The notes below the pieces were generated by a model that saw nothing but the letters and a program-made list of their open reading frames with translations, had not been told where the DNA came from and did not search any database. From a virus: DNA of 45,615 nt. The DNA is taken from positions 1-45,615 of IMG/VR virus record IMGVR_UViG_3300022200_000088; one strand, 5' to 3'. Positions 1 to 45,615 of this stretch are shown here, piece by piece. How positions within the stretch are numbered: position 1 is the first letter of the stretch; each line of letters starts with the position of its first letter. Position numbers and translations under genes: made by a program.

Positions 1-1311
1 GGTAAAGACTATATTGCTCGAAAGCACGGTAAGCAGAACATCTCTTATCACCACCAGGTGATGAAGGCGTTTACTGCTGAGACCTATGGATGTATTCTAT
101 ATCAAGAACAAGTTATGCAGGCATGTACCGAACTTGGTGGAATGACCATGGCAGATGCCGATAAGGTTCGTAAGATTATTGGTAAGAAGAAAGATGCTCG
201 TGAATTTGATGCATATCGTGATCAGTTCGTTAAGGGAGCATCTAGATTCCTACGCCCAGAAGCCGCAGAAGACCTCTGGACGGACTTTGAGGCCCATGCT
301 GGATACTCTTTCAATAAGTCACATGCTGTGGCTTACTCGACCCTCTCATACTGGACAGCGTGGTTAAAGTTCTACTATCCTATTGAGTTCATGTACTCTC
401 TTCTTAAGAATGAGAAGGACAAGGATACTCGTACAGAGTACCTAATTGAGGCAAAGCGTATGGGTATTTCTGTAAAACTTCCACACATTAACGACTCAGA
501 CATTGACTTTAAGATTGAGGGCAAGGGAATTCGCTTTGGACTAACCGCAATTAAGTACATCTCTGATAACATTGCAGCTAAATACATGGAGGCTCGTCCA
601 TTTAACTCCTATAAGGAGCTAGAAGAGTTTACATTTACTAAGGGCAGTGGAGTTAATACTCGTGCATTGCAGGCTTTGAGGGTAGTTGGTGGAGCAACCT
701 TCCCAGATAATCCACGGAATGACGAAGAGATTAAGGAAAATCTATATGAATACCTTAACCTACCAGAGTTTAATCTATCAGTTCCTTCACACTACCACGC
801 ATTTATCAATGATGTTGAAGAGTTTGAAGAGAAGGGTGCTTATATCCTAATGGGTATGATTAAGGGTATCAAGAGAGGAACAGGCTGGTCACGTGTAGAG
901 TTGCTAGATAAGACTGGAAGTGTTGCTATCTTTGATGAAGAGCAGACTACTATTGAGGCAGGTAAGACTTATATTCTTCTTGCTAGTGATAATAGAATTG
1001 TGTCTGCAGTTCCTGTAGATGAGATTAAAACATCAACGGCTGGCTTCCTAAAATTCTTGAATTATCGTCAACTTCCATATAAGGAAGAAGAGAAGTTCGT
1101 GGTATCATTTAAGCCACGCATAACCAAGGCTGGTAAGAAGATGGCCTCACTGGTTGTAGCAGACACCGATCGTGACCTACACTCAGTAACAGTATTTCCT
1201 ACGTCGTTTGCCAAGGCGTATATGAAAATTGAAGAGGGTAATGCATACAACTTTACCTTTGGACAGACAAAAGATGGCACAGTAATTATGGAGGATGTTG
1301 AAAGTGTTTAA
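1..1311 (+). CDS. dnaE: DNA polymerase III alpha subunit (DnaE-type), C-terminal part, 5' truncated
   Basis: The reading frame is open from base 1, so the gene starts before the window; 436 C-terminal residues are visible. The segment with TYGCILYQEQVMQ followed by IIGKKK is the finger-region signature of C-family replicative polymerases. The stretch SFNKSHAVAYSTLSYWTAWL and the helix-hairpin-helix-like region with FGLTAIKYI follow in the usual order, then an OB-fold-like segment (YILMGMIKGIKRG). The catalytic aspartates and PHP domain would lie upstream and cannot be checked. It would be the phage replicase. The stop overlaps the next gene. Family call is firm. Confidence 0.93.
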   Translation, partial: GKDYIARKHGKQNISYHHQVMKAFTAETYGCILYQEQVMQACTELGGMTMADADKVRKIIGKKKDAREFDAYRDQFVKGASRFLRPEAAEDLWTDFEAHAGYSFNKSHAVAYSTLSYWTAWLKFYYPIEFMYSLLKNEKDKDTRTEYLIEAKRMGISVKLPHINDSDIDFKIEGKGIRFGLTAIKYISDNIAAKYMEARPFNSYKELEEFTFTKGSGVNTRALQALRVVGGATFPDNPRNDEEIKENLYEYLNLPEFNLSVPSHYHAFINDVEEFEEKGAYILMGMIKGIKRGTGWSRVELLDKTGSVAIFDEEQTTIEAGKTYILLASDNRIVSAVPVDEIKTSTAGFLKFLNYRQLPYKEEEKFVVSFKPRITKAGKKMASLVVADTDRDLHSVTVFPTSFAKAYMKIEEGNAYNFTFGQTKDGTVIMEDVESV

Positions 1312-1621
1312 AGATATAACAGAAGAGCTACACTCAGTAGCAGTAGAAAAAGGATTCTGGCCAGAGGTGGTAGATGACATATTCATAACTAAACAACTAA
1401 TGATGATTGTATCAGAAGCTGTAGAGGTTATGGAAGCTATTCGTAAGTCTCATGGTCCAGAAGCTATTGCAGATGAGATGGCAGATATCCTTATTAGAAC
1501 ATTCGATTTATATGCTGGACTAGTAGAACATGAGTACACAAACGTATCTTTGGATGAGGCGTTTGAGAAAAAGACTGGGTACAACAAGACTCGTCCAGAG
1601 AAGCATGGAGTAAAGTTCTAA
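1295..1621 (+). CDS. MazG-like nucleotide pyrophosphohydrolase
   Basis: The 108-residue all-helical protein carries the MazG/dUTPase-fold pattern: an E-x-x-E-like helix (SEAVEVMEAIR), then DEMADILIRTFDLY, which supplies the metal-binding E/D residues. Such enzymes hydrolyse (d)NTPs and, in phages, are thought to adjust nucleotide pools or ppGpp. It overlaps dnaE by 17 bases. GGAGG at 1290-1294 is too close to the ATG at 1295; a GTG start at 1304, nine bases downstream of that site, may be the one used. The neighbouring nrdH fits a nucleotide-metabolism role. Confidence 0.8.
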   Translation: MLKVFKDITEELHSVAVEKGFWPEVVDDIFITKQLMMIVSEAVEVMEAIRKSHGPEAIADEMADILIRTFDLYAGLVEHEYTNVSLDEAFEKKTGYNKTRPEKHGVKF

Positions 1622-1845
1622 TGGCAGTTATAGTATATACAAAGCCTGCATGTGTGCAGTGTGAACAAACAAAGAAGCTTCTTACAAAGAACGGTACGGA
1701 GTTCACGACAGTGGACATTACAGTTGATACTATTGCCTATGACATGATCGTAGATATGGGCTTTAAAGCAGCCCCAGTAGTAGTAACAGAAGATGATGCC
1801 TGGGCAGGATTTAACCCAGCAAAGATTAATGGGCTGGTAGAATAA
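1621..1845 (+). CDS. nrdH: NrdH-like glutaredoxin
   Basis: A 74-residue thioredoxin-fold protein with the redox motif C11-V-Q-C14 near the N-terminus and the cis-Pro segment AAPVVV. NrdH proteins are the electron donors for class Ib ribonucleotide reductase, and nrdI, nrdE and nrdF are present 8 kb downstream, which supports that partner. Its ATG shares a base with the stop of the MazG-like gene (TAATG), and its own stop overlaps the recA-like start, so translation is probably coupled. Separation of nrdH from nrdIEF is unlike the usual bacterial operon. Confidence 0.88.
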   Translation: MAVIVYTKPACVQCEQTKKLLTKNGTEFTTVDITVDTIAYDMIVDMGFKAAPVVVTEDDAWAGFNPAKINGLVE

Positions 1846-2858
1846 TGACAACTTATGAAGAAGCTTTGGCAGCACTAGATCCACGCATTCGTAAGAGACT
1901 ATCTAATGGCGTAGGATTTAAGATTGAACACCAGAAGACTCCTAGTCATGGAATGAATCGTGCTCTTATGGGTGGCCTTCCTCTAGGTCGCCAAGTACTT
2001 ATTTGGGGTAGCAAGTCTTCCGCAAAGTCCTCTCTATGCCTTCAACTAATTGGAGAGGCTCAGGAAGAGGGAAAGCTTTGTGCTTGGATTGATGCTGAGA
2101 TGTCATATTCTGAAGAATGGGCTAAGAAGCTTGGGGTAGATACCGATAAGCTTATTGTTTCTCAAGCACGAACTATCAATGAGATGGTAGATGTAGGTAC
2201 AGCCTTAATGAATGCTGGAGTGGATATTATTGTCATTGACTCTATCACTTCATTGCTACCTGCTATTTACTTTGAAAAGGGTACAGATGAACTCAAGGAA
2301 CTTGAGAATACTAAGCAAATTGGAGCAGAGTCACGAGACTTTAGTAATGCGTGGAAGATGCTCAACTATGCAAATAACAAGGTCAAGCCTACAATGCTTG
2401 TCCTCATTAGTCAGAGTCGTAATAACATTAGTGCAATGTATACAAGTCAGCAGCCATCAGGTGGCCAGGCTACTAAGTTCTATAGCTCAACCGTCATTAA
2501 ACTATTTAGCTCTGAGTCTGACAATCAGGCTATCAAGGGTAAGATTGCTGTGGGAGATAAACTCATCGAGGAAAAGGTTGGCCGCAAGGTTCGCTGGGAG
2601 ATTCAGTTCTCCAAAACTTCACCAGCTTTCCAAAGCGGAGAGTATGACTTTTATTTCAGAGGTCCTTTGGTGGGTATTGATGGTGTGGGCGACTTGGTGG
2701 ATACTGCAGAGATGATGGGTATCGTAGAGCGTACAGGAGCCTGGTACATCCTTCCAGATGGCTCAAAGGTCCAGGGTAGAGAAGCATTCGTAAACCGTGT
2801 AAGAGAAGACCTAGATCTTCAAGACTCAATTAAGGCTAAAGTGAATGGCGAAGTATAA
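1845..2858 (+). CDS. recA: RecA/UvsX-like recombinase
   Basis: A 337-residue RecA-fold ATPase. The P-loop at residues 55-63 reads GSKSSAKSS, followed by the Walker B strand VDIIVIDS near 126-133 and the motif ISQSRNNISAM equivalent to RecA loop regions. It lacks the C-terminal extension of bacterial RecA. It would pair homologous DNA during recombination-dependent replication and repair, with the Cas4-like nuclease and RuvC-like resolvase downstream. The P-loop has Ala60 where RecA usually has Gly; T4 UvsX also departs from Gly there, so activity is not excluded. Confidence 0.88.
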   Translation: MTTYEEALAALDPRIRKRLSNGVGFKIEHQKTPSHGMNRALMGGLPLGRQVLIWGSKSSAKSSLCLQLIGEAQEEGKLCAWIDAEMSYSEEWAKKLGVDTDKLIVSQARTINEMVDVGTALMNAGVDIIVIDSITSLLPAIYFEKGTDELKELENTKQIGAESRDFSNAWKMLNYANNKVKPTMLVLISQSRNNISAMYTSQQPSGGQATKFYSSTVIKLFSSESDNQAIKGKIAVGDKLIEEKVGRKVRWEIQFSKTSPAFQSGEYDFYFRGPLVGIDGVGDLVDTAEMMGIVERTGAWYILPDGSKVQGREAFVNRVREDLDLQDSIKAKVNGEV

Positions 2859-3024
2859 CATCTATCAAGGTGAATTTAAATGTCAGGTATGTAGTAAGCC
2901 AGTAAATTCTCTTAGATCTTATCCAGAATCTAAGGAGTTAACATGGATGTGTAATGAAAAGCATCTCAGCACAGTTGACCTAAGAACAAAGAAGAGTAGG
3001 AGAGACTATGAGCGAGAAGAGTGA
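2845..3024 (+). CDS. Small zinc-ribbon-like protein (59 aa)
   Basis: Starts inside the end of the recA-like gene (14-base overlap) and ends inside the start of the next gene, typical of this run. It contains C13-x-x-C16 and later WMC-NEKH, giving three Cys and one His that could bind one zinc. No catalytic motif is seen. It is too short for confident family assignment; a nucleic-acid-binding or protein-binding knuckle is a guess from the cysteines. Confidence 0.6.
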   Translation: MAKYNIYQGEFKCQVCSKPVNSLRSYPESKELTWMCNEKHLSTVDLRTKKSRRDYEREE

Positions 3025-3301
3025 GAGTAAAAGACTTGGAGCTAAGATGCACAAAAATTCTGGTAGAGGAACACACAAGGGTGATGCCACGTGGGAAAAC
3101 TTTACTGTTGACTTTAAAGAAGTGGGTAAATCTTTTACCCTCAACAAAGATGTCTGGGCAAAAGCGACAACTGATGCTATTCGTAATAACAATGATCCTG
3201 CTATTGTAGTTGTCATTGGAGACTCTGGAATTAAGACTAGACTAGCAGTTATAGAAATGTCAATTTTAGAGCAATTAATAGGTGACATCACCTCTGAGTA
3301 A
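3008..3301 (+). CDS. Possible PD-(D/E)XK nuclease / Hjc-like resolvase
   Basis: A 97-residue basic N-terminus (K/R/S-rich, RLGAKMHKNSGRG) leads into KGDATWENFTVDFKE, which fits the G-D...D-x-K pattern of PD-(D/E)XK nucleases such as archaeal Hjc. It is followed by a helix (NKDVWAKATTDAI) and a beta hairpin (AIVVVIGD). AGGAGA at 2998-3003 precedes the ATG. Its place between RecA-like and Cas4/RuvC-like genes suits a recombination nuclease. The family call rests on a short motif, so it is tentative. Confidence 0.5.
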   Translation: MSEKSESKRLGAKMHKNSGRGTHKGDATWENFTVDFKEVGKSFTLNKDVWAKATTDAIRNNNDPAIVVVIGDSGIKTRLAVIEMSILEQLIGDITSE

Positions 3302-3310
3302 TGCTATACT
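3282..3310 (+). promoter_or_regulatory. Sigma-70-type promoter
   Basis: GTGACA (3282-3287), a 17-base spacer, then TATACT (3305-3310). Transcription would start near 3317 and leave a short leader with AGGAG before the ATG at 3338. It overlaps the end of the upstream gene and probably boosts the following genes. Confidence 0.6.
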
Positions 3311-3337
3311 AGATACTAGTAATACAGGAGTTTTAAA

Positions 3338-3643
3338 ATGGAACAACAACAAACAACAATAGAAATGATCAATGGTCTCACCGAGATTGCTGATTTTATG
3401 AATGATGAAGAGTTAACGACAGCTCTTACCTTTATTGCAAAGGTCATCATTAAACCAGATATTCCACTTAATGTAGCTACCATAGAGATCGTCAGACTGC
3501 AAGCAATTGCAGCGAAGATGTCCTTTAAGGCAACATGGATGGCCAATGTAGATAAAGGAGACAGAGCGAAGAAGAACTTGTACTATACTGCTGCAGAATC
3601 AATTAATGCATTAGTATCAGCCCTCAAGTATATTACTCGCTAG
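3338..3643 (+). CDS. Hypothetical helical protein (101 aa)
   Basis: Not recognised. The sequence is almost entirely predicted helix, starts with a polar Gln/Thr-rich stretch (MEQQQTT), and ends in a basic-aromatic segment (KKNLYYTAAES). CAGGAG stands seven bases before the ATG and a promoter lies just upstream. There are no cysteines or membrane segments. It sits between recombination genes and may be an accessory of that module; nothing more can be read from it. Confidence 0.65.
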   Translation: MEQQQTTIEMINGLTEIADFMNDEELTTALTFIAKVIIKPDIPLNVATIEIVRLQAIAAKMSFKATWMANVDKGDRAKKNLYYTAAESINALVSALKYITR

Positions 3644-3650
3644 TGTTAAC

Positions 3651-4454
3651 ATGGCAAAAAGTTTATTGCAACAAGTAATGCTAAAACCAATAGAGAAAAA
3701 GATTGAGTCTTTCTTGAATAGCGAAGAGCTAATCGCAAAGATACGATCTGGATACACTATCAATCGTGTTGACAAGTTCACTACAAAGAAAACATTTGCT
3801 CCATCAACAGTTGCATTCTCTCATGGAGAGTGTGCTCGTTATTGGTACCTAGCCTTTGAAGGCGGTATCTTTGAAGATAATGCAGATGCTTATGGTGGTG
3901 CCAACATGAATGCTGGTACAAAGTCTCACGAGCGTATTCAGGAAGCGATGGGTAACGTCCCAGGATTCTTGGTAGACTCAGAGTTTAAGATTACATCTGA
4001 AGATCCTCCAATCTTTGGTTACGGAGACGTAATTCTAAATTGGGAAGGCGAAGATCTTCTTGGCGAAATTAAAACAATGCCAAGTGAGGGATTCGAATAT
4101 AGAAAGATTCATGGTAAGCCAAAGACTGGTCACCTAGTTCAGCTTCTTATCTATATGAAGATTCTAAAAAAAGAACGAGCAGTATTAATTTATGAAAATA
4201 AAAACAATCACGAGCTACTTATTTTACCAGTAGTCCTAAGTGATTATTATGGTGGGTGGGTAGACCGAGCCTTTGACTGGATGAGAGATGTCAGGAAGGC
4301 ATGGGAAGATAAAACCCTGCCTGAAAAAAACTATAGATCTAATTCTAAGATCTGTAAAACCTGTCCTCTTTCTAAGGTCTGTGCAGAAGCTGGCACTGGA
4401 GACATTAAACTTAAAGCTCTGGAGCCAATAGATGAAGCACTGTCAATGGTGTGA
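3651..4454 (+). CDS. Cas4/RecB-like PD-(D/E)XK exonuclease with Fe-S cysteines
   Basis: At 267 residues it matches phage Cas4-family exonucleases. In order: C61 in SHGECARYW, H93 in the GTKSHERIQE helix, D126 in FGYGDVIL, E139-I-K141 in LLGEIKTM, Q164 in the GHLVQLLIYM helix, and a C-terminal C235-x2-C238-x5-C244 (CKTCPLSKVC). The four cysteines are those that hold a 4Fe-4S cluster in Cas4 and AddB. It likely degrades or resects DNA ends for RecA-mediated pairing. No CRISPR array or other cas gene is visible, so a CRISPR role is not indicated. Confidence 0.85.
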   Translation: MAKSLLQQVMLKPIEKKIESFLNSEELIAKIRSGYTINRVDKFTTKKTFAPSTVAFSHGECARYWYLAFEGGIFEDNADAYGGANMNAGTKSHERIQEAMGNVPGFLVDSEFKITSEDPPIFGYGDVILNWEGEDLLGEIKTMPSEGFEYRKIHGKPKTGHLVQLLIYMKILKKERAVLIYENKNNHELLILPVVLSDYYGGWVDRAFDWMRDVRKAWEDKTLPEKNYRSNSKICKTCPLSKVCAEAGTGDIKLKALEPIDEALSMV

Positions 4455-4725
4455 TAACACCTTCTCAACCAAGATATCTTATCAGATATACTGCTCTCCT
4501 GATTGTAGAACTGCTGCAACAAAAGAGAAGATAGCTGAAAGATACTTGGTTTCTAGAAGAACTAGGCGTTACGGTAAAGACCGGAAATGCAAGTCTTGTA
4601 GTAAAACTCTTTCGGCATACAATGATGATATCTTGTGTGTAGAATGTACTGTCAACCCCTCAGACGTATCCACTGTTCTGAAGGAATTAAAAGGTTTTGC
4701 AAATGGTAAATTTAAGCAGGATTAA
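4432..4725 (+). CDS. Double zinc-finger protein
   Basis: A 97-residue protein with two metal knots: C-x2-C (CQWC) paired with YCSPDCR, then a very basic linker (YLVSRRTRRYGKDRK), then CKSC paired with CVEC. A treble-clef-like or zinc-ribbon fold is likely. The ATG lies inside the end of the exonuclease gene, in another frame. Proteins with this layout recur in actinophage replication regions without a known role. DNA or RNA binding is inferred from the basic linker. Confidence 0.7.
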   Translation: MKHCQWCDNTFSTKISYQIYCSPDCRTAATKEKIAERYLVSRRTRRYGKDRKCKSCSKTLSAYNDDILCVECTVNPSDVSTVLKELKGFANGKFKQD

Positions 4726-5284
4726 TGAAAAAGAAAAACCTAAAAATATATGCTCTATCGATGCTAGTACTAATAGTCTTGCTTTTGCTATCTTTTCTGG
4801 TATGGCCTTAGTCAAATACGGAAAGATCAATTTCCAGGGTAAAGATACCTATGCCAAAGTTGCAGATGCAGCAGCAAAGACACTGGCAGTGTTTAAACTA
4901 TTTGACATTGATGCAATTGTTATTGAACATACAGTCTTTATCAATAGTCCTAAGACTGCTGCAGACCTAGCATTAGTCCAGGGAGCTCTCCTAGGAGCTG
5001 CAAGTCTTAACAGTATAGATATTGCAGGATCTATTAATCCAATAACCTGGCAAACATATATTGGAAATGGAAAGCTCACGGCAGTTGAGAAGCTAGCTCT
5101 AATGAAAGAGTATCCAGATAAATCAAAAGCCTGGTATACAAATAAGTCTAGAGATATCAGAAAGCTCAGGACAATCCACTTTGTAAATACCTATTATGAT
5201 AAAGATATTTCAGATAATGATGTTGCTGATGCGATTGGTATTGGGCATTGGGCAATCAATAACTGGGGAAAGGTTGACAAATAG
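4703..5284 (+). CDS. RuvC-like Holliday junction resolvase
   Basis: RNase-H fold with the acidic residues expected for RuvC: D20 in SIDASTNS, E75 in AIVIEHT, and the C-terminal pair in NDVADAIGIG. RuvC-type enzymes cut four-way junctions; phages use them to debranch DNA before packaging. I chose ATG 4703 over the earlier TTG at 4697 because AAAAGG at 4689-4694 is eight bases upstream. It overlaps the zinc-finger gene by 23 bases. A hydrophobic ORF is buried in another frame at 4725-4811. Confidence 0.83.
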   Translation: MVNLSRINEKEKPKNICSIDASTNSLAFAIFSGMALVKYGKINFQGKDTYAKVADAAAKTLAVFKLFDIDAIVIEHTVFINSPKTAADLALVQGALLGAASLNSIDIAGSINPITWQTYIGNGKLTAVEKLALMKEYPDKSKAWYTNKSRDIRKLRTIHFVNTYYDKDISDNDVADAIGIGHWAINNWGKVDK

Positions 5285-5437
5285 ATGGCAAAGCTATATA
5301 CTAGTGAAAACTGGTTAAAAAAAAGATATTGGATGGATAAAAAAAGTCCAGAAGATATTGCAAAAGAATGCGGAACAAGCGTAGAAACTATTTATGTTTA
5401 TCTTGCTAAGTTTAAATTAAGAAGGTCTAAGCGATGA
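5285..5437 (+). CDS. Small helix-turn-helix protein (50 aa)
   Basis: Begins directly after the resolvase stop. The sequence has a YW-MDKKSPEDIAKECGTSVETIYVYL core that reads as a helix-turn-helix, with a basic tail (KLRRSKR). It probably binds DNA; in position and size it could be a regulator or a terminase helper. Its last bases overlap the next ATG (CGATGA). Confidence 0.65.
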   Translation: MAKLYTSENWLKKRYWMDKKSPEDIAKECGTSVETIYVYLAKFKLRRSKR

Positions 5438-5607
5438 GAATTGTAAAGCACTTTAAGAAAAAAGCCATGGGCCTGTTCATAGGCTTAACATGCAAGCATG
5501 AGACACCAAGAGAATCCTCATGTCCATTCACAGGAATTACATACACTATCTGTGATAGATGTACAAGAACTATTGGAGGAAGAGTCACTAATGACCAAAG
5601 CAAATAA
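5434..5607 (+). CDS. Small zinc-finger protein (57 aa)
   Basis: A basic N-terminus (MRIVKHFKKK) is followed by C20-K-H, C30 and C40-x-x-C43, enough for one zinc site. It overlaps the HTH gene by four bases and the DUF3310 gene by 17. The function is unknown. Overlap on both sides and conserved cysteines argue that it is real despite its size. Confidence 0.6.
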   Translation: MRIVKHFKKKAMGLFIGLTCKHETPRESSCPFTGITYTICDRCTRTIGGRVTNDQSK

Positions 5608-5821
5608 TATAGATATGGTAAGTCATCCAGCACACTATACAGCCCATCCAAGCGGTATAGAAACAATCCAAGTAACTAGACACATGAACTTTAACCTAGG
5701 CAACGCTATGAAGTATATCTGGAGAGCAGGAATAAAGAATGAAGACAAGCATATTGAAGACCTCAGAAAAGCAATCTTTTATATTGATGACGAGATTAAA
5801 CGACTTGAAGGAAACATCTAA
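5591..5821 (+). CDS. DUF3310 family protein
   Basis: A 76-residue protein with the DUF3310 pattern VSHPAHYTAHPSGIE..., NAMKYIWRAG, and DLRKAIFYIDDEI. These proteins are common in phages next to nucleotide or DNA metabolism genes and are sometimes labelled nucleotide kinase, without strong proof. GGAGGA at 5575-5580 sets the start at the ATG 5591 rather than the upstream in-frame ATG 5498. The stop shares a base with the next ATG. Confidence 0.8.
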   Translation: MTKANNIDMVSHPAHYTAHPSGIETIQVTRHMNFNLGNAMKYIWRAGIKNEDKHIEDLRKAIFYIDDEIKRLEGNI

Positions 5822-6111
5822 TGAGGAAAAAGAACCAGGCTCCAGTATTGAAGACAAAGTTCGACAGAGTACCAGAGATAGTCGTTGATGGGTTTACTAT
5901 AGTCAAAGGTGACTTAATGAAGATTCGTGGAGAGTATGGAGTAAGATTTAAATTTGATAGCCTTACAACCAACACAGAGACTAATGTCCAATGGGTAGAC
6001 TGTTTTGAAGTCACTCGTGGCCAGGTCGGGGCATTTAGATCATTTAGGATTGATAGAATCAAGCGTATTCCTAAGAGAAGGATTAAGAAGGTAGTTAAGA
6101 ATGTCAACTGA
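5821..6111 (+). CDS. Hypothetical basic beta-rich protein (96 aa)
   Basis: Not recognised. The protein is beta-rich with conserved-looking WVDCFEVTRGQVG and a strongly basic C-terminus (RIKRIPKRRIKKVVKNVN). It lies between DUF3310 and the probable small terminase, overlapping both. The basic tail suggests nucleic-acid contact, which is an inference only. Confidence 0.65.
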   Translation: MRKKNQAPVLKTKFDRVPEIVVDGFTIVKGDLMKIRGEYGVRFKFDSLTTNTETNVQWVDCFEVTRGQVGAFRSFRIDRIKRIPKRRIKKVVKNVN

Positions 6112-6637
6112 AGATAATCTAATTCAACATCTAGACAATGTAAATAGAGTTGTAGAAAGATACCTAGCAGGATCTGAACCTACTCAGATCTCTAAAGAAC
6201 TTGCGATGCCTCGTCAAAAGGTCGTAGCCTATATTGATGAGTGGAGAACCATGGCTGCAGACAATGCGGCTATTCGTGCTCGTGCTAAAGAAGCCCTTGT
6301 CGGTGCAGATACTCACTATACTAAACTAATTAGTAAAGCATATGAAGTAATTGATGATGCGACAACGACAGCAAACCTTCAGGCAAAAACAGCAGGCATT
6401 AAGCTAGTTATGGACCTAGAGTCTAAGCGTATTGACATGCTACAGAAGGCTGGACTGCTAGAGAACAAAGAGCTAGCAGAAGAGATGATTGAGATTGAGC
6501 GTAAGCAAGATGTCCTCGTTGGTATACTTAAAGATATAGCATCTAGTCATCCACAAATTCGTGATGAGATTATGCGTAAGCTTTCTGATGTATCAAAAGA
6601 GAGAGAGGTGATTACAATTGTCCACGATGTTCAATGA
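6101..6637 (+). CDS. Probable terminase small subunit
   Basis: A 178-residue protein directly before the large terminase, with an N-terminal HTH-like segment (YLAGSEPTQISKELAMPRQKVVAYIDEW, residues about 21-48) followed by long helices, the usual build of small terminases that bind DNA and assemble as a ring. The call combines position and fold pattern; there is no signature motif. It overlaps the large subunit by 20 bases. Confidence 0.65.
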   Translation: MSTEDNLIQHLDNVNRVVERYLAGSEPTQISKELAMPRQKVVAYIDEWRTMAADNAAIRARAKEALVGADTHYTKLISKAYEVIDDATTTANLQAKTAGIKLVMDLESKRIDMLQKAGLLENKELAEEMIEIERKQDVLVGILKDIASSHPQIRDEIMRKLSDVSKEREVITIVHDVQ

Positions 6638-8408
6638 TTTTCTAGAAGTCCTTAAGGATAGTAACTTCGATGAGATGCCAGTAGATGCAAAAACCTTTGT
6701 TGAAGGTGAGCACTATCTTGCACAGCCACCACTATCTGATATTCAGTATGACATTGTAGAGGCTATGAGCCAGGTCTACAAGCTTGAAGATGTTATTGAC
6801 ATCATGGGCGAGGAGGACGGTAGGCGTTACTATAAGAAGTATACTAAGAATGAAGTAATCCTTCAACTTGGTAAGGGTAGCGGTAAGGACTTTGTCTCTA
6901 CCGTTGCCTGTGCATATATTGTATATAAACTACTTTGCCTAAAAGACCCAGCACGATATTTCGGTAAGCCATCTGGCGATGCTATTGATATCATTAACGT
7001 TGCTATTAACGCACAGCAGGCTAAGAACGTTTTCTTTAAAGGTTTTAAAACTAAGATTGAGAGATCACCCTGGTTTGCTGGAAGGTTCTATGCCAAGGCA
7101 GACAGCATTGAGTTTGATCACTCTCTAACTGTTTACTCTGGTCACTCTGAGCGAGAGTCCCATGAGGGTCTTAACCTTATCCTGGCTGTACTAGATGAGA
7201 TCTCTGGTTTTGCTCAGGAGGTTGGAACTGGAAATGATCAGGGTAAGACTGCTGATAATATCTACAAGGCCTTCCGTGCTTCTGTAGATTCTCGTTTCCC
7301 AGATCTTGGCAAGGTAGCGTTGCTATCATTTCCTCGTTATCCAGGTGACTTTATCTCACAGAGATACGATGCAGTAGTAGCAGAGAAAGAAGTCGTTACC
7401 AAGCATCACAGATTTATCATGAACGATGAATTACCAGAAGATCAAGAGGGAAACTTCTTCGACATCTCATGGGATGAAGACACTATCTTGTCTTATAAGC
7501 TTCCAGGAATGTTTGCCATTAAGCGTCCAACATGGGTAGTTAATCCTACTCGTAAAATTGATGACTTCAAGTTGGCATTCTATACAGACATTGGAGATGC
7601 TATGCAACGCTTTGCATGTATCCCAACCTATAGCTCAGATGCGTTCTTTAAGCAGGTAGAGAAGGTTCGTGCCTGTATGACTATTAGAAATCCTATTGAT
7701 GGATATAAAAGAATTGATGAAACCTTTACTCCAGATCCAGACAAGACTTATTTTGTTCATGCTGACCTTGCACAAAAGCATGACAAGTGTGCTGTTGCAA
7801 TTGCTCACGTAGAAAAGTGGGTAAGTGTTCAGGTAGTTAAGGATTATGCACAGGTAATGCCAGTAGTAGTTGTAGATGCAGTTGTTTATTGGGAGCCAAA
7901 GGTTGAGGGACCAGTGAACCTTTCAGAGGTCAAACAATGGATTCAAGGGCTACGTAGGCAAGGCTTTAACCTTGGCATGGTCTCCTTTGACCGCTGGCAG
8001 TCCTTTGATATCCAGAATGAGCTAAAGCAGGTAGGCATCAGAACTGAAACTGTGTCTGTAGCTAAGAAGCACTATGAGGATATGGCCATGTTAGTCTACG
8101 AAGAAAGACTTGTAATGCCATCAATAGAGTTATTGTTCGAAGAGCTAACAGAGCTAAAGATCATGAAGAATAACCGTGTTGACCACCCTCGTAAATCATC
8201 TAAGGACCTTGCAGATGCTGTCTGTGGAGCTATCTTCGGAGCAATTTCACATACACGAAAAGACGAGAACCTTGAAGTAGAGATTCATAGTTTTAAGGAT
8301 AGACCAAAATCAGGACTTGACAATAGACCTGCTGGAGTGATAGACTATAAACCTAAGCCAATGACCGACGAAGTTCGGGATTACTTATCAAGATTTGATT
8401 TAATCTAA
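6618..8408 (+). CDS. Terminase large subunit
   Basis: A 596-residue packaging motor. ATPase: Walker A GKGSGKD at residues 85-91, Walker B LILAVLDE at 187-194. Nuclease half: HADLAQKHDKCAVAI, the strand MVSFDRWQS, and the last acidic site KDLADAVCGAIFG, matching the three-Asp RNase-H-like centre. It would translocate DNA into proheads and cut concatemers. A TTG start at 6618 is about 11 bases after AGAGAGG; the first ATG is at 6627. It is the last gene of the long 5' run. Confidence 0.93.
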   Translation: MSTMFNDFLEVLKDSNFDEMPVDAKTFVEGEHYLAQPPLSDIQYDIVEAMSQVYKLEDVIDIMGEEDGRRYYKKYTKNEVILQLGKGSGKDFVSTVACAYIVYKLLCLKDPARYFGKPSGDAIDIINVAINAQQAKNVFFKGFKTKIERSPWFAGRFYAKADSIEFDHSLTVYSGHSERESHEGLNLILAVLDEISGFAQEVGTGNDQGKTADNIYKAFRASVDSRFPDLGKVALLSFPRYPGDFISQRYDAVVAEKEVVTKHHRFIMNDELPEDQEGNFFDISWDEDTILSYKLPGMFAIKRPTWVVNPTRKIDDFKLAFYTDIGDAMQRFACIPTYSSDAFFKQVEKVRACMTIRNPIDGYKRIDETFTPDPDKTYFVHADLAQKHDKCAVAIAHVEKWVSVQVVKDYAQVMPVVVVDAVVYWEPKVEGPVNLSEVKQWIQGLRRQGFNLGMVSFDRWQSFDIQNELKQVGIRTETVSVAKKHYEDMAMLVYEERLVMPSIELLFEELTELKIMKNNRVDHPRKSSKDLADAVCGAIFGAISHTRKDENLEVEIHSFKDRPKSGLDNRPAGVIDYKPKPMTDEVRDYLSRFDLI

Positions 8409-8438
8409 TCAAACACCAAATAATAAAAGGAGATATAC

Positions 8439-9362
8439 ATGACTTCATTTAAGAAGCCACTAATCGCTATTGCCTCTGCAGTAGTACTTGCAACAACCAC
8501 TTTCATTGCACTACCTGCTAACGCAGCAGTCACAACCACGCTAACTATTGCTACAACTGCCGCTACAGGCGGTACCACAGAAGCAACAGCTATTGCACTA
8601 CCAGTTCCTGCAGATAACTCTGTAGATGCTGCAGATGCTCTAGACTTTGCTTTGGCTGGTATTACTGCTGGAGAAACAGTAACCGTAGTTGCCACGGATG
8701 CAACTTTGATCAAGGCTGGTACAACTGGAACTGTCACTGCAACCACTGGAGAATCTGCTCTAAGCATTCCTACTGGGACTGGCAATACTGCAGCATTCAA
8801 GGTATACACAAAGACTACCAAGACTGGTAAGGTTGTTGTAACCGTTGGAACTGCTATCCCAGTTACCTATTATGTAAAGGGTACTGCTGGTGCACTAAAT
8901 ACTATTACCGTATCTGCTCCAACTGCTGCTCTTGGAACTACTGCCAAGGTAACTGTCTCAGGAGCTGACGTATTCGGTAACGTAGTAAATGCTGCCGCAA
9001 TTGCCCTACAGGTAATCAGCTCAAAAGCAACCACTCCTTATACTTTGACTACTGGAGTCACTGGAACTGCTACCCAGGATATTGCATCCTTGTCAGTAGA
9101 CACCTATGATCTAGTCGCAACTGCTACAGTAGCAACTGCTGTAACTGGTCTAACTACTCCAGTTGGCTTTGTGAAGGGACAGTTTAAGGTTGTAGACCTA
9201 GCTGCTCTAGTAACAACCAAAGATGCAGAACTTGCAGTTGCAAATGCAAAGGTCTCTGTAGCAGAGGCAAAGTATGCTGCTCTAGTGAAGCGATTTAACG
9301 CTCTTGCTAAGCAGTACAACAAGAAGGTATCAAAGAAGTCACAGGTAAAGCTAGTTAATTAA
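8439..9362 (+). CDS. Secreted Thr/Ala-rich surface protein with signal peptide
   Basis: Residues 1-29 form a classic Sec signal peptide: basic start (MTSFKKP), hydrophobic core, and PANA cleavage site. The mature part is Thr/Ala/Val-rich and beta-like, with an Ig-like repeat region (TITVSAPTAALGTTAKVTVSGADVFGN), then a C-terminal Ala-rich coiled region and a basic tail. An unusually strong ribosome site (AAAGGAG, 8427-8433) and a private terminator point to high expression. It resembles cell-surface proteins of actinobacteria more than virion proteins. A role at the host envelope (masking, exclusion) or as a decoration is inference. Confidence 0.75.
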   Translation: MTSFKKPLIAIASAVVLATTTFIALPANAAVTTTLTIATTAATGGTTEATAIALPVPADNSVDAADALDFALAGITAGETVTVVATDATLIKAGTTGTVTATTGESALSIPTGTGNTAAFKVYTKTTKTGKVVVTVGTAIPVTYYVKGTAGALNTITVSAPTAALGTTAKVTVSGADVFGNVVNAAAIALQVISSKATTPYTLTTGVTGTATQDIASLSVDTYDLVATATVATAVTGLTTPVGFVKGQFKVVDLAALVTTKDAELAVANAKVSVAEAKYAALVKRFNALAKQYNKKVSKKSQVKLVN

Positions 9363-9381
9363 TTAGCTCATGTGAATGAGG

Positions 9382-9410
9382 AGGAGGGGGCAAAAATCCC
9401 CTCCTTTTTT
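9382..9410 (+). terminator. Rho-independent terminator
   Basis: AGGAGGGG (9382-9389) pairs perfectly with CCCCTCCT (9398-9405) around an eight-base loop, followed by a T tract ending at 9410. It closes the secreted-protein gene and separates it from nrdI. Confidence 0.92.
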
Positions 9411-9443
9411 CATCCAAAGTTTTATAAAAAGGGGTTAGAATAG

Positions 9444-9845
9444 ATGTCCATAGATATTTTATATTTCTCAAACTATTCTGGTAATACCAAGAGATTTGTT
9501 GAGAAATTAGACAACATAGCAATAAGGATCCCAATTAAGTGGGACAAAGAACAGCCTCTAGTTGTGTCTAGAGAATATGTATTATTTATACCTACCTACG
9601 GTGGAGGCTCAATTAAATTGGCCATTCCCAGGCAGGTAAAGGAATTTCTGAATATTCCTGAAAACAGAGAAAGACTTCGTGGTGTCGTTGGATTCGGCAA
9701 CACAAATTTTGGAGAACACTTCTGCATTGCTGCAGACTTAATTTCTAAAAAGACTGGGGTACCAGTAATTGCCAGAGTGGAAATCTTTGGTACAGACGAT
9801 GATGTAATTAAAGTAAAAGAAAGGCTAGGCCAGCTATATGGATAA
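9444..9845 (+). CDS. nrdI: NrdI flavodoxin-like protein
   Basis: A 133-residue flavodoxin fold with the NrdI signatures [12 protein letters not shown] near the N-terminus, PTYGGGS in the middle, and [12 protein letters not shown]. NrdI supplies the oxidant that assembles the Mn tyrosyl-radical cofactor of NrdF. It precedes nrdE and overlaps it by eight bases, the standard class Ib order. AAAAGGGG lies about 10 bases before the ATG. Confidence 0.95.
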
Positions 9846-11952
9846 CTACAGTTATCACGAACTAAACGCAATGCTCAATCTCTATGGGGCAGACGGCAAG
9901 ATCCAGTTTGATAAAGACAGAGAGGCAGCCAGAGCCTATTTCCTAGACCACGTAAATCTAAATACCGTGTTCTTTCACAGCCTTGAAGAAAAGTTACACT
10001 ACCTAATAGAAAAAGAATATTACGATCCAACAATCCTAAATCAATACTCCGATGAGTTTATTAAGGATCTATTTAAACAAACATATTCTTATAAGTTTAG
10101 ATTCCCGACATTCGTTGGAGCCTACAAGTTCTATACTTCATATGCTCTAAAGACATTCGATGGTGAAAGATATCTAGAGCGTTTTGAAGACCGAGTAACA
10201 ATGAATGCGTTGATGCTTGCTAAGGGTAATGAGCAATTGGCAAAAGATTTAGTTGATGAGATTATCACTGGTCGCTTCCAGCCTGCCACACCTACCTTCC
10301 TGAATGCTGGCAAGGCTCAGCGTGGAGAGTTTGTATCTTGTTTCTTGCTACGTATTGAAGATAACATGGAGTCAATCTCACGTGCAGTAAACTCTTCATT
10401 GCAGCTTTCAAAGCGTGGCGGTGGTGTTGCATTAAACATGACTAACATTCGTGAGATGGGTGCTCCAATCAAGAAGATTGAAAACCAGTCATCAGGAATC
10501 ATTCCAGTAATGAAGTTGCTAGAAGATGCTTTCTCATATGCCAATCAGCTAGGATCTCGCCAGGGAGCTGGAGCAGTTTATCTAAGTGCTCACCACCCAG
10601 ACATCATGAAGTTCATGGATACTAAGCGTGAGAATGCAGATGAGAAGATTAGAATTAAGACTCTTAGTCTTGGAATTGTTATTCCTGACATCACTCTTGA
10701 GCTAGCTAAGAATAATGAAGACATGTACTTGTTCTCACCTTATGATATTGAACGTGTCTACGGCATTCCTATGTCAGATATCTCCATCACTGAGAAATAT
10801 CAGGAGATGGTTGATGATGCAAGAATTAAGAAGTCTAAGATTAAGGCTAGAGAATTCTTCCAGGCAATTGCTGAACTTCAGTTTGAGTCAGGGTATCCAT
10901 ACATTGTATATGAAGACACCGTGAATAACGTTAATCCTATTGATGGACGTATTAATATGTCTAACCTATGCTCAGAGATCTTGCAGGTAAACACTCCTAC
11001 AACATACAATGCCGATCTATCATACGATCAAATTGGTAAAGATATCTCATGTAACCTAGGATCATTAAACATTGCTAAGGCTATGGAGTCACCAGACTTT
11101 GGCAAGACTATTGAAGTAGCTGTTCGTGCACTGACATCTGTTGCAGACATGTCTTATATTGAATCTGTAATGTCAATTGCCGAGGGTAACAAGATGGCAA
11201 GAGCTATTGGTCTAGGTCAAATGAACCTACATGGTTACTTTGGTAAGGAGCACATGCACTATGGAGACGAAGAGTCTATTGACTTTACGAATATGTATTT
11301 CTATACAGTATTGTTCCATGCTCTAAAAGCTTCTAATAAGATGTCTAAAGAGACTGGATCTCCATTTGATGGTTTTGAGCGTTCGAAGTATGCCTCTGGT
11401 GAGTTCTTTGAGAAGTATATCTATCAAGACTGGAAGCCAAAGACTGAGAAGGTAGCTAAGATATTTAGTGATGCAAATATTGAGATTCCAAACGATGCTG
11501 ACTGGGCACGTCTTGCAGGTGATGTAAAAGACTTTGGTCTATATAACCAGAACCTACAGGCTGTACCACCAACAGGATCAATTAGTTATATCAATAACTC
11601 AACATCATCTATCCACCCTATTGCATCTAAGATTGAAATTCGTAAAGAGGGAAAGCTTGGTCGTGTTTACTACCCAGCTCCTTACCTAACTAATGAAAAT
11701 CTAGAGTACTTCCAAGACGCTTATGAGGTAGGACCAGAGAAGATTATTGATGTCTATGCAGCTGCTACCCAGCACGTTGACCAGGGCTTGTCACTGACCT
11801 TGTTCTTCAAGGATACTGCGACAACTCGTGATATCAACAAGGCCCAGATTTACGCATGGCGTAAGGGTATCAAAACTATTTACTATATTCGCATTCGCCA
11901 GATGGCCCTAGAAGGTACAGATGTCGAAGAGTGCGTATCATGCATGCTATAA
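9838..11952 (+). CDS. nrdE: Class Ib ribonucleotide reductase alpha subunit
   Basis: At 704 residues it has the full length of NrdE. It shows the N-terminal [18 protein letters not shown] segment, [21 protein letters not shown] (first active-site Cys), NLCSEIL (thiyl-radical Cys with neighbouring Glu), and a C-terminal C-V-S-C pair that shuttles electrons from NrdH. It lacks the long ATP-cone of class Ia enzymes. It converts ribonucleotides to deoxyribonucleotides. The start overlaps nrdI. Confidence 0.97.
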
Positions 11953-12915
<963 letters not shown>

Positions 12916-12928
12916 TCTAGTTTTAAAG

Positions 12929-12955
12929 AGGGGCTGGGGAAACCTGGCCCCTTTT
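12929..12955 (+). terminator. Rho-independent terminator after nrdF
   Basis: AGGGGC (12929-12934) pairs with GCCCCT (12947-12952), and an inner GG/CC pair narrows the loop. A run of four T follows. Confidence 0.85.
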
Positions 12956-12969
12956 GCTATTTAATAGAA

Positions 12970-12978
12970 TGATATAAT
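12970..12978 (+). promoter_or_regulatory. Extended -10 promoter
   Basis: TGATATAAT: a perfect -10 with the TGn extension. It follows the nrdF terminator and would give a leader of about 45 bases for the secreted Pro/Glu-repeat gene if that gene starts at 13029. Confidence 0.7.
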
Positions 12979-13064
12979 AGTCTAGTTAAGCATTTATAAT
13001 CCCAAGCTGCTTAATAGAAAGACCCAAAATTAAAAGAATATCCCGATTCTTCTTAGTATTATTA

Positions 13065-14771
13065 ATGGCACTATTGCCATTACTTATTGCTGTTCCAGCT
13101 ATGGCAGACGAGGCTATAGAGCCAGTTGTTGTAGTTGTCACTACTGACGGTGGAGACGATATGTCCTACCAGGTTCCTCTCACAACCACAGTAACATTTG
13201 ATGGAGTACAGTATAGCTCTGTTTATGCAACGACTAACTCTGTAATTACTTTTGGAAATCCAGATGGAACTTATTGGGATTTCCCACAAACGCCATCTAT
13301 TAGCCTTTACAGTATGGACTGGGTAGTATACCCGAACTGGCATAGTGATGAGCATCTAATTATCTCAGCATCTGATGGTGGATTTCAAATAGACATATCT
13401 GCTAGACCAATTTGGCTACAGAATGCTACGGAGCCTACGAACATAAACATTGTTGCCGCTATCAATACAGACGGCACGGTATCAATATCGTATTCTTTGA
13501 CTGGTCCAACCTATGATGGCCACACACGTACAGGAGTTCGTCTTACCAGTGGTCAAGTTGTGACTCTTGAAGAGTATGGCGTTGTTAAGGTAGAAGAAGT
13601 TCCAGTCCTAACTCCAGAGCCAGTTATTCCTACCCCAGAGCCTACCCTAGAACCTACTCCAGAACCCACAGTAGAGCCCACACCAGAGCCTACAGTAGAA
13701 CCTACAGTAGAACCAAGCCCAACGCCTATTCCAACCATAGAGCCAACTTCAGAGCCAACGGTAGAACCAGTTCCAAGACCAACTGTTCCAGATGGAGCAA
13801 CTATAATTTCTGAGGGCACAAGTATAGAGGTTATTGCACCAGTAGGGCAGAGAATCTTAAGTATCACAGCTTGGTATGGTGATCCAGATAATGCCACTCG
13901 TGGTCTAGATGTCTCCTCAACATTAACTCAATTAGCTTCTGGACAAACGTCAGTAACTATAGAGTCTTCAAATATGTATGGAGATCCAGCTGGAGGAACC
14001 GTAAAGGTTCTTATTTTTGTTGTTAGTTATGAGGCTGCTCCTATTCCAGAGCCTACTCCAACAGTAGAGCCTACTCCTACACCAATGCCAACTCCTGAGT
14101 CAGAGCCAACAGTAGAACCCATTCTAGAACCTACTCCAGAGCCTAGTCCAGAACCGATTATTCCCGAAGAAGTTATTCCAGAAGAAGTTCCTCCAGTTGT
14201 AGATCCTCCTGCGATTGAGCCACAACCTCAGCCACAGCCAATTCCATTCCCAGTTGAAGAGCCAGAAACAGAAGATCCATTAGTTCAAATAGAAGATCCA
14301 GAGCCAGAAGCAATAACAAGTCTTGCGGAATCTATTGAGGAAGCTAACTTTGCAGTAGAAGAGCTAATAGCCATAGATCCAGAAGAGCTAACTGAAGAGC
14401 AAGCTATAGTACTTCTAGCCGCCGCAGAGCTAGTTCTTGAGACAGCTATTGACGGTTCCCCAGAATATGAGGCAGCTCTAGATGCCCTAGCAATTGTTGC
14501 TCAAGCAGATGACCTAGCCCTTCCAGAGGCCCTCAGCGGCATTCCAGGAGCTGCTGCAGTGTTAGATACACTTAACGCCCTTGGTAACATGGGTGCAGAC
14601 ATGTCCCCTGCAACTCGTGAAGAAGCAGAAAAAATTATCGTTGCTGGAGTTGTAGCAGTAAACGTAGCACTTGGAGCCATCGCAGTACCAGCAGCACCAT
14701 CAGCACCATCTGGCGGTAGCTCAGGGGGAGCAGCAGCTTCGGGATCTGGCTCAGCTAGAAGAAAGGAATAA
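13065..14771 (+). CDS. Secreted Pro/Glu-repeat surface protein
   Basis: From ATG 13065 the product has 568 residues, but the frame is open back to 12990 and the upstream codons (IKRISRFFLVLLMALLPLL) supply the basic n-region of a signal peptide ending VPAMA-D. Initiation at ATT 13029, seven bases after GAAAG, is therefore likely. Mature layout: a beta domain (YQVPLTTTVTFDG to TLEEYG), a TPEPT/VEP repeat linker, a second beta domain (DGATIISEG to VVSYEAA), a second Pro/Glu linker, a helical Ala/Glu-rich part, and a Gly/Ser tail. No enzyme motif is seen. It could be an adhesin-like or host-envelope protein. Confidence 0.75.
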   Translation: MALLPLLIAVPAMADEAIEPVVVVVTTDGGDDMSYQVPLTTTVTFDGVQYSSVYATTNSVITFGNPDGTYWDFPQTPSISLYSMDWVVYPNWHSDEHLIISASDGGFQIDISARPIWLQNATEPTNINIVAAINTDGTVSISYSLTGPTYDGHTRTGVRLTSGQVVTLEEYGVVKVEEVPVLTPEPVIPTPEPTLEPTPEPTVEPTPEPTVEPTVEPSPTPIPTIEPTSEPTVEPVPRPTVPDGATIISEGTSIEVIAPVGQRILSITAWYGDPDNATRGLDVSSTLTQLASGQTSVTIESSNMYGDPAGGTVKVLIFVVSYEAAPIPEPTPTVEPTPTPMPTPESEPTVEPILEPTPEPSPEPIIPEEVIPEEVPPVVDPPAIEPQPQPQPIPFPVEEPETEDPLVQIEDPEPEAITSLAESIEEANFAVEELIAIDPEELTEEQAIVLLAAAELVLETAIDGSPEYEAALDALAIVAQADDLALPEALSGIPGAAAVLDTLNALGNMGADMSPATREEAEKIIVAGVVAVNVALGAIAVPAAPSAPSGGSSGGAAASGSGSARRKE

Positions 14772-14773
14772 CA

Positions 14774-14950
14774 ATGAAAGAAAAGATTAGAAGATTCTTC
14801 AGTGATATCCTAGGTCAAATATGGACACTTCTTGGAATGTTCGTTGCCTATGGAGTTCTTGAGGGAGAGTTTAAGACAATTGTCGGGTATGCCATCATAG
14901 CAACACTAGTTGTTTGGGGAATTACCTACGGTATCAGAAATAAAGACTAA
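14774..14950 (+). CDS. Small membrane protein, holin candidate (58 aa)
   Basis: A basic N-terminus (MKEKIRRFF) is followed by two hydrophobic segments (IWTLLGMFVAYGVL and GYAIIATLVVWGITYGI) and a charged end (RNKD). Size, charge pattern and topology fit a class II holin, but small phage membrane proteins are common. AAAGGA stands seven bases before the ATG. It lies two bases after the secreted-protein stop and before a second membrane protein. Confidence 0.6.
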   Translation: MKEKIRRFFSDILGQIWTLLGMFVAYGVLEGEFKTIVGYAIIATLVVWGITYGIRNKD

Positions 14951-14971
14951 TAGGATAGAAAGGAATCTATT

Positions 14972-15241
14972 ATGGAAGAAGAATCAGTAGCAGGTGGGTT
15001 CACAACCCTAAAGGGCATTGCCTGGAGAATTCTAGCAGTGTTTGCAGCATCTGGACTATCAGTTCTAGGTGCAGGAGCAGTAGTTGGCGTTGACCTATGG
15101 TCAGCAGTATTGATGGCAGGAATCTTAGGAGTAGCAACAGTAGTTGAGAAGCTAGCTAGAGCATTCCTAGAAGATGGCAAACTAACCATGGATGAGATCA
15201 ATGCTGCATTTGCCAAGGTAGATAAGAACTCTGAGCACTAA
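14972..15241 (+). CDS. Membrane protein, holin-like (89 aa)
   Basis: Two hydrophobic stretches (WRILAVFAASGLSVLGAGAVV and WSAVLMAGILGVATVV) are followed by a charged amphipathic C-terminus (EKLARAFLEDGKLTMDEINAAF). Proteins of this type recur in actinophages and are often listed as holin candidates. AGAAAGGA precedes the ATG. It is last in the unit before a strong terminator. Pairing with the preceding 58-residue protein could form a holin and antiholin pair, which is inference. Confidence 0.65.
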   Translation: MEEESVAGGFTTLKGIAWRILAVFAASGLSVLGAGAVVGVDLWSAVLMAGILGVATVVEKLARAFLEDGKLTMDEINAAFAKVDKNSEH

Positions 15242-15261
15242 GCCTCACATAAAGATTAAAG

Positions 15262-15305
15262 TCTCCTCTATAGAATGTAAATATTCTAGGAGGAGATTTT
15301 ATTTT
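15262..15305 (+). terminator. Rho-independent terminator
   Basis: TCTCCTC pairs with GAGGAGA, and the stem continues inward as TAGAAT/ATTCTA, giving a long hairpin followed by TTTTATTTT. Confidence 0.88.
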
Positions 15306-15309
15306 GTTC

Positions 15310-15338
15310 TTGACATTAATATCCTAATTGTGTATACT
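15310..15338 (+). promoter_or_regulatory. Leaderless-type promoter for 15345
   Basis: TTGACA, 17-base spacer, TATACT ending at 15338, six bases, ATG at 15345. The predicted transcription start coincides with the start codon. Confidence 0.85.
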
Positions 15339-15344
15339 ATAATA

Positions 15345-15614
15345 ATGAAAACAAAAAGTATTAAAAAGATCTTGCCGAAAGAGTTTTCGTTAAAGAAAAC
15401 TGGTATTTCTATTGTTGAAAAACAAATAGACTCAATCCCATATCTTTCAGCAGTCAATATTGAGCAGGAAATAAAGGCTGACTTCTTATCTTGGTATGTA
15501 ATGTTCGCTGTTTCAAATAAGGTTAATTTTGAGTGGACCATTAATGGCATCTCAATTTATATTGGTTCAGATGAGTTTCGGGTAGCTATGAACAAAGCAT
15601 ATGGAATTATTTAA
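15345..15614 (+). CDS. Hypothetical protein (89 aa), leaderless
   Basis: Not recognised. A Lys-rich N-terminus (MKTKSIKKILPKEFSLKK) leads to a mixed alpha/beta body with WYVMFAVSNKVNFEW and IYIGSDEFRVAM. The start is fixed at 15345 by the promoter geometry; an in-frame upstream ATG at 15330 lies inside the promoter and would not be transcribed. No Shine-Dalgarno is present. It is probably monocistronic. Confidence 0.7.
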   Translation: MKTKSIKKILPKEFSLKKTGISIVEKQIDSIPYLSAVNIEQEIKADFLSWYVMFAVSNKVNFEWTINGISIYIGSDEFRVAMNKAYGII

Positions 15615-15621
15615 AAAACAC

Positions 15622-15650
15622 TTGACAACTACTAGACTTGAGAGTATACT
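15622..15650 (+). promoter_or_regulatory. Leaderless-type promoter for 15657
   Basis: TTGACA (15622-15627), 17-base spacer, TATACT (15645-15650), six bases, ATG at 15657. Confidence 0.87.
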
Positions 15651-15656
15651 ATATAC

Positions 15657-15857
15657 ATGAGCGAAAATGAAAAAGATATTATCATCCTAGACAAACAAGA
15701 AGTTTGGGAATGGCTTCAGATTGGTATTGACAAGGGTTGGGTATCAGATCCATTCTGTTATACCCATGATGGAGATCCGTACATGAGCGAAGAAGAAGAG
15801 AAGCAATGGGAAGAAGGCGGAGACCCGTGTTCCCCAGTTCTAAAGATTCTGGTATAA
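15657..15857 (+). CDS. Conserved actinophage-type hypothetical protein (66 aa)
   Basis: An acidic protein with EVWEWLQIGIDKGWVSDPFC, then THDGDPY, a Glu-rich stretch (SEEEEKQWEEGGDPC) and PVLKIL. I recognise this pattern from other actinobacteriophage small proteins of unknown role. It is transcribed from its own leaderless promoter and has no ribosome site. It ends shortly before the tRNA promoter. Confidence 0.72.
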   Translation: MSENEKDIIILDKQEVWEWLQIGIDKGWVSDPFCYTHDGDPYMSEEEEKQWEEGGDPCSPVLKILV

Positions 15858-15858
15858 T
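15850..15858 (+). promoter_or_regulatory. Extended -10 promoter for the tRNA cluster
   Basis: TGGTATAAT lies at the very end of the preceding gene, 13 bases before the first tRNA. Confidence 0.6.
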
Positions 15859-15871
15859 TTAATAGCTGTAT

Positions 15872-15944
15872 TCCCTGATAGCTCAATTGGCAGAGCAAGA
15901 TGCTGTTAACATCGAGGTTCCTGGTTCGAGTCCAGGTTGGGGAG
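15872..15944 (+). tRNA. tRNA-Asn (GTT)
   Basis: Acceptor TCCCTGA pairs with TTGGGGA (with G-U pairs), the D arm is AGCTC...GAGC, the anticodon loop is CTGTTAA, and the T arm is CCTGG-TTCGAGT-CCAGG. Discriminator G. CCA is not encoded (CTA follows). Confidence 0.9.
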
Positions 15945-15996
15945 CTAATGGTTGTCTAACACCACCTACACATGAGAGAGTAGTAAAGTTAGACAT

Positions 15997-16067
15997 GCAG
16001 ACGTTGCATAATGGTAGTGCCTCATCCTTCCAAGTTGAAGGTGCCAGTTCGATTCTGGTCGTCTGCT
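15997..16067 (+). tRNA. tRNA-Gly (TCC)
   Basis: Acceptor GCAGACG pairs perfectly with CGTCTGC. Anticodon loop CTTCCAA, T arm CCAG-TTCGATT-CTGG, discriminator T, 71 bases. One T-T mismatch sits in the anticodon stem. Confidence 0.9.
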
Positions 16068-16243
16068 CTATAGGCTAATCACCTATACGTGTACAAGTGC
16101 ACGTAAAACTGGCAACGCTTGTTGCTGTCCAGGCAGTAGTTAATCTGGCGTGTATGTAATCTCACGATATAGGTTCGGAGTTAGTCCACTCGTCTTAGGA
16201 GAAGGCTCAGGGATGTAGATCTGATTAGTCGTACATCCCACTT
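16068..16243 (+). other. Hairpin-rich spacer between tRNA-Gly and tRNA-Asp
   Basis: No tRNA fold or convincing ORF is seen. Clear inverted repeats are TATAGG/CCTATA (16069-16087), ACGTG/CACGT (16087-16104), CTGGCAAC-like/GTTG...CCAG near 16109-16132, and GGGATGTA/TACATCCC (16210-16239). They may be processing structures of the tRNA precursor or an unassigned RNA. Confidence 0.45.
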
Positions 16244-16317
16244 GTTTCTGTAGCTCAGTTGGTTAGAGCACTGCCCTGTCAAGGCAGGGGTCGTGGGTTC
16301 AAGTCCCATCAGAGACG
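16244..16317 (+). tRNA. tRNA-Asp (GTC)
   Basis: Acceptor GTTTCTG pairs with CAGAGAC, D arm GCTC/GAGC, anticodon stem CTGCC/GGCAG with loop CTGTCAA, T arm GTGGG-TTCAAGT-CCCAT, discriminator G. Confidence 0.95.
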
Positions 16318-16386
16318 CTGTGAGTGATTGGTCCCTCGTCACTCTGGTAACTGCGGATAATGTTTCGTCATTATTGCAAGGGACAT

Positions 16387-16459
16387 GCCGCCTTAGCTCA
16401 TCTGGTAGAGCGACGCACTTGTAATGCGTAGGTGGTCGGTTCGATCCCGACAGGTGGCT
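16387..16459 (+). tRNA. tRNA-Thr (TGT)
   Basis: Acceptor GCCGCCT pairs with AGGTGGC, anticodon stem ACGCA/TGCGT with loop CTTGTAA, T arm GTCGG-TTCGATC-CCGAC, discriminator T. Confidence 0.95.
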
Positions 16460-16481
16460 CAAGTAATAGATAGAGGTATAT

Positions 16482-17180
16482 ATGAAAGAGATAGAGTTTT
16501 TACCAAAGACTATGGAAGCTGAAATGCTTGTAGATCCTCCAGGTCCTGCCCGTAAAAGTATCCCACACTGGTTTGCAAGCATGCCAGCCTTTAAAGGTGG
16601 AAAGCCAAAAGTTGATAATAATGGCGAAGGAAATTCTACAGTAAAGATGTGTTTGCCATTTGCCGACTCATTTGGTATGGGCTATATTCAATCTACCTGG
16701 GCTGACATGATGGTTTCTCAGGAGGATGACGGTGGCCTTACGATTTCTCTATCCTCATCTGATCCAGTATTAATGGACATGAGACCAGAGACATCTCACA
16801 AAATTCCAGAAGACTTTTATCAGCAAGAGTTTGCCTGGCACTCTCAGTGGATTCCAAAGGTTCCAAAGGGGTATAGCGTAATGTATACTCATCCACTTAA
16901 CAGAGAAGACTTGCCATTTCAAACCTTTTCTGGTATTGTAGATAGTGATGGCTATTATCATGAGACAGATGCAAATCACCCCTTTCTAATAAAGAAGGGC
17001 TTTACTGGCTTGATCCCTAGAGGAACTCCAATGTTTCAGATGATTCCATTTAAAAGGGATGACTGGAAGTCTAATGTTGTAGCCCATGATTCAGATCACT
17101 ATCTTCGTGCAACAAAGGTTAGGCAAAGATTCTGGGGTGGATACAAAGAAATGTTTTGGCACAAAAAGACTTTTAACTAA
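16482..17180 (+). CDS. DUF6065-like protein
   Basis: A 232-residue protein resembling the DUF6065 group: VKMCLPFADSFGMGY near residue 60, then WIPKVPKGYSVMYTHPLNR, LPFQTFSGIVDSDGYY, and IPRGTPMFQMIPFKRDDW. The pattern of beta strands and HPLNR/PF motifs is that of this group in phages and bacteria, whose function is unknown; I am moderately sure of the family. AGAGG eight bases before the ATG sets the start. It lies between the tRNAs and the endolysin. Confidence 0.7.
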   Translation: MKEIEFLPKTMEAEMLVDPPGPARKSIPHWFASMPAFKGGKPKVDNNGEGNSTVKMCLPFADSFGMGYIQSTWADMMVSQEDDGGLTISLSSSDPVLMDMRPETSHKIPEDFYQQEFAWHSQWIPKVPKGYSVMYTHPLNREDLPFQTFSGIVDSDGYYHETDANHPFLIKKGFTGLIPRGTPMFQMIPFKRDDWKSNVVAHDSDHYLRATKVRQRFWGGYKEMFWHKKTFN

Positions 17181-17191
17181 ATAAGTAGTAA

Positions 17192-17200
17192 TGTTATAAT
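17192..17200 (+). promoter_or_regulatory. Extended -10 promoter upstream of the endolysin
   Basis: TGTTATAAT would start RNA near 17207, leaving a short leader that contains AAGGAG before the ATG at 17228. Confidence 0.65.
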
Positions 17201-17227
17201 AAGATATACAAACATAAGGAGAGAAAT

Positions 17228-18031
17228 ATGGCTAAGGCACAATTTCCAATTGACGGAGCTCAGGGGAAAACCTGGAAAGTCAGTAGCAAGATGGGTTGGC
17301 GTATGCACCCAGTTAAGAAAGAAAAGAAGCATCACAATGGTACAGATATCTTTGGCGTAAGCAAAGGACCTACATACATTGAGTCATTCTATGATGGTAA
17401 AGTTCTAAAGGCAACAGTTTCAACTGCTGCTGGCGGTGGCTTTGGACATTATGTTGTAGTGCTTCATAAGATTGGTAAGGATTTCTATACCTCTCTATAC
17501 GCACACATGAAGCCTGGATCTATTAAGGTCAAGGCTGGTCAAACAATCACTGCTGGAACAGTTCTTGGAATTATGGGGACTTCTGGTATGTCTACTGGAG
17601 TTCACCTTCACTGGGAGATCTGGAAGGGCAAGAGTCATGGATGGTCTGCAGATGGTAAGGGCTTCGTTGAGCCTATCGCCTTCGTTGATGCTATCATCAA
17701 GATGGAGGCAGCTAAGGGATTTGCAGCACAGGCAACTCCAGAAGATGCTCCAGTAGAAATTATTAAGGTCGCTGTCCCAGCATTTCCTGCTAAGGCTACA
17801 GTAGCTAAACCAGTGGTAGCCACAGTCAAGAAGCCAGCACTTTCTGGTGAGTTGAAGATCGGCTCAAAAGGTATTGCAGTATCATACTTGCAGACGTCTC
17901 TAAAGGTCGTCGGAGACACTCCAGGAATATTTGGAGCCAAGACTGATGCGGCTGTCAAAATTCTACAGCGTAGAACAAAACTAACCTCTGACGGCATCGT
18001 TGGTCCACTGACCTGGAGTAAGATTAAATAA
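17228..18031 (+). CDS. Endolysin: M23 peptidase with peptidoglycan-binding domain
   Basis: A 267-residue lysin. The catalytic M23 domain has H36-N-G-T-D40 (HxxxD) and H126-L-H128-W-E, the zinc ligands of lysostaphin-type endopeptidases. An Ala/Pro/Lys-rich linker (about residues 150-200) leads to a C-terminal PG_binding_1 domain (LKIGSKGIAVSYLQ...DGIVGPLTWSKI). It would cut peptide cross-links of the cell wall at lysis. There is no signal peptide, so a holin is needed for export; candidates lie at 14774 and 14972. Confidence 0.92.
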   Translation: MAKAQFPIDGAQGKTWKVSSKMGWRMHPVKKEKKHHNGTDIFGVSKGPTYIESFYDGKVLKATVSTAAGGGFGHYVVVLHKIGKDFYTSLYAHMKPGSIKVKAGQTITAGTVLGIMGTSGMSTGVHLHWEIWKGKSHGWSADGKGFVEPIAFVDAIIKMEAAKGFAAQATPEDAPVEIIKVAVPAFPAKATVAKPVVATVKKPALSGELKIGSKGIAVSYLQTSLKVVGDTPGIFGAKTDAAVKILQRRTKLTSDGIVGPLTWSKIK

Positions 18032-18207
18032 TGGCTACCTATGAGTATACCTGTTCAGAATGTAAAACTAATCTTATAGTTACTAGGAGCATCTCTGAAG
18101 ATGATCCTGGATACAACTGCAAGACTTGTGGTATGTCTCTGAATAAGGTATACTCAATGGGTAACCCTGTTTTCAAGGGTAGTGGATTTTATAGAACGGA
18201 TAAGTAA
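18031..18207 (+). CDS. FmdB-like zinc-ribbon protein (58 aa)
   Basis: MATYEYTCSECKT with a second C-x-x-C (CKTC) and the tail FKGSGFYRTDK match the FmdB/CxxC_CXXC_SSSS zinc-ribbon family. The role in phages is unknown. The ATG overlaps the endolysin stop by one base and its own stop overlaps the next ATG, so the three are translationally linked. Confidence 0.8.
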   Translation: MATYEYTCSECKTNLIVTRSISEDDPGYNCKTCGMSLNKVYSMGNPVFKGSGFYRTDK

Positions 18208-18446
18208 TGGTAGTAGCAGCAGAAGCATGGACAATGACTGCCAATGATCGTTGTGATGCAAAAGAGTGTGGAGCACAAGCCTATGTTAAGGCAACAGGCG
18301 TAGCTGGAGAGTTACTTTTCTGTAATCATCATTACGAACGTGCCGTCAATAATGCAGTGGGCTATGACAAGATGATGAAGTTTGCATTTGACATTACTGA
18401 TGAAAGAGATAGGCTTATTGAGAATAGACTCCAGGGTGAAGACTAG
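18207..18446 (+). CDS. DUF7455-like zinc protein
   Basis: A 79-residue protein with RCDAKECGAQAYVKATGVAGELLFCNHHYERA, the pattern of an actinobacterial family (DUF7455) with one likely zinc site (two Cys, then C-x-H-H). Its presence supports an actinobacterial host. It follows the zinc ribbon with a TAATG overlap and ends on the GTG start of the GT61-like gene. Confidence 0.75.
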   Translation: MVVAAEAWTMTANDRCDAKECGAQAYVKATGVAGELLFCNHHYERAVNNAVGYDKMMKFAFDITDERDRLIENRLQGED

Positions 18447-19558
18447 TGGGGGTTCTTGATTTTGGCAAAGATGTTTTTAGATATTTAATTCACAAAATTC
18501 CAGACTCCTCTGTCTTTACCTTAAACGTTATAGATAAGCCAGATAATCCAATACAGTTTTATCCTGGAATGTATACTATAAAAAATAGTAAGGTTGACGA
18601 TAGTCCCTCCACTCTCTTTGAGATTACAGATAAAAATTTAATTAAGGGATACCTTCATGCTCATGGCGATGTAAAAACTCTAGATCTTACTTCTGGCAAA
18701 CCAAAACTATTAGCTTTATTAAAGTCTAGTTACTATCATTTCTTTATGGATGATGTTGCCAACATTATCGAAGCACTTCAACAATATCCAGATCATGAGT
18801 TAATTATCGATATCAGTGAAATCGCTATCCTATTAAACTCGCAGGATAAAAGTAAGGGGTTCTTCTTTGAGTTTTTGTTCCTATTAAAGCACTATGATAT
18901 TAAACATAAGATTGTCAAAATAACGGACTATGACGTAGTATATCTAGATGACTTTTATATTATTAGATATTCAAAAATATCTTCAGAGAATGCTGCAAAA
19001 GTTTATGAATACTTTTTACCATTTGTTCCAGATAAAAGTATAAAGCCTTATAGAAATGTCTACGTTAGTCGTAAAATTCAAGACGATACTATAAAGTATG
19101 AGGTAACTTCTCAGGACCAAAACTTTTACTATGACGGCAAGAGGGTTGATGATGAGATTGCCTTAGAGAACCTGTTTAAAAAGCTAGGCTTTGAAATTGT
19201 ATATCCAGAACTGTTTGAAGACTTATCAGAACAGATAAACTTTTTCTATTCTGTAAAGACTCTGGCATCTTTGACTAGCTCTGGAATAACAAGCTCTGTC
19301 TTTATGCAGCCTGGAGGAATAGTAATAGAAATTGTTAGCCCCATAGTTGCTGCTCCAATTGCTCCAGATGGGACATATAGAGAAGTTGAAATGGCTATCC
19401 ATAATTTTTACAAAGACTTGGCTTTTCTAAAGAATCATGTCTATGTTGCTATCCAGAATGCTAACTATAAATTTAAAGATATAGAGAAAACTATTTTAGG
19501 AAATTCATCTCTTAAAAAGTTTCTTACGGTGAAGAATGAAAAAGCTAATAATATTTGA
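18446..19558 (+). CDS. Glycosyltransferase family 61-like protein
   Basis: A 370-residue protein whose C-terminal half has the DUF563/GT61 pattern: NVYVSRKI, then GFEIVYPELFEDLSEQINFF, SVKTLASLTSSGITSSVFMQPGGIVIEI. The usual HG-x-G-L-T-N segment is altered here (SLTSSGITSS), so substrate handling may differ. GTG start at 18446 overlaps the upstream stop. It opens a four-gene sugar cassette with overlapping reading frames. A likely role is transfer of a sugar in a surface or virion glycan. Confidence 0.72.
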   Translation: MGVLDFGKDVFRYLIHKIPDSSVFTLNVIDKPDNPIQFYPGMYTIKNSKVDDSPSTLFEITDKNLIKGYLHAHGDVKTLDLTSGKPKLLALLKSSYYHFFMDDVANIIEALQQYPDHELIIDISEIAILLNSQDKSKGFFFEFLFLLKHYDIKHKIVKITDYDVVYLDDFYIIRYSKISSENAAKVYEYFLPFVPDKSIKPYRNVYVSRKIQDDTIKYEVTSQDQNFYYDGKRVDDEIALENLFKKLGFEIVYPELFEDLSEQINFFYSVKTLASLTSSGITSSVFMQPGGIVIEIVSPIVAAPIAPDGTYREVEMAIHNFYKDLAFLKNHVYVAIQNANYKFKDIEKTILGNSSLKKFLTVKNEKANNI

Positions 19559-20165
19559 TCTTGATGGAGTTTTAATAGATAGTAAAGAAATACACTTTAA
19601 CTCTTTAAACCTTGCTCTAAGCTCTATAAGTGATGCGTATGTTATTTCCAGGGCAGATCAAGATTCTATCTTTGAAGGCCTTCCTACCAAAGCAAAACTA
19701 CAGATACTTACACAGACAAAAGGGCTACCAAGAGATCTATATGATGTTATATGGCAACAAAAGCAACAATACTCCTCTACCATGTTTCTAAGTGTAAACA
19801 TTGACAATGAATTGATAAACCTTTTTAAGCTTATAAAACAAAACAATATAAGCATAGCCGTAGCAAGCAACAGCATCAGAAGTACCCTAGACAACTGCAT
19901 AAGAGCCCTGGGCTTGACAGATCTATTAGACTACTCTCTGAGCAATGAAGATGTTATTCACCCAAAGCCAAGTTCTGAAATATATTTAAGGTGCATGGAT
20001 CGCTTTGGTGTAAGCCCTAAAGATGTGGCTATATTTGAGGACAGCCCCGTAGGTAAGCAAGCTGCAAGGTCAAGTGGAGCAAAAGTTTTTGAAGTGGACA
20101 ACAGGCTAGGCTTGACATTCGATAAGATATCTGATAGTATTAAATATCTAAATGGAGAACTATGA
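19536..20165 (+). CDS. HAD-superfamily phosphatase
   Basis: A 209-residue HAD hydrolase: motif I D8-L-D10-G-V, cap helices after it, motif II at AVASNS, the motif III lysine in HPKPSSEIY, and motif IV FEDSPVG. It resembles beta-phosphoglucomutase and phosphoglycolate phosphatase-like enzymes. In this cassette it would remove phosphate from a sugar phosphate or a related intermediate. It overlaps the GT61-like gene by 23 bases and the nucleotidyltransferase by four. Confidence 0.85.
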   Translation: MKKLIIFDLDGVLIDSKEIHFNSLNLALSSISDAYVISRADQDSIFEGLPTKAKLQILTQTKGLPRDLYDVIWQQKQQYSSTMFLSVNIDNELINLFKLIKQNNISIAVASNSIRSTLDNCIRALGLTDLLDYSLSNEDVIHPKPSSEIYLRCMDRFGVSPKDVAIFEDSPVGKQAARSSGAKVFEVDNRLGLTFDKISDSIKYLNGEL

Positions 20166-20875
20166 TAAATAATTTAAATGTATTGATACCAATGGCTGGC
20201 TTAGGTACTCGCTTCTCAGAAAGTGGCTACTCATTACCAAAGCCACTAATTAAAATCTTTGGTAAGCCAATGATTCAGCATGTAGTTGAGAGTCTTAACC
20301 TTAAGGCTAACTATATATTTATTGTTCAGCAAGAACATTATGCTAAGTATAATCTACAAGCAACTCTAGAGGCCATAGCTCCAGGATGTGAGATAGTTCA
20401 AATAGATGGACCAACTGATGGAGCTGCCAGGACTACCCTAATGGCTAAACATCTTATTAATAATGATACTCCATTAATAATATCAAATTCAGACCAGGTT
20501 GTAGTATGGGATAGTTTGGTGTTTCAGTCTCTAGCAGCCTCACGTGGCGTTATAGCCCTATTCCCTGCCAACGATCCTAAGTGGTCATATGCCAAAATTG
20601 AAGATGGTAAGGTAATAGAGGTAGCAGAAAAGAAAGTTATCAGTGAATATGCCAGCGTAGGAATCTATGGGTTTAAATCTGGGGCAGATTACGTAAAATA
20701 TGCTGAGCAGATGATTACCAAGGATATTAGGACTAACAAGGAATTCTATATAGCTCCAGTATATAATGAAGCAATCGCTGATGGTCAAACTATCATCCCA
20801 TACTTTGTTGATGAGATGCACGGTCTAGGAACTCCAGAAGATATGAATAATTATATTAAGAATATTGTCAAATGA
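20162..20875 (+). CDS. Sugar-phosphate nucleotidyltransferase
   Basis: A 237-residue GT-A-like nucleotidyltransferase with the signature PMAGLGTRFSESGYSLPKPLI at residues 10-30, the ISNSDQVV segment equivalent to the metal-binding D, and VGIYGFKSG. It would activate a sugar phosphate (or polyol/amino-alcohol phosphate) with NTP. Overlaps its neighbours by four bases on each side, so the cassette is probably one transcript. The exact substrate cannot be read from the sequence. Confidence 0.85.
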   Translation: MINNLNVLIPMAGLGTRFSESGYSLPKPLIKIFGKPMIQHVVESLNLKANYIFIVQQEHYAKYNLQATLEAIAPGCEIVQIDGPTDGAARTTLMAKHLINNDTPLIISNSDQVVVWDSLVFQSLAASRGVIALFPANDPKWSYAKIEDGKVIEVAEKKVISEYASVGIYGFKSGADYVKYAEQMITKDIRTNKEFYIAPVYNEAIADGQTIIPYFVDEMHGLGTPEDMNNYIKNIVK

Positions 20876-21294
20876 TAAAGATTGCTCATAGAGGAAATAT
20901 TTCTGGACCATCTCATAAAGAGAATCAGCCATCCTACTTAAAGGATACTATATCTCAGGGCTACGATGTTGAGTTGGATTTATGGAAGGTCAAAGGACTT
21001 CTATGGCTAGGTCATAATGGGCCACAGTATTTAATCCCTGAAAGTTTTCTTTTAGATATTGGTCATGCTGCATGGATTCACTGCAAGAACTTAGAAGCTT
21101 TAGACTTCTTAAATGCTACGTTTCCACATCTAAATTATTTTTGGCACCAAGAAGATAGCTATACGCTAACAAGCCAGGACTATATCTGGGCATATCCAGG
21201 AATGGAAGTAACCAGTAGGACGGTTATCGTAGATCTAGAAAACTCTAAACCCTATGATTCGCTAGGAGTTTGTAGTGACAACTTTGAGCAATAA
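20872..21294 (+). CDS. GDPD-like (glycerophosphodiester phosphodiesterase-fold) protein
   Basis: A 140-residue short form with IAHRGN (H6, R7), ENQPSYL, GYDVELDLW and LWLGHNGPQY, the metal and catalytic positions of the PLC-like TIM barrel. IHCKN, FWHQEDSYTLTS and YIWAYPG resemble small GDPD-like proteins of capsule clusters. It is shorter than typical 240-residue GDPDs. Its linkage with the HAD and nucleotidyltransferase genes suggests glycan or phosphodiester chemistry. Confidence 0.75.
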   Translation: MIKIAHRGNISGPSHKENQPSYLKDTISQGYDVELDLWKVKGLLWLGHNGPQYLIPESFLLDIGHAAWIHCKNLEALDFLNATFPHLNYFWHQEDSYTLTSQDYIWAYPGMEVTSRTVIVDLENSKPYDSLGVCSDNFEQ

Positions 21295-21299
21295 AACTA

Positions 21300-21328
21300 T
21301 TGACAATCAGCATTAATTAGTATATAAT
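21300..21328 (+). promoter_or_regulatory. Sigma-70-type promoter
   Basis: TTGACA (21300-21305), 17-base spacer, TATAAT (21323-21328), both perfect. RNA would start near 21335, leaving a leader of about 25 bases with GGAAT before the ATG at 21359. Confidence 0.88.
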
Positions 21329-21358
21329 AAAGTAGAATATAAAATAGATTGGAATAGT

Positions 21359-21775
21359 ATGGAGTATCTTTTAGGATCATTAGTAACTATACTAGCCCTA
21401 TTTGTCTTAAGAAATAATATAACTAAAGATCTAGATGCTGAGAGATACTTAGAGATTAAATATCGTCAAAGTAATGTATTTGAAATGGTAAAACCTTTTA
21501 TAAGTTTTATAACTTTTAGACCTTTACCAAAGACTCAATCTACAACGTTTGAAGATAAGAAGCATATAAAGGTAGTGATTCTAGATAACAAGGCTTATTG
21601 GATCCTAAACAATGTATTTTTTGTGGCAGACCAGATAGATGGAATGATAGATAAAGAAACAACCAGGCCAGTTGACACCATTAATATGGATAAGGTTCAG
21701 TTGGAAAAGATGATGGTCATAGTTGAAACACTTACGGAAGGAGACGGCGATGCAAATTGGAATTCAAGGAACTAA
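21359..21775 (+). CDS. Membrane-anchored hypothetical protein (138 aa)
   Basis: The first 18 residues (MEYLLGSLVTILALFVL) form one membrane helix, followed by a soluble mixed alpha/beta part with IKVVILDNKAYWILNNVFFVAD. Similar anchored proteins occur in actinophages without a known role. It is the first gene behind a consensus promoter and overlaps the next gene by 26 bases. Confidence 0.68.
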   Translation: MEYLLGSLVTILALFVLRNNITKDLDAERYLEIKYRQSNVFEMVKPFISFITFRPLPKTQSTTFEDKKHIKVVILDNKAYWILNNVFFVADQIDGMIDKETTRPVDTINMDKVQLEKMMVIVETLTEGDGDANWNSRN

Positions 21776-22100
21776 AACATTTAATGATTATACAATATTC
21801 TTAAGAGCTATTGGCACAGCTCTCTCTACGATGTCTGATGAGGACAAGAGTGTTACTATTTTTTCTGCAGGTCCAGCACAAATAAATTCTTATGGGTTAG
21901 AGTTCTCTAATATATCTGAGAGAAGCCTTAAGGCACGTGGCATAAAAATAAAGTTCATAAAAGTCACAGAGACCTGGATGAAAGAAAATATTGCCAATAT
22001 TGATTACCTTGCTTATTTTAGTAAGCCAGGGGAACCATATTCCGATCTAGTAAATCTAGCGGAAGACCACAATATCGATGTAGGAGTCTACCGATATTAA
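21750..22100 (+). CDS. SLOG/Rossmann-like protein (116 aa)
   Basis: MQIGIQGTKTFNDYTIFLRAIG opens like the nucleotide-binding turn of SLOG/DprA-like proteins; SVTIFSAGPAQINSYGLEF and IDYLAYFSKPGEP continue a Rossmann-like beta-alpha pattern. GGAAGGAG at 21736-21743 fixes the ATG at 21750. In phages, SLOG-like folds may bind nucleotide signals; here that is only a fold-level suggestion. Confidence 0.65.
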   Translation: MQIGIQGTKTFNDYTIFLRAIGTALSTMSDEDKSVTIFSAGPAQINSYGLEFSNISERSLKARGIKIKFIKVTETWMKENIANIDYLAYFSKPGEPYSDLVNLAEDHNIDVGVYRY

Positions 22101-22152
22101 GTTAATAGATAAAGTGTCTATTGATTCCAAGTAAATAACAAAAGGAGCTATG

Positions 22153-22362
22153 ATGTTAATCAAGTCTCTAGAACAAATGGAACAGATTGTAAAGAAGAAT
22201 AAATCTTTAATCTGGGATGGTTGGGTAGTAGTTAGCCTTCAACCAACGTATAACGGAGTAGCATCAAAAGATGGTATCTGCCGAAATGGTAAATGGTTTC
22301 TTCAGAAAAGATATGAAGCCAATGCTAATGGATGGGAAATCCCCGACAAGTTTGCAGGCTAG
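22153..22362 (+). CDS. Hypothetical protein (69 aa)
   Basis: A small protein with WDGWVVVSLQPTYNGVASKDGICRNGKWFLQKRYEANANGWEIP, a beta-rich core rich in Trp. AAAGGAG at 22141-22147 suits the second of two adjacent ATGs (22150, 22153). Not recognised further; gene spacing and codon use match its neighbours. Confidence 0.65.
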   Translation: MLIKSLEQMEQIVKKNKSLIWDGWVVVSLQPTYNGVASKDGICRNGKWFLQKRYEANANGWEIPDKFAG

Positions 22363-22364
22363 TC

Positions 22365-22652
22365 ATGATGGATAAGCATAGTTGGAAAGACGATGCTGAT
22401 TGTTTAAATTATGATGTAAACGACTTCTTTGATAATTATGAGGAAGATTTAGAGCTCAGACCAGAGATAGATAAGCTTTGTTCGGAGTGCCCCTTAGCAA
22501 GACATTGTTTCGCAGTTGGAGTATCACAAAAAGAAACAGGTGTCTGGGGGGGTATCTATCTAGAAAGTGGAAAGATATCTAGAGAGTTTAATAGACATAG
22601 AACAAAACAGCAGTGGACCGAAAAATGGCAAAATTTAACGATGGACAATTAA
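22365..22652 (+). CDS. WhiB-like Fe-S transcription factor
   Basis: A 95-residue Wbl protein with all four cluster ligands: C13, then C39-x2-C42-x5-C48 (LCSECPLARHC), followed by GVWGG, the loop that contacts sigma-A region 4, and a basic tail (REFNRHRTKQQWTEKW). Wbl proteins are specific to Actinobacteria and their phages and regulate transcription through the housekeeping sigma factor. Two ATGs (22365, 22368) are possible. It may switch host or late phage promoters. Confidence 0.9.
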   Translation: MMDKHSWKDDADCLNYDVNDFFDNYEEDLELRPEIDKLCSECPLARHCFAVGVSQKETGVWGGIYLESGKISREFNRHRTKQQWTEKWQNLTMDN

Positions 22653-22653
22653 G

Positions 22654-22890
22654 ATGTATACAGATACAATGAAAATGGCATTTCATTCAATTCCTGCACC
22701 AAATAATTTTGGGGTACGCCTTGAGGATAATGATACATTCCTTACTATTAGAGCTAAGGAAGATGTCTTTATGAGGCTACATGACGATGAGAAGCGTAGT
22801 GCTATCGAGTATATGATTAGAGTTAAGAAGGCTCTGGAAGATAACGGAGCAATCGTTCTATTAGTAAGAGAAGGCGGTAAGGAAGATTGA
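22654..22890 (+). CDS. Hypothetical protein (78 aa)
   Basis: IPAPNNFGVRLEDNDTFLTIRAKEDVFMRLHDDEKRSAIEYMIRVKKALEDNGAIVLLVREGG forms a compact alpha/beta protein seen in similar form in actinophages. The ATG at 22669 (MKMAFHSI) is an alternative start. It overlaps the following TTG start. Confidence 0.65.
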   Translation: MYTDTMKMAFHSIPAPNNFGVRLEDNDTFLTIRAKEDVFMRLHDDEKRSAIEYMIRVKKALEDNGAIVLLVREGGKED

Positions 22891-23309
22891 TTACAGATCT
22901 AATTGCATTCTCAGTTTTAGTATCAATCATAGTACTACTTGTGATAAACAGTATTAGGCTAAAGCTTAAGAACAAGAGGCTACTAATAGCCTCACTACAA
23001 CAAGAGATTGATAAGGTAGCTCTTCTTCAGTATGTAGAAAAGGTAACTGAAGAGTCTCAGTCAAATAACATTGAGCAGACAGAAGGATTTCTAAAGTTTG
23101 TCTCTCAATCTAGGGACTGGGCCTTTGATTATATTGAAGAAGTCCAGAAAGAATTAGATATTTTTTCTAAAAAAGTTGGCCCAGATATCAAATATATTTT
23201 AAAATATGGAACACTAATCGAGCATCCGTTACAAGATTCAATCAATCGGATTGCTCAGGCATATTCAGAGCTAGAAAAGCTTTTGCCACAAGATAAAGAC
23301 CAGGTATGA
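22887..23309 (+). CDS. Membrane-anchored coiled-coil protein (140 aa)
   Basis: TTG start with AAGGA eight bases upstream inside the previous gene. Residues 5-21 (LIAFSVLVSIIVLLVIN) form one membrane helix; the remainder is a long charged helix with coiled-coil character (KLKNKRLLIASLQQEIDKVALLQ). It resembles spanin-like or membrane-tethered phage proteins only in topology; no function is assigned. Confidence 0.65.
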   Translation: MITDLIAFSVLVSIIVLLVINSIRLKLKNKRLLIASLQQEIDKVALLQYVEKVTEESQSNNIEQTEGFLKFVSQSRDWAFDYIEEVQKELDIFSKKVGPDIKYILKYGTLIEHPLQDSINRIAQAYSELEKLLPQDKDQV

Positions 23310-23350
23310 TACACTTATAAATTGGATCCTCTAGTTATATAGGAGGTAAC

Positions 23351-23518
23351 ATGCTTGTAATAAAAGATACCGATGAATTATTGGAATACTTTTATGATGT
23401 TTGTGAGGTATCTGGGTGTGACGTAGAGGCTACTGATTTTTATGAATCAGACACTGACGCATTAAATTTGTGTGATAGTCACTACAGAGAGATAGCTAGC
23501 AATAATTCAATATGGTAA
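23351..23518 (+). CDS. Small acidic Cys protein (55 aa)
   Basis: A perfect AGGAGGT (23341-23347) stands three bases before the ATG. The protein is acidic with Cys in DVCEVSGCDVEATDFY and LCDSHY; three Cys and a His could hold zinc. Not recognised, but the ribosome site makes it convincing as a gene. Confidence 0.68.
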   Translation: MLVIKDTDELLEYFYDVCEVSGCDVEATDFYESDTDALNLCDSHYREIASNNSIW

Positions 23519-23545
23519 GAAAATAATTATAAACAGGAGAATAAC

Positions 23546-23905
23546 ATGAATACAAAAGTTAAAGCACTACTAGCATCATACGCACGATCAGTTCTAGCAG
23601 CAGCTTCTGCACTATACTTAGCAGGAGTAACAGATCCAAAAGATCTTTTGATGGCATTACTAGCAGGTCTACTACCAGTAGCTCTTCGTTATGTAAATCC
23701 AAAGGATGCAGCTTTTGGTAAAGTCGCTGAGGAAGTAGTAAAGGCATATCTTCCACAGGGAGAAGCCGTAATTCCAAAGGAATATTTAGATCAAAATAAA
23801 GATGCGATTGCCAAACTTGTAAAAGCTTATAATGAGACAAACGCTAATGCTGCAAAGAAGGATCCAACTGCTTCTGTAAAGAAGCCAGCACCAAAAAAGA
23901 AGTAG
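23546..23905 (+). CDS. Small membrane protein with Lys/Ala/Pro tail (119 aa)
   Basis: Residues 10-50 contain two hydrophobic helices (YARSVLAAASALYLAGV, LLMALLAGLLPVALRYV) then NPKDAAFG, a pattern I know from small actinophage membrane proteins near lysis or structural genes. The C-terminus (KKDPTASVKKPAPKKK) is basic and disordered. CAGGAGA precedes the ATG. Holin function is possible but not shown. Confidence 0.68.
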   Translation: MNTKVKALLASYARSVLAAASALYLAGVTDPKDLLMALLAGLLPVALRYVNPKDAAFGKVAEEVVKAYLPQGEAVIPKEYLDQNKDAIAKLVKAYNETNANAAKKDPTASVKKPAPKKK

Positions 23906-23921
23906 CATTAAATAAGTTAAG

Positions 23922-23952
23922 CAGGTTGTTATTAATTTGACAGCCTGTTTTT
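23922..23952 (+). terminator. Rho-independent terminator
   Basis: CAGGTTGT (23922-23929) pairs with ACAGCCTG (23940-23947) with one G-T pair, followed by five T. It ends the 21.3-23.9 kb unit just before the structured RNA. Confidence 0.85.
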
Positions 23953-23956
23953 CTTA

Positions 23957-23965
23957 TGTTATAAT
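23957..23965 (+). promoter_or_regulatory. Extended -10 promoter for the structured RNA
   Basis: TGTTATAAT ends seven bases before G23972, the first paired base of the RNA stem. No clear -35 box because the terminator occupies that space. Confidence 0.75.
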
Positions 23966-23971
23966 ATAAGT

Positions 23972-24056
23972 GTCCCCATACAGGCCTACGCTTAGGATGG
24001 ATTAGTTACCTATTTTACGACCGTGGCCAACGTGCATGAATTGCCTGTGTGGGGGC
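23972..24056 (+). ncRNA. Unassigned structured small RNA (about 85 nt)
   Basis: The predicted 5' end (GTCCCCATACAGGC, 23972-23985) pairs over 14 positions with GCCTGTGTGGGGGC (24043-24056), using two G-U pairs. The 57-base interior holds smaller possible stems (TAGG/CCTA at 23993-24012) and the palindrome TGGCCA. It has its own promoter, follows a terminator, and contains no ORF or ribosome site. It is not a tRNA: there is no T-loop. I cannot match it to a named family. Confidence 0.65.
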
Positions 24057-24069
24057 ATTCTTCTATCTA

Positions 24070-24078
24070 TGCTATAAT
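24070..24078 (+). promoter_or_regulatory. Leaderless-type promoter for the Dps-like gene
   Basis: Extended -10 TGCTATAAT, then six bases, then ATG at 24085. Confidence 0.82.
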
Positions 24079-24084
24079 TTAAAT

Positions 24085-24510
24085 ATGGATAAACTATTAA
24101 AAGAATTGCTATCTGAGACCGTCGCTCTTAGATTTAAAGCACAGGGATATCACTGGAACATTGAGGGTATTAACTTTCAACAGTTCCACGAGTTATTCTC
24201 AGACATATATAATCAGTATGAGTCAGGTATTGATTCACTAGCAGAGTGGTTAAGAAAATTAGGCTTCTTAGCTCCTAGCGATCTCCTATCATTTTATAAT
24301 GACAGTACAGTAACAGAGTCTATCTCAGGTACAAACGGTCTAGCCATGGTGACAGATTTGCAGAACTCTAACTATCTAATGATTGAGAAGTTCAGCAATG
24401 CTGTAGACCAAGCTACAGAGATGAAGCAACATGCCCTTGCAAACTTCTTTGCAGAGCGTATGGATGCTCATCAAAAAATTGAATGGCAGCTAACTGCCAC
24501 AACTAAGTAA
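24085..24510 (+). CDS. Dps-like ferritin
   Basis: A 141-residue four-helix protein. H23-W, H35, D50 and E54 (YHWNIEG, FHELF, DSLAE) have the exact spacing of the intersubunit ferroxidase site in bacterial Dps. Dps proteins oxidise and store iron and protect DNA from peroxide. Starting at the leaderless ATG gives a normal Dps N-terminus; an upstream in-frame extension would run through the promoter and RNA. No basic DNA-binding tail is present. Confidence 0.88.
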   Translation: MDKLLKELLSETVALRFKAQGYHWNIEGINFQQFHELFSDIYNQYESGIDSLAEWLRKLGFLAPSDLLSFYNDSTVTESISGTNGLAMVTDLQNSNYLMIEKFSNAVDQATEMKQHALANFFAERMDAHQKIEWQLTATTK

Positions 24511-24520
24511 AGGAAAATAA

Positions 24521-25114
24521 ATGCCAAAAGGTAAAGGATCATATAGCGTAGGATCAAAGGGTAGCAATGGCTGCTCAGGATACCCAGTAGTTGGTGGAGA
24601 AGGTAAAGTTCATGGTTGCCACCCAACTAAAGGTGCAGCTATGGCACAAACTCGTGCTATTTATGCAAGTGAAAATGCAAAGAAGTCTGTCACCATCTCA
24701 GATCTAGAGAAGGCAATGGTTTCAGAGGGTGACTTTGTCATTGCCTCATGCGATGATGAGATCTATATTGGTCGTGTAGAGTATGTAATGACTACTGGAT
24801 CTTTAGGTATTCCTGGCTCAGAATACTATCTAGAGGCCACCAGTGACGCTCCAGGGGTACTTCTACGCACCCTTGAGTTCGAAGAAGAAGGACAATACTG
24901 GGAAGAGACTGCCTACCTTATTGGGGTAGCTGCAAGTGAAGTAACAAAGATTGCCCCACTACCATTAGAGGTAGAAGTAGACGTTATTGAACTTAATGGA
25001 CAGATGTCTATGCAGATGGAAGATAAGGCTGACACCCTTCTTGGAACCATGACCTTTGGTAAAGATTATACTAAGGCGGCACGTCAGACCTATCAGGCAG
25101 ACTCAAATGGCTAA
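24521..25114 (+). CDS. Head-associated protein with prohead-type N-terminal motif
   Basis: The N-terminal segment with VHGCHPTKGAAMAQTRAIYASE is the short HGCH...Q..A.YASE motif often attached to prohead protease or portal-region proteins. The rest is a beta-rich, acidic domain (GDFVIASCDDEIYIGRVEYV...), then the tail TFGKDYTKAARQTYQADSNG. That FGKDYTKA peptide recurs at the end of the next protein. AAAGGAAA precedes the ATG. A structural or assembly role is inferred; no protease triad is visible. Confidence 0.6.
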   Translation: MPKGKGSYSVGSKGSNGCSGYPVVGGEGKVHGCHPTKGAAMAQTRAIYASENAKKSVTISDLEKAMVSEGDFVIASCDDEIYIGRVEYVMTTGSLGIPGSEYYLEATSDAPGVLLRTLEFEEEGQYWEETAYLIGVAASEVTKIAPLPLEVEVDVIELNGQMSMQMEDKADTLLGTMTFGKDYTKAARQTYQADSNG

Positions 25115-25634
25115 TCCTTGTTGGGAGGGCTATACCCAAAGAGGTATGAAGCCAGGAGATAATGGAGCTATGGTTCCAAACTGTGTTCCAGTAGAGAAGG
25201 CAGATGACCTATGGGAAGACTCTGATGACGTTGTCTATGAGACTGACACCATGTCTAAAGCAGAGGGATACTCTCCACCAGCTGGAGCTAGATCTGCTGC
25301 AAAGAAAGCTATTAAGTTTAAAGAAGATGGTAAGGCTACTGGAGCAGGTACTGCTGTAGGTTGGACCAGAGCAGGGCAGTTATCTAGAGGAGAGACAATC
25401 TCTCTAAGTACTGTTAAGCGTATGTACTCTTACTTTTCACGTCACGAGGTAGACAAGAAGGGTAAGGACTGGGCTAACCAGGCTAACCCATCTAATGGAT
25501 ATATCATGTGGCTTGCTTGGGGTGGAGATGCTGGCTTCTCTTGGTCACGAGGTATTGTACAGCGTGAAGCAAATAAGACATTGTTTGCTGATTTTGGTAA
25601 AGATTATACCAAGGCAATGAGAATCACTCTCTAA
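25107..25634 (+). CDS. Head-associated protein sharing the FGKDYTKA tail
   Basis: A 175-residue protein beginning MANPCWEGYTQRGMKPGDNG. Its core (SPPAGARSAAKKAIKF, TAVGWTRAGQLSRGETISL, VKRMYSYFSRHE, GYIMWLAWGGDAGFSWSR) is a domain found near portal or prohead genes in actinophages, of unknown activity. It ends ADFGKDYTKAMRITL. The ATG at 25107 overlaps the previous gene by eight bases; an earlier in-frame TTG lies inside the other gene's tail. A terminator follows. Confidence 0.65.
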   Translation: MANPCWEGYTQRGMKPGDNGAMVPNCVPVEKADDLWEDSDDVVYETDTMSKAEGYSPPAGARSAAKKAIKFKEDGKATGAGTAVGWTRAGQLSRGETISLSTVKRMYSYFSRHEVDKKGKDWANQANPSNGYIMWLAWGGDAGFSWSRGIVQREANKTLFADFGKDYTKAMRITL

Positions 25635-25649
25635 TACTAAACTAAATAA

Positions 25650-25805
25650 TTAATCCTGTGAGTAATTTAAAAATACTTGCAGGATTTTTTTAGTGTATTT
25701 ATCATAGTCAACTTCAATGATCGAGTTATCAGAGTCTATCTTATGAATCTTTATGTCTTTACCCATTTCAAACATAATGTTTCTAATCTGTTCTTCTATG
25801 TCCAT
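25650..25805 (-). CDS. Small acidic protein coupled to the HNH gene (51 aa)
   Basis: Its ATG overlaps the HNH stop (TAATG). The product MDIEEQIRNIMFEMGKDIKI... is acidic/helical with a short beta stretch (NSIIEVDYDKY). The last codons lie within the bidirectional hairpin. Not recognised; coupling suggests a partner of the HNH protein. Confidence 0.55.
   Translation of the reverse strand: MDIEEQIRNIMFEMGKDIKIHKIDSDNSIIEVDYDKYTKKILQVFLNYSQD
25652..25691 (+). terminator. Rho-independent terminator
   Basis: AATCCTG pairs with CAGGATT, the stem continues as AGTA/TACT, and seven T follow on the plus strand. It also overlaps the 3' end of the minus-strand ORF at 25650-25805. Confidence 0.88.
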
Positions 25806-26089
25806 TAGCTTTCTGACAGCCCATGTTCTCTGCTATAGGTTCTCACCTTGTGACAATTAGAACAAACAACATCACACTTAGCTACTTCTTTCCAGGCCAT
25901 CTCTTTACCAAAGTTCTTCAATACACGAGTAACGTTATCTATCTTCTGTTCTCCTGGACGGTGATCAAACTCTAAGACGTAGTGGGGAAACTTATTTCGG
26001 CAATCAAAACATCCACGCTTCTCTTTCAAAAGATGAAGCTCTTCTAGGACCTTTGCACACTCTTCACGGTGCTTCTTTGACTTGACCAT
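25805..26089 (-). CDS. HNH endonuclease
   Basis: A 94-residue protein with two zinc knuckles (CFDC; CSNC) around LEFDHRPGEQK and VCSNCHKVRTYSREHG, the core of an HNH nuclease (D-H, N, H). A basic N-terminus (MVKSKKHREE) could bind DNA. It stands alone on the minus strand between plus-strand units, as free-standing homing endonucleases do. A -10 TATACT ends seven bases before its ATG. Confidence 0.85.
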   Translation of the reverse strand: MVKSKKHREECAKVLEELHLLKEKRGCFDCRNKFPHYVLEFDHRPGEQKIDNVTRVLKNFGKEMAWKEVAKCDVVCSNCHKVRTYSREHGLSES

Positions 26090-26096
26090 TGCTACA

Positions 26097-26102
26097 AGTA
26101 TA
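26097..26102 (-). promoter_or_regulatory. -10 box for the HNH gene
   Basis: TATACT on the minus strand, seven bases before the ATG; divergent from the promoter at 26112-26120. Near-leaderless geometry. Confidence 0.55.
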
Positions 26103-26111
26103 ACCTATTTT

Positions 26112-26120
26112 TGATATACT
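26112..26120 (+). promoter_or_regulatory. Leaderless-type promoter for 26127
   Basis: Extended -10 TGATATACT followed by six bases and ATG 26127. Confidence 0.8.
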
Positions 26121-26126
26121 TGAAGT

Positions 26127-26816
26127 ATGAATTTCGTATATATATGTAGACCTGGCCAAAATGAAGAACTTAGATATTCTATTAGATCCGTAATGTCAAC
26201 CTTTCCAGATGCAAAAGTTTGGGTAGTTGGGGGAAAGCCAGATTGGTATACTGGTAACTATGTACAGGTAAGACAGAACTCTACAAAGTATACTAATGCT
26301 AGAGATAACCTAGAAGCTATATGTAACTCTGAGGATATCCCAGAGAACTTTATCCTAATGAATGATGACTTCTTCATTGTTAAGCCTATTAAAGATATTC
26401 AATATCTAAATGGTGGATTATTGTCCGAAAAGATTGAATACTATAACGAATTGACTCCTAACACATCCTATGTTAGGAGCCTACAGGAGACCCATAGACG
26501 GCTTTTGAAAAGAGGCATAGTAAATCCTTTAGACTACGAGTTACATGTCCCTATGCCTATGCACAAGGTCGGTTTAAAGGCTTCTATGGCAGGAGGATCT
26601 CTCTGGAGATCAGTTTATGGCAATATGTTCGGGGTAGGTGGAGAAACTATCAAAGATGTTAAGGTTTACAATGGTGGCCCACTAATGCCTAAGTCATATG
26701 ACTATGAACAATTGGACCAACCATATCTATCTACAGATGATTTATCATTTGATACTGTTTTGAACGTAATGCTAAAAGATATGTTTTCTGTGGCTAGCGA
26801 TTACGAACAAGGTTAA
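26127..26816 (+). CDS. Stealth-like sugar-phosphotransferase / GT-A protein
   Basis: A 229-residue protein with LRYSIRSVMSTFPDAKVWVVGGKPDW, then NARDNLEAICNSEDIPENFILMNDDFFIVKPI. The last segment matches the conserved NDD region of Stealth proteins (hexose-1-phosphate transferases) and related GT-A enzymes. It lacks the extra conserved regions of full Stealth proteins, so it is a minimal or diverged form. It converges with the large glycosyltransferase gene (23-base tail overlap). A role in capsular-type or virion glycans is inferred. Confidence 0.65.
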   Translation: MNFVYICRPGQNEELRYSIRSVMSTFPDAKVWVVGGKPDWYTGNYVQVRQNSTKYTNARDNLEAICNSEDIPENFILMNDDFFIVKPIKDIQYLNGGLLSEKIEYYNELTPNTSYVRSLQETHRRLLKRGIVNPLDYELHVPMPMHKVGLKASMAGGSLWRSVYGNMFGVGGETIKDVKVYNGGPLMPKSYDYEQLDQPYLSTDDLSFDTVLNVMLKDMFSVASDYEQG

Positions 26817-29208
26817 TCAAAGCTTCCTCAACCTCATTAAGCTGTGGTTCAAAGGCATCAGATATCTCCTTAGCTCTTAATCTAGCAGCATCTGAATGCT
26901 GTTTATAAGTAGCCTCATCGTCTAGACTCATGATTGCCTCTACAAAGCTTGCAACGTCTCGTTCTTCTGCAAACACTCCAGATTCTCCGAGGGACTCTAA
27001 TAGTCCAGGAGTAGATGTAGCGATAGTCGGAATCCCAGAAGCAGCAGCCTCCATGCCAACACGACCCCAACTCTCATAAGAAGATGGCATTAGAAGGATC
27101 TTTGATTGTTTAAAGACTTCTCGCATATCTTCCTGGTTTTCTAAAACGGTAACGTTAGGAAGATCTTTTGGATAAATAATCTGATCTCCATAACCACCCT
27201 TAACTGCAATAAACTTACGGTTAGGCATTACTCTAGCTAATTGCCAGAAGATGTTGCCACCCTTTAAGTCAATTAGATTAACTAATGTAATAGCCTCTGC
27301 TCCAGAATTGTCTACAGAATATTTTTCCATATCCATTGGAGGATATAGAACTATTTTAGGCACATCCAATTTGGCAAAACTATCATTAACCCATTTAGAG
27401 TTAGAAATAATCATTTGAGTGTTTGTATTATTTAACCTATATAGACGTAAAGAGCCGTCTCCATGGGCTAGATGTACTAATGGCCTTCTAGCACTAGAGG
27501 CAAGACCTAGAGCATTACGAGTAGCATCCAATTGTGTCAGGATGATTTCATATCTCTTAGCGGTATTGTGAAGTTCAGCCATGGGTCTAATGCTTATACC
27601 GTCATGCACATCTACCCCAGGGCTATTACAAAAAACAGTTACCTGGTGTCCCCTTTTCTTTAATCCAATTAGAATCTGGTGTAGAGTTATCTCTGCTCCA
27701 GCTTTTACTAATGGGACATAATCCTTTACATAAACAGCAATCTTTAGAGCAGACTCAGATGGCATATCTTTTGATCTAACTAGATCTAAGACATCTACAG
27801 CAGTTGTTCTTGTCTGATAGATCTCATATAGCCTTTTATTATTGTGGTAGTTCTGGTCTTCTCTAGACTGAATCTTATGGCTAAGGCTAAAGGCAATGCC
27901 CTTATGAGCAATGTACTGACCTCCATGAACAAGCTTGTGAACATATTGCATAGCGGTATCTTCATAACCCCATCCTTTAAACTTTTCATCCATCCCACCA
28001 AGCATCCACCAAGCTTTAGGGGTCATGACATTTACCCCAGAACAAGCTGTAGCAAATGTTTGAGCATAGCAATCTATAAGAGCAGTACCATTAAAAAAGT
28101 CTGAAGTTCCCTGATCTTTTAGCATTCTATATTCTGTATATGGAATATGGATCTTGTTATCTATCTTAGCAGCCTCAATTGACTCTAATAGTGGATATAA
28201 TTGTGGAAAGGTATCTGCATCACTAATTACGATTACTTCACAACCAGCTGCTTCAGCGGCTGCTACACCATCATTACGACTACCGCTTGGTTGCCAGTCA
28301 TCTCCTGCACGGTTAGCAAGGAATATTTCAGCATCTGGTAAGTTTTCTCTATACCATGCCATCAATGCTTCAAATGCAGGTAAACGACTTGGCTGTTCTC
28401 TCCAGGGAATAACAATTCCAACTTTAGTAGTAGTTCTTTTAATATCCATTGTAGCCCTATCTGTCATGTTTACGGGGGTAGAGTGATTTGGCATACCCTT
28501 TAGTAAGTTATCATCTTTAATTCCAATATGAGTAATATAAGCATCATAGGGATTCGTAGCCCAGAAACCAGAAGATCCATTAGGATACTTCTTCATTAAG
28601 TACTTACCAAAAGAAAGCTCGTGGTCTTTCTCTGTAATAGCATTGTAGTCTTCAGTTAGAATCTTTTTACTAAACACATTCGGATTGTGAGACCAGAAAT
28701 AAAAGTCACCACGCCATTCATACCAAGAATCGGTATCGTTATTGTTAACAGACGTCATGGTGCCAGGGATGTTCATGTGATGTAGCAAAAGACTACCAGC
28801 GTTAATATCTAAAACGTGATATGGGGCATACCAAACTACCCTAGGAATTCGCATTTGAAGTATATCAGGGTTTGACTCAATTGCTTTCCCAATACTAGAA
28901 AGCTTTAGTGGACGATTAAGCATCCAGTCTTCTTCAACTTCTAGAATATAGTCTACATCTAGATTCTTAATATAGTTAAAGATAGTTTGGATAGCTACCT
29001 TTTGTCCTCTGGCTTTGTTTCCAATAGGGACAATCGTAAAACGATCTCCAAATGTGTCATTAAGCCACTTTACATATCTAGCATCCCCTGAGTCATCAAA
29101 GATGATCTTATACTCTGGAGTCTCTACTAAATTAGTCTCCCAAGATGCGATTGTTCTTTCGAGATAGCCTCTTCTGCCATTCCCTAAAACAAACCAGCAA
29201 AACTTCAT
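26794..29208 (-). CDS. Three-module glycosyltransferase
   Basis: An 804-residue fusion. Module 1 (about 1-265): GT-A-like, with FVLGNGRRGYLERTI and DYILEVEEDW (acidic metal site). Module 2 (about 266-480): second GT-A, with GIVIPWREQPSR, VISDADTFPQ and GGMDEKFKGWGYEDTAM (GT27-type C-terminal site). Module 3 (about 495-804): GT4-type GT-B, with VPLVKAGAEITLHQIL, ISNSKWV, and MPSSYESWGRVGMEAAASGIPTIAT (nucleotide-binding ExE region). AAAGGA precedes the ATG. It could build several linkages of one glycan chain. Confidence 0.88.
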   Translation of the reverse strand: MKFCWFVLGNGRRGYLERTIASWETNLVETPEYKIIFDDSGDARYVKWLNDTFGDRFTIVPIGNKARGQKVAIQTIFNYIKNLDVDYILEVEEDWMLNRPLKLSSIGKAIESNPDILQMRIPRVVWYAPYHVLDINAGSLLLHHMNIPGTMTSVNNNDTDSWYEWRGDFYFWSHNPNVFSKKILTEDYNAITEKDHELSFGKYLMKKYPNGSSGFWATNPYDAYITHIGIKDDNLLKGMPNHSTPVNMTDRATMDIKRTTTKVGIVIPWREQPSRLPAFEALMAWYRENLPDAEIFLANRAGDDWQPSGSRNDGVAAAEAAGCEVIVISDADTFPQLYPLLESIEAAKIDNKIHIPYTEYRMLKDQGTSDFFNGTALIDCYAQTFATACSGVNVMTPKAWWMLGGMDEKFKGWGYEDTAMQYVHKLVHGGQYIAHKGIAFSLSHKIQSREDQNYHNNKRLYEIYQTRTTAVDVLDLVRSKDMPSESALKIAVYVKDYVPLVKAGAEITLHQILIGLKKRGHQVTVFCNSPGVDVHDGISIRPMAELHNTAKRYEIILTQLDATRNALGLASSARRPLVHLAHGDGSLRLYRLNNTNTQMIISNSKWVNDSFAKLDVPKIVLYPPMDMEKYSVDNSGAEAITLVNLIDLKGGNIFWQLARVMPNRKFIAVKGGYGDQIIYPKDLPNVTVLENQEDMREVFKQSKILLMPSSYESWGRVGMEAAASGIPTIATSTPGLLESLGESGVFAEERDVASFVEAIMSLDDEATYKQHSDAARLRAKEISDAFEPQLNEVEEALINLVRNR

Positions 29209-29229
29209 GCTACAATCCTTTCTTATAAA

Positions 29230-29238
29230 AGTATATCA
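29230..29238 (-). promoter_or_regulatory. Extended -10 promoter for the fused glycosyltransferase
   Basis: TGATATACT on the minus strand, between tRNA-Arg and the gene; the leader holds AAAGGA before the ATG at 29208. Confidence 0.65.
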
Positions 29239-29241
29239 TGG

Positions 29242-29313
29242 TCCCCCTAGAGAGATTCGAACTCCCGACCTGTAGGGTAGAAACCTATTGCTCTTCCGCT
29301 GAGCTATAGAGGG
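29242..29313 (-). tRNA. tRNA-Arg (TCT)
   Basis: Acceptor CCCTCTA pairs with TAGGGGG, D arm AGCTC/GAGC, anticodon loop TTTCTAC, T arm GGGAG-TTCGAAT-CTCTC, discriminator A. It reads AGA, useful in an AT-rich phage. Confidence 0.93.
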
Positions 29314-29321
29314 TTATTATG

Positions 29322-29843
29322 TTAGAATGTAGCGTAAAAAACACCAACAACACTATATTCTTCATGGTTTATGATTCCTGCAAATGTTTTTAAAACCTCA
29401 TCAGTTGACCAATCTTCTTTAACATGTTCTTCATATGGATTACCATGTTCATGTCCTTGAGGATAGTTAATGATTGGAATAGATATGATGGCATGTTTAG
29501 CCATTTGTGAAACCCTGGACCATACAGACACAGCTTCTTCCTTTGTCATATGCTCTAAAACATCGCCAAGGATTACTAGATCGTAATTGAAGTCATTCCA
29601 ATTCCTAACATCATCTGAGAAAACATTGCTATATTTACTTCTCAAATCATTATACTCAATGTATGGCTCCCAGATTTCAATTGCATCAATTTTTTCTACC
29701 ATAATGAAGTTGTCTTCTAAAAGTTTTGCGTATGTTCCACTACCTGCACCAACATCTAACACAGTACGAATATCTTTTTCTATAATCCATTCAGCAGTTT
29801 CTTTCTTGCCATCTGAAGAGGAAGTTCCTTTTACTATATACAT
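29322..29843 (-). CDS. Class I SAM-dependent methyltransferase
   Basis: A 173-residue Rossmann methyltransferase: motif I VLDVGAGSGTY at residues 28-38, acidic end of beta2 (IDAIEIWEPY), and motif IV LVILGDVLEHM. It has no DNA-methylase catalytic motif (DPPY/NPPY), so small-molecule or glycan methylation is likelier. Start at 29843 chosen for GAAAGG six bases upstream; an in-frame ATG at 29864 is possible, and further upstream the frame runs into tRNA-Leu. It lies beside glycosyltransferases. Confidence 0.83.
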   Translation of the reverse strand: MYIVKGTSSSDGKKETAEWIIEKDIRTVLDVGAGSGTYAKLLEDNFIMVEKIDAIEIWEPYIEYNDLRSKYSNVFSDDVRNWNDFNYDLVILGDVLEHMTKEEAVSVWSRVSQMAKHAIISIPIINYPQGHEHGNPYEEHVKEDWSTDEVLKTFAGIINHEEYSVVGVFYATF

Positions 29844-29893
29844 ATAAATCCTTTCAATAGACATTCTAACATATTTTCTAAAACTACATACAG

Positions 29894-29966
29894 TGCTCCA
29901 GGTGGGACTCGAACCCACACTGTAAAGATTTTAAGTCTTCCTTCTCTGCCATTGGAATACTGGAGC
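29894..29966 (-). tRNA. tRNA-Leu (TAA), short variable arm
   Basis: Acceptor GCTCCAG pairs with CTGGAGC, D stem TTCC/GGAA, anticodon stem AAGA/TCTT with loop CTTAAAA, T arm GTGGG-TTCGAGT-CCCAC, discriminator A. The variable region is only about five bases, whereas bacterial tRNA-Leu is normally class II with a long arm. Confidence 0.82.
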
Positions 29967-29967
29967 G

Positions 29968-30041
29968 TACTGCGACTGGGATTTGAACCCAGATAACCCA
30001 AGATATAAGCTTGGTTCATTGACCTGTTATGATATCGCAGA
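29968..30041 (-). tRNA. tRNA-Ile (TAT)
   Basis: D stem TCAT/ATGA, anticodon stem CCAAG/CTTGG with loop CTTATAT, T arm CTGGG-TTCAAAT-CCCAG, acceptor CTGCGA/TCGCAG plus a T-T mismatch at pair 1-72. It would decode AUA. Confidence 0.85.
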
Positions 30042-30042
30042 G

Positions 30043-30116
30043 TGGGGCGTGTCGGACTTGAACCGACGACCGAACGATTATGAGTCGTTTGCTCTAACCA
30101 GCTGAGCTAACACCCC
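30043..30116 (-). tRNA. tRNA-Met or tRNA-Ile2 (CAT)
   Basis: Acceptor GGGGTGT pairs with ACGCCCC, D arm AGCTC/GAGC, anticodon stem AACGA/TCGTT with loop CTCATAA, T arm GTCGG-TTCAAGT-CCGAC, discriminator A. The paired 1-72 position argues against an initiator. Elongator Met versus lysidine-modified Ile cannot be separated by sequence alone here. Confidence 0.92.
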
Positions 30117-30122
30117 GTACAT

Positions 30123-30821
30123 CTATAGACCAGCTATAAATGCATTCACAGTATTAGGAAATGATTCCTCTGTGAGAGTTTGTACTGCCTTTGCATAGTC
30201 CTGGATCTCAACCTGGGCATCATGTCCAAGTCTTTGCTCTAGGAATGTAATTGCACCCTGCAAGGATGTAGTCCAACGCCAGCGTACATACATACCGTAT
30301 GCTGGTAGGAATAGTCTTGCAAGTTCTGGGGCAACGTTATCTTCCATTGCTTCATGGTAAAGCTTTACCCCATCACTAATAGATTCACGAAGCTTATTAG
30401 TATAGTGAGCACCATTACTAAAGTGAATTGGCTCACCACTACCTTGCTTGCTATTCTCTGGCTTACTTCTCCATGCCGATGCAGACGGGGTATAGAATTC
30501 CTCAGACTCAGTAATATATCTACGAGAAGATTCATTCCAGCCATTCTGATCGTCTACATGGGTAGAGCCTACAGCATACTTCCACCATTGACGTGCTACA
30601 AAGAGTGGTGCATACACTTCGAATGTGAGTGCAGCATGTCTAAATGGGCTAGTGTGTTTCTCTCTGATGAGGAACTCCAGAAGCTTTGCATCTCTCGGTG
30701 TAAACTCAGTAGATTCTTTATCATAACTAACCCTAGCAGCATTGACAATAGATAGGTCACTGCCAAGAGTGTCCACCAGTCGTACGTACCCATGGTCCAG
30801 TACATCAATCTTCGATTCCAT
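30123..30821 (-). CDS. thyX: Flavin-dependent thymidylate synthase
   Basis: A 232-residue ThyX: SPFRHAALTFEVYAPLFVARQWWKY, then WNESSRRY at residues 95-102, and the C-terminal RWRWTTSLQGAITFLEQRLGHDAQVEI. The canonical RHRxxSxNExSxRY motif is split: the RHR part is replaced by WKY-type residues and about eight residues are inserted before NESSRRY. Similar variants occur in other actinophage ThyX proteins. It makes dTMP from dUMP and completes the RNR/NrdH/MazG supply set. It is the last protein gene before the tRNA block. Confidence 0.93.
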   Translation of the reverse strand: MESKIDVLDHGYVRLVDTLGSDLSIVNAARVSYDKESTEFTPRDAKLLEFLIREKHTSPFRHAALTFEVYAPLFVARQWWKYAVGSTHVDDQNGWNESSRRYITESEEFYTPSASAWRSKPENSKQGSGEPIHFSNGAHYTNKLRESISDGVKLYHEAMEDNVAPELARLFLPAYGMYVRWRWTTSLQGAITFLEQRLGHDAQVEIQDYAKAVQTLTEESFPNTVNAFIAGL

Positions 30822-31032
30822 ATTTATCCCTAATTAGTTTAATTGCAAGTTCTAGACCTTCTTCTGTAAAGGTCATAGTCCTTGTTACGTTCTTTGCCAA
30901 CTGCTCTTGTAGCATATCTATAATCTCAGATGCTCTGTCTCGTGCAGCATATGTTTTAAAGTCTTCTAGTAGACCACGAGACATGAGAAGACTGTCTGAA
31001 CTAACAGTCTCAAAGTCATTAACCCTACTCAC
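30805..31032 (-). CDS. Hypothetical helical protein (75 aa)
   Basis: Not recognised by function. Helical and charged (SRGLLEDFKTYAARDRASEIIDMLQEQLAKNVTRTMTFTEEGLELAIKLIRDKYG). Overlaps thyX by 17 bases and the upstream gene by eight, so it belongs to the same operon. Confidence 0.7.
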   Translation of the reverse strand: MSRVNDFETVSSDSLLMSRGLLEDFKTYAARDRASEIIDMLQEQLAKNVTRTMTFTEEGLELAIKLIRDKYGIED

Positions 31033-31318
31033 TGACTAATGCCTTTACTTCTGGGTACTCCAAATATTCTGGGTACTCTTCAAGAACTTCTTTAGCAGTC
31101 TTAGCAATGTTATCCCAGTTCTCAAGCATCTGAATCCAGACACCTTCTGGAACTACGTCCTTCCACTCATCCTCAATATACATCTTTGGAATCTGTGTCT
31201 TATCAATAATCGTATAGCCCCATGTGATACCATCTAATTCAAATGGTGCAATCAGTATCTCTTGTGGGTCTTTACGAAGTCCTACGCCTTGTAGCTGGCC
31301 TGGAGTTGGTTCACTCAT
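31025..31318 (-). CDS. Hypothetical acidic protein (97 aa)
   Basis: MSEPTPGQLQGVGLRKDPQEILIAPFELDGITWGYTIIDKTQIPKMYIEDEWKDVVPEGVW... is an acidic alpha/beta protein. AAAAGG nine bases upstream selects ATG 31318 over the earlier in-frame ATG 31339. The N-terminal SEPTPGQL is likely flexible. Not recognised. Confidence 0.7.
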   Translation of the reverse strand: MSEPTPGQLQGVGLRKDPQEILIAPFELDGITWGYTIIDKTQIPKMYIEDEWKDVVPEGVWIQMLENWDNIAKTAKEVLEEYPEYLEYPEVKALVSE

Positions 31319-31319
31319 A

Positions 31320-31547
31320 TTAATATTCCTTTTTCTCATGGACTACTCCATGCTTGTCATCAATGTACTTGTGAATTCTACGCAAAGCGATAGCCCTAGA
31401 TACGGCATAGCCTACAACTAGGAATACAGCATTCCAAAAGAATTCTGATACCATGTGCTCAAAGCCAAAGGTCACATCCATAATAGATGAAAGGATATCT
31501 CCACCATCGTGAGCGTGTTCGTCGTGAATCTCATTAACTAAGTTCAA
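31320..31547 (-). CDS. Single-span membrane protein (75 aa)
   Basis: An acidic/His N-terminal part (MNLVNEIHDEHAHDGG) precedes one membrane segment (FFWNAVFLVVGYAVSRAIAL) and a basic tail (RRIHKYIDDKHGVVHEKKEY). Operon position is between two soluble hypothetical proteins. No function assigned. Confidence 0.68.
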   Translation of the reverse strand: MNLVNEIHDEHAHDGGDILSSIMDVTFGFEHMVSEFFWNAVFLVVGYAVSRAIALRRIHKYIDDKHGVVHEKKEY

Positions 31548-31965
31548 TTGCTACTACACTTTCTATACATTCATTTACAATACGGTGCCAAGTGATGGCA
31601 GATAGCCAGTCAACATTAGAAGTAATGCCACGACCAGAGTGTTTGTACCAAGATATCTCAATACCAGTTTTCTTGTGTACAAAGTTTGGAGGGCAGTCAG
31701 GATCATGGCCAATGAGTCCCCCATCACACCAACAATAAGATGCCATAGCAAAGATATCATTGTTGTACGAAGCCTCACCATCGTTAGCTGTTAACAACGG
31801 GCCATTGCTATACTTGCCTGATGGGTGTCCACGATGTTCTCGAATAATCTCGGCAATTGCATCTAGCCCAGCGGTAGCCCAATCAGCCTCATGAGCATGT
31901 GTAATCCCATTAGTTAAAACAATTTGTCCAATCTCAGTGTAAGCTGGACCGTGTCTTGATAGCAT
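31534..31965 (-). CDS. Hypothetical protein (143 aa)
   Basis: GGGGAG lies about seven bases before ATG 31965, which is preferred over the upstream ATG at 31980. Notable segments are YCWCDGGLIGHDPDCPPNF (three Cys and a His, possible metal site) and GIEISWYKHSGRGITSNVDWLSAITWHRI. Similar proteins appear in actinophages without known role. Confidence 0.68.
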   Translation of the reverse strand: MLSRHGPAYTEIGQIVLTNGITHAHEADWATAGLDAIAEIIREHRGHPSGKYSNGPLLTANDGEASYNNDIFAMASYCWCDGGLIGHDPDCPPNFVHKKTGIEISWYKHSGRGITSNVDWLSAITWHRIVNECIESVVAIELS

Positions 31966-32092
31966 TGATAGTCTCCCCAATCTTTGCTTTTAGTTTTGGC
32001 TTGGTAAAGTAGTTCCAGTTATTTAGGAACCAGTGTTTATATACACGAATAGGATATCTAAGAATCCTAAAGTCATCACGATGTTTAGTCAT
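31934..32092 (-). CDS. Small basic protein (52 aa)
   Basis: MTKHRDDFRILRYPIRVYKHWFLNNWNYFTKPKLKAKIGETINAIK: basic and aromatic, overlapping the GroES stop (ATGACTAA) at its start and the next gene at its end. The longer frame to 32122 would run into groES without a ribosome site. Membrane-surface or RNA contact is possible from composition only. Confidence 0.58.
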   Translation of the reverse strand: MTKHRDDFRILRYPIRVYKHWFLNNWNYFTKPKLKAKIGETINAIKTRSSLH

Positions 32093-32375
32093 TAAGAACA
32101 GCAAAGATATCACGGTATGCAATGATTAGATAATCTTTGCCTTCATGAGTAATCTCTGAACCCTGATACTTAGAGAACATAACCTTGTCACCAATGTTAA
32201 GATCAATAGTCATCTTCTCACCATTACCAAAGGTAACTCCTGGTCCTACTGCAACGACAATGCCTTCTTGTGGCTTCTCGTCTGCAGAGCCTGCAATGAT
32301 AAGACCAAACTGTGTGGTCTTCTCTTCTTTAACTGGTAATTCTAGGATTACCTTATCTTCTAGTGGCTTAATCAA
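32085..32375 (-). CDS. groES: GroES-like co-chaperonin
   Basis: A 96-residue Cpn10: IKPLEDKVILEL, the mobile loop KTTQFGLIIAGSADEKPQEG (with the GLII hydrophobic tripeptide that docks on GroEL), VVAVGPG, GDKVMFSKYQG and the C-terminal DYLIIAYRDIFAVL. TTG start with AAGGAT eight bases upstream, overlapping the previous stop. By analogy with T4 gp31 it may let host GroEL fold phage proteins. Confidence 0.92.
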   Translation of the reverse strand: MIKPLEDKVILELPVKEEKTTQFGLIIAGSADEKPQEGIVVAVGPGVTFGNGEKMTIDLNIGDKVMFSKYQGSEITHEGKDYLIIAYRDIFAVLND

Positions 32376-32535
32376 TTTTCATATCCTTAACTTTTTGAAT
32401 TACGGCTTTGACGGCATACTCATACATCACGTCTTCACCCTTGTTTTTATGTAGCTCTCGCTCTAGCATGCTAACAATAGCATCTATGATAGTTGCGGCT
32501 CCAGTTTTGAGTCCGTCTTCCCATATTTCATTCAT
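32368..32535 (-). CDS. Small helical protein, first gene of the groES-thyX operon (55 aa)
   Basis: Too short for the usual ORF cut-off but sits exactly six bases behind a perfect TTGACA-N17-TATTAT promoter, and its stop overlaps the GroES TTG start. The product MNEIWEDGLKTGAATIIDAIVSMLERELHKNKGEDVMYEY... is two amphipathic helices. Not recognised. Confidence 0.68.
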   Translation of the reverse strand: MNEIWEDGLKTGAATIIDAIVSMLERELHKNKGEDVMYEYAVKAVIQKVKDMKID

Positions 32536-32541
32536 ATATCT

Positions 32542-32570
32542 ATAATACTCTGTCTAAAATGATTTGTCAA
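32542..32570 (-). promoter_or_regulatory. Leaderless-type promoter of the groES-thyX operon
   Basis: On the minus strand TTGACA, 17 bases, TATTAT, six bases, ATG (32535). It would drive eight genes and probably the tRNA block to 29242. Confidence 0.85.
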
Positions 32571-32595
32571 GTACTTTATATATTTCAATATCTTG

Positions 32596-32672
32596 TGGCA
32601 TGTCAGGGAATCGAACCCTTCTAACCTATGGTACAGGATTTACAGTCCCGTGTCTGTCCCAGCAGCCATGCC
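32596..32672 (-). tRNA. tRNA-Tyr (GTA)
   Basis: Acceptor GGCATG pairs with CATGCC (one mismatch at pair 7), anticodon stem CGGGA/TCCTG with loop CTGTAAA, a short extra arm ACC/GGT as in class II tRNA-Tyr, T arm AGGG-TTCGATT-CCCT, discriminator A. At 77 bases it is short for tRNA-Tyr. Confidence 0.85.
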
Positions 32673-32687
32673 ATGTTGTTACTTACA

Positions 32688-32828
32688 TTATTGTAGCAGG
32701 GTATGAAGAAGTTCGCAATAGCATTCTGAAACTTTCTCAGACAACAATAGTTCCCTATAGATTGGCCAGGGTATTTGATTCCAAGCACCACAAGGACACT
32801 TATAATGTAAAGATATCTTAGGACTCAT
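32688..32828 (-). CDS. Small zinc-ribbon protein (46 aa)
   Basis: MSPKISLHYKCPCGAW...SECYCELLH: C-x-C and C-x-C pairs make one plausible zinc site. It starts three bases after the stop of the collagen-like gene and ends just before tRNA-Tyr. Position between tail gene and tRNA gives no functional hint. Confidence 0.55.
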   Translation of the reverse strand: MSPKISLHYKCPCGAWNQIPWPIYRELLLSEKVSECYCELLHTLLQ

Positions 32829-32831
32829 AGC

Positions 32832-33620
32832 CTATACGTCTATATAGTTACCAGAAATATAAAAGTCATTGCCAGTATCTAGAGTCTTTGGACTGTTATA
32901 GTCAAAGGCTTCATCTTTTCCAGATGCGGCATTGTAGAATAGCTTCATCATCGTTGCTCCAGCAAGAACCTGTCCAGAAATAGACCATTGTAGTCCAGCT
33001 ACAGGATCCATCAGAGCACCACTTCTAAACTGATAAGCATACTTAGAGGCAAATGGCAAATTTATATAATACTGTCCACTACCAAAGGTAAGGATATTAT
33101 TAAAGTCTACCTGAACCTGAAAATTAATTAGTGGTCCTACTTTTACATAGGTTCCAGTAAACAAAGGAGCACCATTGAAGGTAGGTTGAACAGCTCCTGG
33201 ACCAGTAGTTCCACCCATAACCGTAAAGACAGTTTCAAGGGCATCTGGGGCTGGAGCCCCTTGTGGACCAGTCGCTCCTATTGGTCCTGTAGGTCCTACA
33301 ACCGTTGAAGCTGCTCCAGTAGCTCCTATTGGTCCTGTTGGACCAGTATCTCCTGTATTTCCAGTTAACCCAGTTAATCCAGTTGGCCCTGTTGGTCCAA
33401 TTGGTCCACGCTCTCCAGTAGGACCTTGTGGTCCAACAATTTCTCCAGCGTCTAGCCAAGAGTTAGATTCTGTATTCCAAGCGTATAGGTGAGTCCCAAC
33501 TAGATGAACATCTCCTGCCTCACCCGTAGGATGTTCTGCAATAAGATCTTCATAGGTATCATGGGCATCAAGAAGCTGAATACCATACTCATTGGTAGTT
33601 AAAGAGCTAAATCTAGCCAT
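32832..33620 (-). CDS. Collagen-like tail fibre / receptor-binding protein
   Basis: A 262-residue protein with an N-terminal attachment-like part ([44 protein letters not shown]), about 20 G-x-y triplets rich in GPTGP and GATGP (roughly residues 62-125), and a C-terminal beta domain ([19 protein letters not shown] to [11 protein letters not shown]) likely to form the trimeric head. Such proteins are fibres on tail or capsid. It follows a 91-residue gene by two bases. Confidence 0.8.
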
Positions 33621-33622
33621 TA

Positions 33623-33898
33623 CTATTTCTCCAGACTTGTCTTAAGTACTGCAAGGCTTAGGCCATTAGTTTCTGCGATGGCATATAGAGTATCTTTTTC
33701 GGGTAGTTCCCATGCAACTGAAGCATTCGGAGAGATTCGGTATCCATAGTTAGAGTTAGTGACCCCTTCTCCACCAACATAGATATATCCAGATAGATTA
33801 ACATTCTGAATTGTGATGTCCATACCAGAGTGAATCCCTGGAGGAGTTAAACGAGTTGCGACAACGTCGCTGAGGACGTGCAAAATGTGAGTAGTCAT
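33623..33898 (-). CDS. Small virion-type beta protein (91 aa)
   Basis: [55 protein letters not shown]... has the SGMDITIQN and GYIYVGG strands seen in small phage structural proteins linked to head or tail fibres. It is leaderless and probably co-transcribed with the collagen-like fibre. A structural role is inferred from neighbour and pattern. Confidence 0.68.
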
Positions 33899-33904
33899 AA
33901 ATAA

Positions 33905-33913
33905 ATTATATCA
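33905..33913 (-). promoter_or_regulatory. Leaderless-type promoter for the fibre operon
   Basis: Minus-strand TGATATAAT, then six bases, then ATG at 33898. Confidence 0.82.
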
Positions 33914-33982
33914 TTATTAGTTTAATTTTCTAAAAATAGACCAGACAAATCAGTCTTTTGTCCAGACTTCTAGATAACATTA

Positions 33983-33991
33983 TGATATACT
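33983..33991 (+). promoter_or_regulatory. Leaderless-type promoter for 33998
   Basis: TGATATACT followed by six bases and the ATG; divergent from the fibre promoter 70 bases away. Confidence 0.8.
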
Positions 33992-33997
33992 AAAAAT

Positions 33998-34222
33998 ATG
34001 AATAATTGTCCAAACTGTAATCACGATCTAGTGAACATAATCTATGGTATGCCAACAGAAAAGGCTATCAAGTTAGCTAGAGAAGAAGGCATTGCCCTTG
34101 GTGGTTGCATGTTCCAGGAAGATCTTCCTACCCACTACTGCTATGGATGCCATGAGGCTTATCCAACTGTAGAAGACAAGGGTACATACGAAGAAGCTTC
34201 TAAAGACTTATTCTCTGAGTGA
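33998..34222 (+). CDS. Zinc-ribbon protein (74 aa)
   Basis: MNNCPNCNHDLVNIIYGMPTEKAIKLAREEGIALGGCMFQEDLPTHYCYGCHEAYP: C-x2-C and C-x2-C frame a 40-residue insert, a one-zinc ribbon I have seen in many actinobacterial and phage proteins. Leaderless. The 186 bases after it hold only a GTATCT/AGATAC hairpin and the next promoter. Confidence 0.72.
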   Translation: MNNCPNCNHDLVNIIYGMPTEKAIKLAREEGIALGGCMFQEDLPTHYCYGCHEAYPTVEDKGTYEEASKDLFSE

Positions 34223-34373
34223 CACTCACAAGAGCATAGTATCTTATCAGATACAGTCACCTTAATACATGTGCTATGATGTCCGTCAAGGCACCATCCT
34301 AGTTTAGACATATCATTCCTTAAATAGTTTCTGAGCTATCATCATAGCATAGAGAACTATCTTTGTCACTCAC

Positions 34374-34402
34374 TTGACATACATCTCCATCTCGCATATA
34401 AT
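34374..34402 (+). promoter_or_regulatory. Leaderless-type promoter for 34409
   Basis: TTGACA, 17 bases, TATAAT, six bases (TAATGT), ATG. The last part is identical to the promoter at 35674. Confidence 0.88.
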
Positions 34403-34408
34403 TAATGT

Positions 34409-34660
34409 ATGAAGATGTTAGTAGCTAATAAGCCAACCACCCTTGTATGTACCAATAACTTGGAGTACGAGATGGATTGGGATAGCCTTGAGCATATTTT
34501 CCTGGTAGACAATGATAGCAAAATCATTAAAGAACTAGAGAATGATAAGTATCACAGCCATCCATTAGTTCCTGAAGTCATAGTATGGAGTAAGAGTCTA
34601 GACTTTGAGACTACATACATTGCACGTAGAGAAGACTTTGATGAAGTGGAGATGTTTTGA
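34409..34660 (+). CDS. Hypothetical acidic protein (83 aa), leaderless
   Basis: MKMLVANKPTTLVCTNNLEYEMDWDSLEHIFLVDNDSKIIKELENDKYHSHPLVPEVIVWSK: an acidic alpha/beta protein without known motifs. First gene of a three-gene overlapping unit (34409-34991). Confidence 0.68.
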   Translation: MKMLVANKPTTLVCTNNLEYEMDWDSLEHIFLVDNDSKIIKELENDKYHSHPLVPEVIVWSKSLDFETTYIARREDFDEVEMF

Positions 34661-34860
34661 AAACTTATACAAAAGAAGAAGTAGAGTACATTAAAAAGTT
34701 TGCTCGTTCTTATGGTGCTGCAGATGTAGTTGAATATCTAAAGCGTAATTTGCCTGGAGACCTTAAGGTTAATAGTAGCCTTAAGAGTAAGGAAGCTTAT
34801 GCCTTTGCCAACCTATACATAAAGCTATTGGAACAGAAGTTCTTAGGGCAAGACAAATGA
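34657..34860 (+). CDS. Hypothetical helical protein (67 aa)
   Basis: TTG start overlapping the previous stop. MKTYTKEEVEYIKKFARSYGAADVVEYLKRNLPG... is helical and Lys/Glu-rich. No recognised domain. Its stop overlaps the next ATG by four bases. Confidence 0.62.
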   Translation: MKTYTKEEVEYIKKFARSYGAADVVEYLKRNLPGDLKVNSSLKSKEAYAFANLYIKLLEQKFLGQDK

Positions 34861-34991
34861 CCTACGCATGCATCTGTGGCTGGAGTGTTGAGACCTCTAA
34901 CAACGAACCACATGAAGATGTATTCCTAAATCACTTCCATGGTAATACCAATGCTCACATATTGGGCGGTAGCCAGGATTCTCAAACATAA
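34857..34991 (+). CDS. Very small zinc-finger protein (44 aa)
   Basis: MTYACICGWSVETS...FLNHFHGNTNAH has C-x-C followed by H-x-H-x5-H, a possible single zinc site. The ATGA overlap with the upstream stop supports coupled translation. Confidence 0.52.
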   Translation: MTYACICGWSVETSNNEPHEDVFLNHFHGNTNAHILGGSQDSQT

Positions 34992-35015
34992 ACTAATCTA
35001 TTAAGGAGATTAACA

Positions 35016-35153
35016 ATGGAACAAGAAACACTAGACAGGGTAGTAAGCATTATTGATATCCTAGTAGATCGTATTGAAGAACTAGAACTAAAGATTGATG
35101 AGTTAAATAATGATGTAGGCTTTCTAACTAAGCGTATCACATTGAAGGACTAA
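35016..35153 (+). CDS. Small coiled-coil protein (45 aa)
   Basis: AAGGAGA (35003-35009) six bases before the ATG. MEQETLDRVVSIIDILVDRIEELELKIDELNNDVGFLTKRI has heptad-like Leu/Ile spacing, so a short coiled coil is likely. Function unknown. Confidence 0.6.
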   Translation: MEQETLDRVVSIIDILVDRIEELELKIDELNNDVGFLTKRITLKD

Positions 35154-35214
35154 TAGTTCCTTTATAACATTTAAGTCTCGGCGGAAAAATAAGAGGATCT
35201 ATAATCGCAAGCGA

Positions 35215-35634
35215 TTAATTATCTTCACCATCTTCATCTTCGTCGGCGTCTTCATCCCGATCTTCTTCATCATCTTCTGATGTCGAAGTGCTAGACCCAC
35301 TAGGGGTAGCAGATGATAGATTGCTATATGTAGATAGAGTTGGAAGTGTTGGTAATACTATAGCTTCCTTAACGACTAGGGTAGGTATAGCTGCCACTAC
35401 AGCAACAGATACTCCTGGTGGAGTAATAGCTACTACTGGCACAGGTACTACCTTTTCCTCTAAGACTGGGGTAGATGTAAATTTCGGGGAAGAAACAGAA
35501 GCCTTCGGAATGTCTACAGAAGCATAAGAAATAGACCCAAAGGCAGACAGTATACCTATAGAGGTAAAGACTAATGGTTTGATCCAAGGACTCAATGCCT
35601 TGACTGGCTTTTCATATACATAAGGACTGTTCAT
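35215..35634 (-). CDS. Membrane-anchored or secreted acidic-tail protein (139 aa)
   Basis: Residues 18-40 (WIKPLVFTSIGILSAFGSISYA) form a membrane segment or signal sequence with an internal position. A Val/Pro/Thr-rich, low-complexity body follows, then a Ser/Thr stretch and a pure Asp/Glu tail (EDDEEDRDEDADEDEDGED). It is the only minus gene among plus-strand genes. A weak TGATATCCT lies six bases before the ATG. The hairpin TAATCG/CGATTA overlaps the stop. Unknown role. Confidence 0.6.
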   Translation of the reverse strand: MNSPYVYEKPVKALSPWIKPLVFTSIGILSAFGSISYASVDIPKASVSSPKFTSTPVLEEKVVPVPVVAITPPGVSVAVVAAIPTLVVKEAIVLPTLPTLSTYSNLSSATPSGSSTSTSEDDEEDRDEDADEDEDGEDN

Positions 35635-35673
35635 ATACTAAGGATATCAGAAGAGCCTGTGAAGATCCTGTGC

Positions 35674-35702
35674 TTGACATCCTCCCGTATTCCAGATATA
35701 AT
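35674..35702 (+). promoter_or_regulatory. Leaderless-type promoter for 35709
   Basis: TTGACA, 17 bases, TATAAT, six bases (TAATGT), ATG, the same layout and downstream hexamer as at 34374. Confidence 0.88.
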
Positions 35703-35708
35703 TAATGT

Positions 35709-35894
35709 ATGGAAAACAATATGGAAAATAACCACAAAGATGAAATGGCAGGCTACTGGCTTGTTCTAGTATTTAGTCTGATCTGCCTAATCGGTATCGC
35801 TTCTTGGTACTCAACTCCACCAATGGAGTTAGTCGAGGTACAGTTCCCAGCCCAGCAGCTCGAGAATGTAGAAAAGGTGAACACTAATGATTGA
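35709..35894 (+). CDS. Single-span membrane protein (61 aa)
   Basis: Polar N-terminus (MENNMENNHKDEMAG), one membrane helix (YWLVLVFSLICLIGIASWY), polar C-terminal part. Overlaps the next mini-gene, which is also hydrophobic. Leaderless. Not recognised. Confidence 0.68.
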   Translation: MENNMENNHKDEMAGYWLVLVFSLICLIGIASWYSTPPMELVEVQFPAQQLENVEKVNTND

Positions 35895-35988
35895 TGTTTT
35901 TAGAGGTTTAGGAAGACTAGCCCTTGGGCTACTCTTTGGGCCAATACTACTAATGTGGATGATACTTAAAGAACTGGGTAAAAAGTAA
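35887..35988 (+). CDS. Mini membrane protein (33 aa)
   Basis: MIDVFRGLGRLALGLLFGPILLMWMILKELGKK: one hydrophobic helix with basic ends, overlapping the upstream gene by eight bases. Too short for family assignment; coupling and topology suggest a real membrane peptide. Confidence 0.5.
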   Translation: MIDVFRGLGRLALGLLFGPILLMWMILKELGKK

Positions 35989-36010
35989 TAGCCATCATGG
36001 GAGAAACAAA

Positions 36011-36283
36011 ATGAGTGAATTAACACAAGAGGCAATCTTAGCTGAATTGGCTAAGTTATCAGACGGTAGGGGCCGAGTTATTTCTTTTCAGGGTGGTCAG
36101 ACTATTGTCCCTAATTCATTGCTTGAACAAGTTTGGCTTGAGGCAGAACGCAATACTACAAAACGCATTATCAAGTTGCTAGAAGAAGCAAGCATTGGTT
36201 TTGAGCAGTTTGACTTTGATGCAGTAGCAACAACTAACTTTCTAATTAGACTTATTCAGGGAGAAACAAATGAAACTACATAA
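36011..36283 (+). CDS. Hypothetical helical protein (90 aa)
   Basis: GGGAGAAACAAA before the ATG. MSELTQEAILAELAKLSDGRGRVISFQGGQTIVPNSLLEQVWLEAERNTTKRIIKLLEEASIG... is mostly helix. The same GGGAGAAACAAATG sequence precedes the next gene. Not recognised. Confidence 0.68.
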   Translation: MSELTQEAILAELAKLSDGRGRVISFQGGQTIVPNSLLEQVWLEAERNTTKRIIKLLEEASIGFEQFDFDAVATTNFLIRLIQGETNETT

Positions 36284-36440
36284 CGATACAGCTAGTAAGA
36301 TGCAGGAACAGATTGCAACTTTTCTATTTATTCAGTGGCTTGAGGGTGGACTATGGGGTACTACTAACCCAGAGATCCAAGAACTATATAGACTATACCA
36401 TGACATTATGATAAAGCAGATTACGGTAGCAGATGAGTAA
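36270..36440 (+). CDS. Small hypothetical protein (56 aa)
   Basis: Begins inside the previous gene behind GGGAGAAACAA. MKLHNDTASKMQEQIATFLFIQWLEGGLWGTTNPEIQELYRLYHDIMIKQ... is helical with aromatic residues. Not recognised. The duplicate ribosome site and overlap support it. Confidence 0.58.
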   Translation: MKLHNDTASKMQEQIATFLFIQWLEGGLWGTTNPEIQELYRLYHDIMIKQITVADE

Positions 36441-36460
36441 ATCATTAGAGCAATTATAAA

Positions 36461-36469
36461 TGGTATACT
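36461..36469 (+). promoter_or_regulatory. Leaderless-type promoter for 36476
   Basis: Extended -10 TGGTATACT, six bases, ATG. Confidence 0.8.
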
Positions 36470-36475
36470 ATTCTT

Positions 36476-36964
36476 ATGGAAATTAAACAGACTATTTTAA
36501 AACCTTTTGGATCTAGGGAAGATTCTGGCACTAATGGAAGCCTCTGGACTATGGGTGGTGGTGGAGGAGTTATTGGTAGCAATTTACCAGAAACTTCAAC
36601 TCCAGTATATGGACCTACTACTGACTGGTACAGCAAAGACAGCGGCCCAGACGGAACTCTCATCCGCATTGGCTGCCCATTAGTTGTATACGCACCTTCA
36701 GAGTGGGATGCTATTGTCGCTACTCCAAGTAACTACAACGTAGTTGTCACTGGCGGAACCGCCGCAGGTACCTACCCTGTAAACACTGGGTCAATTTTCT
36801 CTATCTACAGTGCCATGATGGGGGAGAAGTTCCTTACCTTCAACCCAGGTGCAGGCGGAGCCCTAGGTATTCCAGCTGGCCTAAAGGGAGCAACAACGAG
36901 TGACCCGTACAACACTGGTGGGCTGACTCCAGATGCTGGCACTATCAGTATCGTACCAAAGTAA
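36476..36964 (+). CDS. Gly/Pro-rich beta protein, possibly virion-associated (162 aa)
   Basis: SGTNGSLWTMGGGGGVIG, PLVVYAPSEWDAIVATPSNYNVVVTGGTAAGTYPVNTGSIFSIYSAMMGEKFLTFNPGAGGALGIP: Gly-rich, beta, without charge clusters, like small decoration or fibre proteins. No signal peptide. Monocistronic, between a leaderless promoter and a terminator. The structural role is a guess from composition. Confidence 0.62.
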   Translation: MEIKQTILKPFGSREDSGTNGSLWTMGGGGGVIGSNLPETSTPVYGPTTDWYSKDSGPDGTLIRIGCPLVVYAPSEWDAIVATPSNYNVVVTGGTAAGTYPVNTGSIFSIYSAMMGEKFLTFNPGAGGALGIPAGLKGATTSDPYNTGGLTPDAGTISIVPK

Positions 36965-36980
36965 CTAGATTCAAAATAGT

Positions 36981-37016
36981 AACCGTACTTCATTTAGTGG
37001 GGTGCGGTTTCTTTTT
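36981..37016 (+). terminator. Rho-independent terminator
   Basis: AACCGTAC (36981-36988) pairs with GTGCGGTT (37002-37009), followed by a T-rich run to 37016. Confidence 0.83.
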
Positions 37017-37068
37017 ATCTGTAAAATGTAACTATCGCTTCGTAAAAGTTCGGCGGGAAAGAGGATCC

Positions 37069-37671
37069 ATGCTTGAAACAAGCAAAGACTTTATACCCTA
37101 TCCATGTTGTAAAGACTGTATAGACTATGAATATATATATGCTCTTCACAATGGATATAGACATATAAACTTTACTATGTCTTCTCCTGAATGGATAGCC
37201 CAGCATGGAGACAATATTAACCATGGTAAAAACAGAGAAGCCTATAAGAAGTGTAAGTTGCTATCTTATGGTCCTTGCCAGGAATGTATAGATGCTGCAA
37301 AAGCTGAGGGTAAAGAGTATCGTAGTCGTAAAGAAGTAAAAGATAGACTATATACCTATAATAGAACTAACAGGGCTAAAACAAATAAGTCTAGGTTTGC
37401 TAGATCATCATCTAATGAGTCTAATTACTTTAGTGTAAAGACAGTCATAGATACATATGGTAGCGATTGCCACCTATGCGACAAACCTATTGACCTGGAA
37501 GCTTCAAGAAAAGTTGGATCTGATGGTTGGGAGTTATCTCTTCACATAGACCATGTCACACCTTTGTCAAAAGGTGGAGACGATACGCTACAAAATGTAA
37601 GACCTAGTCATGCACAGTGTAATTTAAATAAGTCAGCTAAAATTTTGGGGAATAGAAAGGATGTTTCGTAA
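37069..37671 (+). CDS. HNH endonuclease (200 aa)
   Basis: The C-terminal domain has CHLCDKPIDLEAS, LHIDHVTPLSKGGDDTLQNVRPSHAQCNLNKSAK, a complete HNH core with zinc cysteines. The N-terminal part has two more C-x2-C pairs (CCKDC, CQEC) and a basic stretch (RTNRAKTNKSRFARS). GAAAGAGGA fixes the ATG at 37069; the frame upstream runs through the terminator. A free-standing homing endonuclease is likely. Confidence 0.85.
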   Translation: MLETSKDFIPYPCCKDCIDYEYIYALHNGYRHINFTMSSPEWIAQHGDNINHGKNREAYKKCKLLSYGPCQECIDAAKAEGKEYRSRKEVKDRLYTYNRTNRAKTNKSRFARSSSNESNYFSVKTVIDTYGSDCHLCDKPIDLEASRKVGSDGWELSLHIDHVTPLSKGGDDTLQNVRPSHAQCNLNKSAKILGNRKDVS

Positions 37672-37910
37672 TGTCTAAATGGATTAAGTATGAGAAGTCC
37701 TGGCATGGTATGTCAGCAGATCTAGTATTGTTTAATAAGATACTTCTCTATGCAGGTAAGACAGACCACCTAGGTATTGGTATCAACATAGGTATCTATG
37801 ATAGGTCATTAACCTTTGAGATCTTTAATCTATACATAGGGATATCTATCTTGCACAAGGGCTTTGATGAATGGGATAATATTTCGGGGAATCAAGAAGA
37901 AGCTTCGTAA
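37671..37910 (+). CDS. Hypothetical beta-rich protein (79 aa)
   Basis: MSKWIKYEKSWHGMSADLVLFNKILLYAGKTDHLGIGINIGIYDRSLTFEIFNLYIGISILHKG: beta-rich with a hydrophobic core. ATG overlaps the HNH stop. Its 3' end shares the sequence TTCGTAAT with the iterons and with the HNH stop region. Not recognised. Confidence 0.65.
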   Translation: MSKWIKYEKSWHGMSADLVLFNKILLYAGKTDHLGIGINIGIYDRSLTFEIFNLYIGISILHKGFDEWDNISGNQEEAS

Positions 37911-37993
37911 TCCCTAGTATAAACTAAACCTAGTAGAAGAAACAACCCTAGTCTAAATACACTTGGCTAGGGCTTTCTCCTATCTCCCTATAA

Positions 37994-38296
37994 CCCCATA
38001 TAACCTGATATCCGACATATCAAGAAGACCTAGATACCCTTGATTTATAGACAAAAGTTATACACATTTCTTGATAAGTTATCCACATATTTACAATAAA
38101 CATCTTACTGATTATTTATCTAAACAGAGTTAAAGTGGAGGATAGTGGAAAGATATGGAGAATGGAGCTTCCTTAATAGGACACTTAATCATTATCACCC
38201 TAGCACACATACCCCTATTTGTCAAGGCTTTGCCCCATATTCCTGATATCCAGAGGCTTTTGCCCATATATAAACAGGGAGAAATCTCCTGATATC
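37994..38296 (+). repeat. Direct repeat family CCCATAT-n-CCTGATATC (three copies)
   Basis: CCTGATATC occurs at 38004-38012, 38242-38250 and 38288-38296, each preceded by a CCC(C)ATAT box at 37994, 38233 and about 38270. Confidence 0.65.
38058..38087 (+). promoter_or_regulatory. Pair of DnaA boxes
   Basis: TTATACACA (38058-38066) and TTATCCACA (38079-38087), both exact matches to TTATNCACA, same orientation, 21 bases apart, which is two helical turns. Confidence 0.7.
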
Positions 38297-38702
38297 GTAA
38301 TACTATTTAAATAAACATACATACTTTATCTAGAAACATATAAACTTTTGGGCATTATTTTTACATGTTCGTAATACCTGTAAAGCTATCTCATATAAGT
38401 AAGTGTTATTACTACTAGGGAGAGTTGTATGTATCAAGGAATGATCTATCTACCCTGGCCTTTGGCCACAGGCTTTGCCTGTATGTATATAACTATCTAT
38501 TTAAACAATGATCAATATATTTGGGGGGTCAAAAGATAGGATCGTAATACCTATAGTAGTATATACAATGTATATCTGATCTCTTACTATTGGATAGATC
38601 AATAAACAATCATATGGTGTTATATCTTATACTAGGGATAATAAGCTATCTTCGTAATACCCTCCAGGATTCCAGCGATTTTTTAAAGTCCTTCGTAATA
38701 CC
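38295..38702 (+). repeat. Iteron family TTCGTAATACC (five copies)
   Basis: Copies at 38295-38304, 38368-38378, 38541-38551, 38651-38661 and 38692-38702, all on the plus strand. The shorter TTCGTAAT is also at 37665 and 37904, at the ends of the two preceding genes, and TTCGTAAA lies near 41652. Confidence 0.75.
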
Positions 38703-38744
38703 TTTTGGTCAATTTGGGAATAAAATATAGATGTGGCGCAGCAG

Positions 38745-38771
38745 CCTGGCCCCTCCGAAGAGGGACACAGG
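38745..38771 (-). terminator. UUCG-tetraloop hairpin at the end of the minus-strand operon
   Basis: Minus-strand CCTG...CCCTC-TTCG-GAGGG...CAGG, a very stable stem eight bases after the stop of the last gene. There is no T run, so it may be a processing or 3' protection hairpin rather than a classic terminator. Confidence 0.5.
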
Positions 38772-38778
38772 TGATAGT

Positions 38779-39066
38779 TTACTCTGCTTCCTTCAAGCCT
38801 TCATCTCCAGCCTCATCTAGCAAATGCTCTAGATTCTCATACTCGATGTCTGAGTCTACGCTCAGGGCTGTCAGTAGTAGGTCAAAGGTTTCATTGATAA
38901 AACTTGTTGAGAGGTCTGTTCCAATAGCAATCTCATTCTCAATAGCATAAGCCAATGGAAGACCTAGGTCGTTATACTCAATGAAGTCAATGAAGTCTTC
39001 GTCATTACGGTAGTCCATCCATAGTTCTGCTAGGATAGCAACTTTGTTTTCATCTGATGTAGTCAT
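38779..39066 (-). CDS. Acidic hypothetical protein (95 aa)
   Basis: MTTSDENKVAILAELWMDYRNDEDFIDFIEYNDLGLPLAYAIENEIAIG...: very acidic and helical. AAGGAAG before the ATG. I know similar small proteins only as hypothetical phage products. Last gene of the local minus unit. Confidence 0.7.
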   Translation of the reverse strand: MTTSDENKVAILAELWMDYRNDEDFIDFIEYNDLGLPLAYAIENEIAIGTDLSTSFINETFDLLLTALSVDSDIEYENLEHLLDEAGDEGLKEAE

Positions 39067-39075
39067 TTGTCTTCC

Positions 39076-39300
39076 TTAGAATAGTGGTGTCATTGAGTCG
39101 TATCGGTCATAGTTAGGGTTCGTGGTTCTGTCTTGTTCACTTACTGCTGATTCTGCTACTAGGATTAGTCGGTTGTAATGTGTTGTTGGTTTTAGTTTTG
39201 CTAGAAAGAATCCTACCTCATCTAAATCCAAATCAACTGGTGATAGAATCTTTGAAATCTGAACGGCAATCTTTTCTTCCTTGGTCATTTGTCGCTTCAT
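39076..39300 (-). CDS. Hypothetical protein (74 aa)
   Basis: MKRQMTKEEKIAVQISKILSPVDLDLDEVGFFLAKLKPTTHYNRLILVAESAVSEQDR...: mostly helical. GAAGGAG six bases before the ATG. First gene after an extended -10; it reads into the 95-residue acidic gene nine bases further on. Confidence 0.7.
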   Translation of the reverse strand: MKRQMTKEEKIAVQISKILSPVDLDLDEVGFFLAKLKPTTHYNRLILVAESAVSEQDRTTNPNYDRYDSMTPLF

Positions 39301-39318
39301 CTAATACTCCTTCATCTC

Positions 39319-39327
39319 ATTGTATCA
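39319..39327 (-). promoter_or_regulatory. Extended -10 promoter
   Basis: Minus-strand TGATACAAT, 18 bases before the ATG at 39300, with GAAGGAG in the leader. The 160-base gap to the next gene also contains a GGGGAA/TTCCCC inverted repeat with a long loop. Confidence 0.55.
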
Positions 39328-39460
39328 AAACTAAGGGGAAAGCACAAGACCCAATTTCTCATGCCTTCCCCTGTTGCCATCCCTATGGAAACCCAAAACC
39401 ATATAAGGGATAGCACTTGGCAAGGAGTATTCTCAACCCACCAAATCTAAAACTATTTAA

Positions 39461-39799
39461 TTAGAAAAGAACTTCTTCTTTAATCTTTGGAAGAGAATCA
39501 AAGATGCTCTGCAGTTCTTCTGTGATGAAGCCTGCATAGTCTTTCTCAAATCCTGCAAGGCCATACCAGTTGTCATCTTCATTGAAGTAGGTACCTTCCT
39601 GGCCAAGTCTCAATAGATTCCTCTGAGGCTCTGAGATAGGAAATGGCCCTATCACATGCAATTGATCTTTATCTAGATACTCATAGATGTCAACATACCA
39701 TTGGTCAGTATACTCCCAGCTTGTGGTCCCGTCGTCACCTTCGAATGCTTCTTCAACATGATAGATGTTAAGGTCATAGTCAAATAGTGTTGGCTCCAT
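39461..39799 (-). CDS. Acidic hypothetical protein (112 aa)
   Basis: MEPTLFDYDLNIYHVEEAFEGDDGTTSWEYTDQWYVDIYEYLDKDQLHVIGPFPISEPQRNLLRLGQEGTYFNED...: acidic, aromatic, beta-rich. Start at 39799 overlaps the upstream stop (TAATG). Not recognised. Confidence 0.7.
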   Translation of the reverse strand: MEPTLFDYDLNIYHVEEAFEGDDGTTSWEYTDQWYVDIYEYLDKDQLHVIGPFPISEPQRNLLRLGQEGTYFNEDDNWYGLAGFEKDYAGFITEELQSIFDSLPKIKEEVLF

Positions 39800-40221
39800 T
39801 AGTACCACTTCTCTCCCTTGTGGTCATCGCAACCACAGCAGTTCAAACAATATTCTTGCTGGTCATAGCACTTGTATGTTTCCATAATTACTTCACCAGA
39901 CTTTGTCTCTGCCTCGCCACAGTCACGACAACACTCTGTCCACATCTCTAGGTCAATCTCATACTCTGTGTCTTCCTCGGCTGGCAGGGTAGTGACAAAG
40001 TATCCAATACGATTCACATAGTGAAAGCCATTGGTAGTGACTGAACCACCGTCAGTATCTAGATACGTCCAGACACGGTCATTAGGAATGCTATTGACAT
40101 ACTCTACCTCTTCACCATAAGTCTCAAACATCTGCTGGTCTGGGTCTTTGCTAAGATGATTAGGCATTACCTTGAACTGCTCTACAAACTCTGACCACGT
40201 TAGGGATACTTGCTTTGTCAT
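39799..40221 (-). CDS. Cys-rich hypothetical protein (140 aa)
   Basis: The C-terminal third holds CCRDC, C and CLNCCGCDDHK, enough for two zinc sites; the N-terminal part is acidic (SKDPDQQMFETYGEEVEYV). GGAACC precedes the ATG. It is coupled to the following acidic gene. Not recognised. Confidence 0.7.
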   Translation of the reverse strand: MTKQVSLTWSEFVEQFKVMPNHLSKDPDQQMFETYGEEVEYVNSIPNDRVWTYLDTDGGSVTTNGFHYVNRIGYFVTTLPAEEDTEYEIDLEMWTECCRDCGEAETKSGEVIMETYKCYDQQEYCLNCCGCDDHKGEKWY

Positions 40222-40233
40222 TGGGTTCCTATC

Positions 40234-40779
40234 TTAGAAGTGGAAGTCTACAGGTATAAGATACCATGAATCGTCAAGATTGTCAAGCACCCATTTAGGA
40301 TTGGTTGACCAGTTGCTTACATCATAGAAGTAAGAGTTCATATCCCACTTACCCTGCAACATATCTATTAGTTTAGATAGTGAATAGAGGTCCATAGAGT
40401 AATCCATTGCTCCGTCATAACTATCTAACTTAGCATTGATGTCAATCTTTTCTAGTTCAAACTGTGAGCGGTATTGCCTAAACTCTGCCATGCGTGATTC
40501 CATAGCATTACTAATAGTCTTAGTAAAAAGCTCAGGATTCTCACCATAGGAGATAACCATAGACTGGTCGTCTTCCTTATACTGGTTGTCAGGGTTAGGA
40601 TTCCACCTACCACCACCAACAATATACCAGTCAGACCAACCGCCAAGACCTTCTGATTCTGAATACATTGATTCAAAGGTATTCTTTAGACTACGGAAGA
40701 CTTCGTCTTTGCAAGTATCAATATCTTCTAGGTCAAACTTGCTTGGGTTCTTTACTGCTATCCATTGTAAAACGTGCAT
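40234..40779 (-). CDS. Hypothetical protein with DWYIVGGGRW motif (181 aa)
   Basis: GLGGWSDWYIVGGGRWNPNPDNQY near residue 45 is a striking conserved-looking motif; a long charged helix (ESRMAEFRQYRSQFELEKIDINAKL) follows. Similar phage proteins with a D-W-x-x-x-G-G-R-W element are annotated only as hypothetical. First gene behind the promoter at 40807. Confidence 0.7.
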   Translation of the reverse strand: MHVLQWIAVKNPSKFDLEDIDTCKDEVFRSLKNTFESMYSESEGLGGWSDWYIVGGGRWNPNPDNQYKEDDQSMVISYGENPELFTKTISNAMESRMAEFRQYRSQFELEKIDINAKLDSYDGAMDYSMDLYSLSKLIDMLQGKWDMNSYFYDVSNWSTNPKWVLDNLDDSWYLIPVDFHF

Positions 40780-40806
40780 TGGGTTCCGTTCTTTGGGTGT
40801 ATATCT

Positions 40807-40835
40807 ATTATGACATGTTATAGGCTATTTGTCAA
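40807..40835 (-). promoter_or_regulatory. Sigma-70-type promoter
   Basis: Minus-strand TTGACA, 17 bases, CATAAT, with the shared extension TGTCATAAT. It overlaps the stop of the 51-residue gene upstream. Confidence 0.78.
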
Positions 40836-40987
40836 GCCTCTTCTACATAGTATTCGTCAGTCCATTCAAATCCTTTTTCCCAATCAGCGTCACCAGCATA
40901 TAGCTCCTTGGCTTCTTCTTCCGATCTGGCTTCTACAAGTTCACGATACCAGACCTTACCCATACGCTCTACATAAAACTGTTTCAT
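40832..40987 (-). CDS. Small acidic protein (51 aa)
   Basis: MKQFYVERMGKVWYRELVEARSEEEAKELYAGDADWEKGFEWTDEYYVEEA, starting at TAATGA on the stop of the upstream gene. The pattern (short beta strand, Glu-rich helix, W-x-x-G) resembles small DUF-type phage proteins such as the one at 43988. Not recognised. Confidence 0.62.
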   Translation of the reverse strand: MKQFYVERMGKVWYRELVEARSEEEAKELYAGDADWEKGFEWTDEYYVEEA

Positions 40988-41331
40988 TATGCCCCCACTA
41001 GATTATTACTAAACTCATTAATGAACTCGTCAAATAGGTATTCACGTTCTTGGTAGTTCACAAACTTCCCTGGAAAATCAACAACGATAGGGTCATAGCC
41101 CTCTTCGCCTGATTCATAACTAGATAGACCATAGCCTGTTTCGCTATCCCAATCGCTGCCCACCAACTGTGATACGACGATACGCATAGCATAGGAAAAG
41201 TCATCCCAACGTGGCTCTGCTTTTGCGAGAGCATTGGCTAAATCAGTAGCCTTGTCATCTCCACCCCAGTGAGAATACAACCATACACTTCCCTTAGAGT
41301 CTTTCAATTCAAAATTAGTTCTTGCTCCCAT
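40987..41331 (-). CDS. Hypothetical protein (114 aa)
   Basis: MGARTNFELKDSKGSVWLYSHWGGDDKATDLANALAKAEPRWDDFSYAMRIVVSQLVG...: the SVWLYSHWGG segment recurs in diverse phage proteins of unknown role. AAGGAG precedes the ATG. Confidence 0.72.
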   Translation of the reverse strand: MGARTNFELKDSKGSVWLYSHWGGDDKATDLANALAKAEPRWDDFSYAMRIVVSQLVGSDWDSETGYGLSSYESGEEGYDPIVVDFPGKFVNYQEREYLFDEFINEFSNNLVGA

Positions 41332-41357
41332 TGGAGTCTCCTTATTGTTTGGGTTTG

Positions 41358-41585
41358 TTAGTTAAATATAGTATACGCTGAAAAGTCTGAGTTGTCAACA
41401 GCGAAACGCTGTGCATCCATCCATGCTGATTCACCAAAGAAATACTTAGGCTTGCCAGCTTTGGGGGCAACTTTATAAAAGCATTGATACTTATCTGATT
41501 CATATACCATTACGCCATCGTTATGAAAGATACGACTCCACGTAGTGCTATTAACACTTGGCTTTTTGTTTACGAGTATCTGCAT
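41358..41585 (-). CDS. Hypothetical protein (75 aa)
   Basis: MQILVNKKPSVNSTTWSRIFHNDGVMVYESDKYQCFYKVAPKAGKPKYFFGESAWMDAQRFAVD...: a small beta-rich, aromatic protein. AGGAGA before the ATG and a consensus promoter at 41621. Not recognised. Confidence 0.68.
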   Translation of the reverse strand: MQILVNKKPSVNSTTWSRIFHNDGVMVYESDKYQCFYKVAPKAGKPKYFFGESAWMDAQRFAVDNSDFSAYTIFN

Positions 41586-41620
41586 GATTCTCCTATTGGG
41601 TTAAGAAGTTTGTATAATCA

Positions 41621-41649
41621 ATTATGACATAAATCTGGGGAAATGTCAA
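41621..41649 (-). promoter_or_regulatory. Sigma-70-type promoter
   Basis: Minus-strand TTGACA, 17 bases, CATAAT (TGTCATAAT). A TTACGAAG box, the same as the origin iteron, lies just upstream of the -35. Confidence 0.78.
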
Positions 41650-41794
41650 GCTCTTCGTAAATGTTTTTTTATCATTACTTGTCCTATTTGATCACAGATC
41701 TGGGAAAAAAGATCGCTCTTCTTAATACAATAATAATGATTAACTATCTTATTAGATGTGGCGCACAGATTTCTTGGGGTGTTAAATAAGGGTG

Positions 41795-41800
41795 TACAAT
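41795..41800 (+). promoter_or_regulatory. Leaderless-type -10 for 41807
   Basis: TACAAT, six bases, ATG 41807. The -35 is poor. Confidence 0.6.
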
Positions 41801-41806
41801 AGATAT

Positions 41807-42187
41807 ATGAAGACTTGTATAAGATGCCAAGAAGAAAAAGAGCTAGATAAATTTGAAAATCACCCTACTGCAAAAGATGGGAAAAGAAATCAATGCTCGG
41901 CTTGTAGGTATGCTATTAGACTAGATCGTGATCCAGATTATAGAAATAAACAAAGGGAATGGAATCTTGGACGATATGGAATTACCGTTGCAGAATATGA
42001 TTCCATGTTGTCTAAACAAAACAAAGAGTGTGCAATTTGTAAAAACAAATCAAAACTTGTTGTTGACCATGACCATAAAACTAATAAGGTTAGAGGATTA
42101 CTCTGCCATCCCTGTAACACAATGCTAGGATTAGCAAAAGACTCCCCACAAACTTTGCAGGGAGCCCTTCGCTATCTTGAATCCTAG
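41807..42187 (+). CDS. Endonuclease VII-like HNH nuclease
   Basis: A 126-residue protein. N-terminal zinc ribbon (CIRC...CSAC), then YGITVAEYDSMLSKQNKECAIC, VVDHDHKTNKVRGLLCHPCNTMLGLAKDSP: the recombination endonuclease VII family core with D-H and N. It is the only plus-strand gene among minus genes and overlaps the DUF932 stop tail to tail by four bases, typical of a mobile homing-type gene. Confidence 0.88.
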   Translation: MKTCIRCQEEKELDKFENHPTAKDGKRNQCSACRYAIRLDRDPDYRNKQREWNLGRYGITVAEYDSMLSKQNKECAICKNKSKLVVDHDHKTNKVRGLLCHPCNTMLGLAKDSPQTLQGALRYLES

Positions 42188-43197
42188 ACTGCTGTTAGTT
42201 GTCTTACAGCCTTGAAGATTCTGTTCTTCTCAGCGTTTATCATTGGGTCAAAACCAGAAGCCGAAGCCAAGATGGACTCGTTGTTTCCACCTCGTGAGTT
42301 GCGATACCAGTCAAGACGCTCTGTTAGAGCATTTGCTACTCCCCAAGCAGTTCCACTAATAGTGTTATTGTAGTCACCAACATAGATTGAATTGATAAGG
42401 TCAATCTTGCCATCGTGCTTTTTCTGTGAACCCTTGGCATCTTTTGTCGGGGCAGGGTATAGAGCCTGAACAATGTCGTCAAACTGTTGCTTAGTGATTT
42501 CAGTTTGAATCATAGCGTTAGCAATAGTTGAGAACTCGTCAATGTATTTGTGAGCAAGTCCCAAAGCCTCACGAGCAACAGCAATCTTACCCTCAGCAGT
42601 CTGAGTGTGTCGAATCTTGAAAGTCTGTTTGACATCTTTCTTGCCACTAACAGCAGACAAAGCCAAGTTTAGAGTGTTAGCACAAACAACACGAACAGGT
42701 GTGATACTTGCCTGAATAGCAATCGAACCATCGTGAGAGGTGTTGATTAGCAGGTAGTTGTCAATCTTGTCAGCACGACCATCTGGGTCAAGTGTGATAC
42801 CGTCAGTCAATGCGATAGAGCCAAAGACAACACGACCACCTTTGATAGAGCCAGCAGTTTCCCAACGACCACCACCATCTAGCAGGTTGTCACCGAATGA
42901 GAATAGGTCTTCATTCTGAAGAGGAACATAACGCTCACCAACCACGCCAAGAACATCGTTCTTAGTTCTGTCGAATGGGTTAGTCCTCGTCACGAATGAG
43001 TAGTTCTTGTCGCTCTCAAAAGATTCTGGGATAGCAACATCTTCAAGACGAACATTCCAGTTGTCTAGGTGTGCGAGTTTCAACATCTCGTTAGTGTTTA
43101 CCTCATCGGCAAAGACTGTGCCCAATCCGTGCCAAGCAGGTTGGCGAAGTGAAGCAAAGGCAGTCTGTCCGTTTACTGATTCCAAGTCGTGAGCCAT
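42184..43197 (-). CDS. DUF932 (phage/plasmid-like) protein
   Basis: A 337-residue protein with QPAWHGLGTVF at the N-terminus, VGERYVPLQNEDLFSFGDNLL, LLINTSHDGSIAIQASITPVRVVCANTLNLAL and TAWGVANALTERLDW, all hallmarks of DUF932. The family is widespread in phages and plasmids and its role is unclear. Start at ATG 43197 (MAHDLESVNGQTAF), not the upstream in-frame ATG, which lies beyond the promoter. Confidence 0.9.
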   Translation of the reverse strand: MAHDLESVNGQTAFASLRQPAWHGLGTVFADEVNTNEMLKLAHLDNWNVRLEDVAIPESFESDKNYSFVTRTNPFDRTKNDVLGVVGERYVPLQNEDLFSFGDNLLDGGGRWETAGSIKGGRVVFGSIALTDGITLDPDGRADKIDNYLLINTSHDGSIAIQASITPVRVVCANTLNLALSAVSGKKDVKQTFKIRHTQTAEGKIAVAREALGLAHKYIDEFSTIANAMIQTEITKQQFDDIVQALYPAPTKDAKGSQKKHDGKIDLINSIYVGDYNNTISGTAWGVANALTERLDWYRNSRGGNNESILASASGFDPMINAEKNRIFKAVRQLTAV

Positions 43198-43239
43198 AGT
43201 AAGCAACTTTCTTTTTAGGGGTGAATGTTTAGTAATACT

Positions 43240-43268
43240 ATTATGACAGATACCACCGACAATGTCAA
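43240..43268 (-). promoter_or_regulatory. Promoter of the DUF932 gene
   Basis: Minus-strand TTGACA, 17 bases, CATAAT; leader of about 35 bases with AGAAAG before the ATG at 43197. Confidence 0.75.
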
Positions 43269-43333
43269 GTGATTTAGGGAAACATTTTCGGGGAATCTTA
43301 AAGGGGTTTCTTAATTTGATCTTTATCGGCAGA

Positions 43334-43377
43334 CCTGGGCGCACCCCGAAAGGGAGCAGTTATAAAGCTTGCTCAGG
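43334..43377. other. Branched inverted-repeat element
   Basis: CCTGGGC pairs with GCTCAGG around two small stems, CCCC-gaaa-GGG and AGC...GCT; CTTTT follows on the plus strand. It may be a terminator or structured RNA between two minus-strand units. Confidence 0.45.
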
Positions 43378-43393
43378 CCTTTTAGTACCCCTA

Positions 43394-43807
43394 CTAAATC
43401 TCAATCTCATTAGTCCAAACAACATCTGAACTAAAGTCTGACACTTCATAGTCTGAAGACTTCACATCAAAGTCTAGGTCCCAGTGAAGATTAGTAGCGT
43501 CAATCTCTTCACCTAGGGCGTATTCCATTTCAACTTGGAAAGTCACGTTGACTTCAAACTTTTTGGTGGCACGGGTATCAATGCTTAGGTTCCTCATTAC
43601 TGCAAGGATAGTCTCTTCATCATAGTTGTTAGTATCCTTATACATGTCAAACAGAACATTCTTTACCTGCTCTGCATAGTCTGCATAACGCTTTTGAAGA
43701 ATGCTGAAGTCATTACGGAGACTATCAATGTTGTCTTGCTTAGCCTGCACTTCCTGCTCTAGTAGTGCAATACGTCCTGCAATGCTTGGGTGGTCTAACA
43801 TGCTCAT
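43394..43807 (-). CDS. Coiled-coil plus beta protein (137 aa)
   Basis: Residues 8-60 form a coiled coil (IALLEQEVQAKQDNIDSLRNDFSILQKRYADYAEQ); the second half is acidic and beta-rich (FEVNVTFQVEMEYALGEE). Similar proteins occur in actinophages. AAGAAGAC before the ATG. It is preceded by the mini-ORF MSDPYVIIRVIK at 43804-43857. Confidence 0.72.
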   Translation of the reverse strand: MSMLDHPSIAGRIALLEQEVQAKQDNIDSLRNDFSILQKRYADYAEQVKNVLFDMYKDTNNYDEETILAVMRNLSIDTRATKKFEVNVTFQVEMEYALGEEIDATNLHWDLDFDVKSSDYEVSDFSSDVVWTNEIEI

Positions 43808-43857
43808 CTGGTCTTCTTTCTTTTGATTACTCTAATTATAACGTAGGGGTCTGACAT

Positions 43858-44001
43858 TTATAGTGTTGCACGGACATGCTCTAAGCCTTCGATCATGCCC
43901 TCGTAGAAATACTTATCTTCTTGCTTATAACTGTCAATGTATAACTGATTAATTTGATTCAATCTGTCATTTAGATACTTCTTGTATTTACGCTTCGTCA
44001 T
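43858..44001 (-). CDS. Small helical protein (47 aa)
   Basis: MTKRKYKKYLNDRLNQINQLYIDSYKQEDKYFYEGMIEGLEHVRATL, start overlapping the stop of the acidic gene upstream in another frame. Basic N-terminus, helical. Not recognised. Confidence 0.58.
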   Translation of the reverse strand: MTKRKYKKYLNDRLNQINQLYIDSYKQEDKYFYEGMIEGLEHVRATL

Positions 44002-44179
44002 CTTCTTCGTCTTCTTCTTCAATCTCATCAACGGTAATCTCATTTACATTCATGTAAGAGATGGGGCTATCCAAAGTATCTCCCCAACTTGTCCAAGCCA
44101 ACTGCTCTGCTTGCTCTTCGTTGTCTGCTTCAATCTCTCCAGCAAACTCAATCAACATTTCTACATAAAACTTAGCCAC
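43988..44179 (-). CDS. Small acidic-tail protein (63 aa)
   Basis: GTG start on the upstream stop. MAKFYVEMLIEFAGEIEADNEEQAEQLAWTSWGDTLDSPIS... ends in VDEIEEEDEEDDEA. The strand-helix pattern with an E-A-D-N-E-E-Q-A helix resembles small DpnD/PcfM-like phage proteins; family not certain. Confidence 0.62.
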   Translation of the reverse strand: MAKFYVEMLIEFAGEIEADNEEQAEQLAWTSWGDTLDSPISYMNVNEITVDEIEEEDEEDDEA

Positions 44180-44288
44180 AGCGTTTGTGTCCTATTCTCT
44201 TGAAATAACTTTTCCACATCTTGCCACATTCCATACAGGAATAGAAATCATACCAGTCGTCGCCTTTATGTTTCCTAACAGGAATCAT
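44172..44288 (-). CDS. Very small zinc-finger protein (38 aa)
   Basis: MIPVRKHKGDDWYDFYSCMECGKMWKSYFKRIGHKRCG: C-x2-C plus H and C near the end, one zinc site. Overlaps both neighbours by a few bases. Confidence 0.52.
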   Translation of the reverse strand: MIPVRKHKGDDWYDFYSCMECGKMWKSYFKRIGHKRCG

Positions 44289-44443
44289 CCGAGTTTCATC
44301 ATCTCGAATTGTAGCCAGTCATCAAACTCATTCTGGCAGTCCTCACATAGAGGGTGAACCTCATCAACAGGGTCAACGGTTAGTTCTTCTTCGCATTGGT
44401 AGCATTTTGTCATAGTATCAATTGTAGCAATAGGGTCTGACAT
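44285..44443 (-). CDS. Small zinc-ribbon protein (52 aa)
   Basis: CYQCEEELTVDPVDEVHPLCEDCQ is a classic two-knuckle ribbon (C-x2-C, C-x2-C). It begins with ATGTCAGACCC (MSDP), shared with three other leaders nearby; an internal ATG (MTKCYQC) is possible. Confidence 0.6.
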   Translation of the reverse strand: MSDPIATIDTMTKCYQCEEELTVDPVDEVHPLCEDCQNEFDDWLQFEMMKLG

Positions 44444-44554
44444 CTATTCTTCCTCTTCCTCGATAGGTGCAAACATTTCCTTAGCCCGTAGGTAAGTATC
44501 TACATCCCAACCTCTTACAATTTCCCATATACGTTCTTGTGATTCAGTAGCCAT
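44444..44554 (-). CDS. Mini protein (36 aa)
   Basis: MATESQERIWEIVRGWDVDTYLRAKEMFAPIEEEEE: one helix and an acidic tail, packed between two genes with overlapping start and stop. Function unknown. Confidence 0.48.
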   Translation of the reverse strand: MATESQERIWEIVRGWDVDTYLRAKEMFAPIEEEEE

Positions 44555-44721
44555 TAATCTTCCTCTATCTCGTAGTCAAACTGACTGTTTACCTCTGTAA
44601 GGTCATCGGTAATCCATTCAATGTCTCGGAACTTATCGTATGCTTCGCCTTCACTATCGGCTTCTACAATGATTGGTTCATAGACTACTGTTCTCATTGG
44701 TGTAATAGCGTACTTTGCCAT
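44554..44721 (-). CDS. Small acidic protein (55 aa)
   Basis: MAKYAITPMRTVVYEPIIVEADSEGEAYDKFRDIEWITDDLTEVNSQFDYEIEED: strand-helix pattern like the proteins at 43988 and 40832. ATG overlaps the upstream stop. Confidence 0.6.
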   Translation of the reverse strand: MAKYAITPMRTVVYEPIIVEADSEGEAYDKFRDIEWITDDLTEVNSQFDYEIEED

Positions 44722-44945
44722 TAGTTCTCTCCATCCATGTAAACTTCCAACGGTACTCCAAGTCTTCCAAGCACAGTTTCCCTAGCAGAAATAAGTCCAT
44801 CAAGGTAGTCACCAAGACTATCATTTATGTCAAGTCCAGAACGCTCCTCACGAAACTCCTGAATCTCTGTTAGTAGCAACTCACATAGTTCAACAAGGTT
44901 GTCACCCTTATAGTCTGCATTTACATCTAGAATAATCTTGCTCAT
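44721..44945 (-). CDS. Paralogue A of a small helical family (74 aa)
   Basis: LCELLLTEIQEFREERSGLDINDSLGDYLDGLISARETVLGRLGVP aligns with the next gene upstream (LLSDLNELLDQRREYPEDDSFYDYLCGSIDRTQLVLGLLGVP). Tandem duplication; function unknown. Confidence 0.68.
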   Translation of the reverse strand: MSKIILDVNADYKGDNLVELCELLLTEIQEFREERSGLDINDSLGDYLDGLISARETVLGRLGVPLEVYMDGEN

Positions 44946-45157
44946 TACTCTTCCTCATCTGTAGGGATTTCATCTACTGGAACTCCTAAGAGTCCTAATA
45001 CTAATTGTGTTCTATCAATGCTTCCGCATAGGTAGTCGTAGAAACTATCATCTTCTGGATACTCTCTACGTTGGTCTAGCAACTCATTCAAGTCACTAAG
45101 TAGTCTATTTACGATTGCTTCATTCATAGTGTCTACTCTATCAGTAGGGTCTGACAT
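44945..45157 (-). CDS. Paralogue B of a small helical family (70 aa)
   Basis: Shares D-S-x-x-D-Y-L-x-G-x-I and VLG-x-LGVP with the 74-residue neighbour. Its start, ATGTCAGACCCT (MSDPTDRVDTM), matches the start of the zinc-ribbon gene at 44443 (MSDPIATIDTM). Acidic C-terminus. Confidence 0.68.
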   Translation of the reverse strand: MSDPTDRVDTMNEAIVNRLLSDLNELLDQRREYPEDDSFYDYLCGSIDRTQLVLGLLGVPVDEIPTDEEE

Positions 45158-45361
45158 TTAGAATACCTGGTCTTCCCACTCAGAAACATCTTTGCCATTC
45201 AATAGGGCTTCGGCATAGTCAAAGCGTTCGTTATCTCCGAGGGTAGATAGAATGTCCATCTGCTCATCAGTAAAGGCATCATGGTCAGCAATGATAACTG
45301 GGCCTCCACCATACGAACCATCTTCAGCAATAAACAATCCATCATATTTCACATAAGCCAT
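45158..45361 (-). CDS. Hypothetical protein (67 aa)
   Basis: MAYVKYDGLFIAEDGSYGGGPVIIADHDAFTDEQMDILSTLGDNERFDYAEALLNG...: small acidic alpha/beta protein. AAAGGAG precedes ATG 45361; the upstream in-frame ATG at 45397 lacks a ribosome site. First gene after the terminator at 45502. Confidence 0.7.
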   Translation of the reverse strand: MAYVKYDGLFIAEDGSYGGGPVIIADHDAFTDEQMDILSTLGDNERFDYAEALLNGKDVSEWEDQVF

Positions 45362-45501
45362 GGGCTTCTCCTTTGTTTGATTACTATAACTATACAACAG
45401 GGGTCTGACATTTTAGGGACTTAATGTGGTGTTTCTTAAAGCTTTTATCAATTTGTTATCTGGGGCGCAGCCCACGATCAGTTTTGTCAAGTCAAAGAAA
45501 A

Positions 45502-45530
45502 AACCCCTCCGTTATTTAGACAGAGGGGTT
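45502..45530 (-). terminator. Rho-independent terminator (minus strand)
   Basis: Minus-strand AACCCCTC pairs with GAGGGGTT and is followed by TTTTTT-like tract. It ends transcription entering from the right edge. The 140 bases between it and 45361 hold a GGGCTGCGCCC hairpin and the ATGTCAGACCC leader. Confidence 0.85.
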
Positions 45531-45614
45531 CACTTCTAGTTCGCCAAGAGTCCTTGCGGTTTGTTCCTGACTTGCTCTTTTTATCGTGTTAGCCATCACG
45601 CCTGTAAGCCGTTG
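45516..45614 (-). CDS. C-terminal end of an unknown protein, 5' truncated by the window
   Basis: The frame enters at 45614 and ends at a TAA inside the terminator loop: QRLTGVMANTIKRASQEQ...LGELEVNPSV. Helical, coding-like. The family cannot be told from 32 residues; an internal ATG (MANTIKRA) exists but has no context. Confidence 0.5.
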   Translation of the reverse strand, partial: QRLTGVMANTIKRASQEQTARTLGELEVNPSV

Positions 45615-45615
45615 C

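Follow-up and report, generated by a model that had tools for sequence, protein, structure and literature searches.

A segment of about 90 nt in a virus record (IMGVR_UViG_3300022200_000088) lies behind the terminator of a holin-like gene and ahead of a Dps/ferritin-like gene, and its sequence predicts a structured transcript without an open reading frame. Does this segment encode an RNA in its own right and, if so, what does that RNA act on? We addressed both questions by computational analysis of the whole 45,615-nt stretch (45.6 kb), here called the window, and of related loci in viral, bacterial, and cultured phage sequences.

A structured RNA gene and its relatives

The first-pass annotation had proposed an isolated RNA gene with a 14-pair stem enclosing a 57-base interior; sequence and fold show these coordinates to be correct (Table 1), and the pairing can be extended to 23969-24059. 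The extended -10 promoter that it predicted proved stronger than claimed, with 12 of 12 consensus matches, including a TTGACA -35 box, in addition to the extended -10 TG. The preceding terminator was located, and the independent promoter ahead of the next gene was found as a second -10 element, 6 nt before the ATG of dps (24085-24510, a Pfam Ferritin match), a spacing consistent with a leaderless gene. The terminator and the RNA promoter overlap (23919-23965), such that the -35 box lies inside the terminator loop. The window gene at 24521-25111 has no match in Pfam or PHROGs; its family, with starts MPYSVGEKGSYGCSGYP or MPKGKGSYSVGSKG, frequently supplies the gene that follows the RNA (also in L049, L050, L051, L052, L069, and L071).

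Table 1. Features of the RNA locus in the window
Feature	Position	Strand	Basis or remark
RNA gene	23972-24056, possibly 23969-24059	+	fold, covariation, relatives
Terminal stem P1, 5' arm	23972-23985	+	fold, stem covariation
Terminal stem P1, 3' arm	24043-24056	+	fold, stem covariation
Intrinsic terminator of upstream holin-like gene	23919-23950	+	13-bp stem and T run
Sigma-70 type promoter of the RNA	23937-23965	+	TTGACA 23937-23942, 17-nt spacer, TG and TATAAT 23960-23965
Predicted antisense segment 1a, CUUAGGAUGG	23991-24000	+	complements actinobacterial 23S rRNA 1920-1929 (E. coli numbering)
Unpaired joint AU	24001-24002	+	opposite 23S U1917-A1919, H69 loop; length and sequence vary in relatives
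Predicted antisense segment 1b, UAGUUACC	24003-24010	+	complements 23S rRNA 1909-1916
Candidate antisense segment 2, GCCAACGUGC	24026-24035	+	complements 23S 1964-1974 with mismatches; strong in relatives, weak in the window
-10 element and leaderless Dps/ferritin-like gene	24073-24510; -10 at 24073-24078, ATG 24085	+	neighbor, outside the RNA

The RNA fits no named family that we searched. Rfam 15 covariance models, including those of 6S RNA, gave no match to the window RNA at the gathering or the relaxed threshold and only tRNAs at 14 other loci, and no tRNA or tmRNA was found at the locus by ARAGORN or Rfam. These results agree with the annotated absence of an open reading frame and a tRNA T-loop from the interior, and neither an mRNA leader nor a tRNA variant came up as a match. 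The minimum free energy of the window RNA, -37.2 kcal/mol against -27.7 ± 3.4 for shuffles (z = -2.8), is by itself moderately unusual; the proof of an RNA gene is its conservation.

Dps homologues in three viral contigs, retrieved via the protein, have the same RNA upstream, and matches to the core pattern rose from 30 to 71 to 93 viral loci as the pattern was loosened. The RNA is a family that occurs in hundreds of bacterial-virus sequences, not a singleton. Sixteen viral records each hold one copy, and GTDB bacterial genomes yielded five pattern matches, all apparently chance occurrences in coding sequence. The first-pass annotation had named compensatory changes in the stems of relatives as a check, and these were found: across 33 non-redundant aligned relatives, 13 of the 14 pairs change on both sides, 95.7% of stem cells pair, and none of 500 shuffles reaches any of five covariation measures, with slid controls collapsing. 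The core is invariant over the same 33 sequences while the stem varies by compensation; this invariance is partly ascertained, because many loci were found by a core-containing pattern, and the Dps-neighbor loci and the Streptomyces set were found without it. No conserved interior helix appears in the family alignment, and the interior is therefore free for pairing in trans.

The usual layout of the main class is -10 element, stem, core, second motif, and stem. Across relatives, about 46 of 51 loci have the -10 hexamer at a fixed or nearly fixed spacing from the stem. Some classes adjoin tRNA genes or sit in tRNA clusters. The version of the RNA in L026, L072, L073, L075, L082, L088, and L090 lies in a tRNA neighborhood and has an additional internal hairpin; in L026 and L072 it is found behind a tRNA-Ile, near a terminase gene. 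Taken as a whole, we regard it as virtually certain that 23972-24056 is a free-standing RNA gene.

Complementarity of the core to 23S rRNA helix 69

The block that is invariant across the family, CUUAGGAUGG-AN-UAGUUACC, which reads CUUAGGAUGG-AU-UAGUUACC in the window, is the reverse complement of actinobacterial 23S rRNA 1920-1929 and 1909-1916. We found the target, 5'-GGUAACUA-UAA-CCAUCCUAAG-3', in Streptomyces, Tsukamurella, and Actinomyces records. Helix 69 (H69) belongs to the decoding center and forms the central bridge linking the 50S subunit to the 30S; the two target stretches are its two sides, and the loop residues between them are left unpaired (1917-1919 for the window RNA, about 1914-1919 in others). 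The two arms, 1-5 nt apart in the main classes, are conserved. The joint that faces 1914-1919 is variable and hardly ever a full complement: among about 160 pattern-matched loci, only that of L276 is one. The RNA of L276 (1489-1509) complements E. coli-type 23S 1910-1929 perfectly over 20 nt and is followed by a terminator. A resemblance to the 16S 790 loop was dropped after the longer 23S match was found.

The bipartite match of the window RNA to Streptomyces 23S comprises 18 nt, compared with a mean of 11.9 and a maximum of 15 in 400 shuffles. For 17 representative RNAs, net cofolding with 23S 1900-1984 gave -17 to -36 kcal/mol against shuffle averages of about -5 to -9, an energy that counts the opening cost of both partners and ignores ribosomal proteins and rRNA modifications; all 17 preferred the 23S type of their own lineage. 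When folding costs are omitted, duplex energy ranks the H69 window first in only about half of the tested RNAs and second for the window RNA. We consider H69 very likely to be the target, and the predicted pairing with it is well supported; the RNA is encoded away from this target and its complementarity exceeds chance, as expected of a trans-acting antisense RNA. Because the core is complementary to a highly conserved working part of the host ribosome, ribosome binding during infection is probable, and we infer that the RNA is expressed and bound in the cell. Among the functions suggested by the first-pass annotation, the antisense and ribosome-targeting parts are thus upheld, with the core predicted to be antisense to H69, and the RNA-polymerase decoy is not.

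At 23S 1920-1925, the E. coli type reads CGGUCC versus CCAUCC in Actinobacteria. Relatives of Proteobacteria phages have CUUAGGACCG...UAGUUAC, which fits the CGGUCC form, and a search for RNAs fitting E. coli-type 23S recovered CTTAGGACCG-TT-TAGTTACGG at 9 loci. The scan for CTTAGGACCG..TAGTTACC, intended as a second negative control, gave 62 loci, so that one chimera alone, CTTAGGATGG..TAGTTACGG, serves as a clean negative, with 0 matches in the viral collection. Fifty-eight of the 62 share one core, CTTAGGACCG-GTAC-TAGTTACC, and form a new class whose final C is mismatched at 23S 1909 and whose added hairpin has a covarying stem and a loop, UUCGCUAC, complementary to 23S 1930-1937. The tested contigs with the GACCG form, in both groups, encode T4-like DNA polymerases nearest to those of Sinorhizobium, Agrobacterium, and enterobacterial jumbo phages, and the nearest relatives of tested contigs with GGAUGG RNAs are Streptomyces phages. 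As read from these comparisons, in which the host lineages of metagenomic phages come from the protein neighbors of a few contigs, the RNA allele follows the host 23S allele. The proteobacterial class (L123-L131, L241-L302) also has a hairpin, GGC-GGCUGCU-GCC, whose loop varies in some members; its GGCUGCUG complements the 16S 530 loop (519-526), a match that is within chance for one RNA and that we note as a lead.

In the cultured phages Moab, Wofford, and Wakanda, the best H69 complement of each genome falls at one syntenic site, an unannotated gap of ~150 nt that follows the endolysin gene; a -10 element precedes it and an intrinsic terminator follows. Taken by itself, the Moab score of 13.5 is close to the values of up to 13 that unrelated jumbo phages give as background; what supports the Moab case is synteny and homology. 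Using the Wakanda RNA as a blastn query, we found a homologue in 127 cultured Streptomyces phage records, of which all those inspected are Stanwilliamsviridae. In phage Coruscant (NC_070782.1), the RNA is placed at about 24700-24830, likewise downstream of the endolysin gene. Both arms are retained in most of 17 inspected homologues; the joint that faces the H69 loop is different in almost every genome inspected. No homologue was found in the proteobacterial jumbo phages GAP32 and Phosso or in part of Atu_ph07.

Many relatives have additional segments complementary to 23S 1929-1941, where UUCGC-type elements match, and to 1961-1975; these are weak in the window RNA. When the core is masked, 1949-1988 emerges as the top-ranked window over all 23S (mean of 67 members, z = 5.2). 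Under the strict gapped-alignment scoring of these scans, the match to 1960-1983 reaches p < 0.05 in 14 of 20 representatives and is not significant for the window RNA (p = 0.11). L103 contains a 14-nt exact complement at 23S 1966-1979 and is colinear in antisense with 23S from about 1909 to 2012; there are hints of pairing to 1990-2012 in L103, L077, and the Streptomyces set. The segments are ordered aT1-aT2 in the main class, including the window, and aT2-aT1 in L103, L101, L107, the tRNA-cluster class L098, and the Streptomyces phages. By their sequences, the two orders are circular permutations closed by the terminal stem, which suggests that the antisense set was rebuilt more than once.

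Possible consequences of pairing at helix 69

We propose that the gene produces a free phage RNA of ~85-90 nt, in which the covarying terminal stem would hold the interior open as a presenting loop. Two arms (10 and 8 nt in the window) would pair with the H69 sides 1920-1929 and 1909-1916, respectively, leaving the loop portion unpaired, and relatives would add pairing at 1929-1941 and 1961-1975. H69 is folded in mature ribosomes, and pairing therefore requires an assembly intermediate or strand invasion; the RNA would meet 23S before, or in spite of, H69 folding. Invasion of H69 would then prevent newly made host 50S subunits from maturing, or the two subunits from joining, in the infected cell. 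The reading that we consider probable is an antisense RNA, encoded by the phage, that invades H69 and most likely blocks 50S assembly or subunit joining; inhibition seems a reasonably likely effect of the RNA. Pairing at H69 would be harmful in principle, since an anti-H69 PNA inhibits E. coli (review PMC7038079).

The same pairing could instead help the ribosome, an explanation we consider unlikely: by contacting helices 69-71, the RNA would be an rRNA chaperone, or a shield or splint against host ribonuclease toxins that keeps ribosomes usable for the phage. Chaperone snoRNAs pair at several separate sites, which the multi-site pairing predicted here recalls; helix 71 lies between the target segments 1909-1941 and 1961-1975, and large phages with tRNA clusters sustain translation. 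H69 is also a ribonuclease target, being cut in another setting (PMC13189344). However, a paired H69 is unable to bridge the subunits, which should leave the bound ribosome inactive, and we saw no conserved toxin or repair partner beside the RNA.

The conserved arms and the variable, almost never complementary joint would also suit a guide RNA, whose arms pair while a few H69 loop nucleotides bulge for a modifying or cutting enzyme, as in a simplified bacterial H/ACA RNA. The loop left exposed is the modified part of H69. The site of TlyA is located in H69 (PMC12805891). We nevertheless judge a guide function improbable: no H/ACA-like upper stem lies between the arms, the exposed nucleotides differ among classes, and no conserved protein partner was seen. 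A gene for a Ro (TROVE) protein occurs in 1 of 23 RNA-bearing viral records, many of them fragments, and the bacterial Y RNA/Ro system was rejected as a candidate. Ro proteins are encoded alongside the RNA in the L103 contig (G010:58275-59141) and in Streptomyces phage Moab (gene 106), and in this lineage Ro is a possible partner of the RNA.

It is very improbable that the invariant core is a protein-binding site whose resemblance to 23S is coincidental. The complementarity is a computed one, but it exceeds shuffles in both the bipartite match and the cofolding energy, a second target lies next to the first, and the allele shifts with host lineage. We give slightly less credence to the bulge serving just to prevent a perfect duplex of >20 bp, an RNase III substrate, in an otherwise plain antisense RNA; this variant of the antisense reading explains the joint only. 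The solitary full complement in L276 speaks for it, and in sequence it looks the same as a guide. Finally, a leader or riboswitch of the downstream gene can hardly be meant: the RNA does stand immediately ahead of dps in the window and also in L002-L004, but downstream genes vary among loci, dps has its own -10, the RNA is absent from more distant dps loci, and the sequence behind it reads by eye as the end of a convergent gene in L017, L018, L019, L022, L024, L039, and L043.

Returning to an antisense RNA against H69, we lean cautiously towards the broader view that small RNAs directed at the host 23S rRNA serve phages in no fewer than two host phyla as sequence-specific weapons or guides, tuned to the rRNA allele of the host and gapped so that the H69 loop stays exposed. 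If this is true, pairing of a phage RNA directly with rRNA is itself a means of attacking or steering the ribosome, one of which we found no description, and the unannotated gap, conserved across 127 records of cultured Streptomyces phages, gains a function. Because a homologue is present in cultured phage records, the proposal is immediately testable.

Comparison with known RNAs

In the mainly open-access literature within reach, no comparable RNA was found; we know of no earlier description of one targeting H69, and this RNA is absent from Rfam. The T4 stable RNAs C and D were rejected as relatives, having no homologue here and no shared complementarity to 23S 1909-1975. The snoRNAs U8, snR30, and snR190 have several separate segments complementary to one rRNA domain, and the phage RNA likewise is short with several segments against one such domain; they are, however, eukaryotic RNPs with C/D or H/ACA boxes, and none of these boxes, nor the upper stem that H/ACA RNAs have between guide arms, was seen in the phage RNA. 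6S RNA mimics promoter DNA and binds RNA polymerase. Like 6S RNA and Ms1, the phage RNA is small and structured and presumably acts on a core machine of the host; unlike 6S RNA, it has no promoter-like helix and no Rfam match.

Among phage RNAs, c4 of P1 and P7 is also structured and has complementary stretches shown in loops, but it silences the phage ant mRNA (PMC12197685), whereas the window RNA is free-standing and matches host 23S rRNA. The closest likeness in target is synthetic: an anti-H69 PNA (Kulik et al. 2017, as cited in PMC7038079) is directed at the same helix and inhibits E. coli growth. That oligomer is man-made, and the phage RNA is its apparent natural equivalent; if our reading is true, nature already offers an antisense route to helix 69, at which drugs and PNA are also aimed.
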